Shown: positions 1 to 64,000 of the stretch, piece by piece
Position numbering within the stretch: position 1 is the stretch's first letter
Layout of the letters: every line of letters starts with the position of its first letter
Origin: Haloferax marinum
GTDB lineage: Archaea > Halobacteriota > Halobacteria > Halobacteriales > Haloferacaceae
Reading direction: 5' to 3'
DNA: 64,000 nucleotides
NCBI RefSeq assembly: GCF_009674625.1
Contig: NZ_WKJQ01000001.1
Coordinates: forward strand, 2,418,001-2,482,000
Notes under the pieces: generated by a model
What the model was told of the DNA's origin: nothing
Seen by the model: the letters and a program-made list of their open reading frames with translations, nothing else
Database searches by the model: none
Program-made: the position numbers and the translations under genes

Positions 1-390
1 TGCCCCAACAGCGACAAGTGCGAGTGTAACCCCACTTGTTGCGACCATGATAGGAACGAGTCGAATCCCCCAGGGTGTGAAATTGAGGACCAGTCCAATG
101 AGTGGGACAACAGCAATGCTCACTCCAAACGAGAGAGCAACGCGTTCGATTCCATCAATCCCCTCATCACCGTCGCCGGCTTCGGGAAACAGTGCTGCAA
201 TCATCGCGTATCCGGGGACAAACAACACAAATGGGAGCCCAAGGACAACCCGAAGCGGCGTCTCGTCGACGACTGGAAGGAACACCGCGAGGTTAACCAA
301 CCCCACGAACACGACCGCTGCCGCGAGATCAGCGGGTAGCTCACGGAGTTGCCGAGGGAGGAGCAAGCGCCAATCCGGGTCGCCTGTCAT
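1..390 (-). CDS. DUF1616 family membrane protein (3' end outside window)
   Basis: The gene reads leftward from an ATG at 388-390 and is open for 130 codons to the window edge, so only its N-terminal part is present. After a short charged N-terminus starting MTGDPDWRLL it has four hydrophobic stretches, near residues 20-41, 45-67, 83-103 and 110-130. The second carries the sequence LGLPFVLFVPGYAMIAALFP, which I recognise as typical of haloarchaeal DUF1616 membrane proteins. The biochemical role of the family is unknown. It points the same way as the DUF4129 gene that starts upstream of it and probably belongs to the same MoxR/DUF58 neighbourhood. Family call is from memory of the motif; function is not known. 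Confidence 0.75.
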   Translation of the reverse strand, partial: MTGDPDWRLLLPRQLRELPADLAAAVVFVGLVNLAVFLPVVDETPLRVVLGLPFVLFVPGYAMIAALFPEAGDGDEGIDGIERVALSFGVSIAVVPLIGLVLNFTPWGIRLVPIMVATSGVTLALVAVGA

Positions 391-444
391 TGTGATGAAT
401 CTGATGACACTGGATACAAAAATGAGTCGGTCGTGGCGAACTCC

Positions 445-2553
445 TTACTCGACAATCGTTCGGGCGAGGTTGAGCGCACGCGACGCCTGTTGTTCGTCAA
501 TATCTGCAGGCGAGAAGGCTACCTGCTCGTATATGCTGACTAGTTCGGTGACCGAAGCTGCCGTCTCTTCGTCGACATCCGATGCGACTCGTCTCGCGAA
601 CTCTCCATGAGTGACTGACGGTTCATAGCCGTGATGCGAACCAAGTGCCTCTCGGACAACGTTGTACGCGACAACAGCCACCGAATCTGGATTTGTCTCG
701 AGACGCGATTCGGCTGAAGCGAGCGACTCTACTGCAGCCACCTTTGTGTTGGACGTGTCTGCTGAGTCATCTGCTAAGCCAGGTTTCTCATGGTCAGATG
801 CTCCATCATCGTCAACGATAGGCTGGTTCACTTCGTCGGAACTTCCCCCTCGATATCGCCACCAGCCTACGCCGAGCCCACTGGCGACCGCACCAACACC
901 GAGGATGATGAGAATCGACTGAATCGGTAGGCCCGACTCGGGCGTGCCCAAATCGAGCGAAGATTGTGCTTGTGATTTCGTCAGTGTTTCACTTATTGGT
1001 TTGAATTTTGCAGTGAGCGCGACCTGCCCTGTTTCAGGGAAAACTGAGCTTGGGAGGACCGCAACAAACGATCCGTTGGCATCAGTCTCTGCCGTTTGTG
1101 CGGTCTCGTTTTCGACGAGAATGACAACTGTTCGATTCGAGATTGGCATCGCAGTTGCTGTTTCGAGGTGACCTGAGACGACTACGGCGCTCTCGTTGCG
1201 GTCGATGACAGAGAGTGAGAGGTTAGTCTCAGCCGGGACGACCTCGATTCTCGTTTCTGCAGACTCCACTGCGACTGCACTCGTTTCGTTCTCCGATACC
1301 CTAATCGTCGTCTCACCGACCGATGCGTTCGGAAGCAACGCAAGACGTGTCGACGCCTTACCACTCTCGTTCGTTACCGAAACGTTACTCGTGAGTTCAG
1401 TTGCTTGAATATCCGCTGCGAGGCCGGAGACTGCCTGACCATCGACTGTCGCGGTAACGGTTACGCTGATGTTTTCACCATAGGTAACCGAATCAGGGTC
1501 TGTTTCGAGGCTTGTCGATGCACTCACCTGCTGAATACTGATTTCAGCTGAGTCGGCGGAACCGAGATAGAGCGAACCGGTGTCCGGGAGGTACCGCACT
1601 GTCAGGTTCTGTGTATCCACAGGTATCCGAACTGGTCGGTAAGTGACTTCGAAGTTCCCCGACGAATTAGTCTGGCTCTGAAGTACCTGTTGCCCAACGC
1701 GGAGGCGAATCGTCTGGTTTGCAACGGCAGACCCGTTTTCATCGTGGAGTGTTCCTGAAACCCGCGCTGGCGACGTGAACCCAACCTGTGTCCGATTGAG
1801 TGTCACCGACATCGACGTTCCTGTGAGTTCTCGTTCGCGAATCTCTGCGGCAGTGGCTACTTGCTGGGATGTTGTCTGATTAACTTGTGTTACCACTGAT
1901 GTAACGCTGCTATTGGTGTTATCTCCGATATCCTGAACATTGGACTCTAATGACCGCGACGTGTTGTTTATGGAAGTAGAGAGTTCGGTGAGCTCCCGTG
2001 CGAGCTCGCGTGCTCGGGTTTCGTTCCCGTTCTCTCGTGCAGTCTCGTATGCCTCTCGAAGTCGTTCGAACTCCTGTTGCTGTTTCGTGTATGTTTGCTG
2101 TTGGTCGCGAACTTCTTCGTAGGCCTCTGCAGTCTCAGCGTCTGCTTCGCTGCCAGATTGCTCACTCAGCGTGGCGTACTGGGAGACCCACTCTGGGTAG
2201 CTTTCGTTTCGTTGGGCACACAGCGCGGCTTCTGTCGCGTTCAGATCGCCAGTGCACTCGAGGATGTACTCGTTCATCCTCCCTTGGAGCCATGTCCGCA
2301 ACCCTGAGAGGTCAGCGTCTTGGTCTACAGTGTCTGGATCTTCATGTTGCGGCGGCGGGGAGGACTCGTTTGCTGTTGAGTTGTTTGACGTCTCAGTGGG
2401 CTGAACCTGCGCTACACCACTATCACTCCCGTCGACAAGTGAGGTGGCCTCTGTAGCCTCAGACGCGCCCACAGTACTCACTAGTGGTGAGGCAATGAGC
2501 CCCCAAATGAGGACTACGACGAGGCACGCACGGGCTACCGATGTCAGTCGCAC
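445..2553 (-). CDS. Secreted/membrane-anchored DUF4129-containing protein
   Basis: With the GTG at 2553 the protein has 702 residues and begins with a clean signal peptide (MRLTSVARACLVVVLIWGLI, ending near VGAS). An in-frame GTG at 2619 would add 22 residues and crowd the divergent DUF58 promoter, so I prefer the shorter start. The mature part holds a Gln/Glu-rich coiled coil, then several Asn- and Thr-rich beta-sandwich-like repeats, then one transmembrane helix (ILIILGVGAVASGLGVGWW). The last 80 or so residues form a cytoplasmic helical domain typical of DUF4129, with its HGEFARRVASD segment. The topology suggests an outside sensor or scaffold linked to a cytoplasmic DUF4129 tail. DUF4129 proteins recur beside DUF58 and MoxR genes, as here. 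No catalytic residues are recognised. Confidence 0.75.
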   Translation of the reverse strand: MRLTSVARACLVVVLIWGLIASPLVSTVGASEATEATSLVDGSDSGVAQVQPTETSNNSTANESSPPPQHEDPDTVDQDADLSGLRTWLQGRMNEYILECTGDLNATEAALCAQRNESYPEWVSQYATLSEQSGSEADAETAEAYEEVRDQQQTYTKQQQEFERLREAYETARENGNETRARELARELTELSTSINNTSRSLESNVQDIGDNTNSSVTSVVTQVNQTTSQQVATAAEIRERELTGTSMSVTLNRTQVGFTSPARVSGTLHDENGSAVANQTIRLRVGQQVLQSQTNSSGNFEVTYRPVRIPVDTQNLTVRYLPDTGSLYLGSADSAEISIQQVSASTSLETDPDSVTYGENISVTVTATVDGQAVSGLAADIQATELTSNVSVTNESGKASTRLALLPNASVGETTIRVSENETSAVAVESAETRIEVVPAETNLSLSVIDRNESAVVVSGHLETATAMPISNRTVVILVENETAQTAETDANGSFVAVLPSSVFPETGQVALTAKFKPISETLTKSQAQSSLDLGTPESGLPIQSILIILGVGAVASGLGVGWWRYRGGSSDEVNQPIVDDDGASDHEKPGLADDSADTSNTKVAAVESLASAESRLETNPDSVAVVAYNVVREALGSHHGYEPSVTHGEFARRVASDVDEETAASVTELVSIYEQVAFSPADIDEQQASRALNLARTIVE

Positions 2554-2648
2554 ACTCCGGCGTTTTGAGGCCACCGACAAAACCGCTTCTGTCGGCGAAG
2601 GCGAAGTACTCCACACCACTTAAGTCGTCATGCCACACGTCGTGTGAT

Positions 2649-4100
2649 ATGCAGGCGACGCGCCGATACTGGGAGACGACCGCCCTTGCAGGGCTCCTCG
2701 TCGTCTTCGGCGTCGCGATTGACGCTCCGATACTCCTCCTCGGCGGTGTTGGCCTCGCCTCGTGGCTTCTAGCCGTGCAGTATCGGTTCTACGTCCTCGT
2801 TCGTGAGGTTCGTGAAAATCTCACGGTCGATTTCGAACCGCTTCGTGCACAGGTCGGTGCTAAAGAACCGTTTGCCGTCCGCCTTTCTGCTGAAGCAACG
2901 CTGTCACTCCCGTCTGAGGTCACGATCTCTCCAACCGCTCCTGTCGGTATCCAAGAGGCAGACCGATGGCCCCCGTTGACGCTCTCACCCGAAACGAGTT
3001 TCGAGACCTACGTTGGCACATTCGAAGCCCCCATTGCAGGTGAATTCTCCTTCGATGCACCTCGCGTCCAAATTGAGAATAAGAGTAGTCTGTTCACAGA
3101 ATCGTTCTCACATGGTGATGGCTTCGATATCCGTGTCGAACCTCGAACTTCGGACAACATCTTCATCGGAAAAGGTGGGACAGAAGTTTCATCTGGGTTT
3201 GGAGAACACGAGTCTGACCAACGTGGACCGGGTGTTGGTGCAGCAGACCTCCGTGAGTATATGCCTGGTGACGACATCAGCCGAATCGACTGGAAAGCAA
3301 CCGCTCGACTCAACAAACCACACGTGCGTGAGCACGACGTTGAGACCACGCGTGAAGTTGGATTAGTGGTTGACGAGCGCGGGTCGATGTGGGACGGTCC
3401 AAATGGGAATAGAAAAATCGATTACGTCCGTGACATTGCATTGGCGTTCGCTACCCGTTCTGCGTCAATGAACGACCCAATTGGTCTCTATACAGTTTCC
3501 AATGCTGGCGTTCAATCGATTCGCGGTGTTCAGGCAACGGACTCTCATTACGCGATGATTCGTTCGCTATTTGCACAGCTCGGTAAGGGAGAATCTCCCA
3601 CGACATCAAGTTCACGCGATTCGAGGCTCTCGGTCCCCGAACGTGCACACGAACTACGAGACGCGTTCGCTACTGACTCAACAGCGTACGCAGAGACGCT
3701 TCGGCCCTACTTCGAAACGCTTCGCCCCTATGTCGAGAAAGTTGAGTCGAGTCCGCTGTTCGCGGGTGTCCAGCGCGTCATCGCAGACCGCAGTGAGAAT
3801 CTCTGGTTAGTCGTCTTCACCGACGATACTCACCGCGAGGAGCTCCTTGAGGCAGCGAAATTTGCAAGCCATCGAAATGTCCAATTGCTGGTGTTCTTGA
3901 CACCATCAGTGTTCTACAACACGGATGATGACCCAATTGAATCGACGTACGGGGCATATCACGAGTTCGAATCATTCCGAAAGCGGCTCGATCGCCTCAC
4001 AAACGTTTCAGCGATGGAAGTCAGCTCGATAGACAGACGGACTGCAGTGCTGAGCGAGACTCGTCTCACACCACAAGCGAGCGGAGGTCGGTCACCATGA
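2649..4100 (+). CDS. DUF58 domain protein (vWA-like, MoxR partner)
   Basis: The ATG at 2649 gives 483 residues; the 36 codons open upstream overlap the divergent promoter and lack the protein's character. Two transmembrane segments lie near residues 9-46. The DUF58 signature GVGAADLREYMPGDD followed by IDWKATARL sits near residue 195, and a vWA-like strand LVVDERGSMWDG near 235, with a MIDAS-like D-x-(G)S-M. DUF58 proteins work with MoxR AAA ATPases; the pair is thought to assemble or mature partner proteins or enzymes, often membrane ones. A TATA-like CTTAAG lies about 27 bases before the ATG, which suits a leaderless transcript. The stop overlaps the next start in ATGA, so translation is probably coupled. 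Confidence 0.88.
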   Translation: MQATRRYWETTALAGLLVVFGVAIDAPILLLGGVGLASWLLAVQYRFYVLVREVRENLTVDFEPLRAQVGAKEPFAVRLSAEATLSLPSEVTISPTAPVGIQEADRWPPLTLSPETSFETYVGTFEAPIAGEFSFDAPRVQIENKSSLFTESFSHGDGFDIRVEPRTSDNIFIGKGGTEVSSGFGEHESDQRGPGVGAADLREYMPGDDISRIDWKATARLNKPHVREHDVETTREVGLVVDERGSMWDGPNGNRKIDYVRDIALAFATRSASMNDPIGLYTVSNAGVQSIRGVQATDSHYAMIRSLFAQLGKGESPTTSSSRDSRLSVPERAHELRDAFATDSTAYAETLRPYFETLRPYVEKVESSPLFAGVQRVIADRSENLWLVVFTDDTHREELLEAAKFASHRNVQLLVFLTPSVFYNTDDDPIESTYGAYHEFESFRKRLDRLTNVSAMEVSSIDRRTAVLSETRLTPQASGGRSP

Positions 4101-4561
4101 GTAATGACTCTTCGCGACTGTGGCGGATACTCCTCTCATTCACAGGGATCTCGGTTATTGGATTCCTCATGTGGGAGCTGTCTGGTGTGCTCGCACTCCC
4201 TCTCGTTGTCATCCTCCTCATTTCCACCCGCGTCCTCCCTCCGCAGTACGCGTTTGCAGTCGACGCCGTCCTCGTTGCTGCTCTTGTGGGTGAGACGGTC
4301 ACCTCAACTCAGGCCATCGGCCTTGCCTTCGGGCTGGGTGCTCTCATCGGTGCAGAATCGATTCGAAACGACCACTTCGATGTGCGAACAGTCATCGGTT
4401 TCCTTACCATCTTCGTCGTAGCGAGTGGAGCCGTGGTATCCTTCCTCGAATCGAGTGGCTTTGCGCTGGTCGCGCTCGTGGTGGCAGTCACCACCGCTGT
4501 GAGTGCGTATGGCTTACATCGCTACGAACTCGTTACACTTGACCTACTTACGGAGACCTAA
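4097..4561 (+). CDS. Small multi-pass membrane protein of the DUF58 operon
   Basis: This gene encodes 154 residues, and its ATG overlaps the DUF58 stop codon (ATGA). About five hydrophobic segments fill nearly the whole length, with short charged links such as ESIRNDHFDV, so it is an integral membrane protein with no visible enzyme motif. I recall similar small membrane proteins next to haloarchaeal DUF58 genes (a DUF7519-like family), but this name is not certain. The tight overlap says it is made together with the DUF58 protein and may form part of the same membrane complex. Function is unknown. Confidence 0.75.
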   Translation: MSNDSSRLWRILLSFTGISVIGFLMWELSGVLALPLVVILLISTRVLPPQYAFAVDAVLVAALVGETVTSTQAIGLAFGLGALIGAESIRNDHFDVRTVIGFLTIFVVASGAVVSFLESSGFALVALVVAVTTAVSAYGLHRYELVTLDLLTET

Positions 4562-4563
4562 CC

Positions 4564-5403
4564 ATGTCGCAAGAGACAGACACGAAACCCGGTATCGATG
4601 CGACGCCAATAGACACGGAGTCGGAGGTTGCTGTCCTTCGCACAGAGAACCAGCGACTCCGCAGAGAATACCTCCGTGCGCGACAGAGTCAGTACCGAAA
4701 GAGTGCGCTCGCACTCGGCGTCGTCGGACTGATTGCGTTCGGTGCAGCGGCTCTGTTACCTACACTTAAATCGGTGTTCATCATTTTGGGAAGTATTGGT
4801 ATCTTCACCGGCACCCTCCTGTACTTCCTTACTCCTGACCGACTCGTCCCAATGAGTGTTGGTGAGTCGTCGTATCATGCCCACCACTCCACAGGGATTC
4901 ACATTCGCGAAGAATTGGGTCTCGCTGACGAAGCAGTGTATGTCTCTCCGGATGAAGACACAAACGCCGACACTCGCCTGTTCATCCCACAACAGACCGA
5001 GTATGACATCCCAGATTACGAGGCGCTCGGTGAGTTCTTCGTTAACGCTGATACTCCTCAAACGAGAGGTGTCTCGTTCACGCCAACAGGACAGCGTCTT
5101 TTCGACGAACTATCGACAGGGGTGGTCGGCACAGACGTGACGCCTGAAGACCGGTTTGAGACGCTCGGTGATGCACTCGTCGAACAGTTCGAACTTGTCG
5201 ATAGTGTCGACCTTGAGCTGAATACTGACGATGGTCGTGCAACCGCTCGAATTGAAAACCCGGCATACGGTTCGACTGACCAATTCGACCACCCGGCTGT
5301 GTCACTCCTCTGTGTTGGCCTTGCTGAGTCACTCGACACGCCTGTCCGTGTCGACGGACACCTCGAAAGCGACAATGGAACGCTCGTGACGCTTCGGTTC
5401 TAA
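4564..5403 (+). CDS. Haloarchaeal protein with coiled coil, membrane hairpin and cytoplasmic domain
   Basis: The start codon is 2 bases after the preceding stop, so this is the third gene of the DUF58 operon. The 279-residue protein starts with a charged helix (VAVLRTENQRLRREYLRARQ) that looks like a coiled coil, followed by two membrane helices near residues 45-90. A soluble C-terminal domain of about 185 residues is rich in beta strands and acidic residues. The architecture matches a conserved haloarchaeal family of unknown role found beside MoxR/DUF58 genes. No catalytic motif is visible. It runs toward the MoxR gene, with only 26 bases between the two stops. Confidence 0.72.
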   Translation: MSQETDTKPGIDATPIDTESEVAVLRTENQRLRREYLRARQSQYRKSALALGVVGLIAFGAAALLPTLKSVFIILGSIGIFTGTLLYFLTPDRLVPMSVGESSYHAHHSTGIHIREELGLADEAVYVSPDEDTNADTRLFIPQQTEYDIPDYEALGEFFVNADTPQTRGVSFTPTGQRLFDELSTGVVGTDVTPEDRFETLGDALVEQFELVDSVDLELNTDDGRATARIENPAYGSTDQFDHPAVSLLCVGLAESLDTPVRVDGHLESDNGTLVTLRF

Positions 5404-5429
5404 ACGCTGCCAGCGATTGTATTCTCCGC

Positions 5430-6401
5430 TCAGACCTCGACAGTTTCGAGTACGTCGTCAGCCGACGGTGCGGGTACTGTCTCCAGAATCTCTTCGATGA
5501 TCTCACGAGGCAAGACGTTACTCAGTTCAGCGTTCGTACTGAGGACAAGACGGTGCGAGAGTGCGTCTGCAGCAAGCTCTTTGATATCGTCCGGGATGAC
5601 GTAATCGCGCCCATCGATGGCGGCGCGTGCCTGAGCTGCCCGTAGTGTGGTGATTCCTGCACGTGGTGATGCACCGTGTTCGAGATATTCGTTCTCGCGA
5701 GTCGCTTCGACGATATCGAGGAGGTATGATTGAACGACTGGTGCGATGTGGACCTTAGAAACTGCTTCTCTTGCAGTTTGAATGTCTTCGGAGGTAGCAA
5801 CGGGTTCGATGCTCGAACTCGTCAAATTCGGCTGAGAAGTAAACCTGTCAAGGACCGCCGCTTCGTCTTCTCGACTGGGGATGTCGACAGATAGTTTGAA
5901 TTGGAAACGGTCACGTTGGGCCTCAGGTAGGCCGAACGTTCCATCCATCTCGATCGGATTCTGCGTTGCAATGACGATGAATGGCTCTGGTAGCTCAAGT
6001 GTTTCTCCTTCGATAGTCACCTGCCGTTCTTGCATTGCCTCAAGCAGGGCAGACTGTGTCTTTGGCGTCGCCCGGTTGATCTCGTCGGCAACAATCACGT
6101 TGCCAAAAATTGGACCACGTTGGAGTTGGAACTCTCCGATGTTCTCACGGTAGACGTTCGTTCCGGTCACGTCAGCAGGAAGCAGGTCTGGCGTCATCTG
6201 AATTCGCTGAAATTCAAGCCCAAGCGCCCGCGCAAAGATGTTTGCAATCGTCGTCTTCGCAACCCCTGGGACACCTTCGAGAAGCACGTGGCCATCAGTG
6301 AGAAGCGAGATAGTGAGACGCTCGATGACGTCTTCGTTTCCGATGAGGACGGAACTCGCCTCATCCCGAATCGCAGTGTAGAGTTCCTGGGGCGCAGCCA
6401 T
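5430..6401 (-). CDS. MoxR family AAA+ ATPase
   Basis: The 323-residue protein shows the complete MoxR layout. The Walker A motif GVPGVAKT is at residues 43-50, Walker B VIVADEIN near 102-109, the sensor 1 segment VIATQNPIE follows, and the C-terminal lid carries ASPRAGITTLRAAQA. MoxR ATPases act as chaperone-like motors with vWA/DUF58 partners; the DUF58 gene is 1.3 kb away on the other strand. It is the last gene of a leftward operon with the DUF4350 gene (10-base gap) and a small membrane protein. Length is normal for the family and all ATP-binding residues are intact, so it should be active. Confidence 0.93.
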   Translation of the reverse strand: MAAPQELYTAIRDEASSVLIGNEDVIERLTISLLTDGHVLLEGVPGVAKTTIANIFARALGLEFQRIQMTPDLLPADVTGTNVYRENIGEFQLQRGPIFGNVIVADEINRATPKTQSALLEAMQERQVTIEGETLELPEPFIVIATQNPIEMDGTFGLPEAQRDRFQFKLSVDIPSREDEAAVLDRFTSQPNLTSSSIEPVATSEDIQTAREAVSKVHIAPVVQSYLLDIVEATRENEYLEHGASPRAGITTLRAAQARAAIDGRDYVIPDDIKELAADALSHRLVLSTNAELSNVLPREIIEEILETVPAPSADDVLETVEV

Positions 6402-6411
6402 TTCCTGCGGA

Positions 6412-7449
6412 TTACTCGTCTTCGTTGATAACTTCTGCTATCACTTCTCGAACGTTTTCTCTCTCCCACTCGGGGTGTGTCGCTGCAATCGCTCGCGATA
6501 GCGAGTTGAGCGAGGCGTCTTCTTCGTCTTGGTCTGACTCAGAAAACCGATTACGGAGACTTCGAACCAGCTCGAAGCGACCGAGCAGTCCAATCACGCC
6601 AATCCCAAGAAGCCCAACGATGCCCGTCAGCAACGGGCTTTCGTCAATTTCGATGAGCGCTGCTGTAAGTGGCGGCACGGTCTCTTGATGTGAAGCATCA
6701 ATTACAATGGAGTCAGAACCAGTGACGAGATTTCTAATGAAGCGACGGTTATCTGGTTGGTCTACCATCGCGTTGATGAACAGGCTTGGGTCACTCACAA
6801 CGATGACTCTGCCGTTGCCGATGGCTTCCTCGGTGACGACTGGTCGACTCCCCAGTTCTTCGCTGTCGTCAAGCACACCGTTTCCGTTGCGGTCAAGATA
6901 CGAAAAGTTCGACGACGACGCCAATACAGTGGCGTTATTCGGCTGAATCGTTGTCCCATAATTGAAGGTCAATTGGGAAACACCGGACGTCACAGACTCG
7001 TTTTTGACCTGGGTTGCGATCGTGAAATTTGGCGAGCGATAGTAATGCTGTTCGTCACGTAGAAGTGCACCATCGAGGCGTGCATTTGACCCAAGGCCAC
7101 GAAGCAAGTCGTTCGTCTGTCGTGAGAAATCGCCTGCGACGACGAGCGTGCCCCCACCAGCCACGAACGACCGGACCGTTCGAATCTCTGATTGCGTGTA
7201 TTCCGTGTTTGGCGAGAGGACGAACGCAACAGACGCGTCGGTTGAGTCGTACTGTGTCGTCTTGGTTACGATTTCAACATTCGTTCCCACGCTGTTGGCG
7301 ACTGCCTCGACTCCAGAACTCCCGTCCCACCCACTATTGGAGAGACTGAAACTTGCGGTCGAATTGGAGAGGCCAACACCTGCTGCGAGGATGACCACAG
7401 CGGCAAACACGGCAATCGCAATTCGAATACGGCGTTCGAGGCTGCCCAT
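6412..7449 (-). CDS. DUF4350 domain membrane protein
   Basis: This 345-residue protein has an N-terminal transmembrane helix (IAIAVFAAVVILAAGVGLSN), an external domain resembling a glutamine-amidotransferase-like or GATase fold seen in DUF4350 (with VRSFVAGGGTLVVAGDF and NGRVIVVSDPSLFIN), a second helix near residues 270-290 and a charged cytoplasmic tail. DUF4350 proteins occur beside DUF58, DUF4129 and MoxR genes in bacteria and archaea. The domain lacks an obvious catalytic Cys at the nucleophile position, so it is more likely a binding or structural subunit. It sits between the small membrane gene (3-base gap) and moxR in one operon. Confidence 0.82.
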   Translation of the reverse strand: MGSLERRIRIAIAVFAAVVILAAGVGLSNSTASFSLSNSGWDGSSGVEAVANSVGTNVEIVTKTTQYDSTDASVAFVLSPNTEYTQSEIRTVRSFVAGGGTLVVAGDFSRQTNDLLRGLGSNARLDGALLRDEQHYYRSPNFTIATQVKNESVTSGVSQLTFNYGTTIQPNNATVLASSSNFSYLDRNGNGVLDDSEELGSRPVVTEEAIGNGRVIVVSDPSLFINAMVDQPDNRRFIRNLVTGSDSIVIDASHQETVPPLTAALIEIDESPLLTGIVGLLGIGVIGLLGRFELVRSLRNRFSESDQDEEDASLNSLSRAIAATHPEWERENVREVIAEVINEDE

Positions 7450-7452
7450 GGT

Positions 7453-7728
7453 TCAGAACACCCCTGGAGGAAGAATCGAGAGAATGCGCTGTATGACTAT
7501 ATATCCGAACCCGACGAGTCCGATACCGATGACCCACAAGAGGCGTCGTCGCCATGCCGGAGTGACACGGAACGGAGCAGTCAATTCCGTAATAACGAGA
7601 AAGCCGATGAGTGAGACGACGAAGAACAGTTCGAGCGTGAGTGACTCCAAGAGGACGAGTAGTAGCGTCACGCCAAGCATCCACCCAAGTTGGGCATAGA
7701 CGAATCGCTGGCGCTTGGTCACTCCCAT
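7453..7728 (-). CDS. Small membrane protein, first gene of the moxR operon
   Basis: I chose the ATG at 7726-7728, giving 91 residues starting MGVTKRQRFV. Frames further upstream lack hydrophobic character and run into the divergent promoter. The protein has a basic start, two or three transmembrane helices (residues 10-45 and 65-85) and a short tail. It is encoded 3 bases before the DUF4350 gene and so is likely co-translated with it. Similar small proteins accompany haloarchaeal DUF4350/MoxR genes (possibly DUF7269, from memory), but its function is unknown. Confidence 0.65.
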   Translation of the reverse strand: MGVTKRQRFVYAQLGWMLGVTLLLVLLESLTLELFFVVSLIGFLVITELTAPFRVTPAWRRRLLWVIGIGLVGFGYIVIQRILSILPPGVF

Positions 7729-7847
7729 ATCTGTTGATGTTGAAAACAGCACATTAGAATGTACCGGCTTGTTGCTTTCCCACCGGTTGATGAACGCAGT
7801 TGTCCGAAGCGAAGTGCCTATTTCGAGTCCCCTAATTCTCTCTACCA

Positions 7848-8378
7848 ATGCTCCCTTGGACTCACGCCGCATTCGGCTATCTTCTTTATTCGTGGTTCGC
7901 TCGCTCGCGCTACCAACACGCACCGATTGGGTTGGCAGTGTTCGCAGTCGTGTTCGGTACTCAATTTCCAGATCTGGTGGACAAACCACTCGCTTGGTCG
8001 TTTGATATCCTCGCATACGGGCGGAGTCTCGGACATTCAGTATTCACGATGGGTCTGATCGTCGGCCTTCTCTGGTGGGCATTTAGCTACCGCGACCAAC
8101 GTGAATTGACGATCGCGTTCGCCGTCGGCTACACGTCGCACCTTGTTGGCGACGCAGTCGACCCTCTCGTCGAAGGTGAGTTAGCTAACCTCGGCTACGT
8201 GCTGTGGCCACTCACGCGTGTTCCGGCAGACGACCCTTACAACAGCTTCCTCGAATTCTTTCTTTCCTTGGAGTTTACGGGGCTCGTTCTGTTGGGAGTT
8301 GGAATCACACTAGTCGGCCTCACCGTCTGGGTGTACGATGGATTCCCAGGCGTCGCTGACATGTTCGGCAATTACTAA
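7848..8378 (+). CDS. Membrane-bound metal-dependent hydrolase (DUF457/YdjM-like)
   Basis: The 176-residue protein keeps the spaced His/Asp motifs of the family: PWTHAAFGYL at residues 3-12, FPDLVDKP near 40, GRSLGHSVF near 60, and YTSHLVGDAVDPL near 100. These are thought to bind metal at the membrane face, while the four or so hydrophobic segments anchor the protein. In haloarchaea this family is common and its substrate is unknown. It is transcribed away from the moxR operon, with about 120 bases of shared promoter region. A second, more divergent member of the same superfamily lies at 35,384. Confidence 0.82.
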   Translation: MLPWTHAAFGYLLYSWFARSRYQHAPIGLAVFAVVFGTQFPDLVDKPLAWSFDILAYGRSLGHSVFTMGLIVGLLWWAFSYRDQRELTIAFAVGYTSHLVGDAVDPLVEGELANLGYVLWPLTRVPADDPYNSFLEFFLSLEFTGLVLLGVGITLVGLTVWVYDGFPGVADMFGNY

Positions 8379-8423
8379 AAATAAATCCGCGTGTGACCGC
8401 GGGATGGGTGAACGTTGTGGTCG

Positions 8424-10472
8424 TTAGTCGCGACGGATCGCGATGAGCGCAATCGCGATGAGCGCCACAAGGGTAACTGAGAGGCCGAAGCCGGGGATAC
8501 CTGTACTCGAAGTGGTCGTCTTCTTGTCGGGCTTTTTGGATTCTTTAGTCGTCGTCGGTTCGTCGGTCGTTGTCGTCGGTTCGTCGGTCGTTGTCGTCGA
8601 AGTCTGCTGCTGAGCGTCTTTCACTCCGACTGCGAAGACGGAGAACCCGGGACTTTCAGCTTCGAACTTGCCGAAGCCGAGATACCTCGTCTCGAGCTCT
8701 TGCCATTCACCGTCGTGGTAGCGGTAGAGTACAACGTCATCGGGTTCGGAGCCGAGCTTCTTGATCTGACTTGGCTTGACAGAGAAGCTGAATTTCGCAC
8801 TGCTGACGTCTCCGTCCTCAACACCGTCGAGAGTGACTTCGACGTACTTGAGCGTGTTTTTGGTCGGATCATTCGGGATGTCTTCCGGACGCTTGTCGAG
8901 TCCGTTGACGTTCATATTCACATTCTCGATGTCCTTCGAGAAGGTGAGTGCAAGTTTAGTGACCGCCGAATCAAACCTGCCTTTGTTTCCGACATCAACC
9001 TCAATCTCTTTGTTGACACCAGGATTGTTGATTGTAACCTTGACGACGCCACTCTGGGGGTCGACGTTCTTCGTAATCTCAACCTGTTCGGCCGGTGGTG
9101 GGCTGACGACTCCACCGCCACCGCCGCTGCCGCCGTCGTTATCGTCGTCATCGTCATCGTCGTCATCGCCACCGCTTGGCGGCGAGTAACCGTCGTCGTT
9201 ATTGTTGGTGTCTTTCTTTTTCACCGTGAACGAACTCACTGCAGTTGCGAACTCGGTGGATTTCGTTCCACCTGCGAGGTAGACGACACGGTAGGTACCC
9301 GTACTCCAGTCACTCTGCGTCTGGATGGTCTTTCCGCTGAAGCTCGAATCTCCGGAGACAGTGTATACTGCTCCGTCGAGTTCTGTGCTACCCGCATTCT
9401 GGTTTGGTTCTTCTGTGCCAGCACGGTCGACGATGTAGTCAATCGCGGATGCGACCGAGGTAGAGCCTGCGGACGAGCCAGCACCGAGCGTCGCGCCACC
9501 GATGGTGACCTCATTCGCGTTTTCGACGGGGCCGTTGAGCGTCGAGATGTCGTGGTCGATTGTGACGTCACTTCCTGTCACGTCTGTGCTGAGCTCCGGA
9601 ACAGTAACCGTAGTCTGTGCGTTCTTAAACGTAGACTCGTGGTAGACCACGAGAGTGTGGTTCTCAGCGCCAGAGATTCCGGACTGAGTATTGATATCAA
9701 TACTGTTCCCGCGCGTGACCTTATTCTTCGAGGGGTTGGCAGTCGCCGACGCAGACTGTGCGGCGACGGCGTCCATGCCAATGACCTTTGCTTGGCTGGT
9801 CACGGACAGGTCGTTATTACCATCAACTTCGAAGGCACCCGCCTCAACCAGCATGAACACGTATTGGCCAGAGCCGGTCACTTCGGCTGGCTTGGAGGTA
9901 TCACCAAGGTCGTACGAAGTGGTCAGTTCACCGTTGGAGACCGTCCCCGCGTTCTGCAGGTAGAATGACGCGTTACTGTTCGCGTTCTCCGAGGTGACGA
10001 GATCAAACGCCTCGGCCGGCGTGAGGCCGGTGAAGTCCTCACTCAGAAGCGATTGGTCTGGGTCGAGTTTTGCAACGAGCAGCTCGGTGTTCGTGTTATC
10101 GAACCCACTTGTCCCTGCTCCAGTGACCCCACTTTGCAGATTGAGGGAGACCACTGCGTCACTGGAGTACACAGCAAGCGTATCCTTGTTGACGGGAACG
10201 TCACCAGTACTCTGATCTTGAACGTTCACGAACAGGTTGGTGTTATCAATCGTCTCTTGTGCGTTGGTTGTGTCTGAACGGAAAGGAAGCGCGGCTCCTT
10301 CCCAGACGTCAACGTTGTCTGACGCAGAGACATAGTCACTTTGGCTAACATTTGCAACTGGTGCGCCTGAACCAATATACCCGGCAACACTACCGGTAGC
10401 TACTGATAGTATCATCAGCAACAGTAGTCCAGTCTTTGCGACTCGTCTGGATGATTCTAGCATTGTTGGCAT
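8424..10472 (-). CDS. PGF-CTERM-anchored surface glycoprotein-like protein
   Basis: From the ATG at 10472 (another lies at 10463) the protein has 682 residues and a Sec-type signal peptide ending in SVATGSVAG. A long Asn/Ser/Thr-rich external part is followed by an Asp/Gly-rich linker. A PGF-pre-PGF domain with a CFSV-less VLYRYHDGEWQELETRYL core comes next, then Thr-rich repeats of the type TTTTDEP, and the tripartite C-terminus PGFG, hydrophobic helix, RRD. In haloarchaea such ends are cut and lipid-linked by archaeosortase ArtA, so the mature protein should be lipid-anchored on the cell surface. Many N-x-S/T sites suggest N-glycosylation. It is divergent from another surface protein gene. 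Confidence 0.85.
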   Translation of the reverse strand: MPTMLESSRRVAKTGLLLLMILSVATGSVAGYIGSGAPVANVSQSDYVSASDNVDVWEGAALPFRSDTTNAQETIDNTNLFVNVQDQSTGDVPVNKDTLAVYSSDAVVSLNLQSGVTGAGTSGFDNTNTELLVAKLDPDQSLLSEDFTGLTPAEAFDLVTSENANSNASFYLQNAGTVSNGELTTSYDLGDTSKPAEVTGSGQYVFMLVEAGAFEVDGNNDLSVTSQAKVIGMDAVAAQSASATANPSKNKVTRGNSIDINTQSGISGAENHTLVVYHESTFKNAQTTVTVPELSTDVTGSDVTIDHDISTLNGPVENANEVTIGGATLGAGSSAGSTSVASAIDYIVDRAGTEEPNQNAGSTELDGAVYTVSGDSSFSGKTIQTQSDWSTGTYRVVYLAGGTKSTEFATAVSSFTVKKKDTNNNDDGYSPPSGGDDDDDDDDDNDGGSGGGGGVVSPPPAEQVEITKNVDPQSGVVKVTINNPGVNKEIEVDVGNKGRFDSAVTKLALTFSKDIENVNMNVNGLDKRPEDIPNDPTKNTLKYVEVTLDGVEDGDVSSAKFSFSVKPSQIKKLGSEPDDVVLYRYHDGEWQELETRYLGFGKFEAESPGFSVFAVGVKDAQQQTSTTTTDEPTTTTDEPTTTKESKKPDKKTTTSSTGIPGFGLSVTLVALIAIALIAIRRD

Positions 10473-10678
10473 ATGCAGAAGCGATTGGTATAGTGTTTTC
10501 GTACGGGAATGTATTTGCATCATGAATGTATTCGTTTCACAGAGCAGTAGACATTCAATCAAAACCTCGGAATGAGCTGTTCTACTGCCTTTTTGTTAGT
10601 ATTCCACAGTGGATGGTGCCCCAAGGAGGCAGCTCCTCAACAACAAGACATATTCGATAGGCTATTCGAATTCAAATC
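10473..10678. promoter_or_regulatory. Divergent promoter region between two surface-protein genes
   Basis: This 206-base A+T-rich stretch separates two surface-protein genes that read away from each other. On the right side a TATA-like ACATATTC at about 10,648-10,655 lies about 27 bases before the ATG at 10,679, as expected for a leaderless haloarchaeal transcript. On the left side a TATA-like stretch, CACTATACC read on the minus strand, lies some 15-20 bases before the 10,472 start, so that start or its promoter remains uncertain. No other gene is seen here. Confidence 0.5.
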
Positions 10679-11746
10679 ATGCGTTTCGAACGAGTCCTCC
10701 ACTTCATCTTGATTATTTCACTCGTGACCTCGTCGGGTGGGTCGATCGCACTAGCGGCAACAGGATACGGAATAACGTCATCAGATGACATCGACACGCC
10801 GGACCAAACAGTGACAATAGATGGCACCGAGTACGATGTTTCTTCAATCGGGCGAGTCTACAAAAATGATGCACTAACTATCGACACGAATGCTCCAGCT
10901 GGTACGTCCTACGATATCTACATTTACAACGATGACCGAAACATCGTTGACACAGCTGCTGCAGAGGGTGACGACTCAGCCTCATTTGACACGAGTTACT
11001 TTGGAAGTCCAGGGTCGTACGTCGCCGCCATCTACATCGACGGGTCGATAGAACGAATCCACCCTGTTGTCGTCTCCGGATATCGCGTTTCGGTTGATGC
11101 GCCCAAGAGTGCGCCAAAGGGAGAGGATATCACGGTCGACCTCTCACTCTCGAAGGTTACCGACATACAGGACCCATACTCGGTAGAGGTCGTTGTTGCA
11201 CAGGGTAATTCCGTGGTGAAACGAATTGACGCCAGTCAAACAGGGTCGCTTTCCTATCAAGCGACATTATCTAACGATCTCAACAAGGGCGACTACAACC
11301 TCTATGCGGTTGCTCGAAGCGAAACAACCGTTGACGGAAAACACGAACTTGTTGGCATCAGTGATACTCAACAGCTGACAGTCAAGTCGCGAACAACGAC
11401 GACTGCGAATAGTGGTGATGGATCGTCGGAGGCTACAGAAACAACGACTGCGACCCCGACAGCGACTACGACTACCGCATCAACTCCGACACCAACGACG
11501 ACGGAGTCACCAACCACCACCACTGAACACACGTCAACGGAGTCACCAACCACGACCTCAGAGAGTGTGACCACGACGGTAACGTCGCAAACGACGGACA
11601 GCAGCGTCCTCACGCCGAACAATGATAACACTGACTCGTCTTCCAAGACAACTACCGAATCCTCACTGCCAGCGCCATGGCTCTCAGCACTTGGTATCCT
11701 CTTTACAGGGTTAATCCTCGTTATAAGAAGACGGCGGAAGAAGTAG
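10679..11746 (+). CDS. Secreted Thr-rich cell-surface protein with C-terminal membrane anchor
   Basis: The 355-residue product starts with a signal peptide (MRFERVLHFILIISLVTSSG...). About 200 residues of beta-rich external domain follow, then a long Thr/Ser/Pro stalk (residues about 235-325) that would be O-glycosylated. The end is LPAPWLSALGILFTGLILVI with a basic RRRRKK tail. The end resembles archaeosortase-type anchors in layout (small motif, helix, basic tail) but lacks the PGF triad; LPAPW stands in its place. It could be an ordinary C-terminal anchor or a variant sorting signal. It pairs with the PGF-CTERM protein across a shared promoter region. The ligand and function are unknown. 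Confidence 0.75.
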   Translation: MRFERVLHFILIISLVTSSGGSIALAATGYGITSSDDIDTPDQTVTIDGTEYDVSSIGRVYKNDALTIDTNAPAGTSYDIYIYNDDRNIVDTAAAEGDDSASFDTSYFGSPGSYVAAIYIDGSIERIHPVVVSGYRVSVDAPKSAPKGEDITVDLSLSKVTDIQDPYSVEVVVAQGNSVVKRIDASQTGSLSYQATLSNDLNKGDYNLYAVARSETTVDGKHELVGISDTQQLTVKSRTTTTANSGDGSSEATETTTATPTATTTTASTPTPTTTESPTTTTEHTSTESPTTTSESVTTTVTSQTTDSSVLTPNNDNTDSSSKTTTESSLPAPWLSALGILFTGLILVIRRRRKK

Positions 11747-12030
11747 TATCTCGCAAGTTCTGAAATATCATTACGCCACGAGACTTTATATCGCATGGTA
11801 ATGGTACAAAATAACTAATTGGTGTGTGACCTATGATGAGTTAGATATCAAATTCTGTTTTGGTGTGAATAACGCACAACACAGTAATATGGTCATTCTC
11901 GTTTCATACACAACAAATAGTCTGAGTTTGTTGTTTCAGCAATTGCCCTGGTTCTGTCGGATAAATTTCACACGCTTTAGGGCCAAAAGAATTACCTGCC
12001 ACCGGCGCAATTGAATTGTTACTGCGAAGT
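11747..12030. other. A+T-rich non-coding stretch before rdfA
   Basis: These 284 bases hold no convincing gene. A 62-codon open frame at 11,826 is AT-rich, has no codon bias and resembles nothing I know. The stretch contains ACTTTATATCGC near 11,785 and GGATAAATTT near 11,960, either of which could be a promoter element. It marks the visible change from the A+T-richer left end of the window to the G+C-rich remainder. Confidence 0.5.
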
Positions 12031-12687
12031 ATGGCACGCTTAGGAAACAAGGCCTCTCGTCGCGGTGGCCGGGGCCCAAAAATCGAACGAATCGCCGAGC
12101 GATACAGACTCTCTGGCCTCGGTGACGATCTCGTCGCCGCGTGGTTGGGTGATGGGCGTGAACAGCAGAGTCTCCGCGAACTCGAAGCAAATGTCAACAA
12201 GAGAATCATTCGGGCGGCGCTCGACCAAGCTGGAGCACACGTTCTCGATGGTGAAGCCGACAACTTCTACCGTCTCTTGACGAGCGACGACGTGACTGCG
12301 GGAAGCCGAACGGCGGCACGGAACTCCCTTCGTGAGAAGGGCGTCGACGTCGAACAGTTAGAGGCGGACATTATCTCCTACCAGTCGGTTTATAACTACC
12401 TGAAACGACATCGAAATGTCGAACGTGAACCGAACGACGACAAGCAGACGGCGACCGAATCCGGGCTCGATACGATTCGAAAGCTTCGGTCCCGTCTCCG
12501 AACGGTGACGACCGACGTTATCGACCGGCTCGTCAAGGCGGACGAGGTGTTCATCGGTTCGTACGAAGTTGACGTCGATATCCGGGTCATCTGTACAGAC
12601 TGTGAGACACGAATGACACCGACAGCGTTGCTCTCTTCCGGGCACTGTAACTGCGACCGTCAGTCCAACGGCGCAGTGGATGAGTAG
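12031..12687 (+). CDS. rdfA: Rod-determining factor RdfA
   Basis: The ATG at 12,031 gives 218 residues beginning MARLGNKASRRGGRGPKIER, which I recognise as haloarchaeal RdfA. In Haloferax volcanii RdfA is needed to form rod cells. The N-terminal part is basic and helical; the middle is rich in conserved helices (SYQSVYNYLKRHR). The C-terminus carries four cysteines as CTDC and CNC, which look like a small zinc-binding site. The next gene is an SMC-related protein, then a HalOD1 protein and SAMP3, the order I recall for HVO_2174 to HVO_2177. The molecular action of RdfA is not settled; the sequence hints at a nucleic-acid or metal-binding adaptor. Confidence 0.88.
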   Translation: MARLGNKASRRGGRGPKIERIAERYRLSGLGDDLVAAWLGDGREQQSLRELEANVNKRIIRAALDQAGAHVLDGEADNFYRLLTSDDVTAGSRTAARNSLREKGVDVEQLEADIISYQSVYNYLKRHRNVEREPNDDKQTATESGLDTIRKLRSRLRTVTTDVIDRLVKADEVFIGSYEVDVDIRVICTDCETRMTPTALLSSGHCNCDRQSNGAVDE

Positions 12688-12713
12688 CAAACTGTCACCT
12701 ACATAATACACGA

Positions 12714-14678
12714 ATGAGTAAGTCAGAGGCAGTTCAGCACGCGAACGTTCGAATTCGAAATATTGGCGGGATAGATAGTCGCGACGTCTCCCTCGCACCC
12801 GGTGTGACGGTTCTCACCGGTCGCAACGCGACGAACCGAACCTCGTTTCTCCGCGCACTGATGGCTAGCTGCGGCAGCGACGCCGCCAGTCTCAAAGGTG
12901 ACGCAGACGAGGGGTCTGTCGAACTCGAACTAGACGGCCGCACCTTCACGCGGGTTCTCACCAGGGTAAATGGCCGAGTCGAAACCAGCGGCACCCCGTA
13001 TCTTCGAGAGACGACGACTGCAGACCAGTTTGCCTTCTTACTCTCGTCGAACGAGGCACGGCAGGCAGTCATCACGACACATGACCTCCACGACGTCATC
13101 ATGACACCGGTCGATACAGACGCTATCGAAGCAGAAATCGACCGTCTGCAAACCGAACGGAAGCAGACCGAGCGAAAACTCGACGAGTTGTCGTCGCTCG
13201 AGTCCGACCAGCGGTCGTTAGCGGCGCGACAGAGCGAGTTGGAGACGAAGATTTCCGACCTCGAAACCGAACGCGACGAACTCGCGGCCCGCATCGACGA
13301 CGAAGACCAGACGGTCGAAGACCAACGCGAGAATCAAGACGAGTTAGACAACGCTCTCGGCGACCTACAGGACGCACGCTCCGAGTTGGAGACCGTTCGA
13401 TTTCGTCTCAAAAGCGAACGAGAGAGCGTCGAATCGCTTCGGGAAGAGCGCTCCGACCTCGAAGACGAACTCGACTCGTTCGAGGCGGCAGAGGTCGACC
13501 GTGAGTCGGTCTCGGCACGCGTCGACCAAATCCGAACCGAGATAGAGGAGTTGAACACGACGATTGCGGACCTCCAAACCGTCGTTCAGTACACGGAGGA
13601 CGTTCTGGATGGCAAAGCCGGACTTATCGAAGACTCACTCGCTAGTTCTTCTGACGAGAGAGCACTCACCGACCAGCTCCTCTCGACGGAGACGATTACT
13701 TGCTGGACGTGTGGGTCGGACGTCGCCGCCGAACAGATCGAAGAGACGACGAACCGTCTCCGCGGCGTCAGAGACGAACGGCGAGAACGACGGACCTCCC
13801 TCCGCGGTGAACTCGACGACCTCGAAAACGACCTTCGGGCCGCAGAGAAGTCCCAGATGCACCACCGAAACGTCCAGCGCAAACTCGACCGTCTGGAAGA
13901 CGAGCTTGAAAGCCGAACCGAGCAGATAGCGTCGCTGACTTCGGACCGTGAAGAACTCACAGAACGAGTCGAAGCACTGGAGACCGAAGCGTCGGAACTC
14001 CGCGGACAGGCCGAAAGCGACCTCATCGAACTCCACAAAGAGCTGAACGAAGTGGAGTTCTCTCTCGACAGGGCACGAGACGACCTGGCGTCGGTGAACG
14101 ACGACCTTGACGCGGTAGACGAGCAGTTCGACGAACGAGCCGAACTTCGAGACCACCGCGAACAACTGACCGAGGACCTCGAAGCGGCACGGACGCGGAT
14201 TCAGTCGCTCACGAATGCGGCCGTCGAGGCGTTCAACGAAGAGATGGAGACGGTTCTCGACCTGCTCGGGTACGGAAACATCGAGCGGGTCTGGCTCGAA
14301 CAGGTCGAACAGCACGTTCGAGAGGGCCGCCGGAAAGTGATGAAGACACAGTTCGAACTCCACATCGTCAGGGAGACAGATTCGGGAACCGTCTACGAGG
14401 ATACGATCGACCACCTCTCAGAGAGCGAGCGTGAGGTCATCGGCCTCGTCTTCGCACTCGCTGGGTATCTCGTCCACGAAGTCTACGAAGACGTTCCGTT
14501 CATGCTCCTCGATTCACTGGAGGCCATCGACTCCGAACGAATCTCCGCGCTGATAGACCACTTCAAACAGTACCCGACGTTCCTCGTCGCGGCGCTCCTC
14601 CCCGAAGACGCCCAGGCACTCGACGCCGCGTACGACCGCGTCGAGTGGGGCGACGACCTGAACTCGTCGGCTGCGTAG
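12714..14678 (+). CDS. Archaea-specific SMC-related protein (ASRP)
   Basis: The 654-residue protein has the SMC/Rad50 plan. An N-terminal nucleotide-binding segment is followed by long heptad-rich coiled coils (about residues 140-300 and 355-500) around a CWTCG zinc-hook near residue 329, then the C-terminal lobe with LSESEREVIGLVFALAGYL and Walker B VPFMLLDSLEAID. The Walker A region reads GRNATNRTS at 36-44, so the usual GKT is replaced by NRT; I recall this as a family feature, and it may alter ATP use. It lies 26 bases after rdfA and is probably co-expressed. A role in chromosome or cell-shape organisation is inferred from the fold and from the neighbour. Confidence 0.88.
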   Translation: MSKSEAVQHANVRIRNIGGIDSRDVSLAPGVTVLTGRNATNRTSFLRALMASCGSDAASLKGDADEGSVELELDGRTFTRVLTRVNGRVETSGTPYLRETTTADQFAFLLSSNEARQAVITTHDLHDVIMTPVDTDAIEAEIDRLQTERKQTERKLDELSSLESDQRSLAARQSELETKISDLETERDELAARIDDEDQTVEDQRENQDELDNALGDLQDARSELETVRFRLKSERESVESLREERSDLEDELDSFEAAEVDRESVSARVDQIRTEIEELNTTIADLQTVVQYTEDVLDGKAGLIEDSLASSSDERALTDQLLSTETITCWTCGSDVAAEQIEETTNRLRGVRDERRERRTSLRGELDDLENDLRAAEKSQMHHRNVQRKLDRLEDELESRTEQIASLTSDREELTERVEALETEASELRGQAESDLIELHKELNEVEFSLDRARDDLASVNDDLDAVDEQFDERAELRDHREQLTEDLEAARTRIQSLTNAAVEAFNEEMETVLDLLGYGNIERVWLEQVEQHVREGRRKVMKTQFELHIVRETDSGTVYEDTIDHLSESEREVIGLVFALAGYLVHEVYEDVPFMLLDSLEAIDSERISALIDHFKQYPTFLVAALLPEDAQALDAAYDRVEWGDDLNSSAA

Positions 14679-14846
14679 ACGAGCGTTCGGCTCTCAATTG
14701 CACTCCGTTAGCTCTCCGTCTGTTTTCTCTTGGTGAGTGACTCCCTACAGACTCATGTATTGGGACTATGCCGGCCGCATCTTGGGATATACTATTGGTA
14801 CGCAAGAGATTTAACACTTCAGAAATTCATATAGTTTAATCTACAT

Positions 14847-15158
14847 ATGGTGGGGAATGCTATCAAAAGGGAAACACATCGGGGAGTGGGGAGGAGAACC
14901 CGGATTTGGTACGACTGCGAACGACGAGAAGCAGTGTCAGAGGCCGTACTGACGGCCACGAGTGAACACAAATCGTGTTCGGTGACAGAGTTACCACCGC
15001 TGTCTCAGTACACCGACGTCGACGCATTGAACTCGCTGTTTGGGACAGACCGACCTGCCGCACCGGCGTTGTCCAGTGGGACACTCGAATTCGAGTACGG
15101 CAACGTCCTCGTCAGCGTGTCCACCGTTGGGACGATCGACATCGTCGACGTGGACTGA
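14847..15158 (+). CDS. HalOD1 domain protein (possible DdfA)
   Basis: This 103-residue protein has a small alpha-beta fold recognisable as haloarchaeal output domain 1 (HalOD1), with VSEAVLTATSEHKSCSVTEL and a closing strand pair LEFEYGNVLVSVSTVGTIDI. HalOD1 domains are found alone or on response regulators and are thought to be signalling outputs. It has its own A+T-rich leader, with candidate TATA elements (GATTTAACA near 14,806), so it may be transcribed apart from rdfA. In H. volcanii a disk-determining factor (DdfA) is encoded next to rdfA; position makes this gene the candidate, but I infer this from memory and leave the symbol empty. Confidence 0.75.
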   Translation: MVGNAIKRETHRGVGRRTRIWYDCERREAVSEAVLTATSEHKSCSVTELPPLSQYTDVDALNSLFGTDRPAAPALSSGTLEFEYGNVLVSVSTVGTIDIVDVD

Positions 15159-15258
15159 CCCGACTCGAGGCGACACCGACCGCGACTACCGGAGCGCGGT
15201 TCTGTAACCGAAAGCCCGCGCGACGTACCTTTTTGTTCCGTGACCGCCGAAGAGTGGT

Positions 15259-15537
15259 ATGGAACTCGAACTGCGCTTCTTTGCAACGTTTCGTGAGGTA
15301 GCCGGGCAGAAAACTGTCTCCTGGCGAGCGGACGAGGGCTCTACAGTCGGTGACGTGCTTCGCTCGCTCGAAGCCGAGTACGACGGGTTCTCCGGCGAAC
15401 TCATCGAAGACGGGGAGGTTCGCCCGCACGTGAACGTCCTGAAGAACGGCCGCGAGGTCGTCCACCTCGACGGACTCGAAACCAGTCTCGAAGACGGAGA
15501 CAAGATTAGCGTCTTCCCACCAGTCGCGGGAGGGTAA
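15259..15537 (+). CDS. samp3: Ubiquitin-like small archaeal modifier protein SAMP3
   Basis: The 92-residue beta-grasp protein starts MELELRFFATFREVAGQK and ends in the di-glycine VAGG needed for adenylation by UbaA and for isopeptide linkage to target lysines. It closely matches my memory of H. volcanii SAMP3 (HVO_2177), a MoaD-like modifier reported to attach to MoaE and control molybdopterin synthase. A T-rich CTTTTTGTT at about 15,228-15,237 lies about 25 bases before the ATG, fitting a leaderless promoter. One base separates its stop from the next start. It could also act as a sulfur-carrier MoaD; the two roles share the same C-terminus. Confidence 0.88.
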   Translation: MELELRFFATFREVAGQKTVSWRADEGSTVGDVLRSLEAEYDGFSGELIEDGEVRPHVNVLKNGREVVHLDGLETSLEDGDKISVFPPVAGG

Positions 15538-15538
15538 G

Positions 15539-15796
15539 ATGGCGGTCCGAGAGCGGGCGTTTCGAGGAATCTCGAAACGACTTGTCATCCACTACCTCGA
15601 AGGACTCGGCGGCGAGGCCGAAACAGACTCGCACGTCGTCGGCCCTGACTGGTCGGTCGATATCGACACCGAACCAGTCACGATTACGAGTTCGATTCAA
15701 CTAACAGAGGTCCAACTCACCTTCGAGGGCGACGACGAGACGCTCGACGAACTCATCGACACGTTCGCCCAGAAGGCGATGCGCGCAGGAGGATAA
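15539..15796 (+). CDS. Small conserved protein coupled to SAMP3
   Basis: The 85-residue protein starts 1 base after the samp3 stop, so the two are one operon. It has an alpha-beta pattern (RGISKRLVIHYLEGLGGEAE, VQLTFEGDDETLDELIDTFA). It resembles the MoaD-related C-terminal domain (DUF1952) that in some organisms is fused behind a MoaD domain; that match is from memory. If correct, samp3 and this gene are a split version of one MoaD-like two-domain protein, and this half may help select or hold the partner. No catalytic residues are seen. Confidence 0.7.
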   Translation: MAVRERAFRGISKRLVIHYLEGLGGEAETDSHVVGPDWSVDIDTEPVTITSSIQLTEVQLTFEGDDETLDELIDTFAQKAMRAGG

Positions 15797-15798
15797 CC

Positions 15799-16242
15799 GT
15801 GGGGGCCGACGGCGACCCGTACGACTCACACCGGACCCCTGAGCGTCTCAGTGACCGACTTGACCCCGACGGGGACGACTCGCCACGAGGTGGTGCAATC
15901 GACGGAACGGCAATCATGATCGCTGCCGCGAAAGCGAGCGTTCCCGCTGCACTCGTTCCAACGCTCCTCGACCGAGCACAGGCGTATCTCGACGACCACG
16001 CCGGAGAGTACGCCCGAACGTTCGAGTGTGTCTACGAGGACGACGACGTGGCAGTCTACTTCGTCCCACTCGGTCATTGGGACACGAAGGGGGCCGAACT
16101 CGGATTTTCACACCGTGAGGTCGATGCAGTTCGCCGCGCCCACGCAGAACACCTCCGGCGCATCGGCACCGACTCTGACCGTCGCTCCGAGTTCGAGACG
16201 GCGCTCGAAATCCGGGAAGTCGCCGTCATCGACGCCGTCTAA
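15799..16242 (+). CDS. Conserved haloarchaeal protein of unknown function
   Basis: The GTG at 15,799 lies 2 bases after the previous stop, which favours this start over internal ones. The 147-residue product is soluble, acidic and mostly helical, with a helical middle (AKASVPAALVPTLLDRAQAY) and a strand segment VYEDDDVAVYFVPLGHWD. I do not recognise a characterised family. Its place as third gene after samp3 suggests a link to the modifier or molybdopterin system, but this is context only. Confidence 0.65.
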   Translation: MGADGDPYDSHRTPERLSDRLDPDGDDSPRGGAIDGTAIMIAAAKASVPAALVPTLLDRAQAYLDDHAGEYARTFECVYEDDDVAVYFVPLGHWDTKGAELGFSHREVDAVRRAHAEHLRRIGTDSDRRSEFETALEIREVAVIDAV

Positions 16243-16302
16243 CTCCGGCAATCCCGTCACTGATAGACGCTTATTTCGGTGGCGCCGTCTTGCTACCGAC
16301 AG

Positions 16303-16998
16303 ATGCCTACAGTTCCCCCAGATTTTCTCGACGGTGTTCGGGATGCCGCGCCACTCCATCTCGGCATCGCACCGTTCGGCCTCGTCGCTGGTGTTGCCGC
16401 CGTCGAGCAGGGGCTTTCGATTTTCCACGCGATTGGAATGTCTAGTATCGTCTTCGCCGGCGCGTCGCAACTCGCGATGATAGAACTCCTCGGTGCCGAC
16501 GCACCGCTGGCTATCGTCGTGGGGACGGCAGTCATCGTCAACCTCCGCATGATGATGTACTCGGCGTCGATCGCGCCGTACTTCCGTTCGTTCGCCGCCC
16601 GCGCGAAGGCTGTCGCCTCGTACCTGTTGACGGACCAGGCGTACGCGCTCTCTATCGCTCGATACAACCAAGACGACGGGACTGACCGCTTTGCCTACTA
16701 CATCGGTGTCGCCGCATCGCTGTGGGTCGTCTGGCAGATTTCGACTATCGCCGGTGCCGTCGTCGGAGCGGGACTGCCACCCGAGTGGGGGTTCGAGTTC
16801 GCCGCTCCGCTGGTGTTTCTCGCACTGCTCGTCCCGACGTTGAAAGACCGTGCTTCGGGAGCGTCGGCACTCACAGGTGGTATCGTCGCCGTCGCCGTCG
16901 TCGTCGCTGGTGTACCGTTTCACCTCGATATAATCGTCGCGGCTGTCGCAGGCGTCTTCGTTGGCTTGACTGTCGAATCGCTCGGAGGTGACGCGTAG
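16303..16998 (+). CDS. AzlC family branched-chain amino acid exporter subunit
   Basis: From the ATG at 16,303 the protein has 231 residues and starts MPTVPPDFLDGVRDAAPL. It shows the AzlC pattern: PFGLVAGVAAVEQGLS, then FAGASQLAMIELLG, then VNLRMMMYSASIAPYF, with about seven membrane segments. AzlC/AzlD pairs (YgaZ/YgaH type) export branched-chain amino acids such as valine or azaleucine through the cytoplasmic membrane. The following gene is the matching AzlD, starting at the base after this stop. The substrate in archaea has not been settled, so amino acid export is family knowledge. Confidence 0.88.
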   Translation: MPTVPPDFLDGVRDAAPLHLGIAPFGLVAGVAAVEQGLSIFHAIGMSSIVFAGASQLAMIELLGADAPLAIVVGTAVIVNLRMMMYSASIAPYFRSFAARAKAVASYLLTDQAYALSIARYNQDDGTDRFAYYIGVAASLWVVWQISTIAGAVVGAGLPPEWGFEFAAPLVFLALLVPTLKDRASGASALTGGIVAVAVVVAGVPFHLDIIVAAVAGVFVGLTVESLGGDA

Positions 16999-17337
16999 AT
17001 GCCGACGGGGTACGACCCGACGACGATTTGGGGTGTCATCGTCGCCGCGGGCATTCTCACCTTCGCCATCAGAGGGTCGTTCATCTACCTGTTCGGTCGT
17101 ATCGACACGGTGCCGACACGAGTGAAATCGGCGCTCGAATACGTTCCAGCGGCTATCTTCGCCGCACTCGTCCTCCCTGCCCTCGTCGCGCCGAGCGGCT
17201 CACTCGAACTCTCACTCGGGAACGAGCGACTCGTCGCGGGGACGCTCGCGGCGATTGCGGCGTGGTACACAGAGCGCGTCGTCGTCACAATCGCTGTCGG
17301 GATGATTGCACTGTGGGTGCTCCGGTTTGTGCTCTGA
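16999..17337 (+). CDS. AzlD domain membrane protein
   Basis: This 112-residue protein is the small partner of AzlC. Four hydrophobic helices are visible, with the conserved FAIRGSFIYLFGR segment near residue 17 and YVPAAIFAALVLPAL near 45. It begins immediately after the azlC stop, so both subunits are made together. Together they form the two-component export system. No separate promoter is visible. Confidence 0.87.
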   Translation: MPTGYDPTTIWGVIVAAGILTFAIRGSFIYLFGRIDTVPTRVKSALEYVPAAIFAALVLPALVAPSGSLELSLGNERLVAGTLAAIAAWYTERVVVTIAVGMIALWVLRFVL

Positions 17338-17355
17338 CCCCGAAGGAACCCGATA

Positions 17356-17967
17356 TCACTCCGAAACTGGCTGCCGAACGATCGTCTTCAACTTCTCGGG
17401 GTCGGTCCGGCGCATGTCGCTCAGATAGATTTCGTGGTGGGCGCCACGACGTTCGTACCCGTTTTGTTCGATGAACTCGTGGACGCGTTCGACGGTCGGT
17501 CCCTCCTCCGAAAACGGTCCAACGTGGAGTGTCTGTGCAGACAATCCTTCGTCGAGTTCTTCGTATCGAGTCTTCGACAACGCGGGCAGGTCTTTCTTCT
17601 CACCGACCACCTCGCGTGCCCGTTCGACAATCTCCCTGGTGACCACGTCGGGTTGCATGACCATGACCGTCCACTGCCACTCGTCTTTCTTTCCGACGTC
17701 GAAGGCGTCCATGTCGTCGGCCCACCACAGTCCTTCTAGTGGCATGACGACGTACTTCAGGTCCTGTTCGTCTTTCACGATCGAGCGAATCGCGTAACTC
17801 AATGGGTAGAGTGTCTCGACTGCGGCGCTGAACTCCGGTGACGTGTTTGGGTCGCCAGCACCGTCTATCATCAGGTAGTCGAGTGGCGGAACCTCGACGA
17901 GAGAGACGTCCTTCGCCGACTGGCGGTACAACTCCTTCAGTTCCTTCTTGTAATCGACCGATTCCAT
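17356..17967 (-). CDS. GyrI-like small-molecule-binding domain protein
   Basis: The 203-residue soluble protein resembles the stand-alone GyrI-like or SOUL-type effector-binding family, with VEVPPLDYLMIDGAGDPN near residue 24, KYVVMPLEGLWWADD near 71 and a closing GAHHEIYLSDMRRTDPEKLK. Such domains usually bind hydrophobic small molecules and are found fused to MerR/AraC regulators; here no DNA-binding domain is attached. It converges on azlD with an 18-base gap. Its own promoter must lie in the stretch that also holds the truncated propeller-gene copy. The ligand is unknown. Confidence 0.82.
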   Translation of the reverse strand: MESVDYKKELKELYRQSAKDVSLVEVPPLDYLMIDGAGDPNTSPEFSAAVETLYPLSYAIRSIVKDEQDLKYVVMPLEGLWWADDMDAFDVGKKDEWQWTVMVMQPDVVTREIVERAREVVGEKKDLPALSKTRYEELDEGLSAQTLHVGPFSEEGPTVERVHEFIEQNGYERRGAHHEIYLSDMRRTDPEKLKTIVRQPVSE

Positions 17968-18015
17968 CGTGTGTCTGTATTGACTCGACGAGACGATAAG
18001 CGTACGAGCGGCGCC

Positions 18016-18147
18016 TTACTCGGGTGGGAGCATCACCACCGAACGCCCGACAGCAAGGAGTCGAACGTCGAGTTGGTCCTAGTCTCTCCAACGATTCGGC
18101 GAGTGACAGATTGTTCCATCGGCCAACCCGGCCCACAGGTGGTCGGA
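18016..18147 (-). pseudogene. Truncated, decayed copy of the beta-propeller gene tail
   Basis: These 132 bases align without gaps to the last 132 bases of the intact propeller gene at 21,247-21,378, at roughly 85 percent identity by eye. The reading frame, the final LPPE and the stop codon position are kept, but a TAG interrupts the frame where the intact gene has TGG-GAC-CAG. Only the C-terminal 43 codons are present, so it cannot make a working propeller. The two copies lie on either side of the universal-stress/permease pair, which points to an old duplication or insertion event. Confidence 0.85.
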
Positions 18148-18204
18148 GACGGCTGCACACCCCGCGAAGGATTGAAACGACCTGGGATGGATGGTATAGG
18201 CATC

Positions 18205-18912
18205 ATGACACGTATCGACGAACTGAGAATTCTCGTTCCGGTCGATGTCTCTGAGGAGGAACCCCCCGCCCTCGATGTCATCGACCACCTCGGCGCCGTC
18301 GAGGTGGTTTTACTCGGCTATTTCCCGGTGCCGGACCAGGCCGAACCGGCACTGCTCAGGGACCAGTACGGTCCCGAGGCCGCCGACCGGCTGGACGCAG
18401 TCGCCGCCGAGCACGGTGGTCCAGCCGAGGTTCTCGTCTTCACGCACGACCGCGAGGCAACCATCGACCGCATCGCAGACGAGTACGACTGCGACGCGGT
18501 GCTGACGGGCGGACGTTCGACGGTCGTCGACCGCGTTCTCGTCCCGCTCCGTGGGGACGTGAACCTCGACCGAATCCTCGCGGTCGTCGCCGACCTACTG
18601 GTGGCGGGCAACGAGACCGCAACCCTGTTTCACTCGGTCGCAGAGGACGCCGATCCAACCCAGGGAGAACTACTCCTCATTGGTGCCGTCGACCGCCTGG
18701 TCGAGTACGGGGTCGACCGCGACAAGGTCGACTGGCGGCTCTCGGAGGGCGGTGATCCACAGACCGACATCGTCGAACTTGGAGCGGAGTACGACCTCGT
18801 CGTCCTTGGCGAGACCGAGCCCTCGCTCCGCGAGCGCATCATCGGTGACGTCCTCTCAGCAATCGTCGACGCGCTCGAGGTCCCGGCGCTCATCGTGAGG
18901 GATGTCGAGTGA
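18205..18912 (+). CDS. Universal stress protein (tandem UspA-like)
   Basis: I start at the ATG at 18,205 (235 residues, MTRIDELRILVPVDV); codons further upstream run through the truncated propeller copy and are not coding. The protein contains two UspA-like alpha-beta units. The first is degenerate and the second includes DRVLVPLRGDVNLDRILAVV and a closing ALIVRDVE. UspA proteins bind nucleotides or small effectors during stress. It overlaps the next gene by 11 bases, so it is translated with an amino acid permease that itself carries UspA domains. A role in regulating that transporter is likely but inferred. Confidence 0.8.
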   Translation: MTRIDELRILVPVDVSEEEPPALDVIDHLGAVEVVLLGYFPVPDQAEPALLRDQYGPEAADRLDAVAAEHGGPAEVLVFTHDREATIDRIADEYDCDAVLTGGRSTVVDRVLVPLRGDVNLDRILAVVADLLVAGNETATLFHSVAEDADPTQGELLLIGAVDRLVEYGVDRDKVDWRLSEGGDPQTDIVELGAEYDLVVLGETEPSLRERIIGDVLSAIVDALEVPALIVRDVE

Positions 18913-21127
18913 CCCGACACGCTACGAGACGGAGGAGCGACAGATGAGCGTCGAGGGGAGCGAACTCGAGCGTACGCTCGGATTCGTCGAGGCGATGACG
19001 CTCGGCGGAGGGACGATGATCGGTGCGGGAATATTCATCCTCCCCGGAATCGCCGCTGAAACCGCTGGCCCCGCCAGTTCGGTCTCCTACGCTATCGCTG
19101 GCTTCGTCGCGTTGCTCGCGGCGCTTTCACTTTCCGAGCTGGCGACTGGAATGCCCATCGCAGGCGGGAGCTATCACTACGTCAACCGAGCGCTCGGCGG
19201 ACTCTTCGGGGCCGTCGTCGGTTGGGGTATGTGGACGGGGCTGATGTTCGCGAGCGCGTTCTACATGATTGGCTTTGGCCAGTATCTCGTCGAGCCGATT
19301 CCGTTCCTCGACGGACGGGTCTTCATCGTCGGCCTCGGCCTCGTCGGGCTTGTCCTCCTCCTCGGGGTCAACTACTACGGCACCGAGGAGTCGAGCGCCT
19401 TCCAGAACGTCACCATCGGGGTCGAGACTGCCATCATCCTCGTCTTCGTCGCGGTCGGCGTGTTCTTCATCGACCCCGGGAACCTCGAACCGTTCGCCCC
19501 GTTCGGACCTGGTGGTGTCGTCGCCACGACTGGTATCGTCTTCATCTCGTTCCTCGGCTTCGAAATCATCGCCACCGTCGCGGGCGAAATCAAAAATCCC
19601 AGTCGAATCATCCCGCTGTCGATGATTCTCTCGGTGGTGCTGGTGACCATCCTCTACGTCCTCGTCATGCTCGTCAGCACTGGCGTGATCCCCTTCGAGT
19701 CGCTCGGCGACTCGCCAATCCCGGTTTCGGACGTGGCCGTCACCTACCTCGGTCCGGCGGGGGTCGTCGCAATCGTCTTCGCCGCCATCATCGCGGCGAT
19801 ATCGAGCTCGAACTCCTCGATACTCGCAGCCTCACGGGTCATCTACGCCATGGGCAGAGACGGAGTCGTGACCGACTGGTTCAACGTGAGCCACCCTCGG
19901 TTCTACACGCCCCACCGAGCCATCGCGGCCACTGGCGTCGTGACGGCGCTGTTGATTCTCGTCGGCCTCGAGGTGGAGACGATTATCGCGCTGCTCGCAG
20001 AGGCGGCGAGTTTCAGCTTCCTCGTCGCGTACTCGCTCGTCCACGTCTCGCTCGTCGTCTTCCGGCGGGCCGACCCGGACGGCTACGACCCCTCCTTTGC
20101 GCTCCCGCGACCCCTCTACCCGGCCGTCCCCATACTGGGGGTGGTGCTGTCGCTCCTCGTCGTCTCGCAGATGGCGACTGTCGTCGTCGTCATCGGGACG
20201 GGCATCGTCATCTTTGGAGTCGTCTGGTACGCAACGTACACACGGGGACGTGTAGTGAGTGAAGGGCTTCTCAGCGAGGCGATTCGTGGGAAGCCAGCCG
20301 AGCCGTACCGCGTGGTCGTTCCGGTGGCGAACCCGGCGACACAGCGTGGGCTCCTCCGTCTGGCAGCGGCCAGCGCACACGCCAACGAAGACCGAGGGAC
20401 GCCCGAACTCGTCGCGGTCAACGTCACGCCGGTCGCTCACCCGTCGCCGCTTCAGAACGTCGAGGCCGACCGCTTCGAGCATCAGCGCGACCTTCTCAAC
20501 AACGCCCACGACATCGCGGCCGAGATGGACGTCACCCTCCGGACCAGGACGGTGGTCGCTGCTGACGTTGGAGAGGCGATACTCGACGTGCTCGAAGAGG
20601 AGGCCGCCGACGAGGTCATCCTCGGCTGGGACGGGACGCTCGACCGCGACGGCCACGTCTTCGGTGCAACGGTCGACCCGGTTGTTCGGAGCGCTAGCTG
20701 TGACGTCTCACTCGTCAACCTCAGAACCGAGACCGTCGGAACGCCGGTGGCGCTCATCGCCCCTGGACACAACGCGCCCGTCGTCGCACACCAAGCAGCC
20801 GAATTTGCGACCGTCGACGGGGCCGTCCCGACCCTGCTGAACGTTCAGTCTCCCCGAGGGAAGAACGACTCGAACGCCGAGGAACGGGGGCGGACGATCG
20901 TCGTCGACGCCGCCGAGGCGGCGGGACTTGCTCCCAGCGACTACGACATACAGGTCGTCGTCGCCGACGATATCGGTCGGGCGATCGTCGAAGCGACCAG
21001 TCAGTACGACACCGTCTGCGTGGGTCTCTCGGGGCGGACTGAGGGGTCCCGAATACCCTTCGGAACGGTCACCGAACGAGTCGTGCACGACGTCCCGAGC
21101 AACGTCGCCCTGATACGCGGTTCGTGA
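18902..21127 (+). CDS. APC-family amino acid permease fused to C-terminal UspA domains
   Basis: The 741-residue protein is a fusion. Residues about 20-455 form a 12-helix APC transporter with the substrate-site helix GGGTMIGAGIFILPG, the IASSSNSS-like helix (AAISSSNSSILAASR) and GRDGVVTDWF. Residues about 470-741 form two UspA domains (PYRVVVPVANP, then VALIAPGHNAPVVAHQA). Such permease-Usp fusions are known in haloarchaea, where the Usp part is thought to sense nucleotide or stress and tune uptake. The substrate is probably a cationic or neutral amino acid. Its start lies inside the preceding usp gene. The cassette sits between the truncated and intact copies of a propeller-gene tail. Confidence 0.88.
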   Translation: MSSDPTRYETEERQMSVEGSELERTLGFVEAMTLGGGTMIGAGIFILPGIAAETAGPASSVSYAIAGFVALLAALSLSELATGMPIAGGSYHYVNRALGGLFGAVVGWGMWTGLMFASAFYMIGFGQYLVEPIPFLDGRVFIVGLGLVGLVLLLGVNYYGTEESSAFQNVTIGVETAIILVFVAVGVFFIDPGNLEPFAPFGPGGVVATTGIVFISFLGFEIIATVAGEIKNPSRIIPLSMILSVVLVTILYVLVMLVSTGVIPFESLGDSPIPVSDVAVTYLGPAGVVAIVFAAIIAAISSSNSSILAASRVIYAMGRDGVVTDWFNVSHPRFYTPHRAIAATGVVTALLILVGLEVETIIALLAEAASFSFLVAYSLVHVSLVVFRRADPDGYDPSFALPRPLYPAVPILGVVLSLLVVSQMATVVVVIGTGIVIFGVVWYATYTRGRVVSEGLLSEAIRGKPAEPYRVVVPVANPATQRGLLRLAAASAHANEDRGTPELVAVNVTPVAHPSPLQNVEADRFEHQRDLLNNAHDIAAEMDVTLRTRTVVAADVGEAILDVLEEEAADEVILGWDGTLDRDGHVFGATVDPVVRSASCDVSLVNLRTETVGTPVALIAPGHNAPVVAHQAAEFATVDGAVPTLLNVQSPRGKNDSNAEERGRTIVVDAAEAAGLAPSDYDIQVVVADDIGRAIVEATSQYDTVCVGLSGRTEGSRIPFGTVTERVVHDVPSNVALIRGS

Positions 21128-21181
21128 GCGCCCCTCGACGCTCCGCTACAGATAAGCAAGGTGGGTGACTCGGGGTCGTAC

Positions 21182-21230
21182 GGAAATCAAAGATTCCCGC
21201 GATGACGAGACGCAGAGCGTCTCGAACCAC
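21182..21230. repeat. Double-hairpin repeat, copy 1
   Basis: Two hairpins lie side by side. The first is GGAAATC / GATTCCC (one mismatch, loop AAA). The second is CGAGACGC / GCGTCTCG with loop AGA at 21,206-21,224, inside the wider motif GATGACGAGACGC...GCGTCTCGAACCAC. The same motif with the same two-hairpin layout recurs in inverted orientation at 54,975-55,026. It lies between two converging stop codons and could be a terminator, but its recurrence suggests a repeat family. Confidence 0.6.
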
Positions 21231-21246
21231 TTGACTCCAAAGCGGT

Positions 21247-22239
21247 TCACTCCGGTGGGAGCATCACCATCGAACGCTCGACAGCAGGGAGTCGAACGTC
21301 GAGTTGGTCCCAGTCGGTGCCCCGGTTCGGCGAGTGCCAGACTGACCCGTCGGCCAATCCAGCCCACAGGTGGTCGGGCATCGATGGGTCCGTACAGAGT
21401 GCGTACGGCATCGACGTCCCGTTGATTCCATCGAGTCGCACCCATCGTCCCTCACCGGTGCGACGGAATATCGTCGCCTTCGCGTCTCCGCCGCCGTGGG
21501 CCGCAAACGGGCCAGTCGAGGCAGAGACGTACCAGACGTCAGGATTCACTGGATGGGCAGCGACGCTCCACCCGTACCCCCGGTCGAGTCCTCCGTTGGG
21601 TTTTCGCCACGTCTCGCCGCCATCTGTACTCCGTGCACCGGGTCGCTTCCCGATTCCTGCGCCGCCTTCGTAGACGGAGTCGGAATCGGTAGGATGCCAG
21701 ACGAGACTGTGGCAGTCTCGAATCGCTTTCGGACGGTGGTTCGACCACGTCTCACCACCGTCTGTACTTCGGACGACGGCCCCGAACTCGATGCCGGCGA
21801 CGAGGAGGTCGGAGTCGCTGGGTGACACCGCGAGTGCCTGTACGTACGCCGTAAACGGTGGCGACGCCGGCGAGCGCCACATCCGCCGACCACGGATGTG
21901 CTGGAAGGATTCGGATTCACTCCACGTCGCTCCACCGTCGTCTGACCGGAACACACCCGATGGCCGAACGCCTGCGTAGAGTCGCTGTGGGTCGCTCGGC
22001 GCGACGGCGACGGCCATCACTGTCTCGTCGGTGAGCCTCGTCTGTGTCCACGTCGTCCCCCTGTCGCTCGACAGGAAGACGCCACTGTCTTCGGTCCCTG
22101 CGAGAACAACCCCCGACCCGAGAGGGCCGGTTGCCAGCGACGAAACCGAGTGACTCTGTAGCTCTGTAGCGGTCGGTTCCCCTGCTGCCGCTCTCGCGAT
22201 GCCACTCCTCGTCGTCGATACGAAACGTCGTTCGGTCAT
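21247..22239 (-). CDS. BNR/Ycf48-like beta-propeller protein
   Basis: The ATG at 22,239 gives 330 residues starting MTERRFVSTT; a longer frame to 22,260 is possible. The protein has repeated blades with the sialidase Asp-box pattern S-x-D-x-G-x-T-W (SSDRGTTWTQ, SDDGGATWSE, STDGGETWSN, STDGGETWRK), giving a six- or seven-blade propeller. There is no signal peptide, so it acts in the cytoplasm or by a non-classical route, and no sialidase active-site set is visible. The 3' end is the parent of the truncated copy at 18,016. I know of no defined role; a binding or assembly platform is the usual guess for this fold. Confidence 0.8.
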   Translation of the reverse strand: MTERRFVSTTRSGIARAAAGEPTATELQSHSVSSLATGPLGSGVVLAGTEDSGVFLSSDRGTTWTQTRLTDETVMAVAVAPSDPQRLYAGVRPSGVFRSDDGGATWSESESFQHIRGRRMWRSPASPPFTAYVQALAVSPSDSDLLVAGIEFGAVVRSTDGGETWSNHRPKAIRDCHSLVWHPTDSDSVYEGGAGIGKRPGARSTDGGETWRKPNGGLDRGYGWSVAAHPVNPDVWYVSASTGPFAAHGGGDAKATIFRRTGEGRWVRLDGINGTSMPYALCTDPSMPDHLWAGLADGSVWHSPNRGTDWDQLDVRLPAVERSMVMLPPE

Positions 22240-22396
22240 CGTTGCCTCCTCCCCGACCACTCACACGACTGTGCTGTGTGGTACCTTAGTACAGTAGGAT
22301 GGCTGAACTGATAATCGTTCCTCGGAGTGTGGGGGCGCGTCGCTGTTCCTCAGCCTCGTAGCACAGCAAAAAGATGGATCGAGTCGACGTAGCCGA

Positions 22397-24328
22397 CTAG
22401 TCGTCTGCAGGTGCAGCCGAGTCGCCACGGGAGACGCCCGTGCCTGGCCCGATGTCGATGCCGAGTTCTTCGAGACGCTCGTCGGGGACGACACCGTCGA
22501 CCCACTGGCGACGTGCGTAGTACTCTTCTTTCATCTCGTCGAGCTCACACAGTTGGCCTTCGGACGCGCCCTGGCCTGGGATTGCCTCGTCGCCGGGGAT
22601 GAAGCGTCCCGGCAGCGAGTCGTCCGCACCGTCGAACCCTGCGAGGTTGTTGTAGTAACGCTCGAGGGTGTAGATGCGGTCACCGGTCTCGAGGAGTTCG
22701 TCTTCGGTGACGTCGAGGCCGGTCATGCCGTTGTACTGCAGGACGTACTCTTCGATACCTTCTGCGAAGGCGTTGAACTTGCAGATGTCGAAGGAGTCCG
22801 AGATGGCGTGCATGTCCTGGAACAGCGCCACGAGTTCGCCCTTGCCGCGCCATTCGTGCGGGTCGGCCTTCTCCGGGATGCCGAGAATCTCGGCCGAGGG
22901 CGTGTAGCCACGGAGGTGGCACGCACCGCGGTTGGAGGTGGCGTAGCCGATGCCCATGCCTTTCATACAGCGTGGGTCGTACGCTGGGATGGTCTGACCC
23001 TTGACGGCCAGCGAGTTGTTGTGGGCGTTGAAGCGCTCGGCGAGTCCGTTGGCACCCTCTGCGAGTGCGTCGGCGAGTTCGCCGTCGCGGTTAGCAACCT
23101 CGTCGATGAGGTCGATCATGCGCTCGGTGTCACCCCAGTCGAGTTGCTCGTCGAGTTTGTCGAGTTTGCCCTCTTCGGACATCTCCATGGCCATCGCCAT
23201 CATGTTCCCCATCTCGATGGTGTCGACGCCCATGTCGTTACAGCGCTCGATCATGACGGCGACTTCGTCACGCTCGGTGTGGCCGGCGTTCGGCCCGAGT
23301 GCGTACGCCGACTCGTACTCGTACGACTCCGTACGGACGTTCATCTCCTCGCCCTTGTGCATAATCGACACTTCGACTTCCTTCTTACAGGCGACCGGGC
23401 AGGAGTGACAGGTCGGTTCGTCGACGAGGATGTTCTCACGGACGTTCTCGCCGGAGACCCGTTCGGCGTCGATATCGACGCCCTCGGATTCTCGGTATGC
23501 GCCCGTCGAAGTGTACTTCCCGTTCTTCGTCGGAAGCCCGTCGAGTTCCTCGCCCGCGTTCATCAGGACGTTCGTCCCGTACAGCGAGAGACCACCGGAG
23601 TTCGGGCCGGTAACTTCGGACTCGCGGATGAGTTCCATCGCCTGCTGGTAGCCTTTCTTGAACGTCTCTGGGTCAGCAGGTTTCGGCATCTTCGTGCCGG
23701 ATTTCACGACGACGGCTTTGAGGTTCTTCGACCCCATGACTGCGCCCGTGCCGCCGCGGCCCGACGCACGGTCGTCCTCGTTGACGATACAGGCGTACTT
23801 GACCTGATTCTCGCCACCGGGGCCGATCGCCATCACCGAGAGGTTCTTCCCGAGCGTTCCGCCGACTTCGGCTTCGAGTTCGGAGATAGCGTCGTGGACA
23901 CCCCAGCCCCAGATTTCACGCGCGTCGTGGAGCTCCACCTCACCGTCTTCGACGACGGCGTAGACCGGGTGTTCGGCCTTCCCTTCGAACAGCAGGCCGT
24001 CCATTCCGGACCACTTGAGACGGGCACCGCTCCACCCACCGTGGTGGGAGTCGGTGACGGTCCCCGTGAGCGGAGATTTCGTCACCACGGCGATTCGGCC
24101 ACTCATCACGGTCTGTGTGCCGGTGAGCGGCCCTGTCATGAAGGCGAGCAGGTTGTCCGGCCCCAGTGGGTCCACATCTGCACCCTGGTCGAAGACGTAC
24201 TTCACACCGAGGCCACGGGCACCGATGTATTTCTTCGCGTCCTCGTCGTCGATTCCTTCGTAATGTACCTCACCAAGAGACAGGTCGACCCGTGCGACTC
24301 TGTCCTGATAACCACCGAGTTCTGTCAT
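22397..24328 (-). CDS. aor: Aldehyde ferredoxin oxidoreductase
   Basis: The 643-residue protein is a full-length tungsten-pterin aldehyde ferredoxin oxidoreductase. The N-terminal domain with GARGLGVKYVFDQG and the SGRIAVVTKSPLTG segment binds the bis-pterin cofactor. CHSCPVAC at 307-314 gives three iron-sulfur ligands, and a later Cys in SFDICKF is the likely fourth. It oxidises aldehydes to acids and reduces ferredoxin in the cytoplasm. No chaperone or accessory gene is adjacent; the MoaD-like samp3 block 7 kb away could serve pterin synthesis. A 30-base gap after its start separates it from non-coding sequence, so it is probably a single-gene unit. The exact aldehyde is unknown. Confidence 0.93.
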   Translation of the reverse strand: MTELGGYQDRVARVDLSLGEVHYEGIDDEDAKKYIGARGLGVKYVFDQGADVDPLGPDNLLAFMTGPLTGTQTVMSGRIAVVTKSPLTGTVTDSHHGGWSGARLKWSGMDGLLFEGKAEHPVYAVVEDGEVELHDAREIWGWGVHDAISELEAEVGGTLGKNLSVMAIGPGGENQVKYACIVNEDDRASGRGGTGAVMGSKNLKAVVVKSGTKMPKPADPETFKKGYQQAMELIRESEVTGPNSGGLSLYGTNVLMNAGEELDGLPTKNGKYTSTGAYRESEGVDIDAERVSGENVRENILVDEPTCHSCPVACKKEVEVSIMHKGEEMNVRTESYEYESAYALGPNAGHTERDEVAVMIERCNDMGVDTIEMGNMMAMAMEMSEEGKLDKLDEQLDWGDTERMIDLIDEVANRDGELADALAEGANGLAERFNAHNNSLAVKGQTIPAYDPRCMKGMGIGYATSNRGACHLRGYTPSAEILGIPEKADPHEWRGKGELVALFQDMHAISDSFDICKFNAFAEGIEEYVLQYNGMTGLDVTEDELLETGDRIYTLERYYNNLAGFDGADDSLPGRFIPGDEAIPGQGASEGQLCELDEMKEEYYARRQWVDGVVPDERLEELGIDIGPGTGVSRGDSAAPADD

Positions 24329-24454
24329 TGTAATCCTCGTTGATTATATACGGTTGCTAGTGGGTTAGTGATTCCCACACCAATGTAACCAGAATCGGTT
24401 TCGTGCTTCTGAGCCTACACCGCACGGTCAGTGAATTGCGGCAATCTATGCGAC

Positions 24455-25522
24455 TTATCCCGGTTTCGGGCCGGCCGACCTGAGCGCGACACTCCCAGTA
24501 GCGTCGATGACAATACTTGCAGGCCCTCGCGGGGGACACGACCACCACATTCCTGAGGCCTCCACACCGGTCTCCAGACGGGCGAAGACCTGCTTCGGCC
24601 CCGACTCGACGACAGGGACGAGGTCGCGGGTCTCGCCCGGTACGAGGTCGAGTTCCTGTTCGAACGTGTCGGTCTCCGACTCGATTCGCAGTGAGAGTCG
24701 GTGCGGCTGGTCGTCTCGGTTTTCGAGGGTGAGTGTCGTATTTGCCGGGCCGCACCCGACTGCACCGCTTTCGGTGTCGACGTACTTCGTCGGTTCGTCG
24801 GGGACGAGCCACGGTGTATCGACCGTCACGTCGTCAGTTTCGAGGACGACTCGGTAGGTTCCCGTCCGATAGGTTATCGGCACCGACAGCCGAGTTTCCG
24901 ACGGAATCCGATAGGTCCGCTCGAGGAGTGTCGTACCGAACAGGTCGACCCGGAGTCGGGCCGTGGTCTCGCTTCCGGGGTTCTCGACGACGACGCCGGC
25001 GGGAGCGTACCAGCGTCCCGACCCGTCCCCGACGAGTGGCAGGTCGGGTTCCTCTCCGCCGTCGGCAATCGAGCACTCACGGTTCGGGTCGCAAGAGACC
25101 CGCCCCCAGAACTCCGCTGACTCCCGCCCGAGGACGACTTCCAACCCGTCGCGGACGCCGCCGACGGTCCACGCCGTGGTCGCCCGGATGCCGGTGTCCG
25201 TCTCGACGACCACCGCGGTCTCTCCGAGTGGGAGGTCCACCCGATTCGTGTTTCGTTCGCCGGGAACGAGGTCGATAGTCTCGAAGTAAACGTCACGACC
25301 ACCGCGGGTGACCCCCACCGAGGTGAATACGGGACTAGGCGTCGTATTCCAGACCGAGAGCTGGCGCTCGACCCGCTCTTCTGCGGGGGTCGTCGTCTGT
25401 TCGACGGTTGTCCCGTCGTTCGGAGTGGGCGTCTCCGTCTCTGTCTCGCCCTCCGGTGACCCACACCCCGCGAGGCCGGTGACGCTGGCCGCGACGAGCG
25501 AGAGGAGGGCACGGCGATTCAT
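24455..25522 (-). CDS. Haloarchaeal secreted lipoprotein with beta-sandwich domains
   Basis: The 355-residue protein begins MNRRALLSLVAASVTGLAGC, a twin-arginine-type signal with a lipobox ending at Cys20, so the mature form is probably a Tat-exported lipoprotein outside the membrane. After a Thr/Pro linker (residues 22-45) come about three domains of Ig-like strands (e.g. LVPGERNTNRVDLPLGETAV and LELVPGETRDLVPV-type repeats). No metal or substrate site is recognised. It stands alone between aor and the archaeosine gene. The family appears haloarchaea-specific and has no assigned role. Confidence 0.75.
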   Translation of the reverse strand: MNRRALLSLVAASVTGLAGCGSPEGETETETPTPNDGTTVEQTTTPAEERVERQLSVWNTTPSPVFTSVGVTRGGRDVYFETIDLVPGERNTNRVDLPLGETAVVVETDTGIRATTAWTVGGVRDGLEVVLGRESAEFWGRVSCDPNRECSIADGGEEPDLPLVGDGSGRWYAPAGVVVENPGSETTARLRVDLFGTTLLERTYRIPSETRLSVPITYRTGTYRVVLETDDVTVDTPWLVPDEPTKYVDTESGAVGCGPANTTLTLENRDDQPHRLSLRIESETDTFEQELDLVPGETRDLVPVVESGPKQVFARLETGVEASGMWWSCPPRGPASIVIDATGSVALRSAGPKPG

Positions 25523-25646
25523 ACCCCTGTATAGGGCACCGTGTCATATGAACGTCGGCGAGGAGATGTGACCGTGGCGCGCTTCCGACGCCGCGGGCGC
25601 ACGCCAGACGAAGCGGCTTTACGCCCCCATCCGATAGGAGAGTCCA

Positions 25647-26729
25647 ATGAGTAAGCCGAGCCCCGAGGTCTACGAGCGGGGACGCGGGATGGACGCGCAC
25701 AACAAGGTGATGCGCGACATCCGTTCGCGGAAGCAGAAGACCTACGACCCTCACGAGCCGACGCGGGTGTGGATAGACGAGGACAACACGCCCGATGGCG
25801 TCTACGACTCGCTGACGATTATCCTCAACACCGGTGGGTGCCGCTGGGCCCGCGCCGGTGGGTGTACGATGTGTGGCTACGTCGCCGAATCCGTCGAAGG
25901 CGGAACCGTCTCTCACGAGGCGCTCATGGACCAGATTCAGGTCTGTCTCGACCACGAAGCCGAGGAGATGGACGACGGCGAGAAAGCCGGTCTCATCAAA
26001 ATCTACACCTCCGGGTCGTTCCTCGACGAGCGCGAAGTGCCCGCAGAGACGCGCGACGCCATCGCCGAGACGTTCTCGGACCGCGACCGGATGGTCCTCG
26101 AGTCGCTCCCCGACTTCGTCACGCGCGAGAAACTCGCAGACTTCACCGACCGTGGGCTCGAAGCAGACGTCGCAATCGGCCTCGAGACTGCGACCGACCG
26201 CGTCCGCCACGACTGTGTCAACAAGTACTTCGACTTCTCCGACTTCGAAGACGCCTGTAACGAGGCGGCCGCAGCAGGCGGTGGCGTGAAAGCCTACCTG
26301 CTGATGAAACCGCCGTTCCTCTCGGAACCGGAAGCGCTCGAAGACATGAAGTCGTCTATCCGGCGCTGTGCCGCCGTGGACAACTGCCACACCGTCTCGA
26401 TGAACCCGACCAACGTCCAGCGCTACACGATGGTGGACGAACTCTTCTTCAACGGTGGCTACCGCCCGCCGTGGCTCTGGTCGGTTGCCGAGGCGCTCCG
26501 AGACACGGCCGACGTCGACGCTATCGTCGTCTCCGACCCTGTCGGCGGCGGCCAAGAACGTGGTGCACACAACTGTGGGGAGTGCGACGAACTCGTCTTC
26601 AAGGCGGTCAAGGACTTCAACCTCCGACAGGACCCCAGCGTCTTCGACCAGGTGTCCTGTGAGTGCGAGGCGACGTGGGAGTACGTCCTCGACGCCGAGA
26701 CGAGTTACAACATGCCGCTCGTCCGGTAG
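25647..26729 (+). CDS. raSEA: Archaeosine biosynthesis radical SAM protein RaSEA
   Basis: The 360-residue protein has the radical SAM iron-sulfur site as C65, C73 and C76 in CRWARAGGCTMCGY, a CX7CX2C spacing typical of RaSEA. A second Cys-rich region near the C-terminus (HNCGECDE, SCECEATWEY) also fits. RaSEA works with ArcS to turn the lysine-modified preQ0 base at tRNA position 15 into archaeosine, which stabilises the tRNA. No arcS gene is adjacent. The start MSKPSPEVYERGRGM is the only one that keeps the N-terminal helix. Confidence 0.92.
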   Translation: MSKPSPEVYERGRGMDAHNKVMRDIRSRKQKTYDPHEPTRVWIDEDNTPDGVYDSLTIILNTGGCRWARAGGCTMCGYVAESVEGGTVSHEALMDQIQVCLDHEAEEMDDGEKAGLIKIYTSGSFLDEREVPAETRDAIAETFSDRDRMVLESLPDFVTREKLADFTDRGLEADVAIGLETATDRVRHDCVNKYFDFSDFEDACNEAAAAGGGVKAYLLMKPPFLSEPEALEDMKSSIRRCAAVDNCHTVSMNPTNVQRYTMVDELFFNGGYRPPWLWSVAEALRDTADVDAIVVSDPVGGGQERGAHNCGECDELVFKAVKDFNLRQDPSVFDQVSCECEATWEYVLDAETSYNMPLVR

Positions 26730-26757
26730 GGTCGGTTCGAGAGACTCCCTACCTGTC

Positions 26758-26788
26758 CAGTTTTAGTGGTGATTTACACCTGTTTTTA
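26758..26788 (+). terminator. Possible T-rich terminator after RaSEA
   Basis: Shortly after the stop codon, the sequence CAGTTTTAGTGGTGATTTACACCTGTTTTTACT has two T-runs (TTTT and TTTTT) around a weak GTG...CAC pairing. Archaeal termination mostly needs T-runs, so this is a sensible end for the RaSEA transcript. No stable hairpin is present. Confidence 0.4.
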
Positions 26789-26929
26789 CTCGCTTCGTCG
26801 CTGTTAGGACGCCCCAACGACCGGTAATACCTGCCTAACAGACCGGATAGGCTATTCGTATCAAAGAGGTTGTAAGGCGTTGTCATATTCGGGAGTTCGG
26901 ACATGTGCCCACCCGGACTGCCCGCCATC

Positions 26930-27046
26930 ATGACGAAACACACGTACAAGACCGTCTACTACGCGGATGGATGGTTCGAGATCCGCGAGGAAGAGAACAC
27001 CGAGGCATGGATTGCCACGGACGCTCCTCGCGCTCTCATGCCATAG
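26930..27046 (+). CDS. Small haloarchaeal protein (38 residues)
   Basis: An ATG at 26,930 opens a 38-residue frame: MTKHTYKTVYYADGWFEIR, then EENTEAWIATDAPRALMP. An in-frame ATG at 26,903 would add nine residues. It has strong codon bias, many aromatic and acidic residues, and the TVYYADGWFEIR segment that I recall from a family of tiny conserved haloarchaeal proteins. It lies alone between RaSEA and purQ, on the opposite strand from purQ. A possible TATA-like CATATT is at 26,884-26,889. Function is unknown. Confidence 0.6.
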   Translation: MTKHTYKTVYYADGWFEIREEENTEAWIATDAPRALMP

Positions 27047-27180
27047 CACGCGGTATGCGGGTCGGAAAAACTCCAACCATCGCTCATCGTGTACGCTGCT
27101 ACATTTGCCCATCCGACCCTGTACCGCTCACCGCCGCTGCGGCGGTCTTTTTTATCGAAACCGAACGTAGAGCGACGGCC

Positions 27181-27855
27181 TCAGTCCTCGAACCCCGAGA
27201 GGACGCCTCGCCCGTCGGTGTTCCCGAGTTCGGGTAGTGACGCTCGTTCTGGGTGCGGCATCAAGACGGCCACCGATTCGGTATCTCCGAGGATACCGGC
27301 GACGTTTCCACGCGACCCGTTGGGGTTCGCGTCGTCGGTCACGTTCCCGTCTTCGTCACAGTAGCGGAACAGGATTCGGTCTTCGGACTCCAGTGCTTCG
27401 TAGCCGTCGTCGTCGATTTCGAAGCGCCCCTCACCGTGGGCGATGGGGAGTTCGATGACCTCGCCTTCGTCGTAGGCGCGGGTCCAGCGCGTGTCGGCGT
27501 TCTCGACGCGGAGATAGACGTGTTCACACTGGAAGCGGGCGCTCGCGTTCGTGGTGAACGCACCGGGGGTCAGACCTGCCTCACAGCCGACCTGTGCACC
27601 GTTGCAGACGCCGAGGACAGGCAGTCCCTCCTCGATAGCGTCGCGGACGGCGTTCATCACCGGTGAGCGGGCGGCCATCGCGCCGCCGCGAAGGTAGTCA
27701 CCGTACGAGAAGCCACCGGGAAGCATGATGCCCGTCGCCTCGTCGGGAAGCGGGTCTTCGTGCCAGACACGCTCGGCCTCGAATCCGAGGTCCTCCAGCG
27801 CGCGGACGGCGTCTCGGTCACAGTTCGACCCGCCAAACTGCACAACTGCAATCAT
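27181..27855 (-). CDS. purQ: Phosphoribosylformylglycinamidine synthase, glutaminase subunit PurQ
   Basis: The ATG at 27,855 gives 224 residues starting MIAVVQFGGSNCDRDAVRAL. The class I amidotransferase triad is clear: the nucleophile Cys in LPVLGVCNGAQVG, and His and Glu in LMPHPERAS. PurQ releases ammonia from glutamine for PurL in step 4 of purine synthesis, with PurS as the third subunit. purS is one base upstream on the same strand. purL is not in the window. The sequence around GGFSYGDYLRGGAMAA is the usual oxyanion region. Confidence 0.95.
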   Translation of the reverse strand: MIAVVQFGGSNCDRDAVRALEDLGFEAERVWHEDPLPDEATGIMLPGGFSYGDYLRGGAMAARSPVMNAVRDAIEEGLPVLGVCNGAQVGCEAGLTPGAFTTNASARFQCEHVYLRVENADTRWTRAYDEGEVIELPIAHGEGRFEIDDDGYEALESEDRILFRYCDEDGNVTDDANPNGSRGNVAGILGDTESVAVLMPHPERASLPELGNTDGRGVLSGFED

Positions 27856-27856
27856 C

Positions 27857-28108
27857 TTACGCCTCAGCGACCTCGACCTCGTAGTCGTGGATGGTCGGGT
27901 TCGCCAGCAAGCGTTCGGCCATCTCGTCGGCGCGCTCGGCCGCCGCGTCGGCGTCCGCCGCGTCGAGGTCGACTTCGTACCGTTCGGTGAAACGCAACGC
28001 CTCGAGTTCGAAACCGAGTCGTTCCAGCGCGCGCTTCGTGGTCTCCGCCTCCGGGTCGAGTACGCCACGCTTGAGGCGCACCGTCACCGTCGCGGTGTAG
28101 GTGGTCAT
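27857..28108 (-). CDS. purS: Phosphoribosylformylglycinamidine synthase subunit PurS
   Basis: This 83-residue alpha-beta protein (MTTYTATVTVRLKRGVLDPE, then ERLGFELEALRFTERYEVDL) is a standard PurS, the small dimeric subunit that bridges PurQ and PurL in the FGAM synthase complex. The ATG at 28,108 is chosen because the upstream frame runs into promoter sequence. Only one base separates its stop from the purQ start, so the two are one operon. Confidence 0.94.
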   Translation of the reverse strand: MTTYTATVTVRLKRGVLDPEAETTKRALERLGFELEALRFTERYEVDLDAADADAAAERADEMAERLLANPTIHDYEVEVAEA

Positions 28109-28194
28109 CGGATGACCATGCGTGGTTATGTGCAAAAACGGTTTTGGGTCGCGTTTGATGTGCACGAACGTGCCCAATATGCCGAACACGGTGG

Positions 28195-29133
28195 CTACGG
28201 GGCCGGAGACCGTTTAACGTCGTGAACCTCGAGCGTCTCGTCGATGGTGAGTGTGAGCGTCTCGTCGTCGACTTCGAAATCCACGGTGGCACGAAGTGGG
28301 TCGTCTGAGACGACGGTGAGGACCGGTTTGTCTCGCCACGCGGTTCCCCAGAGGTGTGGCTGTGAGAGGTCCACGTCGTGGTCGTAGTAGAACGAGACGA
28401 CTGCGGGGTGGTCGAGGTAGGCCATCCCGATGCCAGCAATGTGTTCTTCGCTGCAACGCGTGCAACTGTACACTGCCTGTGCATCCTCGCAGACGTCCTT
28501 CGGGCCAAGGTCCTCTACTGTCGTGATGAGGCGTGGGTCCATCCGTCCTTGACAACTCGCACAGAACCCGTCGCGTGCCTGTGAAAACAGCGACAGGACG
28601 AACCGTTCTGCGACTTCGGGGAAGGACGCGTCGTCGTAGCCCTCCAACACACCCGGCGGAATACCAGCGTCTAATATCGTCTTGTCGCAGTCGGCACACC
28701 TGACGTGGACGCGTTCGTCCACGTAGGTCGCTTCGACCTGTCCGTTACACCTCGGACACGGTGGGTCGACTGCCACGGGGCCGACGTCGTCGCCGCGGGT
28801 GTACGCCCCGCTAAGGATCGCACCGACGATATTCCACCCCGCGAGTCGGAGTTCGTACCCTGCCTCGCTCTTCTTGACGAAAAGGTCGGTGAGTTTGCCG
28901 AGGTGGTAGTTGAACCGACCGCTGTCGGTGACACCCACCTGCTCGCGGAGTTGTGAGAACGTGAGCGGTTCGTGCGGTGATTCAGCGAGTGCCCGAAGAA
29001 TCGCGAGACGCGTCTCGTCGGCGAGTAGCGAAAATGCCTGCTCGCTGTCTGAATCCACGGATACCGGGACATCACGGGAACGCATAACTCCAGATACGTC
29101 ACTCTCGGGCTTAATCGATTCGTGCGGTGACAT
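28195..29133 (-). CDS. Winged-helix transcriptional regulator with zinc-ribbon-like C-terminal region
   Basis: The ATG at 29,133 gives 312 residues. Residues about 20-105 form an ArsR-like winged helix (FSLLADETRLAILRALAESP, then DSGRFNYHLGKLTDLFVKK). Then come three Cys pairs: CPRCNGQ, CADCDKT and CASCQGR/CTRCSEE, which look like zinc-ribbon elements, then a beta-rich C-terminal domain. Such haloarchaeal regulators are common and their ligands are unknown. Its start codon overlaps the stop of the preceding small membrane gene (TGATG), so both are one unit. It may sense metal or redox through the Cys pairs; that is inference. Confidence 0.82.
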   Translation of the reverse strand: MSPHESIKPESDVSGVMRSRDVPVSVDSDSEQAFSLLADETRLAILRALAESPHEPLTFSQLREQVGVTDSGRFNYHLGKLTDLFVKKSEAGYELRLAGWNIVGAILSGAYTRGDDVGPVAVDPPCPRCNGQVEATYVDERVHVRCADCDKTILDAGIPPGVLEGYDDASFPEVAERFVLSLFSQARDGFCASCQGRMDPRLITTVEDLGPKDVCEDAQAVYSCTRCSEEHIAGIGMAYLDHPAVVSFYYDHDVDLSQPHLWGTAWRDKPVLTVVSDDPLRATVDFEVDDETLTLTIDETLEVHDVKRSPAP

Positions 29134-29360
29134 CACCGCGCGACGAGCCACGCCGCCGTCACGACGATGGCGAACGGCAGGAAGATTGCAAATCCAAGCC
29201 CGACCACCCAACTGGCGACGAGCAACGGAATGGCGACGACTGGCGCGAGCCACGAAGCGAACAGAGACGCCGCGAATAAGAGGACGACAGCGACAGCGGT
29301 GAACAGACCCAGTCGGCCGATACCGCGGAGTTGTCGTGGGAGTGTGAGTGTTGTGTTCAT
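29133..29360 (-). CDS. Small membrane protein coupled to the regulator
   Basis: I use the ATG at 29,360 (75 residues); a GTG one codon upstream is possible. The protein has a short charged N-terminus and two long hydrophobic helices (residues 18-40 and 45-72). It overlaps the regulator start codon by one base, so the two are translated together. A membrane partner or antagonist of the regulator is a reasonable guess. No family is recognised. Confidence 0.65.
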   Translation of the reverse strand: MNTTLTLPRQLRGIGRLGLFTAVAVVLLFAASLFASWLAPVVAIPLLVASWVVGLGFAIFLPFAIVVTAAWLVAR

Positions 29361-29537
29361 CACCTCTATCTACTCCACGGCCTGCGATAAAGGTAAGCAG
29401 AATGACAATTATGCACGCTGACCTACAGAAATCTCGTTCGGTGCGAGTTGAACTCGGATTCGTCTACGAGTGAACTCAGATGTGAGTTCGTTGCGGGGAA
29501 CGACAGCGGTTTACCGCTCGCTCTCTCAGGGCGGTGT

Positions 29538-29573
29538 ATGCTCAGCTTCGAACAGCTGGAGGTGACGGTATGA
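29538..29573 (+). promoter_or_regulatory. Mini-ORF overlapping the purU start, with Shine-Dalgarno
   Basis: An 11-codon frame, MLSFEQLEVTV, starts at 29,538 and ends in a TGA that shares bases with the purU ATG (ATGA at 29,570-29,573). A TATA-like TTTACC at 29,510-29,515 is about 26 bases before the mini-ORF ATG, so a leaderless transcript would start there. Inside the mini-ORF, GGAGGTGA at 29,558-29,565 can act as a Shine-Dalgarno for purU. This fits translational coupling. Confidence 0.5.
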
Positions 29574-30553
29574 CGCGAGAACTAACCGAAATCACGGTCA
29601 TCGGAGGAGACAAGACTGGACTCATCGCGAACGTGACCACCCTGCTGTTCGAGCGCGGAATCAACGTCGAGGACTTAGACCAGGCAGTCCGCGAGGGAAT
29701 CTTCCGGATGACACTGCACGCGGACACCTCGGAGATGACCAGTAGCCGCGACGAACTCCGGAAGGCACTTTCGGAACTCGGCGACGACCTCGGCGTGGAC
29801 GTACAGGTTCGGTTCCCGTCGGACCGCGAGACGCGCGAAATCGCCGTGCTCGTCACGAAGGAGTCCCACTGCCTCGAAGCGCTGTTCGAGGCGTGGGCGA
29901 ACGACGACCTCGGCGCGGAGATTTCGGTCGTCATCGGCAATCACGACACGCTCGAACCGCTGGCGAGTCACTACGACGTTCCCTTCCACGACATCGGCGA
30001 CGAGAAGGGGACTGCAGACGAAGACCAACTCCTCGAACTCCTCGAACAGTACGACGTGGACCTCATCGTCCTCGCGCGGTACATGCGTATCCTCGGCCCG
30101 CAGGTCGTCTTCCGGTACGAAGACCGCATCATCAACATCCACCCGTCGTTGCTGCCGGCGTTCCCCGGTGCCGCGGCCTATCGACAAGCTAAGGAGAAAG
30201 GTGTCCGAATCGCGGGCGTCACCGCCCACTACGTGACGACCGACCTCGACCAGGGGCCGGTCATCACCCAACGTGCCTTCGACGTCTCCGACGACGCGAG
30301 TATCGACGAGATAAAGAGCAGTGGCCAACCGCTGGAGGCCGACGCACTGCTCGAAGCGGTGCAACTCCACCTCGACGACGCGGTGTCGGTCCACCGCGGA
30401 CGGACGAGTCTTCGCGAAGAAGTCGACGACGACGACTACCAACTCGGCCTCACCCGTGAGGCACAGGCGGCGAACCCCGACCGCCCGGTCGATGGAATCA
30501 TCGACGCCCTCGGGAAGCGCGAACCTGCGTCGCCCGAGCAGTCCGACGACTGA
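29570..30553 (+). CDS. purU: Formyltetrahydrofolate deformylase PurU
   Basis: The ATG at 29,570 is set by the GGAGGTGA Shine-Dalgarno 4 bases upstream and gives 327 residues. An N-terminal ACT domain (residues about 1-80, GGDKTGLIANVTTLLFERGI) is followed by the formyltransferase-like catalytic domain with INIHPSLLPAFPGAAAYRQA, which holds the catalytic His, and an Asp in DLDQGPVI. The enzyme releases formate from 10-formyl-THF and so balances one-carbon units; in purine-synthesising haloarchaea it may feed formate-using PurP or PurT steps. A C-terminal extension of about 45 acidic residues is beyond the bacterial length of about 280. An alternative reading as a PurN-like transferase is less likely because of the ACT domain. 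Confidence 0.9.
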   Translation: MTRELTEITVIGGDKTGLIANVTTLLFERGINVEDLDQAVREGIFRMTLHADTSEMTSSRDELRKALSELGDDLGVDVQVRFPSDRETREIAVLVTKESHCLEALFEAWANDDLGAEISVVIGNHDTLEPLASHYDVPFHDIGDEKGTADEDQLLELLEQYDVDLIVLARYMRILGPQVVFRYEDRIINIHPSLLPAFPGAAAYRQAKEKGVRIAGVTAHYVTTDLDQGPVITQRAFDVSDDASIDEIKSSGQPLEADALLEAVQLHLDDAVSVHRGRTSLREEVDDDDYQLGLTREAQAANPDRPVDGIIDALGKREPASPEQSDD

Positions 30554-30586
30554 ATCCTTTTCTCGTCGCCCCGCGCATACGGGGCG

Positions 30587-31081
30587 ATGACCGATTCGAA
30601 GACGCAGACTGATTCTGATTCCCCCGACTTCGACGGCCGACCGAGCGGTCCCGGCGCAGTCCGCGCACTCGGTGAGTTCGCGCTTCGCGTCGAGGACTTG
30701 CCGGCGATGCGTGCGTTCTACCGCGACGTGGTCGGTCTTGGCGACCCCATCGGTGACTTCGACACCGCGACGTTCTTCGGCCTCGGTGAGAGTCACGGCG
30801 GCCACGAGGCCGTCTTCGTCCTCTTCGACCGAACCGAGACTGACGGCTACACCGGCATCGACCAAGACAAGACGACCATCGACCACTTCGCGTTCAGTAT
30901 CGACGCCGACGACTTCGACGCCGAAGTCGAACGACTTCGTGGACACGGTCTCGACCTCGACTTCGCGTACCACGAGTGGGTCGAGTGGCGCTCTGTGTAC
31001 TTTTCGGACCCCGAGGGGAACAGGGTGGAGTTGGTGTGTTACGACGCCGACGGTGTGGCGAAGGACGAACAGTTCGAGTAG
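30587..31081 (+). CDS. VOC family protein (glyoxalase/dioxygenase fold)
   Basis: The 164-residue protein has the paired beta-alpha-beta-beta-beta unit of the vicinal oxygen chelate fold, starting with LGEFALRVEDLPAMRAFYRD and ending in WRSVYFSDPEGNRVELVCYD. Possible metal ligands are in DHFAFSI (His) and the terminal Glu of the NRVEL segment. Members are glyoxalases, dioxygenases or resistance proteins; the substrate cannot be named. The first 25 residues are an acidic, unordered tail. It follows purU with a 33-base gap. Confidence 0.85.
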   Translation: MTDSKTQTDSDSPDFDGRPSGPGAVRALGEFALRVEDLPAMRAFYRDVVGLGDPIGDFDTATFFGLGESHGGHEAVFVLFDRTETDGYTGIDQDKTTIDHFAFSIDADDFDAEVERLRGHGLDLDFAYHEWVEWRSVYFSDPEGNRVELVCYDADGVAKDEQFE

Positions 31082-31150
31082 GCCGCGCTGGACACCGACG
31101 TCGGCCACCTCGGCCGGTGACTTATTACGTACCCAGAATATCTCTGAGGC

Positions 31151-31270
31151 ATGAACGTCGTCAAGATTCTGTTAGAAGCACTCGAGGGATACCGGGACGG
31201 GGGCGTCGAAGAGGCAGTCTCGGAGGGACTCGAAGAGACCGCAGAAGAAGCGACCGGACGAGACTTCTAA
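31151..31270 (+). CDS. Acidic small protein (39 residues)
   Basis: An ATG at 31,151 opens a 39-codon frame: MNVVKILLEALEGYRDGGV followed by an Ala/Glu-rich helix ending in TGRDF. It is too short for most gene finders. A TATA-like CTTATTA at 31,121-31,127 is about 26 bases before the ATG, which fits leaderless transcription. The composition (amphipathic, strongly acidic helix) is like other haloarchaeal microproteins. It converges on purC with a 24-base gap. Function is unknown. Confidence 0.5.
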   Translation: MNVVKILLEALEGYRDGGVEEAVSEGLEETAEEATGRDF

Positions 31271-31294
31271 GCCGAGCGTCGTCGCTGATTTCGC

Positions 31295-32317
31295 TCAGTT
31301 CAGGTCGCGAACGCGCGCCACTGCGTCTTCGATAGACGGCGCGTCGAACCAGTCGTAGTCGACGTAGGCGTTGGTTCCGGCGCAGTAGACGTCCGAGAGC
31401 GCCGTGACGATTTCGTCTGGTAAGTTCTCGGGTTCGACCTCGCATGCGTCGCGCCAGTTGGGTTCACCCGTCTCGATGGCTTCCTGTTTCGCGGCGGAGA
31501 CGGCGTCGACCCAGTCGGGTTGGACGCGTTTGTAGTACTGACGGACGACCTCTTTCGACACCTGCTGACCGTCGTACGAAAAGCGGTTCTCGTCGAACGT
31601 GCCGACCACGTCTGCGACTTTCACGGTACCGTCGTGGTACAGACACTCGATTTTCCCGTCTTCGTGCGAGAACCCGGCCTTCGCGGCGCGTTCGGTCAGG
31701 ATGTGGTTCACTGCGAGCGCGAGTTCTTCGAGTTGGTCGAGGTCGACGACACCCGCAATCTCGTCTGCTTCGTCGCGGGCCAGATACCGGTCCTGTTCTT
31801 CGTACTTCGTGGAGAACTCGACGACCGGTTGTGGAAGGTCCACGGGTTCGTCTGGCCACTCGTCGAAGTCGAGTCCGTAATCTGCAGGTTCGCCGCGCTT
31901 GCGGAGACTCGACCCCACGGGGACGGTGTTGCGGAAGACGATTTCCAACGGGATGAGGTAGTTCTCGCCGGCGACCTCGTGGTAGGCGTCGTAGTCGTAC
32001 TCGCCGTCTTCGTGCGGAAGGTCGGGAACCTGCGTGAGTTCGATTGCCATCTCGGTCGGCGGCGACTCACACTCACCGAGGTCTTTGACCTCGCCGTCTT
32101 CCACGACGCCCAGATAGTGCGTCGGGACGTGGTTGACGTCCAGTAGTTCGAAGTTGTACGCGCCCATCAGGCACAGACTCGCACCCTTGTTCGGGATGTG
32201 GTCGGGCATCTCGCCCCAGTCGAACACCGAGTAGCGGTCGGAGAAGACGAAACGGCCCCGGCCGAGGTCGGTCGCCGTCGGTTCCTCCTCGACGCGGAAG
32301 TCCTTCACGCTAGTCAT
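31295..32317 (-). CDS. purC: SAICAR synthase PurC
   Basis: The 340-residue protein is the haloarchaeal form of phosphoribosylaminoimidazole-succinocarboxamide synthase. The family features are [20 protein letters not shown] near the N-terminus for nucleotide binding, [19 protein letters not shown] in the middle, and the DxxTxEN-like helical lid later. It joins CAIR and aspartate with ATP in purine synthesis. Bacterial PurC has about 240 residues; the extra length is in acidic insertions and a C-terminal region, as usual in haloarchaea. It stands alone and points toward the small protein gene. Confidence 0.93.
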
Positions 32318-32479
32318 GCTCGCACCTCCGCACTCATCACACTAAGAACCTTCCACTTCTATGTGTATCTCACCCCGGCAACCCGTCTAAGATATGCACA
32401 ATCTCGCTCATCGGCGGTGCTGGTTGGTCAACTCTCGTGAATCGGGCCGTTTTTTCGCCCCCTCCTCGTCGCTTCGAGT

Positions 32480-33238
32480 ATGGACGCCGAGACACCATCC
32501 GACGCCGAATGGGTCGCTCGTCTGCTTCGCGAGGCCGATGTCGCCGTTGCGCTCACCGGCGCAGGGATGAGCACCGCCTCGGGAATCCCTGACTTCCGCG
32601 GCGACGACGGCATCTGGAACACCGAGTTCGACCCGGCGTCGTTTCACCGTGACCGGTTCGTAAACGACCCCGCGGGGTTCTGGCGTGAGCGACTTCGACT
32701 CCACGAGCGGATGTTTCCCGACGACGTCCGACCGAACGCCGGCCACGACGCGCTCGCGACGCTCGAATCGCGAGGTATCCTCGACGCCGTCGTAACTCAG
32801 AACACGGACGGACTTCACCACGAGGCGGGGTCTGAGCGCGTCGTCGAACTACACGGCAACGCCGCAGAGGTCGTCTGTGAGGACTGTGGGGCACGATTCG
32901 ACGCGGAGATGGCGTTCGAGCAGGTCCGTGCCGACGACGTTCCGGCGACGTGCACCGACTGTGAGGGTGTCGTGAAACCCGCTGTCGTCCTCTTCGGCGA
33001 GCGACTCCCGCGCGTCGCCTACAGCGACGCAGAACAGTTAGCCGACGACGCAGACGTGTTCCTCACGCTTGGGTCGTCGCTGTCGGTCCAACCGGCGGCG
33101 GGGTTGGCCGGGCGTGCTGCCCGAGACGGGTCGCTCGTCATCGTGAACTTCGATGCGACAGAGTACGACGACAGGGCCGAGAGAGTCGTTCGGTCGGACC
33201 TCACAGAGTTCTTGCCGGCGGTCGAACGGCATCTCTGA
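32480..33238 (+). CDS. Sir2 family NAD-dependent protein deacylase
   Basis: The 252-residue protein carries the full sirtuin set: GAGMSTASGIPDFRG near residue 28, TQNTDGLHHEAGS near 108, the catalytic His in ELHGN, and two zinc pairs (CEDCGARF and CTDCEGVVKP). It removes acetyl or longer acyl groups from lysines using NAD, releasing nicotinamide and O-acyl-ADP-ribose. It is a single-gene unit. In haloarchaea it is linked to protein deacetylation such as of chromatin or metabolic enzymes, though the targets here are unknown. Confidence 0.94.
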   Translation: MDAETPSDAEWVARLLREADVAVALTGAGMSTASGIPDFRGDDGIWNTEFDPASFHRDRFVNDPAGFWRERLRLHERMFPDDVRPNAGHDALATLESRGILDAVVTQNTDGLHHEAGSERVVELHGNAAEVVCEDCGARFDAEMAFEQVRADDVPATCTDCEGVVKPAVVLFGERLPRVAYSDAEQLADDADVFLTLGSSLSVQPAAGLAGRAARDGSLVIVNFDATEYDDRAERVVRSDLTEFLPAVERHL

Positions 33239-33415
33239 GTGTGACTGTCCACCTGTGAATGACTGGCCCCTCGTGCCACAGTCTCTCGTATCCATCGGCA
33301 TTCGAAACAAGTAGTTTATCCAACTGGTTGTCTTCGGATAGGCGTGTTTCGCCCATGTGTTTCCCTCCGGGTCGAGGGCGGTGCCTCGACCCATCTACGC
33401 ACTTTCCTGACGCAG

Positions 33416-33862
33416 CTACGAACCCCCGAACTCTTCGTGCAGATACGCACCCAGATAGCCGCCGAGAGCGCCGAGACCGACGGTGTAGAAGAGGACGACC
33501 GCGAGAGCGACGAGCCCGAAGATGGCGAATCCGAGGAGACCGAATCCGATACCGGCACGAGGTACGGCGATAGCGAAGATACTGAAGAACACGAGGACGA
33601 CGAACCCGAGCACGACGGCGACGAGGCTGACGAACAGGCCGGAGAGCGCACCGGATTTCACGCCCACGTCCCGGTCCGTCCCGGTGAGATACCCGGCGAG
33701 TGCGCCGCCGAGAATCGTCGACCCCGGAAGCGGCGAGAGGACGACACTGGCGATGGCACCGACGATGGCCGAAAAGAGGAGGCTCTCACCGTCGTCGTCG
33801 GAGGACAGTTCGCGTTCGTCGAGAGACCTTTCGGAGGCATCGGACGCCGTCGAGTGTTCCAT
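33416..33862 (-). CDS. DUF5518 family membrane protein
   Basis: This 148-residue protein has a 28-residue acidic N-terminal tail, then about four transmembrane helices rich in Gly and Ala, with LGGALAGYLTGTDRDVGVKS near residue 52, which I recognise as the DUF5518 pattern. The end is cytoplasmic (YLHEEFGGS). The family occurs widely in haloarchaea and its role is unknown. It is a single-gene unit opposite cofH. Confidence 0.78.
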   Translation of the reverse strand: MEHSTASDASERSLDERELSSDDDGESLLFSAIVGAIASVVLSPLPGSTILGGALAGYLTGTDRDVGVKSGALSGLFVSLVAVVLGFVVLVFFSIFAIAVPRAGIGFGLLGFAIFGLVALAVVLFYTVGLGALGGYLGAYLHEEFGGS

Positions 33863-34011
33863 ACACGACGACTCTCGCCCTGCGCGGGTAATCCTTTCTG
33901 CGAGCAGTCACGCTCGGGCGTTGGGTGTGCGTCACCGAGGACTCAGTTCGGTCTCGGCCCGCGCTACCAGGACCGCCCCGTTTTTACGACCGTAGCACGT
34001 TCGACACCATC

Positions 34012-35382
34012 ATGACCGGTGCCGCCCGCGACGACTTCGGGTTCGACCACGTCCCGGAGACCGACCAATCGTTCGAAAACGCCTTGGAGAAGGCACGAGC
34101 GGGTGAGCGCCTCACGATTGCCGACGGTGTCGAACTCATGACGACCGGGACCGACACCGACGGAATCGACCCCGTCAGAAAAGAACTCGTCCTCGAAGCG
34201 GCAGACCGTCGCCGTGCGGAGATGGTCGGTGACGACGTCACCTTCGTCGCCAATCTCAACAACAACGTGACGACGGCCTGTACCACCGGGTGTCTCTTCT
34301 GCAACTTCAAGAACACCGCCCACCTCTTCGAGTCCGACTCCGACGTCGACCACCAGGGGTTCACCAAGACGCCCGCAGAGTCCCGCGACATCGTCTCGGA
34401 CGCCGTCGAGATGGGAATCTACGAAGTCACGTCGGTCTCCGGCCTCCACCCCGCGCTCGTCCTCGACGAAGAACACAGAGAGATTCTCCAGTCGTACGAC
34501 AACCCCGCGGCCGAGGTGAACTACAAGCCACCCGACGTGTACGACGCGGACCCCGGCACGTACGCCGAACAGTTGGCCGCGATGTCCGTCGACGGCGTCC
34601 ACGTCCACTCGATGACGCCCGAAGAGGCCCACCACGCCAAGCGCGGCACCGACTGGAGTTACGAGGAGGTCTACCGTCGCCTCGCGGACGCGGGTCTCGA
34701 CAGCGCCCCCGGTACTGCCGCCGAGATTCTCGTCCCCGAGGTCAGAGACGTCATCTGCCCCGGAAAAATCGGAACCGACGAGTGGGTCGCCGGGATGGAA
34801 GGCGCGATGGAGGCCGGACTGGACGTGACGGCGACCATCATGTACGGTCACGTCGAAAACGAGATGCACCGCGTGATGCACTTAGACGTCGTCCGCGACT
34901 TACAGGACAGACACGGCGGAATCACCGAGTTCGTCCCACTCTCGTTCGTCTACCAGAACACGCCGCTGTACGACCGCGGCCTCGTCTCCGGCGGGGCCTC
35001 CGACGCGGAAGACGAACTCATGATTGCCGTCTCACGACTCTATCTCGACAACGTCGAGCACATCCAGTCGTCGTGGGTGAAGTTCGGCAATGCGAAAGCG
35101 CTCAAACTGCTCAACTGTGGTGCCGACGACCTCATGGGGACGATTCTCTCCGAGGAGATTACCAAACGCGCCGGCGGCGAGTACGGCGAGTTCCGCTCGT
35201 TCGACGACTACGTCGAGATGATTTCGGCCATCGGTCGCCGTCCGGTCGAACGGTCGACCGACTACCGAACCCGTCGACCACTGAACGTGGACGACGACCA
35301 CCACGGGCCGATGCTCGGCCCCCGCGCCGACGGAACCCCGATGCTGGAACGCCGGCGCGACCCGGCGACAGCGGACGATTGA
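34012..35382 (+). CDS. cofH: FO synthase subunit 2 CofH
   Basis: The ATG at 34,012 gives 456 residues starting MTGAARDDFG. The radical SAM cluster ligands are C90, C94 and C97 in CTTGCLFCNF (CX3CX2C). CofH couples tyrosine to the ribityl-diaminouracil precursor, and CofG then closes the deazaflavin ring to give Fo, the chromophore of F420. cofG (same region, opposite strand) and cofC are close by. The C-terminal 40 residues are a disordered, charged tail. The next gene starts 1 base after its stop. Confidence 0.94.
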   Translation: MTGAARDDFGFDHVPETDQSFENALEKARAGERLTIADGVELMTTGTDTDGIDPVRKELVLEAADRRRAEMVGDDVTFVANLNNNVTTACTTGCLFCNFKNTAHLFESDSDVDHQGFTKTPAESRDIVSDAVEMGIYEVTSVSGLHPALVLDEEHREILQSYDNPAAEVNYKPPDVYDADPGTYAEQLAAMSVDGVHVHSMTPEEAHHAKRGTDWSYEEVYRRLADAGLDSAPGTAAEILVPEVRDVICPGKIGTDEWVAGMEGAMEAGLDVTATIMYGHVENEMHRVMHLDVVRDLQDRHGGITEFVPLSFVYQNTPLYDRGLVSGGASDAEDELMIAVSRLYLDNVEHIQSSWVKFGNAKALKLLNCGADDLMGTILSEEITKRAGGEYGEFRSFDDYVEMISAIGRRPVERSTDYRTRRPLNVDDDHHGPMLGPRADGTPMLERRRDPATADD

Positions 35383-35383
35383 G

Positions 35384-35932
35384 ATGATGGCGACTACCCA
35401 CGCGGCGGTGGGTCTCACCCTCGTCGTCCCGCTGGTGTGGGTCGCCCCAGAACTCGCTGCCGTCGCGGCCATCGGGGCGCTCGCCGGCGGTGTCTTCCCC
35501 GACGTGGACCTCTTCGTCGGCGTCCATCGCAAGACGCTGCACTTCCCCGTCTACTACACCCTCGCCGCTGGGCTGGTTGGTCTCGTCGCCGTCGTCACGC
35601 CGACCGCACTCACCGTCGCACTGGCGTTTTTCTTCCTCTCGGCGGGGCTCCACTCCATCACGGATTGGTTCGGCGCAGGCGACGAACTACGGCCGTGGAA
35701 CCGGACGTCTGACCGCGCCGTCTACGTCCACCCAGCCAAGCGATGGCTTCGCCCGCGGTATCTCGTTCGGTACGACGGCGCTCCCGAGGACCTCGGGTTG
35801 ACACTCTTGTTCGCTGTCCCGCCGCTGTTGGTGTTCGACGGCGGTATTCGCCTCGCCGTCGCCGTGGGCGTCGCTGTCGCGGTGTTCTACACCGGATTCA
35901 GAAAACGCATGCCCGACTGGTTCGGTATCTGA
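35384..35932 (+). CDS. Membrane-bound metal-dependent hydrolase-like protein
   Basis: The 182-residue protein starts 1 base after cofH, with an alternative ATG one codon later. It has the DUF457-like pattern: THAAVGLTLV at residue 5, GGVFPDVDLFVGVHRKTLHF near 35, and LHSITDWFGAGDELRPWN near 88, with about five hydrophobic segments. The His and Asp residues could hold metal at the membrane. It is a more divergent relative of the protein at 7,848. Its tight link to cofH is probably only transcriptional; no role in F420 synthesis is known for the family. Confidence 0.78.
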   Translation: MMATTHAAVGLTLVVPLVWVAPELAAVAAIGALAGGVFPDVDLFVGVHRKTLHFPVYYTLAAGLVGLVAVVTPTALTVALAFFFLSAGLHSITDWFGAGDELRPWNRTSDRAVYVHPAKRWLRPRYLVRYDGAPEDLGLTLLFAVPPLLVFDGGIRLAVAVGVAVAVFYTGFRKRMPDWFGI

Positions 35933-35954
35933 AGCGTGTGCACGAACGCGGGAC

Positions 35955-37163
35955 CTATCGGTCGGGCGTCGAGAGTGGGCCAACACCGCGGGCGACTCGC
36001 CGTAGTCGCTCACCGTGAACGTCGTCGTCGCGGAGGCGTTCGGCAATCGGTGGGCGAATCCACGCGTCGCCGTGACGTGGTGCCGGTGCTGCTGTCGTCG
36101 CCGCCGGACGCACGTCGTCGGGTAAGAACCGACCGTAGGTGGGTAACCGTTCGCGGAGTGGGACGCCCACTTCGTCGGCGATGTCGGCGAGTTCCTGCAG
36201 TGCGGGCCACGCGTACTCGGGGTTCACGTAGTCGTCGGTGACGGGCGAGACGCCACCGAGGTCGTCGACACCGCAATCGACGAGACTCGCGGCCTCCGAG
36301 AGGTTCGGCGGCACTTGCACGGAAATCTCCTCCGGGAGTGCGACGCGTGCCATCGCGACGACGCGCCGCATCGTCGCTATCGAGGGCCGGTCGAAGTCCG
36401 ACCGGTCGTTGGGGACGACGTTCTGGACGATGACTTCCTGAATATGTCCGTACCGTTCGTGGAGTTCACGGATTGCGAGGAGGCTCTCTGCCCTGTCGCG
36501 CCACGTTTCGCCGATACCGACGAGAATGCCCGTCGTGAACGGGACGCCCTCCTCGCCGGCCGCGCGAATCGTGTTGAGTCGCTGGCCGGGTGTCTTCTTT
36601 CGCCCTCCCGAGTGAGCATCGACGGCTGCTGTCGTCTCTAACATCACGCCCATGCTGGCGTTCACCGGCGCGAGCGTTGCGAACTGTTCGCGGGTCAGGT
36701 CGCCGGGGTTCGAGTGCGGGAGCAGTCCTTCCTCGAGTGCGACTTCGCAGGCGGCGACGAGGTAGTCGAGGATATCGTCGTAGCCCCACTCGTCGAGTTG
36801 GCGATGAATCTCTGTGTACCGGTCGTCGGGGGCGTCACCGAAGGTGAACAGCGCTTCCGTACACCCGGCGTCCGCACCCATCTTGACCACGTCACGGACC
36901 TCGTCGAGCGACATGAGCGTCGCTTCGCCGGGCACGTCGTAGTAGGTGCAGTACGTACACGTATAGCGGCAGGCGGTGGTCAGCGGGAGAAACACGTTGC
37001 GAGAAAACGAGAGCGCTGCCGGCGCGTCGACGTCACCAGACGAAGTCTGGTGGGCTGCCGAGGTCCCCTCGGCAACGTCGGCAGGAGTGACCGAGAGGAG
37101 GCGGTCGGTGTCGGCATCGTCGACGTCGATATCGACTCCGTACTCGTCGGCACCGGGGAACAT
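35955..37163 (-). CDS. cofG: FO synthase subunit 1 CofG
   Basis: The 402-residue protein has the radical SAM site C65, C69, C72 in CRYTCTYCTYYD. It catalyses ring closure of the CofH product to 7,8-didemethyl-8-hydroxy-5-deazariboflavin (Fo). Other family segments are PHSNPGDLTREQFATL and QNVVPNDRSDFDRPS. It is longer than bacterial CofG at both ends, with an acidic N-terminal tail and a basic C-terminal tail of about 35 residues. It lies on the same strand as cofC, about 300 bases downstream of it. Confidence 0.94.
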   Translation of the reverse strand: MFPGADEYGVDIDVDDADTDRLLSVTPADVAEGTSAAHQTSSGDVDAPAALSFSRNVFLPLTTACRYTCTYCTYYDVPGEATLMSLDEVRDVVKMGADAGCTEALFTFGDAPDDRYTEIHRQLDEWGYDDILDYLVAACEVALEEGLLPHSNPGDLTREQFATLAPVNASMGVMLETTAAVDAHSGGRKKTPGQRLNTIRAAGEEGVPFTTGILVGIGETWRDRAESLLAIRELHERYGHIQEVIVQNVVPNDRSDFDRPSIATMRRVVAMARVALPEEISVQVPPNLSEAASLVDCGVDDLGGVSPVTDDYVNPEYAWPALQELADIADEVGVPLRERLPTYGRFLPDDVRPAATTAAPAPRHGDAWIRPPIAERLRDDDVHGERLRRVARGVGPLSTPDR

Positions 37164-37284
37164 ACCAGTCGGTCTGCGACCGACGACTTAAAAACGTGTC
37201 ACTCGAGGTGACGTCGAGAGACAGAAGTCGAGAGTGGGTCGGGGTTTTGGTGCCAGACACGACCCCGTCCCGTCCGAAGAGGCG

Positions 37285-37422
37285 TCAGACGTTCGCCCCG
37301 CGCGTGGGATACTTGCCTACCGCCGCAACGTTCGGACTCCACTTCGTCGCCCGCAGCGTCTCGGAGACGGCACGGGTGCGCGCGGCGCACGTTGCCTCAG
37401 TTCCCGCCGGGCACACGAACAC
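37285..37422 (-). CDS. Possible small Cys-containing protein between cofC and cofG
   Basis: On the cofC/cofG strand, a frame with strong G/C third-position bias runs from a GTG at 37,422 to a TGA at 37,285 (45 residues: MFVCPAGTEATCAARTRAV, then a Ser/Trp/Lys-containing half ending PTRGANV). A stop bounds the frame upstream at 37,455, and no ATG exists, which lowers the chance that it is real. It fills part of the unusual 300-base gap in the F420 gene pair. No family is recognised. The rest of the gap (37,164-37,284 and 37,423-37,460) shows nothing else. Confidence 0.3.
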   Translation of the reverse strand: MFVCPAGTEATCAARTRAVSETLRATKWSPNVAAVGKYPTRGANV

Positions 37423-37460
37423 ACCGCGCTTGTCAATGTATATCGTGAACTGTTATGGTC

Positions 37461-38075
37461 CTATCGGCGGTGGCAGACAACTTCGGCGCGCCCGTCGGTG
37501 GTGTCGAGTGTGACTCCCAGTTCGTCCAACCACTCCCGCGTGCGGCCTCGTCCGTGCAGGAGTATCTCGACGAGGTCGCTCGGTTCGTCGATGTCGACGG
37601 CGAGGCGCATCGAATCGATTTCGACGAACGACACACCGATGTCGTCCGCGATTTCCCGGTGGTCGGCGATCGACGCGCCATGATAGTCGACGACGAACTC
37701 CGGTGTTCGAACGACGAGCGCGTTCGTCCCACCACCGAGCCCCGGTGCCGCGACCACGTCCCCTTCCATCTCGAACAGTCGTGTGAGCGAGGCTGGTGTC
37801 GCGAGCGCGAGGTCTGCCATGACGACGGCAATCGGGTCGTCGCCGCCGAGTTGGTCGTTGACCGCGTCGGTCAGCGGTCGGTCGTCGAGGATGGTCGGGA
37901 CGTGGACATCGACCGGCCGGTCCGTGAGTACGACCGGATCGTTTCCGGTGGACTCGACTGCGTCGAGCACGTCGCGGAGCATCGCCAGTGCGAAGTCGCG
38001 TCGCTCGTCGGCGTCGAAAAATGGCGCGAGTCGCGTCTTCGGGGAGTCACCCCCGAAGGGGACGACGACTCGCAT
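37461..38075 (-). CDS. cofC: 2-phospho-L-lactate guanylyltransferase CofC
   Basis: The 204-residue nucleotidyltransferase starts MRVVVPFGGDSPKTRLAPFF, with the signature loop near residues 5-17 for GTP binding, and contains VVMADLALATPASL (metal-binding Asp) and APGLGGGTNALVVR. It activates 2-phospholactate (or phosphoenolpyruvate in some lineages) with GTP to make the side-chain donor for CofD in F420 synthesis. It is encoded 6 bases after the secreted protein gene that overlaps cetZ1, so it may be on the cetZ1 transcript. cofD and cofE are not in the window. Confidence 0.92.
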   Translation of the reverse strand: MRVVVPFGGDSPKTRLAPFFDADERRDFALAMLRDVLDAVESTGNDPVVLTDRPVDVHVPTILDDRPLTDAVNDQLGGDDPIAVVMADLALATPASLTRLFEMEGDVVAAPGLGGGTNALVVRTPEFVVDYHGASIADHREIADDIGVSFVEIDSMRLAVDIDEPSDLVEILLHGRGRTREWLDELGVTLDTTDGRAEVVCHRR

Positions 38076-38081
38076 GAAAAC

Positions 38082-38876
38082 TTATCCCAGTTTGTCGTAG
38101 GTCTGCTGCTGGGACTTCCAGTAGAGGAACCCACCTGCGAGCAGGCCGACGAGGAGCAAGCCACCAGCCGCGTAGATGAGCAACTGGGTGGTCTGGCTCG
38201 ACTGCTTTGCCTGGTTCGCCTTCGTCTCTGCGTCCTCAGCGAGGTTCGACGCGAGGCCGAACTCTTCGCCTTCGAAGGCTTCCACAGCGTTGTTGAGTTG
38301 GTTCTGTGCGTCCTGCGTGTTCGAACCACCGGCAGCGGCGATGGCCGCCTTCGCACTGTCGAGGCTGTCGCGTGCGGCGGCACTCTCGTCCGTGTAGTAG
38401 TGGGCCGACCACGAGTCGATATCGTTACTGGAGCCACCTTCGCGGGTCTGGTTGAGCGTCATGACGGTGAACGTCTGTGCCGGGTCGTAGGTGTAGTTCT
38501 CGACCTTGGGCACCGTTCCGGTCACCGAGACTTCGACTTCACTGGTTCCGTCGTCGGCGACGACGTCTGCACCCGTGAAGTTCTGCCCGTCGAAGGACTG
38601 CTGGTCGACTTTCGCGCCCGTCTGGTCGTAGTACGTGACGGTCCACGTGACGTCCTCGAGTTCAGTCTCGCCCTGGAGACTCCAGGATTCGAGTTGCGGG
38701 TTCTTGTACAGTTCGTCGAGTGTGACCGACGCAGTCACTTTCGAGCCGACCTGTGCCTCGGAGGGCGTGTCCTCGGAGGCGACGCTCACCGCACCTGCTG
38801 GTACTGCGACGACCGACAGGAGGACGACGAGCGCGAGAGCCAGCTTAGAAAAGTGACTCCAGTTCGTCCTCGTCAT
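38082..38876 (-). CDS. Secreted, single-pass membrane protein overlapping cetZ1
   Basis: The 264-residue protein has a signal peptide (residues 1-29, ending VPAGAVS) and an external beta-rich domain with N-glycosylation sites. A helical stretch of about 60 residues follows (SLDSAKAAIAAAGGSNTQDA, then NQLNNAVEAFEGEEFGLA), then a C-terminal membrane helix (LLIYAAGGLLLVGLLAGGFL) and a short cytoplasmic tail. Its start lies 32 bases inside the 3' end of cetZ1 in another frame, so it is translationally linked to the tubulin-like protein. It is the gene I recall as HVO_2203. A role anchoring or reading the CetZ1 cytoskeleton at the envelope is plausible but unproven. Confidence 0.75.
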   Translation of the reverse strand: MTRTNWSHFSKLALALVVLLSVVAVPAGAVSVASEDTPSEAQVGSKVTASVTLDELYKNPQLESWSLQGETELEDVTWTVTYYDQTGAKVDQQSFDGQNFTGADVVADDGTSEVEVSVTGTVPKVENYTYDPAQTFTVMTLNQTREGGSSNDIDSWSAHYYTDESAAARDSLDSAKAAIAAAGGSNTQDAQNQLNNAVEAFEGEEFGLASNLAEDAETKANQAKQSSQTTQLLIYAAGGLLLVGLLAGGFLYWKSQQQTYDKLG

Positions 38877-40032
38877 CGTTTATTAGGTTTTCCAGGTTGG
38901 ACTCGCTCTCTTGGCGAATCTCTTCGATGTTGTCTTGGGCTTCGATAGCTACCTGCTGTAGCTCCTTGATGCGGGGCACGTTTGCCACTCCAGAGAGGAG
39001 GATGACACTCGCGACCTTTCCAGCGCCCGGAATCGGGTAGTCGCCACCGCGAACTTCCATGGAACCGGTCTGCTCCTCGATCCATTTCCGCCCGCGCTCT
39101 ATGCCTTTCCGGTTCAGATGCTCCGGCGGGCCAGCGAGGACGAGCAGTGCGCGCTCGGCACCTTCTATCTCACAGGGGAGTGTCAGGCGGCCGAGTGCGG
39201 CCTTGCGGACGAGGCTGGTGATACGGTTCGTGGTGTGGGCGGTGTCGAGGTTGTCGTCGGGTTCGTCACCGCCGGTGAGTCGCGACAGGAGTCCACCGTT
39301 CTTCTTCTTCCGCGGTTCGACACCTTCGGAGGCGTAGCCGACGGTCGAGACGCCGCCACCGGCCAGCGTGTTGATAATCTCCGAAGAGTCGACGACGGAC
39401 TCTGCGACGTTCTGTCCCTCCTTGACTTCGCCAGCGCCGAAGAGGACGCCGAAGCGGTTGACGATCTCTTCGTTGATTTCGTCGTACCCACCTTGGACGG
39501 ACTCGCCGGTCTTTCGCCAGGCGTCGTTGTCGAACACGAGGAGATTGTCGACCTCGCGGACGAACGTCTGGAACGACCGCGCGGCGTTCAGGGTGTAGAT
39601 GCCACCCTCGTCGGACCCAGGCAGGATGCCGAGGCCGTAGACGGGTTCGGTGTAGATTCGTTTGAGATGTTTCGCAAGGACAGGCGCACCGCCGGACCCG
39701 GTGCCACCACCGAGACCGGAGACGACGAGGAAGGCGTCGACTTCGTGGACGGGGATGCTATCGATTGCACCCTGTACTTCGTCGATGTCTTCCTCGGCAA
39801 TCTCCGCACCGAGTTCGTTGTCCGCACCGACACCATGTCCCTTTACGCGGGACTGGCCGATGAGGACGCGCTGGTCCTTCGGGATGTTCTTCAATCCAAG
39901 CAAGTCGGCTTTCGCAGAATTAACTGCGACTGCTGCGCGAACGATACCGGCGTTTCGTTCGCGGTCGTACTCGACGAATTTGTCGACTACTTTTCCCCCG
40001 GCTTGCCCGAATCCGATCATTGCGAGCTTCAT
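38845..40032 (-). CDS. cetZ1: Tubulin-like protein CetZ1
   Basis: The 395-residue protein has the tubulin/FtsZ GTP-binding signature GGGTGSGG starting at residue 108 and the N-terminal MKLAMIGFGQAGGKVVDKF strand-loop of CetZ proteins. The T7 region (LFGAGEVKEGQNVAE) keeps an acidic residue for GTP hydrolysis in the neighbouring subunit. CetZ1 in H. volcanii drives rod-cell formation and normal motility. Gene order (cetZ1, secreted membrane protein, cofC, cofG) matches the H. volcanii locus from memory. The C-terminal Asp/Glu-rich helix is short (NDDEDELESLF). It should act as a polymerising cytoskeletal protein at the inner membrane. Confidence 0.93.
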   Translation of the reverse strand: MKLAMIGFGQAGGKVVDKFVEYDRERNAGIVRAAVAVNSAKADLLGLKNIPKDQRVLIGQSRVKGHGVGADNELGAEIAEEDIDEVQGAIDSIPVHEVDAFLVVSGLGGGTGSGGAPVLAKHLKRIYTEPVYGLGILPGSDEGGIYTLNAARSFQTFVREVDNLLVFDNDAWRKTGESVQGGYDEINEEIVNRFGVLFGAGEVKEGQNVAESVVDSSEIINTLAGGGVSTVGYASEGVEPRKKKNGGLLSRLTGGDEPDDNLDTAHTTNRITSLVRKAALGRLTLPCEIEGAERALLVLAGPPEHLNRKGIERGRKWIEEQTGSMEVRGGDYPIPGAGKVASVILLSGVANVPRIKELQQVAIEAQDNIEEIRQESESNLENLINDDEDELESLF

Positions 40033-40052
40033 AGGTTCGGTCCCCTCGCCAT
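40029..40052 (-). promoter_or_regulatory. Mini-ORF overlapping the cetZ1 start
   Basis: A seven-codon frame, MARGPNL, starts at 40,052 and ends in a TGA overlapping the cetZ1 ATG (ATGA). A TATA-like TTATG (minus strand, 40,079-40,083) lies about 29 bases before the mini-ORF ATG, so a leaderless transcript could begin at it, and GAGGGG upstream of the cetZ1 start could serve as a Shine-Dalgarno. The frame is short and may be chance. The remaining gap up to 40,318 shows A+T-rich spots (TAACTAATAAATTA near 40,215) and no gene. Confidence 0.35.
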
Positions 40053-40318
40053 TGCGTGAATTGCAGAACGAACGCGGACATAAGCGTTGTGGGATGTACG
40101 TGTAAACACGCTATAACTTCGGGCGAAAAAAAGGGTGACGTCGGAGGGGTGTTAATCGAACATTATGCCGGTAGAGCCCCCTCAGAGCCGTGAACTGTCG
40201 CCTTTCATAATCAATTAACTAATAAATTATCGCTATCTCACGTGTTCGTCTCGATACCTCTCCGAAAATCGTGATAGACCAGTTCGGTTACGAACCGAAA
40301 ACTCGTCTCCGAGTCAGT

Positions 40319-41224
40319 TCACTTTCGTTCCGAGAGGAACGCTTCGAGCGTCTTCATCGAGTCCACGTCGACACCGAAGGCGCCGACCTCGTTGTCGTCG
40401 GTGGTGTTGTCGAACTTGAGCGAGCGATACTGGTCTTTCCCCATCGGGAAGCCCGGAACTGCACCGAGGACGGAGAGTCCGACGCCCGCGAGCCCCATCG
40501 GAAGCGGGACGATGGTGATGGATTTGCCTTCCGCGTCGTACACCATCTCGGTGATTTGGCGCAGGTCGAGCTTCTCCGGGCCACCGATCGTGTACTTCTT
40601 GCCGACGTGTTCGTCTCCCTCGACTGCGTCGGCGAGCATCGGAACGAGGTCACCGACCCAGATGGGTTGGAAGCGCGTCTTCCCGTTTCCGGGGAGCGGG
40701 TACAGCGGGAGGCCCGGCGCGAACATTCCCTTGAGACGCTTGGTGAACGAGACGAACTCACCACCCTCTCCGAACACGACGGAGGGGCGGAAGATGACCC
40801 AATCCAGACTCGACGACTCGATTGCGTGTTCTGCGTGTCCTTTCGACCGGATGTACGCCGTGTCACCGTCGGCGTCCGCACCGAGCGCACTCATCTGGAC
40901 GATTCGAGAGACGTCGTGTGATTCGGCAGCCTTGACGACGTTCTCGGTGCCCTGCCAGTGGACGATGTCGTGCATCCGGTTGCCTCCCTTCGGTTCGAAC
41001 AACGGAGAGAGCGCAACGAGGTTGACGACGACGTCTTTGCCTTCGAAGGCGTCGGCCATGGAATCGTAGTCGGTGACGTCACCGACCACGCTCTCGACGC
41101 CATCCGGGAGTCCTTCGCTGTCGGGCGAGCGAGACATCGCGGTCACACTGTGGCCACGCGACTGGAGTTCGCGACAGAGATGCGTACCGATGAACCCGCT
41201 ACCACCGACGACAAGGACGTTCAT
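40319..41224 (-). CDS. NAD(P)-binding NDUFA9-like protein
   Basis: The 301-residue protein has the Rossmann GxxGxxG motif as [20 protein letters not shown] at residues 7-26 and the extended-SDR-like core [20 protein letters not shown], without the usual YxxxK pair in a clear position. This is the complex I NDUFA9-subunit-like family found in many haloarchaea, sometimes linked to quinone or lipid metabolism. It is a single-gene unit between cetZ1 and tmk. It might act on a polyprenyl or quinone substrate near the membrane; that is only inferred from the family. Confidence 0.85.
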
Positions 41225-41397
41225 ACAGTATTATCCGGCGGAACGAGGGTAAAGCTAACGGGCATACAGAGTCGAATTCGACATCGAACGGTCCGATTAG
41301 AAACGTGTTGTCTGGTTCGCCATCGAACAGGTTGGACCGTACCCTGAGACACGGACGGTTCGGGGTGCTTTTTCTTTGGGGCCGATTCAGTTGGTGT

Positions 41398-41991
41398 ATG
41401 CTCGTCACTCTCGAGGGACTCGACGGAAGCGGCAAGACCACCGTCTGGGAGGCCCTCCACGACGTCTATCCGGACGCAGTCTTCACCCGCGAACCGACCG
41501 ACGATTCGTGGTACGGAGACGCAGTCAACCGTGCTATCGGCGACGACGATGCCGACCCACTGGCGACGCTCTTTCTCTTTACTGCTGACCACGCAGACCA
41601 CCTCTCTCGCGTCGTCCGCCCGGCACTCGCAGACGGCGACGTCGTCATCTCGGACCGGTACTCAGACTCACGGTACGCCTATCAGGGAGCGTCGCTCCGC
41701 GACAGCGACATCAAACGCCCGATGGAGTACATCATGGGTATCCACGCGGCGTTCACTCGGACGCCGGACAAGACCATCTACCTCGACGTGGACCCCGAGA
41801 CGGCGGCCGCTCGAAGTGGGAAGACCAACAAGTTCGAACAGGCGGCGTACCTCGCCGACGTGCGTGCGAACTACGAACGACTCATCGAGGCAGAACCGGA
41901 GCGATTCGTCCGGGTGGACGCGACGCAACCGCCGGAAGACGTTCTCGACGAAGTAGAGCGAGCACTCGAGTCGATTCTCGACGACGCGTAA
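41398..41991 (+). CDS. tmk: Thymidylate kinase
   Basis: The ATG at 41,398 gives 197 residues with the P-loop GLDGSGKTT at residues 7-15, the DR(Y/F)xxSxxAYQ motif ([13 protein letters not shown]) near 83-95 and the lid region after [10 protein letters not shown]. It phosphorylates dTMP to dTDP for DNA synthesis. Length matches the family. A single-gene unit; the upstream 170 bases hold no gene. Confidence 0.93.
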
Positions 41992-42025
41992 CCCACCATC
42001 TCTGTCGCCGTCGTCGTCGCCTTCC

Positions 42026-42346
42026 TCACCGGGATTCCGGGAGGTTCTCGAACTCCTCCGGCGGCGGCACGTAGAGCGTGTCGATCGTGAATCCGAGTGC
42101 CAACGGCATTCCAATCATCACGCCGAGTGCAGCAGCAGGACTCCCGAGGTTCACGCCGATGCCGAGGACGCCCGAAAACACGAGCGTCGAGAAGAACAAC
42201 ACCAGCGGAATGAGGAGCAGTGCGTACAGGACGTAGCCCCACTGGGTCTTCAACCGAAGGCGGAAGAAGCGAGTCATGACCGCCGCGATGAGCGTGTGCA
42301 GTCCGACGACGACGACCATGAGCACGAGGCTGACCACCGAGACCAT
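42026..42346 (-). CDS. Small multi-pass membrane protein
   Basis: I use the ATG at 42,346 (106 residues); the frame upstream is not hydrophobic. The protein has three or four membrane helices (MVSVVSLVLMVVVVGLHTLI first) and ends in a short polar tail PPPEEFENLPESR. It looks like a conserved haloarchaeal family without function. It converges on tmk with a 34-base gap and diverges from the E1-alpha gene. Confidence 0.65.
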   Translation of the reverse strand: MVSVVSLVLMVVVVGLHTLIAAVMTRFFRLRLKTQWGYVLYALLLIPLVLFFSTLVFSGVLGIGVNLGSPAAALGVMIGMPLALGFTIDTLYVPPPEEFENLPESR

Positions 42347-42492
42347 ACCCCGGCTAGGGAGGCAGTGGTCTTTGGCCTGTCGCTCTCGTCTGTGAGTCGA
42401 CCCAAACATCGACACCGGACCGGAGTCGACTTCGGTTCGACCCCTCGCGCTGAACGGGTGACGTTTATCACGAAGGACCGTGACCCACCGCC

Positions 42493-43539
42493 ATGCACCG
42501 ACTCATCGCAGAGCGCGGGTTAGATGGCACGGGGTTCTCTGAGGACGACGCTCGCGCCGCCCTCCGCGACATGATTCGAGCGCGACGGTTCGACGAGCGG
42601 GCACTCGCTCTCCAGCGGCGCGGGTGGATGAGCGGCTATCCGCCGTTCCGCGGTCAGGAAGCATCGCAAATCGGCGCGGCACACGCGATGCGCGACGACG
42701 ACGTTCTCCTGCCTACCTATCGGTCGAACGCTCTCCAGATTGCTCGCGGCGTTCCACCGAGCGACATCTTCCTCTTCCGCCGTGGCTACGCCGAGTACGA
42801 GTCCGACCACGAGGTTCCGGTCTTCCCGCAGGCCGTTCCGATTGCCAGTCAAATCCCGCACGCCGCCGGTGTCGGCATGGCCGCCACCTACCGCGACGAC
42901 GACTACGCGGCACTGGTCTGTTTCGGCGACGGTGCGACGTCGGAAGGTGATTTCCACGAGGGACTCAACTTCGCCGGCGTCTTCGACGCACCGGTCGTCT
43001 TCTTCTGTGAGAACAACGGCTACGCCATCTCACTCCCTCGCGAGCGCCAGACGGCGAGCGAGTCTATCGCCGTGAAAGCCGAGGCGTACGGTATCGACAG
43101 CATGCAAGTCGACGGCAACGACCCACTGGCCGTCCGAGAGGCAGTCGAGCAAGGACTCGAAAAAGCCCGAAACGGCGACCCCGTCCTCATCGAGGCACTC
43201 ACGTACAGACAAGGACCGCACACCACCGCCGACGACCCATCACGCTACCGCGACGACGACCCGGACCTTCCGGAGTGGCGGATTCGTGACCCGCTCGAAC
43301 GCTTCGAAGAGTTCTGCCGTGAGGAGGGTCTCGTGGACGACGACCTCGTCGAGGCGATGTACGAAGACGCCGACGAAGAGCTCCGTGAGGCAGTCGAGAC
43401 GGCAGAAGAGACGCCGGAACCGGGACCGGACGAGTTGTTCGACTACGTCTACGAAGACCTGCCGCAGGAACTCGCTCGAGAACGAGAAGAACATATGGCG
43501 TTCGTCGAGGAACACGGGCCGTTCGATATCGAGCGCTGA
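42493..43539 (+). CDS. Thiamine-pyrophosphate-dependent dehydrogenase E1 alpha subunit
   Basis: The 348-residue protein has the TPP-binding motif GDGATSEGDFHEGLNFAGVF near residue 146 followed by ENNGYAIS, and YRTHAMSAD-like phospho-loop region replaced by EALTYRQGPHTTADDPSRYR. It is an E1 alpha subunit of the pyruvate or branched-chain 2-oxo acid dehydrogenase type, which needs an E1 beta partner, an E2 and an E3. None of these is next to it here, so it is an orphan alpha. The acidic, helical C-terminal 50 residues are longer than usual. The substrate cannot be told from sequence alone. Confidence 0.88.
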   Translation: MHRLIAERGLDGTGFSEDDARAALRDMIRARRFDERALALQRRGWMSGYPPFRGQEASQIGAAHAMRDDDVLLPTYRSNALQIARGVPPSDIFLFRRGYAEYESDHEVPVFPQAVPIASQIPHAAGVGMAATYRDDDYAALVCFGDGATSEGDFHEGLNFAGVFDAPVVFFCENNGYAISLPRERQTASESIAVKAEAYGIDSMQVDGNDPLAVREAVEQGLEKARNGDPVLIEALTYRQGPHTTADDPSRYRDDDPDLPEWRIRDPLERFEEFCREEGLVDDDLVEAMYEDADEELREAVETAEETPEPGPDELFDYVYEDLPQELAREREEHMAFVEEHGPFDIER

Positions 43540-43582
43540 GGGCACTCTTCTTTCGACTCCTGCAAGCGCCGCGAACCCGGCG

Positions 43583-43816
43583 TCACTCGTCCAACGAGAT
43601 GTACGTCTTCGTATCCGCGACGCCCTGAAGCCCCTGAATTCGACTCGACGACGTCTTCAGCACCTCGTAGACCTCTTCTGTGTCGACCTCGGCGATGATG
43701 TCGTACGCGCCGGCGACGATGTGTGCCTCCGTCACTGTCTCGAGTTCGCGGATTGGTCCGAGTAACTGCTCGGACTCTCCAGCGCCAGTCTTCACCATGA
43801 TGAAGGCGTGAACCAT
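43583..43816 (-). CDS. Lrp/AsnC ligand-binding domain protein (RAM domain only)
   Basis: The 77-residue protein is a stand-alone RAM domain: AFIMVKTGAGESEQLLGPIR followed by AHIVAGAYDIIAEVDTEEVY. There is no helix-turn-helix, so it cannot bind DNA alone. Such proteins form beta-sandwich dimers that bind amino acids and may modulate full-length Lrp regulators or transporters. It diverges from the TrkA gene across a 108-base promoter region, and a close relative lies downstream of TrkA. Confidence 0.87.
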   Translation of the reverse strand: MVHAFIMVKTGAGESEQLLGPIRELETVTEAHIVAGAYDIIAEVDTEEVYEVLKTSSSRIQGLQGVADTKTYISLDE

Positions 43817-43924
43817 GTGTGAGATATTCTACCACATCATGCAAAAGCCTTGCCTCCGCCGAGTTCGGCGGGTTCGTTCGACGCGGGGTAAGGTTATTTG
43901 CCTCCCCCGACATACCGTACTCGT

Positions 43925-44608
43925 ATGCGGTTCGTTATCATTGGTGCTGGACGGGTTGGTCTGCGTACTGCCCGTGTCCTTCGGGAGGAAGGACACGATA
44001 TCGTCCTCGTGGAACTGGACCCCAACCGCGTCAAACAGGCGGAAGAACGGGGCTTCGAGGTCATCGAGGGCGATGGCTCTCACGAGGACGTCCTCCTCGA
44101 AGCGGGAATCGAAGAGGCCGACGCACTGGGCGCGCTCACGGCGGACCTCAACGTGAACTTCGCGGCGTGTATGATCGGCAAGCACTTCGGGTGCCGGACG
44201 GTCATTCGCATCGACGAAGATTACCGCGAAGAGGTCTACAAGAAGTACGCCCGCGAAGTGGACGAAATCGTCTACCCCGAGCGTCTCGGCGCGATCGGTG
44301 CAAAGAACGCGCTGCTCGGCGGGTCGATTCGGGCGATTGCAGACATCGCCCAACACCTGCAAGTCATTCTCGTGACGGTAACCGATGGCTCACCGATGAA
44401 CGGATACAGTATCGAAGAGGTAGCGCTCCCGGCGAACGCACGTCTCCTCGCGTTCGGCAAGAAAGACGAACCGATGGGCATCCCGCTTCCGGACAACTCG
44501 CTTGAGACCGGTGACCGGGTCGCTATCCTCGCAGACTTCGACGTACTCGGCGACGTCCGCCAACTGCTCGTCGGTGACGACGCTGTCGTGGCCGCAGGGG
44601 GTGCGTGA
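43925..44608 (+). CDS. TrkA-type NAD-binding potassium regulator
   Basis: From the ATG at 43,925 the 227-residue protein has an RCK N-domain with the Rossmann GAGRVG at residues 7-12 and the acidic end ELDPNRVKQAEERGF, followed by an RCK C-domain (residues about 140-215, IVLVTVTDGSPMNGYSIEEV). It has no membrane helices, so it acts as the cytoplasmic regulator of a Trk/Ktr potassium transporter, gated by NAD(H) or ATP. No trkH gene is adjacent. An Lrp-domain gene starts 2 bases after its stop and another diverges from it. Confidence 0.88.
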   Translation: MRFVIIGAGRVGLRTARVLREEGHDIVLVELDPNRVKQAEERGFEVIEGDGSHEDVLLEAGIEEADALGALTADLNVNFAACMIGKHFGCRTVIRIDEDYREEVYKKYAREVDEIVYPERLGAIGAKNALLGGSIRAIADIAQHLQVILVTVTDGSPMNGYSIEEVALPANARLLAFGKKDEPMGIPLPDNSLETGDRVAILADFDVLGDVRQLLVGDDAVVAAGGA

Positions 44609-44610
44609 AG

Positions 44611-44847
44611 ATGGTTCACGCCTACATCATGGTGAAAGCCGCCGCCGTGACCGACGGTATCGACCACCTGAAAGAACAACTCATCGACGTCGACCACGGC
44701 ATCGAGAGTGCACACATCGTCGCCGGTGACATCGACTTCATCGTGAAAGTCGACGTCGGCACGCCCGCCGACGTGAAGAATATCGCCGGCGGAATCCAAT
44801 CAATCCAGGGCATCGAAGATACCCAGACCTACATCGCGATGGACTGA
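44611..44847 (+). CDS. Lrp/AsnC ligand-binding domain protein coupled to TrkA
   Basis: The ATG at 44,611 gives 78 residues: VHAYIMVKAAAVTDGIDHLK, then AHIVAGDIDFIVKVDVGTPA. It is another RAM domain without helix-turn-helix. The gene starts 2 bases after the trkA-like stop and is surely in the same operon. The pair with the copy at 43,583 suggests a duplicated ligand-sensing domain attached to potassium control. It could also act on a distant Lrp regulator. Confidence 0.86.
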   Translation: MVHAYIMVKAAAVTDGIDHLKEQLIDVDHGIESAHIVAGDIDFIVKVDVGTPADVKNIAGGIQSIQGIEDTQTYIAMD

Positions 44848-45088
44848 GTCGCGAGCGAAGTCCATCGCCGTGTCCCGGCCTGTTCACACCACAGCAACCC
44901 GGTCTACACCGATTTGTCCGACACCAAATCGCTCGACTTTCGACTTCTGACGCGCTCGTATCTGTCGCACTCCGTCCGTTCGTTCTCTCACCGATGGTCT
45001 CAGACCGTCACGGTGGCCTCTGTCCAACTATGTGGTACGTTCAGGTTTCTGGCCAAAATGTTGATATCCTGTTGCTGAAACTCTCGAA

Positions 45089-45154
45089 CACTGTCCGGTC
45101 ACGACAGTTGGTAACGATTCTCTACTGGAGAGACTGGGGTGACGTCGGACAGTG
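45089..45154. promoter_or_regulatory. Long inverted repeat upstream of the Tat-exported protein gene
   Basis: CACTGTCCG plus GTCAC at 45,089-45,102 is mirrored by GTGAC, two bases, then CGGACAGTG at 45,139-45,154, 13 bases before the ATG. This could be an operator or a cruciform; the central 36 bases are unpaired. The rest of the gap from 44,848 is non-coding, with a T-rich and A-rich strip near 45,049-45,070. Confidence 0.4.
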
Positions 45155-45166
45155 AAACACGGGGCT

Positions 45167-45937
45167 ATGGACGAACAAAAAGCACCCAACGACGATGCGA
45201 GATTCGAAATCGACCGACGAACGACACTAAAGGGATTGGGTGCAGCAGGACTTGCAGCGGCTCTCGGGGGAATGGCCACTGGCACTGCAGCGGCAAGTAA
45301 CGGAGCAGACAAAATCTACGTGGGTGGCTCCGTCTTCGAAGAGCACGCGCTCGAGACGAAGGTAGACGGCACGTCGAGTGACTCGTTTACCCTACTCGAA
45401 GGCTCTATCAAGACGTCGACGCCGACGGACCTCATCCTGATGGCGCAGGTCGAAAGCGCCCTCTGGACGAACATCAAGACGACCGGAAAGGACGAAGAGT
45501 CACAAGCGAAAGCAGGCCTGACCTGCTGGATAGAAATCGACGGCACGCCCGTTCCGGTGTCCGACGATTACATGGTCGACTCACCGTACAATCCGGTCTA
45601 CGGGGACAGACAAGCGGCGAGTGAGGTCGTGTTCAACAAGCGCGACTTCAAAGTGGAGCAGAACTTCCTCGGTACGCTCGAAGAACTCACCGAAGAAGAA
45701 GTCGACTACTACCTCTCGCTGTACCTCTCGACGCAGAGCTCACACGGGTTCAACTGGGTGGCGATGAACGTCGACTCGGAGTACATCGACAGCGACGGCG
45801 ACGGATGGCACGACGTGGCGTTGAAGGGCCGACTCGACGTCTACCGCGACGACAAGAACGCCTACGCGAAGGCTGTCGTCGGCCCGCGGACGCTCCTCGG
45901 TATCCCTGCAAAACTCGCGAACGACGCGTCGCTGTAG
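45167..45937 (+). CDS. Tat-exported protein of unknown function
   Basis: The ATG at 45,167 gives 256 residues (a GTG at 45,152 is possible). A twin-arginine signal is clear: RRTTLKGLGAAGLAAALGG, ending near TGTAAAS, so the protein is exported folded. The mature part is beta-rich (ESALWTNIKTTGKDEESQA, GLTCWIEIDGTPVPVSDDYM), with a single Cys and an acidic loop. I recognise no family; similar Tat-exported proteins in haloarchaea have no known role. It has a 300-base upstream region with an inverted repeat and no operon partner. Confidence 0.7.
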   Translation: MDEQKAPNDDARFEIDRRTTLKGLGAAGLAAALGGMATGTAAASNGADKIYVGGSVFEEHALETKVDGTSSDSFTLLEGSIKTSTPTDLILMAQVESALWTNIKTTGKDEESQAKAGLTCWIEIDGTPVPVSDDYMVDSPYNPVYGDRQAASEVVFNKRDFKVEQNFLGTLEELTEEEVDYYLSLYLSTQSSHGFNWVAMNVDSEYIDSDGDGWHDVALKGRLDVYRDDKNAYAKAVVGPRTLLGIPAKLANDASL

Positions 45938-45999
45938 GCAACCGCGCCAGCGACACCGAACACCGGAGCCGTCTCCATTTTTCGATTGGTGCGGGTGTG

Positions 46000-46500
46000 T
46001 CAGAAACCAGTCCCGGCAGCGTCGCGTGCCCGACTCAGAATGCTCGTCACGGGTTCGGTGTACTCGTATCCGGGGATGATTCCCTCGACGAACGTCCCTT
46101 CGACGTAGTCGATGACTGCGCCGGCGTCGTCTACACCGCGGCGTTCGTTGATGTCGGCGAACGTCGTCTGTACGACTGCTTCGCCGGCGACACGACGGAC
46201 GTCCGGGTCGAGTTCGTGGTCACCCGCGATGACGCCGTTGATATCCTCGATTCGGAGTTCGAACGTCTCGTACCAGCCGTCTTCGACGATTTCTGCCACC
46301 TCGTCGGCCACGACTGCCGACAGCATCGGCACGCGAACCTCCACGTCGAACTCGACGTGGCCACTGCTCTGTGTGGCGACGCTGACGACGCCGTCGAACG
46401 CCGTCGTCACCGACTCGAACGTTCGGTCGCCGACCTGTTCGAACGACCCGTGGTCCCCGAATGCCCGGTGGACACGACCCGGTATTTCGTCTTCGCTCAT
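46000..46500 (-). CDS. DUF5813 family protein
   Basis: The 166-residue soluble, acidic protein has the pattern of haloarchaeal DUF5813: RVHRAFGDHGSFEQVGDRTF, then VVADEVAEIVEDGWYETFEL, and a closing ISGYEYTEPV-like segment (IIPGYEYTEPVTSIL). No catalytic site is visible and the function is unknown. It is a single-gene unit; its 3' end faces the Tat protein gene. Confidence 0.78.
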   Translation of the reverse strand: MSEDEIPGRVHRAFGDHGSFEQVGDRTFESVTTAFDGVVSVATQSSGHVEFDVEVRVPMLSAVVADEVAEIVEDGWYETFELRIEDINGVIAGDHELDPDVRRVAGEAVVQTTFADINERRGVDDAGAVIDYVEGTFVEGIIPGYEYTEPVTSILSRARDAAGTGF

Positions 46501-46621
46501 AGCCAGAAGAATGGCCTCGTGAGAGAAAAGTTCGTTGCGTCGGCGTCACCGCGAAACCGCCAGATGGCGCTTGAGCCGACAGAATGGCGGCATGTTTAAG
46601 TATCTCGCCGCACTCCTTTCA

Positions 46622-46725
46622 AGTGACGCTTCGCTTTGGAGGGCCGAAGCGTCAGCGGGGACCAATCTAGGGCGGCAATTCCCGCGCGGGCCGCTCCCGT
46701 GCGGTTTGCCTATCCCTTTCTGACG
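46622..46725 (+). ncRNA. Candidate structured small RNA
   Basis: A TATA-like TTTAAGTAT at 46,595-46,603 lies about 25 bases before a compact structured stretch. The first hairpin has a 10-base-pair stem (46,624-46,633 with 46,645-46,654, TGACGCTTCG / CGAAGCGTCA) and an 11-base loop. The second hairpin has a 9-base-pair stem (46,682-46,690 with 46,696-46,704, one G-U) and a CCGCT loop. A T-rich TTTGCC...CCCTTTCT follows as a possible stop. No coding frame fits. It does not look like tRNA, RNase P or 7S RNA. The type and function are unknown. Confidence 0.5.
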
Positions 46726-46801
46726 AACCTACTGCTTCGAGCCACCGGTCTGTCGCTCGCCGTGTCGCATCCACGTTCGTGAGCGACTGCGCTGTTGCTC
46801 G

Positions 46802-46846
46802 CACACTGTTCTCGGGGGGCGCTGGTACTCACACACTGTTCTCGGG
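46802..46846. repeat. 15-base direct repeat
   Basis: CACACTGTTCTCGGG occurs at 46,802-46,816 and 46,832-46,846, 30 bases apart. It lies downstream of the transducer gene and of the ncRNA candidate. It might be a protein-binding site or a leftover duplication; nothing else decides. Confidence 0.5.
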
Positions 46847-46917
46847 AGTAACACGACCGTGTTCGACTGGGTCGACGAACGCTGCTCAGTGAGTGACGAG
46901 TCGAGACTGGCCGACGG

Positions 46918-49320
46918 TTAGCGTTCGTCCTGGCCGGAGCCATCTGCGGCGAGTTCGGCCATCGTCGGTGACTCCACCGCACCAGACGTAGACTCGCCGT
47001 TCGCGTCGTCTCTCAGTTCGACTTCGTCGTCGGTAGCGGCGTGCTCGGTTGCGGCCCGATTAGATGGGGCGGCCTGTTCGGTTGCGGACCGGTTGGATGG
47101 GGCGGCGTGTTCGGTGGAGTGCTCGGCGGTGGTTCTGTGGTCGGTGTCGGCCCCCGTTCGGACCACGAATCGGTCTGCGAGCGACCGAAGTTCGTCGGTG
47201 GTGGTCGACAGCTCTTGCATCTGCCCAGCGACGCCGATCATCGTGTCGTGTTGTTCGTGGGCCGCGTTTGCCACGTCAGCGGCGTCGGTTTGTGTCTCCG
47301 CGGCGATTTCGGCGGCTTCGTCGGCAAGTTGGGCGACCGACTGTGCGGCCGACGCCTGCGAGGCGGTCGCTTCGTCTATCGCAGCGACGCCGTCGTCGAC
47401 TTCTTCGAGGCGGTCTACTGCCTCGTCGACTGCCTCGGCGCTCTCGGCGACCGTCTCGGTCCCGGTGGCGACGCGTTCTCTCGCGGCGCGGACGTCTGCG
47501 ACCGTCTCGTCTGCCGCCGCCTCGACTTCGTCGATAGACGCTGCGATTTCGCTCGTCGCCTCCGTGGTCTCTTCTGCGAGCGCTTTCACGCTATCGGCGA
47601 CGACGGCGAATCCGGCCCCTGCCTCACCAGCACGCGCGGCCTCGATAGAGGCGTTGAGTGCGAGGAGGTTCGTCTGGTCGGCGATGTCGTCGATGAGGTC
47701 TACCACGTCGGCGATGTCGGCGACGTCCTCGCGGAGTGCGTCTGCTCTGTCGGCAGCGTCGGCCACCAGGGTGTCGATAGCGGCCATCTCGTCGTGGACG
47801 GTCGCGCTCGCGTCACGTCCCGTTTCACCGTGTTCTGTGGCCTCGCTGGCGAGTGACGCGAGTTCGTCTGCTGAGGCGGCTACTTCTTCGACCGTCGCCG
47901 AGAGGTCTTGCATCTCCGAAGAGACGTCGGTGAGGAGTGTGGCCTGTTCGGCCGCACCGTCGGAGATATCGGCCGTCCCGCGTTCGACGCGGTCGGAAGC
48001 CGAACTGACTTCTTCGGTTCCAGCAGTGACGCGTTCGCCGGCGGTGTCGACCGTCGTTGCGAACGCCGCAACTTGTCCAATCGTCTCTTCTAACTCTGTC
48101 AGCATCGCGTCGATACCCGCGCCGACGCCCGCCATCGCTTCGTCGTCAGGGGAGACCGACGTCCGAACCGTCAGGTCGCCGTCTGCGGCGGAGTCCATCG
48201 TCTCTCGGTAATCGGTGGCGGCAGCTGCGAGGTCCGCTTGCGCTTCTTCGGCGTCTTCGATTCGCTCTCGCAGTGTGTCGCGCATCTCGCCGAACGCGCT
48301 GGTCAACGCGCCGAACTCGTCGACGCGACTCGTGGTGAGGTCCACGTCGAGGTTCCCGCCCGCGAGTGTGTCGGCACGGGTTCGAAGTCGTCGTAACGAG
48401 AGGACTGTCCCCCGGCCGATGACGAGGCCGACGAGGCCGAGACCGCCGAGTGCGACACCGATGAGGATGGTGATGTCTCGTTCGACGAACTGTGCGACTG
48501 CGTAGGCGTTCTCCGGTGGCGCTTCGACCACGACGGCCCAGTTGGTCCCAGAGACCGGTGCGTGTGCGACGACCGAGCCGTCTCGCTCGACGACGCCCGA
48601 TTCGCCTCCGATTGCAGCGTCGAGTGCGGGTGTTTCGGCACCCTCACGGTACTGTGTGAGGACTTTGCTCCCGTATTTGTCGAAGGCGATGACGCCGTCA
48701 GCGCTGACGACTCTCGTCCGTGAGCCTTCGATTGGTTCGGTGAGTGTCTCGGCGTGTTTGGTCGCATCGACGACGACCATCACGGCGGCGTCTCGACCAG
48801 CGACTGGACTCATGAACGCGAGCCGTTCGCCCCCACCGTATCGGTACACTTCGGAGATGGCGACTTGGTTCGGGTCGACCATCGTCAGTGACCCTTTCGT
48901 CCACGAGATGTCGAGTTCCTCGACCGTCTTGGTCTCGAGTACGCTGTCGGTGCTTCTGATGATGTGTCGATTCGACGGCTTGACGTAGTGAATCGCGAGA
49001 ACGTCGTCTGGAAGGTTCTTCTTCTCGTAATCGAGAACGACGTCGACATCTTCTTCGCTCCCAGACCGAATCGCGTCGTACTCGGAGAGCATCCGGGCCG
49101 TTCGAGCGTATCCGTCCAGCCAACTCGACAACTCCCCTGCCTCTAAGGTCGCGACCATCTCGAGGTTGGTGTGAGTGCTGCCTCTGACTTCCTCGCCGAC
49201 CATATCGTTGACGTAGAACCCGAATCCGCCCATCACTCCGGCCACGAGTACGATTACGAGGAGAAACTTGCGAAGGTAACTCCGCCTGAGTACCTCCGGG
49301 ACTAGCGTGGCGAATCTCAT
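46918..49320 (-). CDS. Methyl-accepting chemotaxis protein (halobacterial transducer)
   Basis: I choose the ATG at 49,320 (800 residues) because a TATA-like TTTACG lies about 28 bases before it; an ATG at 49,335 is also possible. Order: a membrane helix (residues about 18-38), an external sensory Cache-like domain to about 300, a second helix, a HAMP domain, and a long cytoplasmic coiled coil with the signalling tip [20 protein letters not shown]. It senses an unknown outside ligand and signals to CheA/CheW to steer swimming. The C-terminal 70 residues are an Ala/Thr/Glu tail with imperfect repeats (AAPSNR, ATEHA). No che genes are nearby. Confidence 0.9.
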
Positions 49321-49429
49321 GTTATTCGTTCGCATGAAAATGAGACGTAAAGTGTTGCCCCGCCAGATATCAACACTGATACTGGTAGTAACACCGAGCT
49401 GTTCGCCGGTCACATCTCTAAGACTCCGT

Positions 49430-49603
49430 CTACGAGAGGTCGCTCGCCGTCACACCGAGTGCGACCGCCGCCGCACCTGTCGCACCACCGCCGGTTGCGA
49501 GGTAGGTTGGGAACGCCGACAACACACCGCCACAGAGACCGGCGACTAAACAGAGGGCCATCCCGAAGAGTGCAGCGTCGTATCTCGTCGGCTGTGGGGA
49601 CAC
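49430..49603 (-). CDS. Small membrane protein downstream of the TPR gene
   Basis: A GTG at 49,603 opens a 57-residue frame: [20 protein letters not shown], then [20 protein letters not shown] and a closing [10 protein letters not shown]. It has two hydrophobic helices, strong codon bias and is on the same strand as the TPR gene, 52 bases after it. A GGAGG lies about 23 bases upstream, so initiation is uncertain. It is probably a real short gene that gene finders miss. Function is unknown. Confidence 0.65.
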
Positions 49604-49655
49604 GAGCTAATTAGATATCATTAGCTCCTCCGAAAAATGGGTTGTGGACGCGGGA

Positions 49656-50399
49656 CTATTCGCCTCGCTCTTCGACGCCGTCGCCATCCATCTCGACCGC
49701 CCGTTCGGTACCTTCGACCGTTGTCTCGTGTTCTTCCATCTCGATAGCTTGGAGTTTGTCGAGCGCCCGTTCACGCTCACCGTTCACAGAGACGTCACGC
49801 AGTCCGAGCGAGAGTGCCACGTCGAAGCACCGAACTGCTTCTTCGTACTGGCCGCGTTCTGCGAGGAAGAACCCTCGATTGTACCACGCGTGCGGGTGTC
49901 GAGGGTCGAGTTCGACAGCCCGTTCTGCGTGGTCGAGTGGCCTCGACGAGTCTCCGAGCTCCCACAACGCGTACGCGAGATTCGTCTCGGCGAGTGCAGC
50001 GTGGTCGTTGTCGTCGTCGATTCGGATGGCCTCTCGTGCGGCCCCGATGGCTTCGTCGTACTCTCCCAACTGCGAGTGAGCGACGCCTTTGTTCACCCAC
50101 GCTTCCTGTGCCTCGTGTGAGTCTTCGTCGGCGTACGCGATTGCCCGACCGAAACTGTCGATTGCCTGTTCGTACTCCTCTATCGCGACGTACGCCAACC
50201 CAATCTCGATGAGCGCCGGAACGTCGACGTCCTCGGGGACGACTTGCGTCTCGTCGAGGATGTCGGCGAGGACGTGGTCGTCTGCCGGGTCCACGAGTCG
50301 GGTGTTTACGCGGAGTTCGGGTGGGTCGAGGTCGAACCCCTCGTACGGATTTCCGAATCCGTCCCCCTCCGAATACCGGTGGTCACGAGTCGAGGTCAT
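49656..50399 (-). CDS. Tetratricopeptide repeat protein
   Basis: From the ATG at 50,399 the protein has 247 residues (a longer start at 50,426 adds nine). It has an N-terminal GDGFGNPYEGFDLDPPEL segment conserved in a haloarchaeal family and then about four TPR units: EIGLAYVAIEEYEQAIDSFG, AWVNKGVAHSQLGEYDEAIG, NLAYALWELGDSSRPLDHAE and WYNRGFFLAERGQYEEAVRC. It should be a cytoplasmic protein-binding scaffold. Its partner is not known; the next gene downstream is a small membrane protein in the same orientation. Confidence 0.87.
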   Translation of the reverse strand: MTSTRDHRYSEGDGFGNPYEGFDLDPPELRVNTRLVDPADDHVLADILDETQVVPEDVDVPALIEIGLAYVAIEEYEQAIDSFGRAIAYADEDSHEAQEAWVNKGVAHSQLGEYDEAIGAAREAIRIDDDNDHAALAETNLAYALWELGDSSRPLDHAERAVELDPRHPHAWYNRGFFLAERGQYEEAVRCFDVALSLGLRDVSVNGERERALDKLQAIEMEEHETTVEGTERAVEMDGDGVEERGE

Positions 50400-50765
50400 C
50401 GGTACGTGTTGGTGTGGAGACGACATAACGTGGACGGAGAACTGGGTCGAATGGCGGACTCGCTGCAGTCGGCCGATGCCGGGTTCGACGACGCCAATCT
50501 GTCTCTCACTCGTCCAACACCCCCAGCAGAAACTGCCCGTTTTGCGGCCGCTACCGCTCGTTTAGTCCACATATCTGAGAATAGTTGACCAACTTCAATT
50601 GACATTAAATTGACAGGTGGCCAAATCGCTTAAATGCTCTTGGTTAGCATCCCAAAATCAACTGGGGTGGACGCTAATCCACGGGTGGTGTAGGGATTGA
50701 TTCTACGGAGACGCGCTCCGAGAAAACTGACCCTTTATAGACCCGACCCAGCTCGCAACCCAACC
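50400..50765. promoter_or_regulatory. Regulatory region before the cetZ pair
   Basis: This gap of 366 bases separates the TPR gene and the cetZ operon, which are divergent. The strongest element is TTTATAG at 50,734-50,740, 26 bases before the ATG at 50,766, which fits a leaderless cetZ promoter. Other items are AATTGACA repeated at 50,598-50,615, ATGCT...AGCAT around 50,634-50,650, and hairpin CGGAG...CTCCG at 50,706-50,720. A second TATA-like TTAAAT at 50,630 could give a longer leader. No gene is seen. Confidence 0.55.
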
Positions 50766-51935
50766 ATGAAATTAGGAGTCATTGGCGTCGGCAATGCCGG
50801 TAGCAAGATTGTCGACAAGATGGTCGAATTCGAATCGCTCACGAACCGCAAACTCTGTCGTCACGTGATGGTGATAAACACCGCACGGACGGACCTTACG
50901 AAACCGGACCACATCCCGGAAGACCGGCGGATTCTCATCGGAGATACACACCAGAAGGCCAAAGGCCACGGTGTCGGCGGCGACGTCGACGTCGGTGCCG
51001 AAGTCGCCAAGAACGACATGGACGAGATTCGACGCGCGTTCGACGACGTGGACATCCACGAAGTCGACGCCATCTTGGTCTGTGCGTCGCTCGGCGGCGG
51101 AACCGGAAGTGGTGCCGGTCCGGTCGTCATCAACGAACTGCAGAAGATGTACGACGAACCGGTGTACGGTCTGGGCGTCCTCCCCGGAAAGTACGAAGGT
51201 GGCCGCCCGGCCCTGAACGCGGCCCGGTCGCTCCAGTCGTTCGTCAACAACACGGACAACTTCATCGCCTTCGACAACGACGCGTGGCGCTCGAAAGACC
51301 AGACGGTCGGCGAGGGCTACGAAGGCATGAACCGCGAGCTGGCGACTCGTATCGTCACGCTCCTCGGCGCAGGCGAGTACGACGAACCGACCATCGCCGA
51401 GAACGCGATGGACTCCAGCGACATCATCCGCACCCTCGACACGGATGGTATCTCGTCGATTGGCTACGCGTCGACGTCGGTCGACAACAGCGACGGCTTC
51501 ATGAAGCGGTTCCGCGAGGACCACGAAATCGAAGACAGCTCGAACTCCGCAGCGAAGATAAACGGTCTCGTCCGCCGGGCCGTCAACTCTCGACTCACCC
51601 TCCCGTGCGAACCGTCGAGTGCGGACCGAGCGCTCATCGTGCTCTCTGGACCGCCGTCCGAACTCTCGCGGAAAGGCCTCGAGAGCGCTCGTGAGTGGAT
51701 CGAAAACGAAGTCGATACCGTCGAAGTCCTCGCTGGTGACGACCCCCGTGAGAACGCCAATGCGCTCTCTGCGGTGGTGTTGCTGTCGAACGTCACCCAG
51801 ACGCCGCGAATCGAGGCGATCCAGGAGCAGGCAGTCGCTGCGCAAGAGAAGATTGCCGAACAGGAGGCCGTCCGCGAGGAAGAGATTGCCGACCTGATCA
51901 CGGACAAAGACGGCAAAATCGACCCGGTCATCTGA
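50766..51935 (+). CDS. CetZ-family tubulin-like protein, first of a tandem pair
   Basis: The ATG at 50,766 gives 389 residues. The strand-loop MKLGVIGVGNAGSKIVDKMV and the GTP signature GGGTGSG at 110-116 place it in CetZ. The T7 region LGAGEYDEPTIAENAMDSSD keeps acidic residues. The C-terminal tail ends in a basic/acidic stretch (AQEKIAEQEAVREEEIADLI). It should bind GTP and polymerise like CetZ1, with which it shares length and layout. It belongs to a paralogue group different from CetZ1. Function is undescribed; cell shape or envelope work is inferred from the family. The next gene is a diverged CetZ 52 bases on. Confidence 0.9.
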   Translation: MKLGVIGVGNAGSKIVDKMVEFESLTNRKLCRHVMVINTARTDLTKPDHIPEDRRILIGDTHQKAKGHGVGGDVDVGAEVAKNDMDEIRRAFDDVDIHEVDAILVCASLGGGTGSGAGPVVINELQKMYDEPVYGLGVLPGKYEGGRPALNAARSLQSFVNNTDNFIAFDNDAWRSKDQTVGEGYEGMNRELATRIVTLLGAGEYDEPTIAENAMDSSDIIRTLDTDGISSIGYASTSVDNSDGFMKRFREDHEIEDSSNSAAKINGLVRRAVNSRLTLPCEPSSADRALIVLSGPPSELSRKGLESAREWIENEVDTVEVLAGDDPRENANALSAVVLLSNVTQTPRIEAIQEQAVAAQEKIAEQEAVREEEIADLITDKDGKIDPVI

Positions 51936-51987
51936 CCATGACTCCCGTGAACCGGGGGGGAACACACACCTCTCAGGGAGTGGTCCG

Positions 51988-53256
51988 ATGAAACTCGCAG
52001 TCATCGGAGTCGGTAACGCGGGTAGTCGCATCACCAATCAGATTCTGGACTTCGAGCAGTCGACCGGTCGAAACTTCTGTAACGGAAACACGTTACTCAT
52101 CAACTCGACCCCACCCGAGTTCGACGCTCCCGAACACGTCCCCGAAGAACGGCGACTGACGATTGGAGACGTCTACTGGGACGCAGATGGGTCAGATATC
52201 GACGGTGACCCCGACTTGGCGGCCGAAATCGCGCGCGAAGAGAAGAACGACATCATCCGTGCGTTCGACCTCATCGAGTTCCACGAGATAGACGGCATCT
52301 TGGTCGCTGCAGGACTCGGACGCGGAACCGGCGGCGGTGCCGGTGCAGTCGTCATCGACCAACTGAAGGAGATTTGTGACGACCCGATCTACGCTGTCGG
52401 GGTGCTCCCCAGCGACGCAGAAGGAGAGCAACCGGCACTGACCGCCGCTCGGACGCTCCAGTCGTACGTCGCCAAGGCCGACAACGTCATCGCCTTCGAC
52501 AACGACGAGTGGCAGGACGCAGACTCCGCAAGCGTGGGTCGTCTGGACGACTCTGCTGGCGAAGACGAGCGCGACGACACGACCGAAGACGACCACGACG
52601 TGGACGTCGAGTCGGTCGGGAGCGGGTTCGAGAACACGAACGTCGCACTGGCCGAACGCCTCGTCACGCTGTTCGCAGCAGGCGAGTTCCGGAACTCGAC
52701 AGTGTCCGAAAACCGGATGGACCCGAGCGACATCATCCGCACGCTCGACACCGGTGGCATCTCGTCTATCGGATTCGCTTCGAGCGACCTCAAACAAGCA
52801 GGCGGTGTCCGCTCGTGGGTTCGGTCGATGAGTACCCGGTTCTCTTGGATGCCTGACCCGGACTGGGCGTACGAAACCGAGACGGACGACGATGACGCGG
52901 CGACCGACGCGGCGAAAATCAACAGACTCGTCCGTGAAGCCGCGCAGTCGAAGTTGACGCTCCCGTGTGAGATTTCCAGCGCCGACCGGGCGCTCGTCGT
53001 TCTCACAGGGCCGTCTCGAACACTCTCCCGAAAGGGGTTCGAAGGCGGCCGATACTGGCTCGAACGAGAAGCGGACATCGTCGAGGTGATGGCCGGAGAC
53101 GAACCGAACGAAAAGTCGTCGTCGCTCACCACCGTGATTCTGTTCTCGAACGTCACCGACGTAGACAGAATCGAGGAGATACAGCAGACGGCTCTCGACC
53201 ATCAAGAATCCCTGCGTACCGACGGGGCGAAACTCGGGACGGCCGATTCCCAATGA
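51988..53256 (+). CDS. Divergent CetZ-family protein with altered GTP loop
   Basis: The 422-residue protein aligns over its length with the preceding CetZ but has GRGTGGGAG (residues 110-118) where the canonical tubulin signature is GGGTGSG. An acidic, low-complexity insertion of about 35 residues (near 175-210, with AGEDERDDTTEDDHDVD) lies before the T7 region, which reads LFAAGEFRNSTVSENRMDPS, so GTP turnover may be weak or absent. A plausible role is as a non-hydrolysing partner or regulator of the first CetZ. It overlaps the following membrane protein gene by 4 bases (ATGA). Confidence 0.85.
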   Translation: MKLAVIGVGNAGSRITNQILDFEQSTGRNFCNGNTLLINSTPPEFDAPEHVPEERRLTIGDVYWDADGSDIDGDPDLAAEIAREEKNDIIRAFDLIEFHEIDGILVAAGLGRGTGGGAGAVVIDQLKEICDDPIYAVGVLPSDAEGEQPALTAARTLQSYVAKADNVIAFDNDEWQDADSASVGRLDDSAGEDERDDTTEDDHDVDVESVGSGFENTNVALAERLVTLFAAGEFRNSTVSENRMDPSDIIRTLDTGGISSIGFASSDLKQAGGVRSWVRSMSTRFSWMPDPDWAYETETDDDDAATDAAKINRLVREAAQSKLTLPCEISSADRALVVLTGPSRTLSRKGFEGGRYWLEREADIVEVMAGDEPNEKSSSLTTVILFSNVTDVDRIEEIQQTALDHQESLRTDGAKLGTADSQ

Positions 53257-54068
53257 CTGACCCGATGGGCGGCGACTGGGACCGAACTCCGTGGTGGCTT
53301 CCGGCGTGGGTCGCGGCCATCGTCAGTGGCATGCGAGTCGACCTGCGGTGGTTGCACACGTCGTGGATGGATATCGTCTTCGCACGGGACCAAAGCAATT
53401 CGGTCGTCGAAAACCGGAAACCGGAGAGTACCGGCGGGGCCGCTGCCTATCACCTGTGGAGTGCTCTCGGTATGCTCGTTCTCACCGTGGTGTACCCACT
53501 GTTCGTGTTGGGGCTGGCGACTCGGTTCTACGCCCACCGAATCGACCGATTCACCGCGGGGCTTGGCTTCGCCGGCGTCGCGGTCTTTTCGGTCTTCGTC
53601 TGGGGCCTCTTCTCGGCAGCGACGTACATCTCTCCCATCGCGTTCGAGGGATTCGTCGCCGTCGTCGTTGCAGGTGTCGTGGCAACCATCTCTGCCGTTC
53701 TCGCACTGTACTTCAGACGTCTCGATGGGCGGGCGTCCACAGTCGTCGTCGCCTACCCGTTGGGCGTGACGGCTATCTTCCTTCCACCGGTCGTCGCATC
53801 GCTCTACTCACCGACGCTGGCGTCTATCGTCTTCCCGAGTTCGACGTCGCTCGCGATTTGGATTCTGAACAACATCCTCGACGTCGCAGGCATCGCCGCG
53901 TTCATCCGTGCCTCGTTCGAACTGCAAGGAGTCGCGTACGTCGGTATGTGGTTCTCCCTCGCGATTCCGGTCGGCTGGTTCCTCGGTAGCCTCGTCACGC
54001 TCGTCGACGGCGTGCGGGACTCGGGGGGACCGCACCATGTCGACGACGGCGGGTCCAAGTTGTACTGA
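53253..54068 (+). CDS. Multi-pass membrane protein coupled to the cetZ pair
   Basis: The ATG overlaps the stop of the second cetZ gene, so the two are translationally coupled. The 271-residue protein has an N-terminal hydrophilic segment with Trp-rich face (GDWDRTPWWLPAWVAAIVSG), then about seven membrane helices between residues 65 and 255, and a short acidic tail. It resembles no family I can name. It is the natural candidate for a membrane anchor or target of the tubulin-like pair. The hydrophilic N-terminal 60 residues are on the expected cytoplasmic side. Confidence 0.75.
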   Translation: MTDPMGGDWDRTPWWLPAWVAAIVSGMRVDLRWLHTSWMDIVFARDQSNSVVENRKPESTGGAAAYHLWSALGMLVLTVVYPLFVLGLATRFYAHRIDRFTAGLGFAGVAVFSVFVWGLFSAATYISPIAFEGFVAVVVAGVVATISAVLALYFRRLDGRASTVVVAYPLGVTAIFLPPVVASLYSPTLASIVFPSSTSLAIWILNNILDVAGIAAFIRASFELQGVAYVGMWFSLAIPVGWFLGSLVTLVDGVRDSGGPHHVDDGGSKLY

Positions 54069-54203
54069 CGCCGGCTTTCGGTGCCACTGTCGTCTCCTTT
54101 CGCGGGAGTTCTGAACGCCTCGGTTTCGTCGAACTCACCGTCCGATGAGGGACCGCCGACCTGGTGGTGAATATCGGTCGTGAATCACACACAGCGATTC
54201 GCT

Positions 54204-54251
54204 CAGATTCGAGGAGAGAGGTTTGGTCAGATTCGAGGAGAGAGGTTTGGT
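54204..54251. repeat. Tandem 24-base repeat (two units)
   Basis: The 24-base unit beginning CAGATTCGAGGAGAGAGG is present twice without a gap at 54,204-54,227 and 54,228-54,251. It lies in the 250-base gap between the membrane gene and the nuclease-fold gene. Two perfect copies suggest recent slippage. The remainder of the gap (54,069-54,319) shows no gene. Confidence 0.75.
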
Positions 54252-54319
54252 CAGTAATCGTTCTCAAACACGGATAGTCCGCGCATATCATTATCTCTCT
54301 TTGACGTGTTTGTGTCCCT

Positions 54320-54895
54320 ATGAATCTGGATATTCAGCAATTGGCTCTGGTGAAAGATAGCCGGCGAGCGTGGTGGAGAGGGTTCCGCCACACTGGGATG
54401 GCAGGTGACATCCGGAGTAAGCGACTCATCGCAGCATTGGAGGCCGCAATACCCGAACTCTCGTTCCACAGCGGCATCGTCAACACGGGAACGAAGCGGC
54501 ACGATTGGGACAAAGAGGATTTGAGCAGCCAATGCGATATCATCGTTCACTCTGGACAACCCTGGGAACAGATGGAGGAGTACGTGATAGTGCCTCCGTC
54601 GGACGCCACTTGTATCATCGAGGTCAAATCGTGGGTCTCGAAAAAGGATTTCAAAGACGACGAGAGCGGTATCAACGCTCAGCTCACGAAATTGAAGAAA
54701 GAAACGGGGTTGCCTGTCTTCCTGGTCGCATTCCGTCACAGCACGCAGAGGGAAGACCTGATCTCTGCTTCAGTTGCGGACGGAACGTTCATTCTCGCGT
54801 CTGGAAGTAACGCAACGACAGAGAACATCGTCTATCCAGGTGCGTTACAAGCGCTTGTAGCCGCTATCGATGAAGCAGTAGAGGACCAACTCTAA
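54320..54895 (+). CDS. DUF6602-like protein with PD-(D/E)XK nuclease-type motif
   Basis: The 191-residue protein has a helical start (MNLDIQQLALVKDSRRAWWR), then a core motif resembling the PD-(D/E)XK nuclease superfamily: QCDIIVHSG, then CIIEVKSW about 22 residues later, giving Asp and Glu-x-Lys. I recall this layout in DUF6602. A Lys-rich segment KLKKETGLPVFLVAF follows. It has lower G+C third positions and less acidic composition than its neighbours, so it is probably recently acquired. It lies beside the tRNA-Leu scar. A defence or DNA-processing role is suggested by the fold but not shown. Confidence 0.65.
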   Translation: MNLDIQQLALVKDSRRAWWRGFRHTGMAGDIRSKRLIAALEAAIPELSFHSGIVNTGTKRHDWDKEDLSSQCDIIVHSGQPWEQMEEYVIVPPSDATCIIEVKSWVSKKDFKDDESGINAQLTKLKKETGLPVFLVAFRHSTQREDLISASVADGTFILASGSNATTENIVYPGALQALVAAIDEAVEDQL

Positions 54896-54933
54896 CCTGG
54901 TTGCTCTCTTCGGATCGCTCGTCGATGAAAATT

Positions 54934-54947
54934 CGGGGGACGAGATT
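54934..54947 (+). repeat. Direct repeat of the tRNA-Leu 3' end (possible att-site remnant)
   Basis: CGGGGGACGAGATT here is identical to 55,115-55,128, the 3' half of the tRNA-Leu gene, and the following bases (ATGAACCGAG versus TGAACTCGC) are still partly alike. It lies on the 3' side of the tRNA, as expected for an attachment-site copy left by an integrated element. Only about 180 bases lie between the two copies. Confidence 0.5.
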
Positions 54948-54974
54948 ATGAACCGAGCCGAGACGGTCACCCTC

Positions 54975-55026
54975 GTGGTTCGAGACGCCATCGGCGTCTC
55001 GTCATCACGAAAGACCACGTCTTTCG
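54975..55026. repeat. Double-hairpin repeat, copy 2 (inverted)
   Basis: Two perfect hairpins stand side by side. One is CGAGACGCC / GGCGTCTCG with loop ATC (54,981-55,001); the other is CGAAAGAC / GTCTTTCG with loop CAC (55,008-55,026). Read on the minus strand, the pair repeats the layout of copy 1 at 21,182-21,230, and the motif GATGACGAGACGC...GCGTCTCGAACCAC is shared almost exactly. Confidence 0.65.
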
Positions 55027-55112
55027 AACGACTTCGCTCGGGTGCTGCGACTCGTCGGGTTCAAATCTCTCTGGCCGCACTTGGCACTCGTCACGAAGTT
55101 CCTCGGTACAAG

Positions 55113-55197
55113 TGCGGGGGACGAGATTTGAACTCGCGAACCCCTACGGGAGCGGATCTTAAGTCCGCCGCTTTTGGCCTGGCTCAGCCACCCCCGC
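55113..55197 (-). tRNA. tRNA-Leu (anticodon UAA)
   Basis: The minus strand folds into a full tRNA of 85 bases. The acceptor stem is GCGGGGG / CCCCCGC with discriminator A, the D arm contains GGCTGAGCCAGGC, and the anticodon stem GCGGA / TCCGC has loop CTTAAGA, giving anticodon UAA. The variable arm is long, as in leucine tRNA, and the T arm has GTTCAAATC. There is no encoded CCA. The 3' side (lower coordinates) holds a scar. Confidence 0.95.
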
Positions 55198-55238
55198 GCA
55201 TGTGACCGTATTCCGAGGGAAGGAAAAGTGCTTTCGTT

Positions 55239-55583
55239 TTACCAGTCGACCGACAGCGTCCCGTCACCGTTCGGGTTCGGCGAGAGTTCTTCGTCTGTTC
55301 GGCGGTCGATGACGTGGATGACGCCGCGACCCTTCTTCGCGGGGCACACCTCTGCAGCGCGGATGTTCTCGTCGAGTTCGTCCTCGCCGACGAAGTACGA
55401 CTTCGCACGGGCGAGTCCGGTTTCGAGGTCCATCTCCCAGTTGTCGGCGACCTCCGCGCACCGCCCCGCTCCGAAGCACTTGTTCGCCTCGAAGATTATC
55501 TTGTACGGCTTTTCTTCGACCGGTGGGGCGTTCTCGTCTGTGCCGAAGTCGCTCGGCTTTGGTCGCTCGGACTCCTCACTCAT
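55239..55583 (-). CDS. Ferredoxin (single iron-sulfur cluster type)
   Basis: The 114-residue protein has cluster ligands in KCFGAGRCAEVADNW and a later CPAKKG. Only three Cys are clear, which fits a [3Fe-4S] or an incomplete [4Fe-4S] site. The length and the position of the pattern are like haloarchaeal mono-cluster ferredoxins. Acidic tails are present at both ends. It carries electrons in the cytoplasm; its partner enzyme is not adjacent. It is a single-gene unit beside the tRNA. Confidence 0.82.
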   Translation of the reverse strand: MSEESERPKPSDFGTDENAPPVEEKPYKIIFEANKCFGAGRCAEVADNWEMDLETGLARAKSYFVGEDELDENIRAAEVCPAKKGRGVIHVIDRRTDEELSPNPNGDGTLSVDW

Positions 55584-55674
55584 CGCCGGTGCTTACAACC
55601 GACCGGACTTTGCGCTGTCGGTCGTCCGCGACCACCCCGGTGGGACTATCGGGTGTGGGACCCAACTGAAGACG

Positions 55675-56913
55675 ATGGGCGCGACGCCTCACGAGTACTT
55701 CGTCGACCGCTTCCGGAGGGCCACAGCGAGCGAACGCCGCCGGTTCGTCGCAGACCTCTGGGAGGCGCGCGGATGGGAGACGACGGTCGAAGACTCGCGC
55801 ATCGTCGCCCACCGAGGGACGCAGACCGAACGCATCGCAGTGGTCACTGGCGGGTGGTTCGGACTGGGCCCCTCAGTCCCGAACGACGCTGAGGTCGTCG
55901 TCGCGCTCGCGCCCCTCTCGGCCCCCAGTGCACGCGTCGTCTCGGTGGACGAACTCTTCGAGCAAGTTCGGTACGGCCTCCCCGTCGAGGTCGGGAACCG
56001 ACTCGTGGAGTCCCACTTCGGTGCCACTCTCGACGACGTGCCGCCGCCGTCTGCGACGGGGTTACCGCTCGTCGGAACCGTCACCGTGCCCTCGGTTCTT
56101 GTCGTCCTCGCCGTCGTCGCACTTCTCGTCCTCGCCATCGTCACGACCGCTGGCGTTCCGGGTGTCGACCCAGGATTCGGGGCGTCACCAGAGACCCAAT
56201 CCTCGCCGGCGGCGACACCCGAACAGACGGCGACACCCGAACCACGACCTATCGCCTCTGGCGTGACGACGGCCGGTATCGAAAACGCGACACTGCTCGC
56301 TGCGGCGCACCGAGACGCGGTGTCCACCGAGTCCTACCGATGGACGATTGGCTACCGTGAGTCGATTGCCGGCGACGAAATCGGCCGCGAAGTCGAAGTC
56401 GTCCGTGTCGAAGAACCACACGTCTACTCCTCGGAGGTACAGCGTGTCAGTTGGTCGGGACTCAGAGCGTATCCACGTCCCACCTCGTCGGAGGATTCGT
56501 TCGCCGACGGAGCGATGCGATACGCTCGCCGGCCGAACGAACCCGACGGCCTCGCCGTCCGTGTCATCGACCCTGCGGTACTCGACGGTCCGGGGAGACA
56601 GGCCCTTCGTGCCGAACGCTACGTCGAGTGGTATCTCTCGACCGAACAGTCTCGGGTGGTGAACTCGACAGTCGAAGACGGCGTCACCGTCTACCGAATC
56701 GAAGGGAGTGGCAACGATTTCCCCCGCTCTCGAGACTACGAATTCGTCGCACTCGTCGAAGAAAGTGGATTCGTCCGGTCGATGCAAGTCTCCTACGAGA
56801 CCCGTGACGGACTCGAAATCACCGTCTGGTCCGAATACGACTCGGTCGGCAGTACGACGGTGGAACCACCATCGTGGGTCGTCCGCGGAGGCCAGACAAC
56901 GACGGCCGAGTGA
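55675..56913 (+). CDS. Membrane protein with Mrr-like N-terminal and exported C-terminal domain
   Basis: I use the ATG at 55,675 (412 residues, MGATPHEYFVDRFRR); the frame upstream of it is antisense to the ferredoxin gene. The N-terminal 125 residues resemble a degenerate restriction-endonuclease-like (Mrr-type) domain: FVADLWEARGWETTVED and VVALAPLSAPSARVVSVD. One membrane helix at 137-160 follows, then a Pro/Thr linker and an external beta-rich domain of about 220 residues starting ATLLAAAHRDAVSTESYRWT, of the LolA/LppX-like type found in haloarchaeal lipoproteins. The arrangement is odd: a nuclease-like fold inside and a lipid-carrier-like fold outside. Role unknown. Confidence 0.7.
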   Translation: MGATPHEYFVDRFRRATASERRRFVADLWEARGWETTVEDSRIVAHRGTQTERIAVVTGGWFGLGPSVPNDAEVVVALAPLSAPSARVVSVDELFEQVRYGLPVEVGNRLVESHFGATLDDVPPPSATGLPLVGTVTVPSVLVVLAVVALLVLAIVTTAGVPGVDPGFGASPETQSSPAATPEQTATPEPRPIASGVTTAGIENATLLAAAHRDAVSTESYRWTIGYRESIAGDEIGREVEVVRVEEPHVYSSEVQRVSWSGLRAYPRPTSSEDSFADGAMRYARRPNEPDGLAVRVIDPAVLDGPGRQALRAERYVEWYLSTEQSRVVNSTVEDGVTVYRIEGSGNDFPRSRDYEFVALVEESGFVRSMQVSYETRDGLEITVWSEYDSVGSTTVEPPSWVVRGGQTTTAE

Positions 56914-56919
56914 GTTCGC

Positions 56920-57438
56920 TTACTCCTCGATTTCGACGGATTCGAGGACGACGTCGGACACCGGCTTGTCCTGACGGTCGGTCGGGACCGACCCGATATC
57001 CTCGACGACGTCCATGCCGTCGGTGACCTTCCCGAAGACGGCGTGCTTGCCGTCGAGGTGGGGCTGTGCACCGAGGGTGATGAAGAACTGCGACCCGTTC
57101 GTGTTGGGTCCGCGGTTCGCCATCGAGAGGACGCCGGCACCGTCGTGACCGAGGTCCGAGTGGAACTCGTCGTCGAAGGTGTAGCCCGGACCACCGCGTC
57201 CGGTTCCGGTCGGGTCCCCACACTGAATCATGAAGTTGTCGATGATGCGGTGGAAGAGGATGTCCTCGTAGAGCGGTTCGCCCTCCATCGTCTCGTCGGT
57301 CTCGGGGTGGACCCACGTCTTCTCGCCCGTGGCGAGGCCGATGAAGTTCTCGACTGTGTTCGGGACCTTGTCCGCGAACAGTTCGACGGTGATGTCGCCC
57401 TTGTTCGTGTGGAGCGTGGCAGTTGGGTTGTCGCTCAT
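56920..57438 (-). CDS. Cyclophilin-type peptidyl-prolyl isomerase
   Basis: The 172-residue protein is a complete cyclophilin with [20 protein letters not shown] (catalytic Arg, Phe, Gln) and [20 protein letters not shown], and ends [18 protein letters not shown]. It speeds cis-trans rotation at proline bonds during folding. The absence of a signal peptide places it in the cytoplasm. It converges on the Mrr-like gene with a 6-base gap and diverges from the DUF2892 gene. A 7-base-pair hairpin (57,486-57,503) lies in its upstream region. Confidence 0.94.
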
Positions 57439-57653
57439 ACTTCGTTGGTCGGGCGGGCGGGTGAAAACCGTGCCGCCTTCGGGACACCTGTCAGGAGACA
57501 GGTCGTCTGGACGGGTACCGTGTCACTCCCTGCTCACAGGAGTGGATGTGACCGTTCAGAACAACGCCAGAGTGCAGCACGAACTGCTATCGGGAGACGA
57601 GAACGGCCACTGGGATTATTGTCTTGCAACTCGAAAGCACGACTGAACTTCAT

Positions 57654-57872
57654 ATGGAACACAACGTTGGCAGTCTCGACCGGACGGTTCGTCTCGCACT
57701 CGGAGCACTCCTCGTCGTCGTCGGTCTCGGCGCGTTCGCTGGCCTCGTTCCGCTCGGGACGATTCCGGCGGCAATCGGTGTGGTTCTCGGTGCCGTCTTC
57801 CTCGTGACGGGATACCAGCAGACCTGTCCGCTCTACCTCCCGTTCGGAATCAACACGTCCGACAAACGGTAG
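57654..57872 (+). CDS. YgaP-like DUF2892 membrane protein
   Basis: The ATG at 57,654 gives 72 residues (MEHNVGSLDRTVRLALGALL), with two membrane helices at about 14-34 and 38-58 and the closing TGYQQTCPLYLPFGINT that is typical of DUF2892. The family is found alone or fused to a rhodanese domain (YgaP) and is linked to sulfur or thiol chemistry. There is no rhodanese here. The single Cys in QQTCPLY could be a redox or ligand site. Confidence 0.82.
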   Translation: MEHNVGSLDRTVRLALGALLVVVGLGAFAGLVPLGTIPAAIGVVLGAVFLVTGYQQTCPLYLPFGINTSDKR

Positions 57873-57979
57873 TCGTTCAGGGCATCGACACACCCGAACA
57901 GCACTTGCGTCGCTGACTACTTTTCACGGAATCACGCGACCCCCCTACCTACAAGACATCCGACCGCATTGCGTCGAAT

Positions 57980-59005
57980 ATGCACACTGCGGAAACCGTG
58001 ACGCTCGCTCGCCTCCCTTCTGGCGTCCCGGTGCAGACGACGGTTCACGTCTACGAACCAGACGACGGAACTGATGGGCCGACACTCTACGTGCAAGCCG
58101 CCCAACACGGTCGCGAGATAAACGGAACCGAGGTACTTCGTCGCCTCCACGGCCGACTCGAACGCGCCGAACTGACGGGACGAGTCGTCGCGGTTCCCGT
58201 CGCCGACCCGTTGACGTTCGACCACGTCTCGTACGTCACCGCCGAACAGATAGATTCGGTCAACTCCAACATGAACCGAGTCTGGCCGGGCGACCCAGAG
58301 GGGACACTCCACGAGCGCATGGCGGCGACGCTCTGGGAGTTCGCCAGCGACGCAGACGCTATCGTGGACCTCCACACCGGCAGTCCGGACATGCTCACGC
58401 ACACAGTCTACCGCCGAAACGACGACGCCTCACGCGACCTGGCGGAAGCCTTCGGTGTGGACCTCCTCCTCGCAGAGGCCGCCGGCGAAGACGCCGAAGA
58501 AGAGTGGACAAAACGCAACTTCGACGGGAAACTCCGCGTCGCGGCCACGGAAGCAGGTATCCCCTCTATCACGCCTGAACTCGCGCACAACAAGCAACTC
58601 GTCGAACCGGCTATCGTCGCCGGCGTCGATGGCCTCCTCAACGTCTGCCGGAGTCTCGGTATCCTCTCCGGCGCCGTCGACTCGTGGGACGGCCAGACCT
58701 ACCGCAACCACCTCGGCCGTGTCTCCGCGAAGACGTCGGGTCTCTTCGTCGCCCGCGAAGACCTGGAACTCGGCCGCGAAGTCCGCCCCGGCGACCACCT
58801 CGGGTGGGTGTACGACCCGACGAAGTACACCGTCCTGCAGGAAGTCGAAGCAGAACGCGCCGGCATCGTCTACTCGGTCGCCCGCGAAGCAACCGTCACT
58901 GCCGGAAAGACACTCGTCGGCGTGGCGCTTCCACTGGACGACGCCGAAGGCGAGTTAGCGACGGACGACGTGTTCGGTGACACTGACGACGAACTCGATA
59001 TCTAG
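57980..59005 (+). CDS. Succinylglutamate desuccinylase/aspartoacylase family hydrolase
   Basis: The 341-residue protein has the zinc carboxypeptidase-like pattern: QHGREINGTEVLRRLHGRLE near residue 36 (His and Glu), and IVDLHTGSPDMLTHTVYRR near 120 (third His). These are deacylases acting on N-acyl amino acids or on M14-type substrates. The substrate in haloarchaea is not known. It is a single-gene unit. The C-terminal 100 residues form an extra beta domain (RPGDHLGWVYDPTKYTVLQE) as in AstE/AspA proteins, which helps substrate choice. Confidence 0.88.
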   Translation: MHTAETVTLARLPSGVPVQTTVHVYEPDDGTDGPTLYVQAAQHGREINGTEVLRRLHGRLERAELTGRVVAVPVADPLTFDHVSYVTAEQIDSVNSNMNRVWPGDPEGTLHERMAATLWEFASDADAIVDLHTGSPDMLTHTVYRRNDDASRDLAEAFGVDLLLAEAAGEDAEEEWTKRNFDGKLRVAATEAGIPSITPELAHNKQLVEPAIVAGVDGLLNVCRSLGILSGAVDSWDGQTYRNHLGRVSAKTSGLFVAREDLELGREVRPGDHLGWVYDPTKYTVLQEVEAERAGIVYSVAREATVTAGKTLVGVALPLDDAEGELATDDVFGDTDDELDI

Positions 59006-59183
59006 GTTTTCACCCCCTCGAAGTGGTGAATTTGCGGTTTGTGAGAATAATCTATATCGCCCCACACGTCGTCGAATCAACACGTACCCACGCTGTTGAC
59101 TGTCAAGTCACAGTGTCGAGTGACCCCACGACGTCGCACGAGGCTCAGACTGTGGGAACCCGACGGGTCAGTAGGAGAACCGA

Positions 59184-60146
59184 ATGACACCGAAACAGGA
59201 CGGAGACGGACGAATCGATTACAAACGACGCGCGTTGCTGAAGGCACTCCCCATCGTAGGACTCGCGGTGGTCGGGAGCGGTTCGGCGTCCGCTGCAGCG
59301 GCCTATCCATCGGTCATTCCACTCCCCACAGGATTCCGACCTGAAGGAATCGTCACCGGTCTCGGCAACGAGTTTTTCGTTGGGTCACTCGCCGCTGGGG
59401 CCATCTACCGAGGGGACTTGCGGACCGGAAGTGGGGAGGTCTTCGTTCCCCCCGTCGAAGGGGGGGTCGCAGTCGGCCTCTCACACGACGCTCGAAGTAA
59501 CTACCTCTTCGTGGCCGGCGGACCGACGGGCCAGGCGTCCGTGTACGACGCGAACACGGGGGCGTTGGTTGCCGACTACGGACTGCAGGGTCCACCAACC
59601 TTCGTAAACGACGTCGTGGTGACGAGGACGGCGGCGTACTTCACCGACTCGTTCCGGCCCGCGTTGTATCGAGTTCCACTGGGTGCTGGCGGAGACGTCC
59701 CCGACCAGAGCGCAGTCGAGGAGATTCCGCTCAGCGGTGATTTCACGTCGGTGGGTGGGTTCAACGCCAACGGCATCGACGCGCCACCGAATGGTGAGTA
59801 CCTCATCGTCGTAAACTCGAGTACTGGACTGCTCTACAAAGTCGACCCAGCGACGGGCGATGCGACCGAAATCGACCTCGGCGGCGCGTCGCTGACAGCG
59901 GGTGACGGTATCTTGCTGGAGGGGAGAACGCTCTACGTCGTTCGAAACCAACTCAACCTCATCGCGGTGGTGCAACTCGACCCGGAAGCGACTGCGGGCG
60001 AGGTCGTCGACGAGATAACCGACCCACAGTTCGACGTGCCGACGACGGTTGCAGGCTTCGGAAACTCTCTCTACGCGGTGAACGCTCGGTTCGGAACCCC
60101 AGACCCAGCGAACGCGGAGTACGACGTGGTTCGCGTTTCGAAGTAG
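59184..60146 (+). CDS. Tat-exported SMP-30/NHL-like beta-propeller protein
   Basis: The ATG at 59,184 has a GGAG Shine-Dalgarno 7 bases upstream. The 320-residue protein starts with a twin-arginine signal (KRRALLKALPIVGLAVVGSG). The mature part has propeller-like blades, e.g. GIVTGLGNEFFVGSLAAGAI, GNYLFVAGG-like repeats (SNYLFVAGGPTGQASVYDAN) and GEYLIVVNSSTGLLYKVDP. It resembles SMP-30/gluconolactonase or NHL-type propellers. The ligand and reaction are unknown. It has a leader of about 180 bases (59,006-59,183) without a gene. Confidence 0.82.
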   Translation: MTPKQDGDGRIDYKRRALLKALPIVGLAVVGSGSASAAAAYPSVIPLPTGFRPEGIVTGLGNEFFVGSLAAGAIYRGDLRTGSGEVFVPPVEGGVAVGLSHDARSNYLFVAGGPTGQASVYDANTGALVADYGLQGPPTFVNDVVVTRTAAYFTDSFRPALYRVPLGAGGDVPDQSAVEEIPLSGDFTSVGGFNANGIDAPPNGEYLIVVNSSTGLLYKVDPATGDATEIDLGGASLTAGDGILLEGRTLYVVRNQLNLIAVVQLDPEATAGEVVDEITDPQFDVPTTVAGFGNSLYAVNARFGTPDPANAEYDVVRVSK

Positions 60147-60209
60147 TCGAACAGTTACTCGGAACGAGCGGCGAGAGACGCAGCGTGAAAGTCGCCTCGC
60201 CTTCTCCTT

Positions 60210-61277
60210 TTAGAACGCGCGCAGGTCTTCGAGAACCTCGGCCGCAGCGCCAGACTCGATAGCCTCACGAGCCATCTCTAGACCTTCGTCGATGGAGTCG
60301 GCGTCTTCGCGGGCGTAGATGCGGAGTGCTGCGTTGAGGGCAACGGCGTCGGCGAAGCGGTCCGTGCGCTCGCCCGAGAGGACTGCTTCCGTAATCTCGG
60401 CGGAGTCGCCGGCGACGTCGTCTTCGTCGACACCCAGGTCGTCGTACTCGAAGTCCATGCCGTACTCGGCCGTCTCGATTTCGAAGTCGTCGAACTCGCC
60501 GTTCGTCCACTCGGCGACCTTCGTGTAGCCGGGGCGGATGTCGTCGTAGCCTTCCATGCCCTGGAACATGACGACGCGGCGCAGGTCGTGGTGCTCGCTT
60601 TCTTTGAACGTGTCCGTCACCTTCTTCGCGAACGCGAGGTGGTAGAACGACCCGAGGTGCGTCGAGGCGTTCGCCGGGTTGGCGATGGTCTCGATGGTGT
60701 TGACGAACGTGCGGACGCCCATGTTGTCGCGGCGCTCCCAGAGGGCGTGGATTGCCGGGTTGAAGTTGGGCTGGTAGTAGAAGCCGAAGCCGGTTTCGTC
60801 CACCATGTCCGCGGATTCGTCGGGGTCGAGTTCCGTTCGAACGCCGAGTTCGTCGAGGACGTGTTTGTAAGCGTCCTGTTTCTGCGTCGGGACGCGGTCG
60901 CCAGAGTGGACGACGACAGGCGTGCCAGCGGCGGCGGCGGTGACGCCCGCGGCGACGCCGAGGATAGCCGTCTTGCCCTTGCCGTCGTAGTTCGCCCCAC
61001 AGTCGACGGGGTCGACTTTCGGCTCGGCGTAGTTGACGTGTTCGGCCATCACGTCGGTGTACGCGGCGAGTTCTTCGGCGTTGTTGTGTTTCCAGCGGTT
61101 GGCGAGCCAGAACGCACCGAGCGTCGTGTGGTCTGGTTCGTCTGCGAGGATGCGCCGCATCGCCTCCATCGCCTGCGCTCGCGTCATGTCCTCGGCGGAT
61201 TTCGTTCCCGTGCCGACGACTTCTGTCATCAGACGTTTCAGCGGCCACTCCCCGAACTCACTGTCGACTGCTGCCAT
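60210..61277 (-). CDS. Anthranilate phosphoribosyltransferase-like protein (TrpD2-type)
   Basis: The 355-residue protein aligns with the nucleoside-phosphorylase/TrpD fold: helical N-terminus TRAQAMEAMRRILADEPDHT, the glycine-rich PRPP region is seen as DCGANYDGKGKTAILGVAAG, and HSGDRVPTQKQDAYKHVLDE follows. It differs from the trp-operon TrpD in the missing GTGGD loop, which reads YDGKGKT here, so it is better called TrpD2-like, a group of unknown substrate, some of which bind DNA in bacteria. No trp genes are near. The true reaction cannot be told. Confidence 0.85.
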   Translation of the reverse strand: MAAVDSEFGEWPLKRLMTEVVGTGTKSAEDMTRAQAMEAMRRILADEPDHTTLGAFWLANRWKHNNAEELAAYTDVMAEHVNYAEPKVDPVDCGANYDGKGKTAILGVAAGVTAAAAGTPVVVHSGDRVPTQKQDAYKHVLDELGVRTELDPDESADMVDETGFGFYYQPNFNPAIHALWERRDNMGVRTFVNTIETIANPANASTHLGSFYHLAFAKKVTDTFKESEHHDLRRVVMFQGMEGYDDIRPGYTKVAEWTNGEFDDFEIETAEYGMDFEYDDLGVDEDDVAGDSAEITEAVLSGERTDRFADAVALNAALRIYAREDADSIDEGLEMAREAIESGAAAEVLEDLRAF

Positions 61278-61385
61278 GCTCGTGTCTTCGAGTCAGTGTG
61301 CAAAAAACGTCCTGTTCGGTCTCGGTGAACGAGTACGCTCTCGCGGTCCGAAAGCGATAGGCCCTCCGACTCCTAACCCCGGACA

Positions 61386-62429
61386 ATGACCGCGCTGTCG
61401 GACGACTGGCGGGCCGGCCTCGACGATATCGATGCCGCGCTCATCGACGAGTATCAGAGTGGGTTCCCGGTCCAAGAGCGCCCCTTCCGTGTCGTCGCCG
61501 AACGACTGGGAATCGACGAAGACGAAGCGCTCGAACGTGTCCGCCTCCTTCGCGAGAAAGGGATCTTCCGGCGGTTCGGTGCCGTCCTCAACCCACCCGT
61601 CATCGGCAGTTCCACGCTCGCGGCCGTCGCCGCGCCCGACGACCGATTCGACGAGATTGCCGAGATAATCAACGGCTACCAGCAAGTGAACCACAACTAC
61701 CGCCGCGACCACGAGTGGAACATGTGGTTCGTCGTCACCGCCGGGTCTCGAGAGACTCGCGACCGAATCCTCTCGGAAATCGAAGACCGAACCGGTTGTG
61801 AGGTGCTCAACCTCCCGATGCTCACGGACTACTACATCGATTTAGAGTTCCCCGTGATGAACGACGACCGGTTCGCCCGTGAGAGTCTCGACGAGACGAC
61901 GGTGAGCGCCACCCGTATCTCCGAGAACGCGACGGGTAACCTCTCAGACCTCGACGCACGCCTCCTCGTCGAGATTCAGGATGGCTTCCCGCTGACGAAG
62001 ACCCCCTACGCCGACGTGGCGGCCGCCATCGACGCCGACACCGACGACGTCATCGCCGCTATCGAACGCCTGCTCGACGATGGCTGTATCAAACGCATCG
62101 GCTGTATCGTCAACCACGTCGTCACCGGCTTTCGGAACAACTGCATGGTCGTCTGGAACGTCCCAGACGACGAACTCGACGCTCGCGGCGAAGTCGTCGG
62201 CAGTCTCCCGTACGTCACCCTCTGTTACCACCGCCCCCGCCGCCCCGACCAGGACTGGCAGTACAATCTGTTCACGATGATTCACGGCCGCGACGCCGAC
62301 GCCGTGGACGCCAAAATCGACGAACTCGCCGAGGAGTATCTCCCGTTCGACCACGAGCGACTCTACTCGACGGAGACGCTGAAACAGACCGGCGCGCAGT
62401 ACGAAGAACTGGTGGGTTCGAGCGACTAA
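61386..62429 (+). CDS. ahbAB: Fused siroheme decarboxylase AhbA/AhbB-like protein
   Basis: The 347-residue protein has two copies of an AsnC-type winged-helix plus RAM unit (starting DIDAALIDEYQSGFPVQERP and LDARLLVEIQDGFPLTKTPY). This is the layout of siroheme decarboxylase AhbA and AhbB as one polypeptide. The enzyme makes didecarboxysiroheme in the alternative heme route of archaea. Conserved HisTyr-type residues in NHNYRRDHEWNMWFVVTAG and CYHRPRRPDQDWQYN would hold siroheme. Fusion of both halves is usual in haloarchaea. It could otherwise be read as a plain AsnC regulator, but the doubled unit argues against it. Confidence 0.88.
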   Translation: MTALSDDWRAGLDDIDAALIDEYQSGFPVQERPFRVVAERLGIDEDEALERVRLLREKGIFRRFGAVLNPPVIGSSTLAAVAAPDDRFDEIAEIINGYQQVNHNYRRDHEWNMWFVVTAGSRETRDRILSEIEDRTGCEVLNLPMLTDYYIDLEFPVMNDDRFARESLDETTVSATRISENATGNLSDLDARLLVEIQDGFPLTKTPYADVAAAIDADTDDVIAAIERLLDDGCIKRIGCIVNHVVTGFRNNCMVVWNVPDDELDARGEVVGSLPYVTLCYHRPRRPDQDWQYNLFTMIHGRDADAVDAKIDELAEEYLPFDHERLYSTETLKQTGAQYEELVGSSD

Positions 62430-62577
62430 CGCGCTGGCGCTCACACCCCAACCGTTCGTCGTGCTGAGACATCCCCGTTTCCAGTGGAATTCAGGTCTAA
62501 CTCGTGCCCGACCGATGCCCGTCTCGTGCCCGAGTTCGGCAAAGTGACCCTGTCGTCGGCCCGTTCACACGCTCCGG

Positions 62578-63501
62578 CTATCGGTCGTTTCGCTCGGCCC
62601 ACGGACTGAGTATCGCAGTGACAGCCTCGTTCATCGGCACGTCGACGCCGACGTCCTCGGCGTGACGGACGACCGCTCCGTTGAGTGCGTCGAGTTCCAT
62701 CGGTTTGCCGTGTGTCAGGTCGTAGTGGAGTGACGAGTACATCTCGGGGGCGAGGCCCTGTGCGAAGTCGAGCCATTCGTCGACGAGTCCCTCGGGGAGG
62801 TCGACACCCTCAGCACGCGCGACTGTGGCAACTTCCGTCAGGATGTCGTGAAACATCTCCCACGAGGCGTCGGTCTCGCGAATCTCACCTATCGGAAGAC
62901 GAGTCGTCGCCGTCATCCCGGCCTGCGCACAGATGAACGTGAACTTCCGCCAGAGTTCGACGGAGATGTCGTCTGCGAGCACCGCGTCGACGCCGTCACA
63001 CTCGGACATCGCGTCGTGGAGCGCCTCGATTCGGGGCGTCTTTTCGCCGTCGAGTTCGCCGTAGACGAACCGTGCGGGACCACCGGTGTGTTCGACGACG
63101 CCGGGTTCCTTGATAGTCGAAAAGATGTACGCCACGCCACCGACCACGTGGTCCGCACCGACTTCGTCGGCAATCCAGTGCTCGCTATCGACGCCGTTTT
63201 GGAACGATACGACGGCAGTGTTCTCTCCGAGAAGCGGATGGAGGTCCGCTGCGGCGGCTTCGACGTCGTGTGCCTTCGTACAGAGGAGGACGTAGTCACA
63301 CGCGCCGACGTCCGCGGGGTCCTCGGTCGCAGGGAGGTCCACGGTCGTGTCGCCGGCGACGCTCTCGACGCGCAGGCCGTCGGTCTGGAGCGCAGCGAGA
63401 TGGGACCCACGAGCGATGAGGTGAACCTCGTGGCCCGCGTCTGCGAGTCTCGCACCGAGATAGCCGCCGACTCCACCGGCACCGAAGATAGCGAACTTCA
63501 T
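62578..63501 (-). CDS. 2-dehydropantoate 2-reductase family protein
   Basis: The 307-residue protein has the N-terminal NADP-binding GAGGVGGYLGARLADAGHEV at residues 7-26, the mid-domain Lys and Asn-type catalytic region (LCTKAHDVEAAAADLHPLLG, SFQNGVDSEHWIADEV), and the C-terminal helical domain with KPMELDALNGAVVRHAEDVG. It reduces ketopantoate to pantoate for coenzyme A synthesis. Archaea have a parallel pantoate kinase route and need this enzyme. It is a single-gene unit with 148 bases of quiet sequence before it. The family also has non-pantoate members. Confidence 0.88.
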   Translation of the reverse strand: MKFAIFGAGGVGGYLGARLADAGHEVHLIARGSHLAALQTDGLRVESVAGDTTVDLPATEDPADVGACDYVLLCTKAHDVEAAAADLHPLLGENTAVVSFQNGVDSEHWIADEVGADHVVGGVAYIFSTIKEPGVVEHTGGPARFVYGELDGEKTPRIEALHDAMSECDGVDAVLADDISVELWRKFTFICAQAGMTATTRLPIGEIRETDASWEMFHDILTEVATVARAEGVDLPEGLVDEWLDFAQGLAPEMYSSLHYDLTHGKPMELDALNGAVVRHAEDVGVDVPMNEAVTAILSPWAERNDR

Positions 63502-63630
63502 GCTTCGAGTTGACGAGGCCGCATAAAAGAGGTTGAGGAGGCAGAGTCGTCACGTGGGTCTCGCAGGTCGTTCTCTCGGATGGAGAATCGGTCTCGATGG
63601 TTATCGTTGGCTGACACGAATATCTAGCGT

Positions 63631-64000
63631 ATGCCTTCCATCAAATCCCGAATAACGTCCCACCCCGTCGTGTCGTTCTTCGTCTTCGCGTACGTGATTA
63701 CGTGGACCATCAACGCGCCCGTCCTCCTGTTCGACATCGGCCCTTCGTGGACTGCGTGGGGTCTCTTTACGCTCGGCGCGCTCGGCCCGTTCCTCGCCGC
63801 AACCATCGTCCTATGGGCAGGTGGTCAGTCGGTCCGTGAGTGGTTCAAGCCCCGCCTCCGCTGGCGCGTTCCCCTTCGGTGGTACGTCGCTGTCGTCGGC
63901 ATTCCAGTCGTGTTCCTCGCACTGGGAACGGCGATGTACGGCCTCCTCGGCTACCCGGTCGACCTCGGCGTCCTCGATTTAGGGACCGTCTTCTACCTCA
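63631..64000 (+). CDS. CPBP-type membrane protein, N-terminal part
   Basis: From the ATG at 63,631 the frame is open to the window edge (123 codons). It has a basic N-terminus, then four membrane helices of about 20 residues each, interrupted by KPRLRWRVPLRW. The pattern FFVFAYVITWTINAP with later Pro-Gly-rich loops is typical of CPBP (CAAX protease and bacteriocin-processing) family membrane proteins. The catalytic EExxxR motif would lie beyond the edge, so the family call rests on the N-terminal helices only. Confidence 0.7.
   Translation, partial: MPSIKSRITSHPVVSFFVFAYVITWTINAPVLLFDIGPSWTAWGLFTLGALGPFLAATIVLWAGGQSVREWFKPRLRWRVPLRWYVAVVGIPVVFLALGTAMYGLLGYPVDLGVLDLGTVFYL

Follow-up and report, generated by a model that had tools for sequence, protein, structure and literature searches.

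The 64,000-nucleotide stretch of Haloferax marinum DNA analysed here, referred to below as the window, contains two genes for tubulin-like proteins of the CetZ type, CetZ-A and CetZ-B, and a gene for a membrane protein, P0003, arranged as follows.

50766..51935, plus strand: CetZ-A, 389 aa, slow-evolving, with GTP loops and the T7 aspartates D216 and D219 intact
51988..53256, plus strand: CetZ-B, 422 aa, the fast-evolving partner, with T7 aspartates D245 and D248 kept and a T4 loop reading GRGTGGG
52516..52623, plus strand: predicted disordered acidic insertion in CetZ-B (about residues 177-212), located between T6 and helix H7
52792..52908, plus strand: M-loop of CetZ-B, spanning about residues 269-307 and containing the hydrophobic stretch WVRSMSTRFSWM, which is free of acidic residues
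53253..54068, plus strand: membrane protein P0003, 271 aa, six helices, its start overlapping the CetZ-B stop
53253..53315, plus strand: N-terminal extension of P0003 (about residues 1-21), present in the copies that follow CetZ-B
~38857-40032, minus strand: CetZ1, a context gene outside the unit, about 11 kb away

The start of CetZ-A is placed at the ATG at 50766, as in its homologues; the open frame itself begins further upstream. A TATA-like TTTATA upstream of this gene in the window is absent from the seven relatives compared. The original prediction had described two CetZ genes in tandem, and the coordinates confirm this, with both proteins scoring above the Pfam cut-offs for Tubulin (PF00091, 33 bits) and CetZ_C (PF21011, 21.6 bits) at 111 and 214 bits for A and 67 and 178 bits for B. 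It was also right that the stop of the second CetZ overlaps the membrane-protein start, the TGA at 53254-53256 sharing an ATGA with the ATG at 53253, and that neither protein is CetZ1, which is a separate gene on the opposite strand.

Phylogenetic analysis places A and B together in a clade of their own. In a tree built with IQ-TREE from 28 A, 28 B and 13 further sequences, the A clade and the B clade each receive support of 100/99, and A and B are sisters at 100/100; a FastTree analysis of 131 rows is concordant (B 0.998, A 0.873). The joint clade stands apart from CetZ1, from CetZ2 and from three CetZ proteins of 53-56% identity, although some branches are long, among them that of our own CetZ2 row, which is labelled from its similarity to 4b45. 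A and B thus fall outside the CetZ1 subfamily (separate clade, 100/100) and outside the CetZ2 subfamily as well; the M-loop stretch is 24-44 residues long in both A and B, and that of CetZ2 is described as short, 3-6 residues, in the text of Brown and Duggin (2023, PMC9856176).

The A-B pair is conserved well beyond the window. Within 170 genomes of the family, CetZ-A forms a sharply bounded subfamily, with proteins of 70-96% identity to the A of the window in 44 genomes from 11 of the 28 genera and the next matches below it at 53-56%. At all 44 A loci a second CetZ lies directly downstream on the same strand, at a gap of 4-143 bp; three of the lower matches (53-56%), fetched for comparison, have no second CetZ within 4 kb. 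The pairing exceeds what chance would give. B reaches the contig edge in two of the 44 genomes (G034 and G163) and is split into two frames in one metagenome assembly (G059). Among 392 genomes sampled more widely from the order, 40 have an A of at least 71% identity and five more lie at 57-58%; 19 of the 40 lie outside the family, and B is present in all 14 of these for which loci were obtained. In a scan of named genomes from several haloarchaeal families, a set that overlaps the order-wide one, B accompanies A at 48 of 48 loci with a gap of 0-234 bp, including those of Natrinema, Halovenus, Halarchaeum, Halobacterium, Halorubrum, Halonotius, Halohasta and Halopenitus. All of these pair counts start from genomes or loci with A, and a family-wide P0002 search and a CetZ_C search were kept out of them. 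Among the 294 genomes sampled from the phylum, of which an unspecified share lies outside the order, no match at E 1e-110 or better was found outside the order.

The surroundings of the pair vary by lineage, the largest common neighbour cluster being shared by 5 of 18 loci, while the pair itself stays intact. At pairs that have no membrane gene beside them, no conserved third gene was seen at the 18 of 28 loci analysed, the other 10 having been dropped because A was missed by the gene caller. Of the three-gene block that had been proposed from the window, the two CetZ genes are kept together in relatives (44/44 and 48/48), but the membrane gene accompanies them in only 18 of 44 genomes. The conserved unit is the A-B pair, which is a larger finding than the three-gene block, and a tandem CetZ pair with divided labour is well supported as such a unit.

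The two genes have also been inherited together. Across 56 gene pairs, the pairwise distances of A and B are correlated with a Mantel r of 0.894, as against a maximum of 0.164 across 2000 shuffles, and over the same pairs B evolves about 3.7 times faster than A. A single old tandem duplication, inherited as a unit since, best explains A and B. The dN/dS values of 12 close pairs range from 0.016-0.126 in A to 0.129-0.281 in B, which marks B as a functional gene, though one less tightly constrained than A; given the purifying selection in these pairs, a pseudogene was rejected.

The asymmetry between the two proteins extends to individual residues of the GTP site, which we counted in an alignment of 61 A and 56 B sequences. 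Left out of the 56 were four B proteins shorter than 330 aa (G034, G163, G059 and one Halovenus MAG) and one, L097, with a stretch of N. The T7 face completes the GTP site of the neighbouring tubulin-family subunit, and we take the T7 aspartates D219 of A and D248 of B, going by the alignment, to correspond to the catalytic residue E218 of CetZ1. A is nearly frozen, with the T4 loop GGG[T/S]GSG and the T7 aspartates D216 and D219 in 61 of 61 sequences, and so carries both the T4 and the T7 parts of the CetZ signature. In B both T7 aspartates are kept in 56 of 56, but T4 is variable. Ser115 of T4, invariant in A (61/61), is found in 22 of the 56 B (Gly in 20, Cys in 9, Ala in 4, Thr in 1); the position of Gly111 is Gly in 43, Ser in 7, Arg in 5 and Asp in 1; and Asn171 of T6 falls from 61/61 in A to 47/56 in B. 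The GTP-face loops T2, T3 and T5 are variable in B too. Judging from the loop, most B proteins, which keep GGGTG, may bind GTP.

In the window the loop reads AGLGRGTGGG in B and ASLGGGTGSG in A, and the changed GTP loop noted in the original prediction is indeed there. It is not the mark of the system, however, since Arg at the Gly111 position is confined to 5 full-length Haloferax B proteins among the 56, and we rejected it as the key feature. The description of B as a weak tubulin is too simple as well, because B keeps its T7 aspartates and has a dN/dS of 0.13-0.28 in the 12 pairs. A region-wide version, with the GTP face of B lost and the T7 face retained, was likewise considered and rejected: entropy does not rise more from A to B in the pocket loops than in the T7/H8 stretch (p 0.76), so that a lost pocket with a kept T7 holds for the named residues only.

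B also differs from A in its insertions and in its M-loop. The acidic insertion reported for the B of the window is present, but it is shorter than the 35 residues first given, the interval corresponding to A175-A186 having 40 residues in B and 12 in A, a difference of about 28. Inserts at T6-H7 occur in the B proteins of Haloferax, Salinigranum, Halobonum and several Natrialbaceae, and inserts at T3 in those of Halorubrum, Halonotius and Halohasta, often together with long acidic tails. For the M-loop we used a rule that was devised after inspection of the alignment and then applied unchanged to new sequences: a stretch of 12 residues free of Asp and Glu, five or more of which are L, I, V, F, W or M. 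Such a stretch is found in 48 of 56 B, 0 of 61 A and 0 of 11 other CetZ proteins. In the held-out test, 7 of 7 further B proteins, four of them close relatives of B already in the set, pass the rule, as against 0 of 28 distinct M-loops of other CetZ proteins. The helical moment of the stretch is not higher than background (mean 0.51 versus 0.44, 95th percentile 0.68), and a hydrophobic docking surface is therefore better supported than a classical amphipathic helix.

The AlphaFold model of B (pLDDT 81, pTM 0.81) has the CetZ fold, as evidenced by CetZ1 and CetZ2 being the nearest solved structures; the best match is 4b46 (CetZ1), with a TM-score of 0.94 by target length. Confidence is low in the insertion (residues 182-210, pLDDT <50) and in part of the M-loop (residues 286-302).

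The membrane protein had been described as having seven helices and a Trp-rich N-terminus. The Trp-containing N-terminus is real, but the Kyte-Doolittle profile gives six hydrophobic helices; the AlphaFold model of P0003, with a mean pLDDT of 50, is too low in confidence for topology, and searches of Pfam and NCBIfam returned no family above cut-off. Relatives of P0003 occur in 128 of the 170 family genomes. In the 44 genomes with A and B, one follows B on the same strand in six (five Haloferax including H. marinum, and Salinigranum salinum) and one lies tail-to-tail with B in 12; none is found beside the pair in the stretch fetched for 24, and in two the contig ends. Outside the family, three Halarchaeum and one Halobacterium also carry a tail-to-tail relative. 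Of the 53 copies placed in a tree, those that follow CetZ-B and those that lie tail-to-tail with it each form a clade at 100/100, and the following, tail-to-tail and remaining copies can be separated by only two changes; a single origin of both CetZ-linked groups is not rejected (p-AU 0.458). The conserved Trp-containing N-terminus, of about 21 extra residues, is seen in the six copies whose genes overlap B or come directly after it; the remaining 47 copies do not show it. The 31 solo copies of the tree have no CetZ beside them within flanks of 1.5 or ~7 kb. Solo copies often lie between two genes that by eye look like an aldo/keto reductase and a DUF373-like protein gene, in neighbour clusters shared by 7 and 6 of 13 loci. 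Beside the CetZ pair, the membrane gene recurs but is optional (18 of 44 genomes). Two branches of the P0003 family are tied to the pair, each in its own gene order, and this favours a functional connection, yet over half of the pairs are without it. P0003 may serve as a membrane anchor.

The reading we favour, tentatively and with confidence a little short of even, is that of a two-subunit CetZ polymer in which A would be the GTP-driven subunit and B a modifying, membrane-docking partner. The contact between A and B, the docking on the membrane and the cellular role are what we infer here. CetZ-A would be the conserved GTP-binding subunit that forms filaments in a GTP-dependent manner, and CetZ-B would have kept the T7 face while parts of its own GTP face loosened. 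B might enter or cap the A filaments through this T7 face, its hydrophobic M-loop stretch might dock on the membrane itself or on a protein within it, and B would in this way tie the A filaments to the membrane. The six-helix membrane protein, which joined in two lineage groups, could be a receptor of B or of the filament, and the cellular role may, as with other CetZs, lie in shape or in positioning a surface structure. A stricter form of the proposal, which we hold plausible rather than probable, is a haloarchaeal CetZ cytoskeleton with two obligatory tubulins, in which A would be the GTP-driven polymer, membrane-docking B would lend its T7 catalytic face to A, and a dedicated membrane receptor would have been added later in two lineage groups.

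An alternating A/B heteropolymer like that of alpha/beta tubulin or BtubA/BtubB, with both nucleotide sites filled and the M-loop of B making lateral contacts rather than reaching the membrane, is a serious alternative but an unlikely one. In its favour, A and B are a fixed, co-inherited gene pair with matched trees, as BtubA/B would lead one to expect, the T7 aspartates are present in both subunits, most B proteins keep GGGTG, and the M-loop is described as the lateral-contact loop of tubulins in the text of PMC9856176. Equal subunits, however, would not be expected to show a rate gap of about 3.7-fold or frequent inserts at T3 or T6-H7 in one of the two, and the M-loop stretch of B is hydrophobic and acid-free within acidic proteins.

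B might instead regulate A filaments by capping them and setting off GTP hydrolysis via its T7 aspartates, with no role at the membrane; we consider this rather improbable. Although the invariance of these aspartates (56/56), the variation in T2, T3 and T5 and the inserts at T3 or T6-H7 in several lineages would all suit a capping protein, this reading leaves the M-loop stretch and the recurrent membrane gene unexplained, and the region-wide entropy gives no separation of the two faces.

Archaeal FtsZ1 and FtsZ2 make distinct filaments, and A and B might likewise form separate ones, their adjacency serving shared expression only. The FtsZ proteins of Odinarchaeota, as presented in the text of PMC12583498, offer a second precedent. 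We regard this arrangement as improbable, as the pair stays intact despite differing flanks (largest cluster 5 of 18 loci) and the two trees match. Finally, a decaying, roleless duplicate of A, to which the rapid change and the loose GTP-loop residues of B might point, is close to refuted and highly improbable, as B lies beside every A examined, has a dN/dS of 0.13-0.28 in the 12 pairs and keeps the T7 aspartates in 56 of 56.

Several known systems resemble the two-subunit system that we favour in part. CetZ1 and CetZ2 (PDB 4b46 and 4b45; PMC9856176) share with A and B the Tubulin and CetZ_C domains and the T4/T7 motifs, and the model of B matches their fold; unlike them, A and B form their own clade and lie in tandem, and the hydrophobic M-loop of B is absent from the 28 distinct M-loops of other CetZ proteins. 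A third CetZ subfamily, uncharacterised and represented across diverse Halobacteria, is described in the text of PMC9856176; as far as this text description can be compared, it could be CetZ-A. The same text also assigns CetZ3-6 of H. volcanii to no clear group and mentions that Halobellus limi and Natrialba magadii have another cetZ close to cetZ1, but no tandem CetZ pair is described in the part of its text consulted, where the word "tandem" is absent. The Halo.Tub proteins (Santana-Molina 2023, PMC9871819) are also products of haloarchaeal tubulin-like genes in quasi-tandem; in contrast to A and B, which pass the CetZ_C cut-off, they are described in that text as CetZ-like, branching with tubulins or with CetZ, in an unrelated genome context.

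FtsZ1/FtsZ2 and OdinFtsZ1/OdinFtsZ2 (PMC12583498) are two tubulin-family paralogues with different tasks, as A and B would be. According to the text of that article, one FtsZ of Odinarchaeota binds the membrane by an amphipathic helix and the other via SepF, and OdinFtsZ1 is a precedent for one of two paralogues binding the membrane directly. The Odin proteins are not CetZ, however, and their helix is N-terminal, whereas the stretch of B is in the M-loop. BtubA/BtubB of Prosthecobacter (with BtubC, all three in one operon according to the text of PMC9871819) and alpha/beta tubulin are obligate pairs, as A and B appear to be, but A and B evolve at very unequal rates. No published report of this CetZ pair was found in the literature searched, mostly the main texts of open-access articles.

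Most of what is known about CetZ function comes from H. volcanii, and A is absent from 9 of 15 Haloferax genomes, whose best match is 46-48%. Experiments may therefore have overlooked the pair, which is the most fixed unit of two CetZ genes in this analysis. A and B are a naturally occurring example of two tubulin-family paralogues that stay coupled and evolve at very different rates, with which the division of labour between tubulin subunits becomes testable in a genetically tractable genus, and they suggest a candidate route for CetZ filaments to reach the membrane. The H. marinum genome itself holds, besides A and B, two FtsZ-like genes and three further CetZ genes, namely two elsewhere and the CetZ1 of the window, to which CetZ-A is 45% identical.

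Outside the window, the genome of Haloferax marinum (G000) contains two long open frames with a tubulin-like start, of 947 and 896 amino acids, which lie ~8 kb apart on contig C3:

G000:C3:8346, locus L008, long tubulin-like frame
G000:C3:397, locus L009, long tubulin-like frame

One of these frames passes the Pfam Tubulin cut-off, and the other fails it. A large quasi-tandem tubulin-like kind is mentioned in PMC9871819, and the two frames may be of this kind.

Within the window, cetZ1 and the block formed by the CetZ-A/CetZ-B pair and the membrane protein gene are on opposite strands:

38857-40032, minus strand, cetZ1
50766-54068, plus strand, CetZ-A, CetZ-B and membrane protein gene

In the six Haloferax genomes that have the pair, cetZ1 is on the opposite strand, ~11-12 kb from it. 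In Halorubrum amylolyticum (L159 / L078), the pair is followed on the same strand by a third CetZ of 359 amino acids, which results in a row of three CetZ genes.

The M-loop of CetZ-B is a Trp-Leu-Pro repeat (WLPSWLPLPSWL) in Natrinema (L150, L153, L155) and in Natrialbaceae loci, whereas Leu-Arg helices are seen in other lineages. The GTP (T4) loop of CetZ-B has the odd form GSATGSG in Halopenitus (L149, L151, L074, L080, L103), and the aligned CetZ-A copy in the same genomes reads GGGSGSG.
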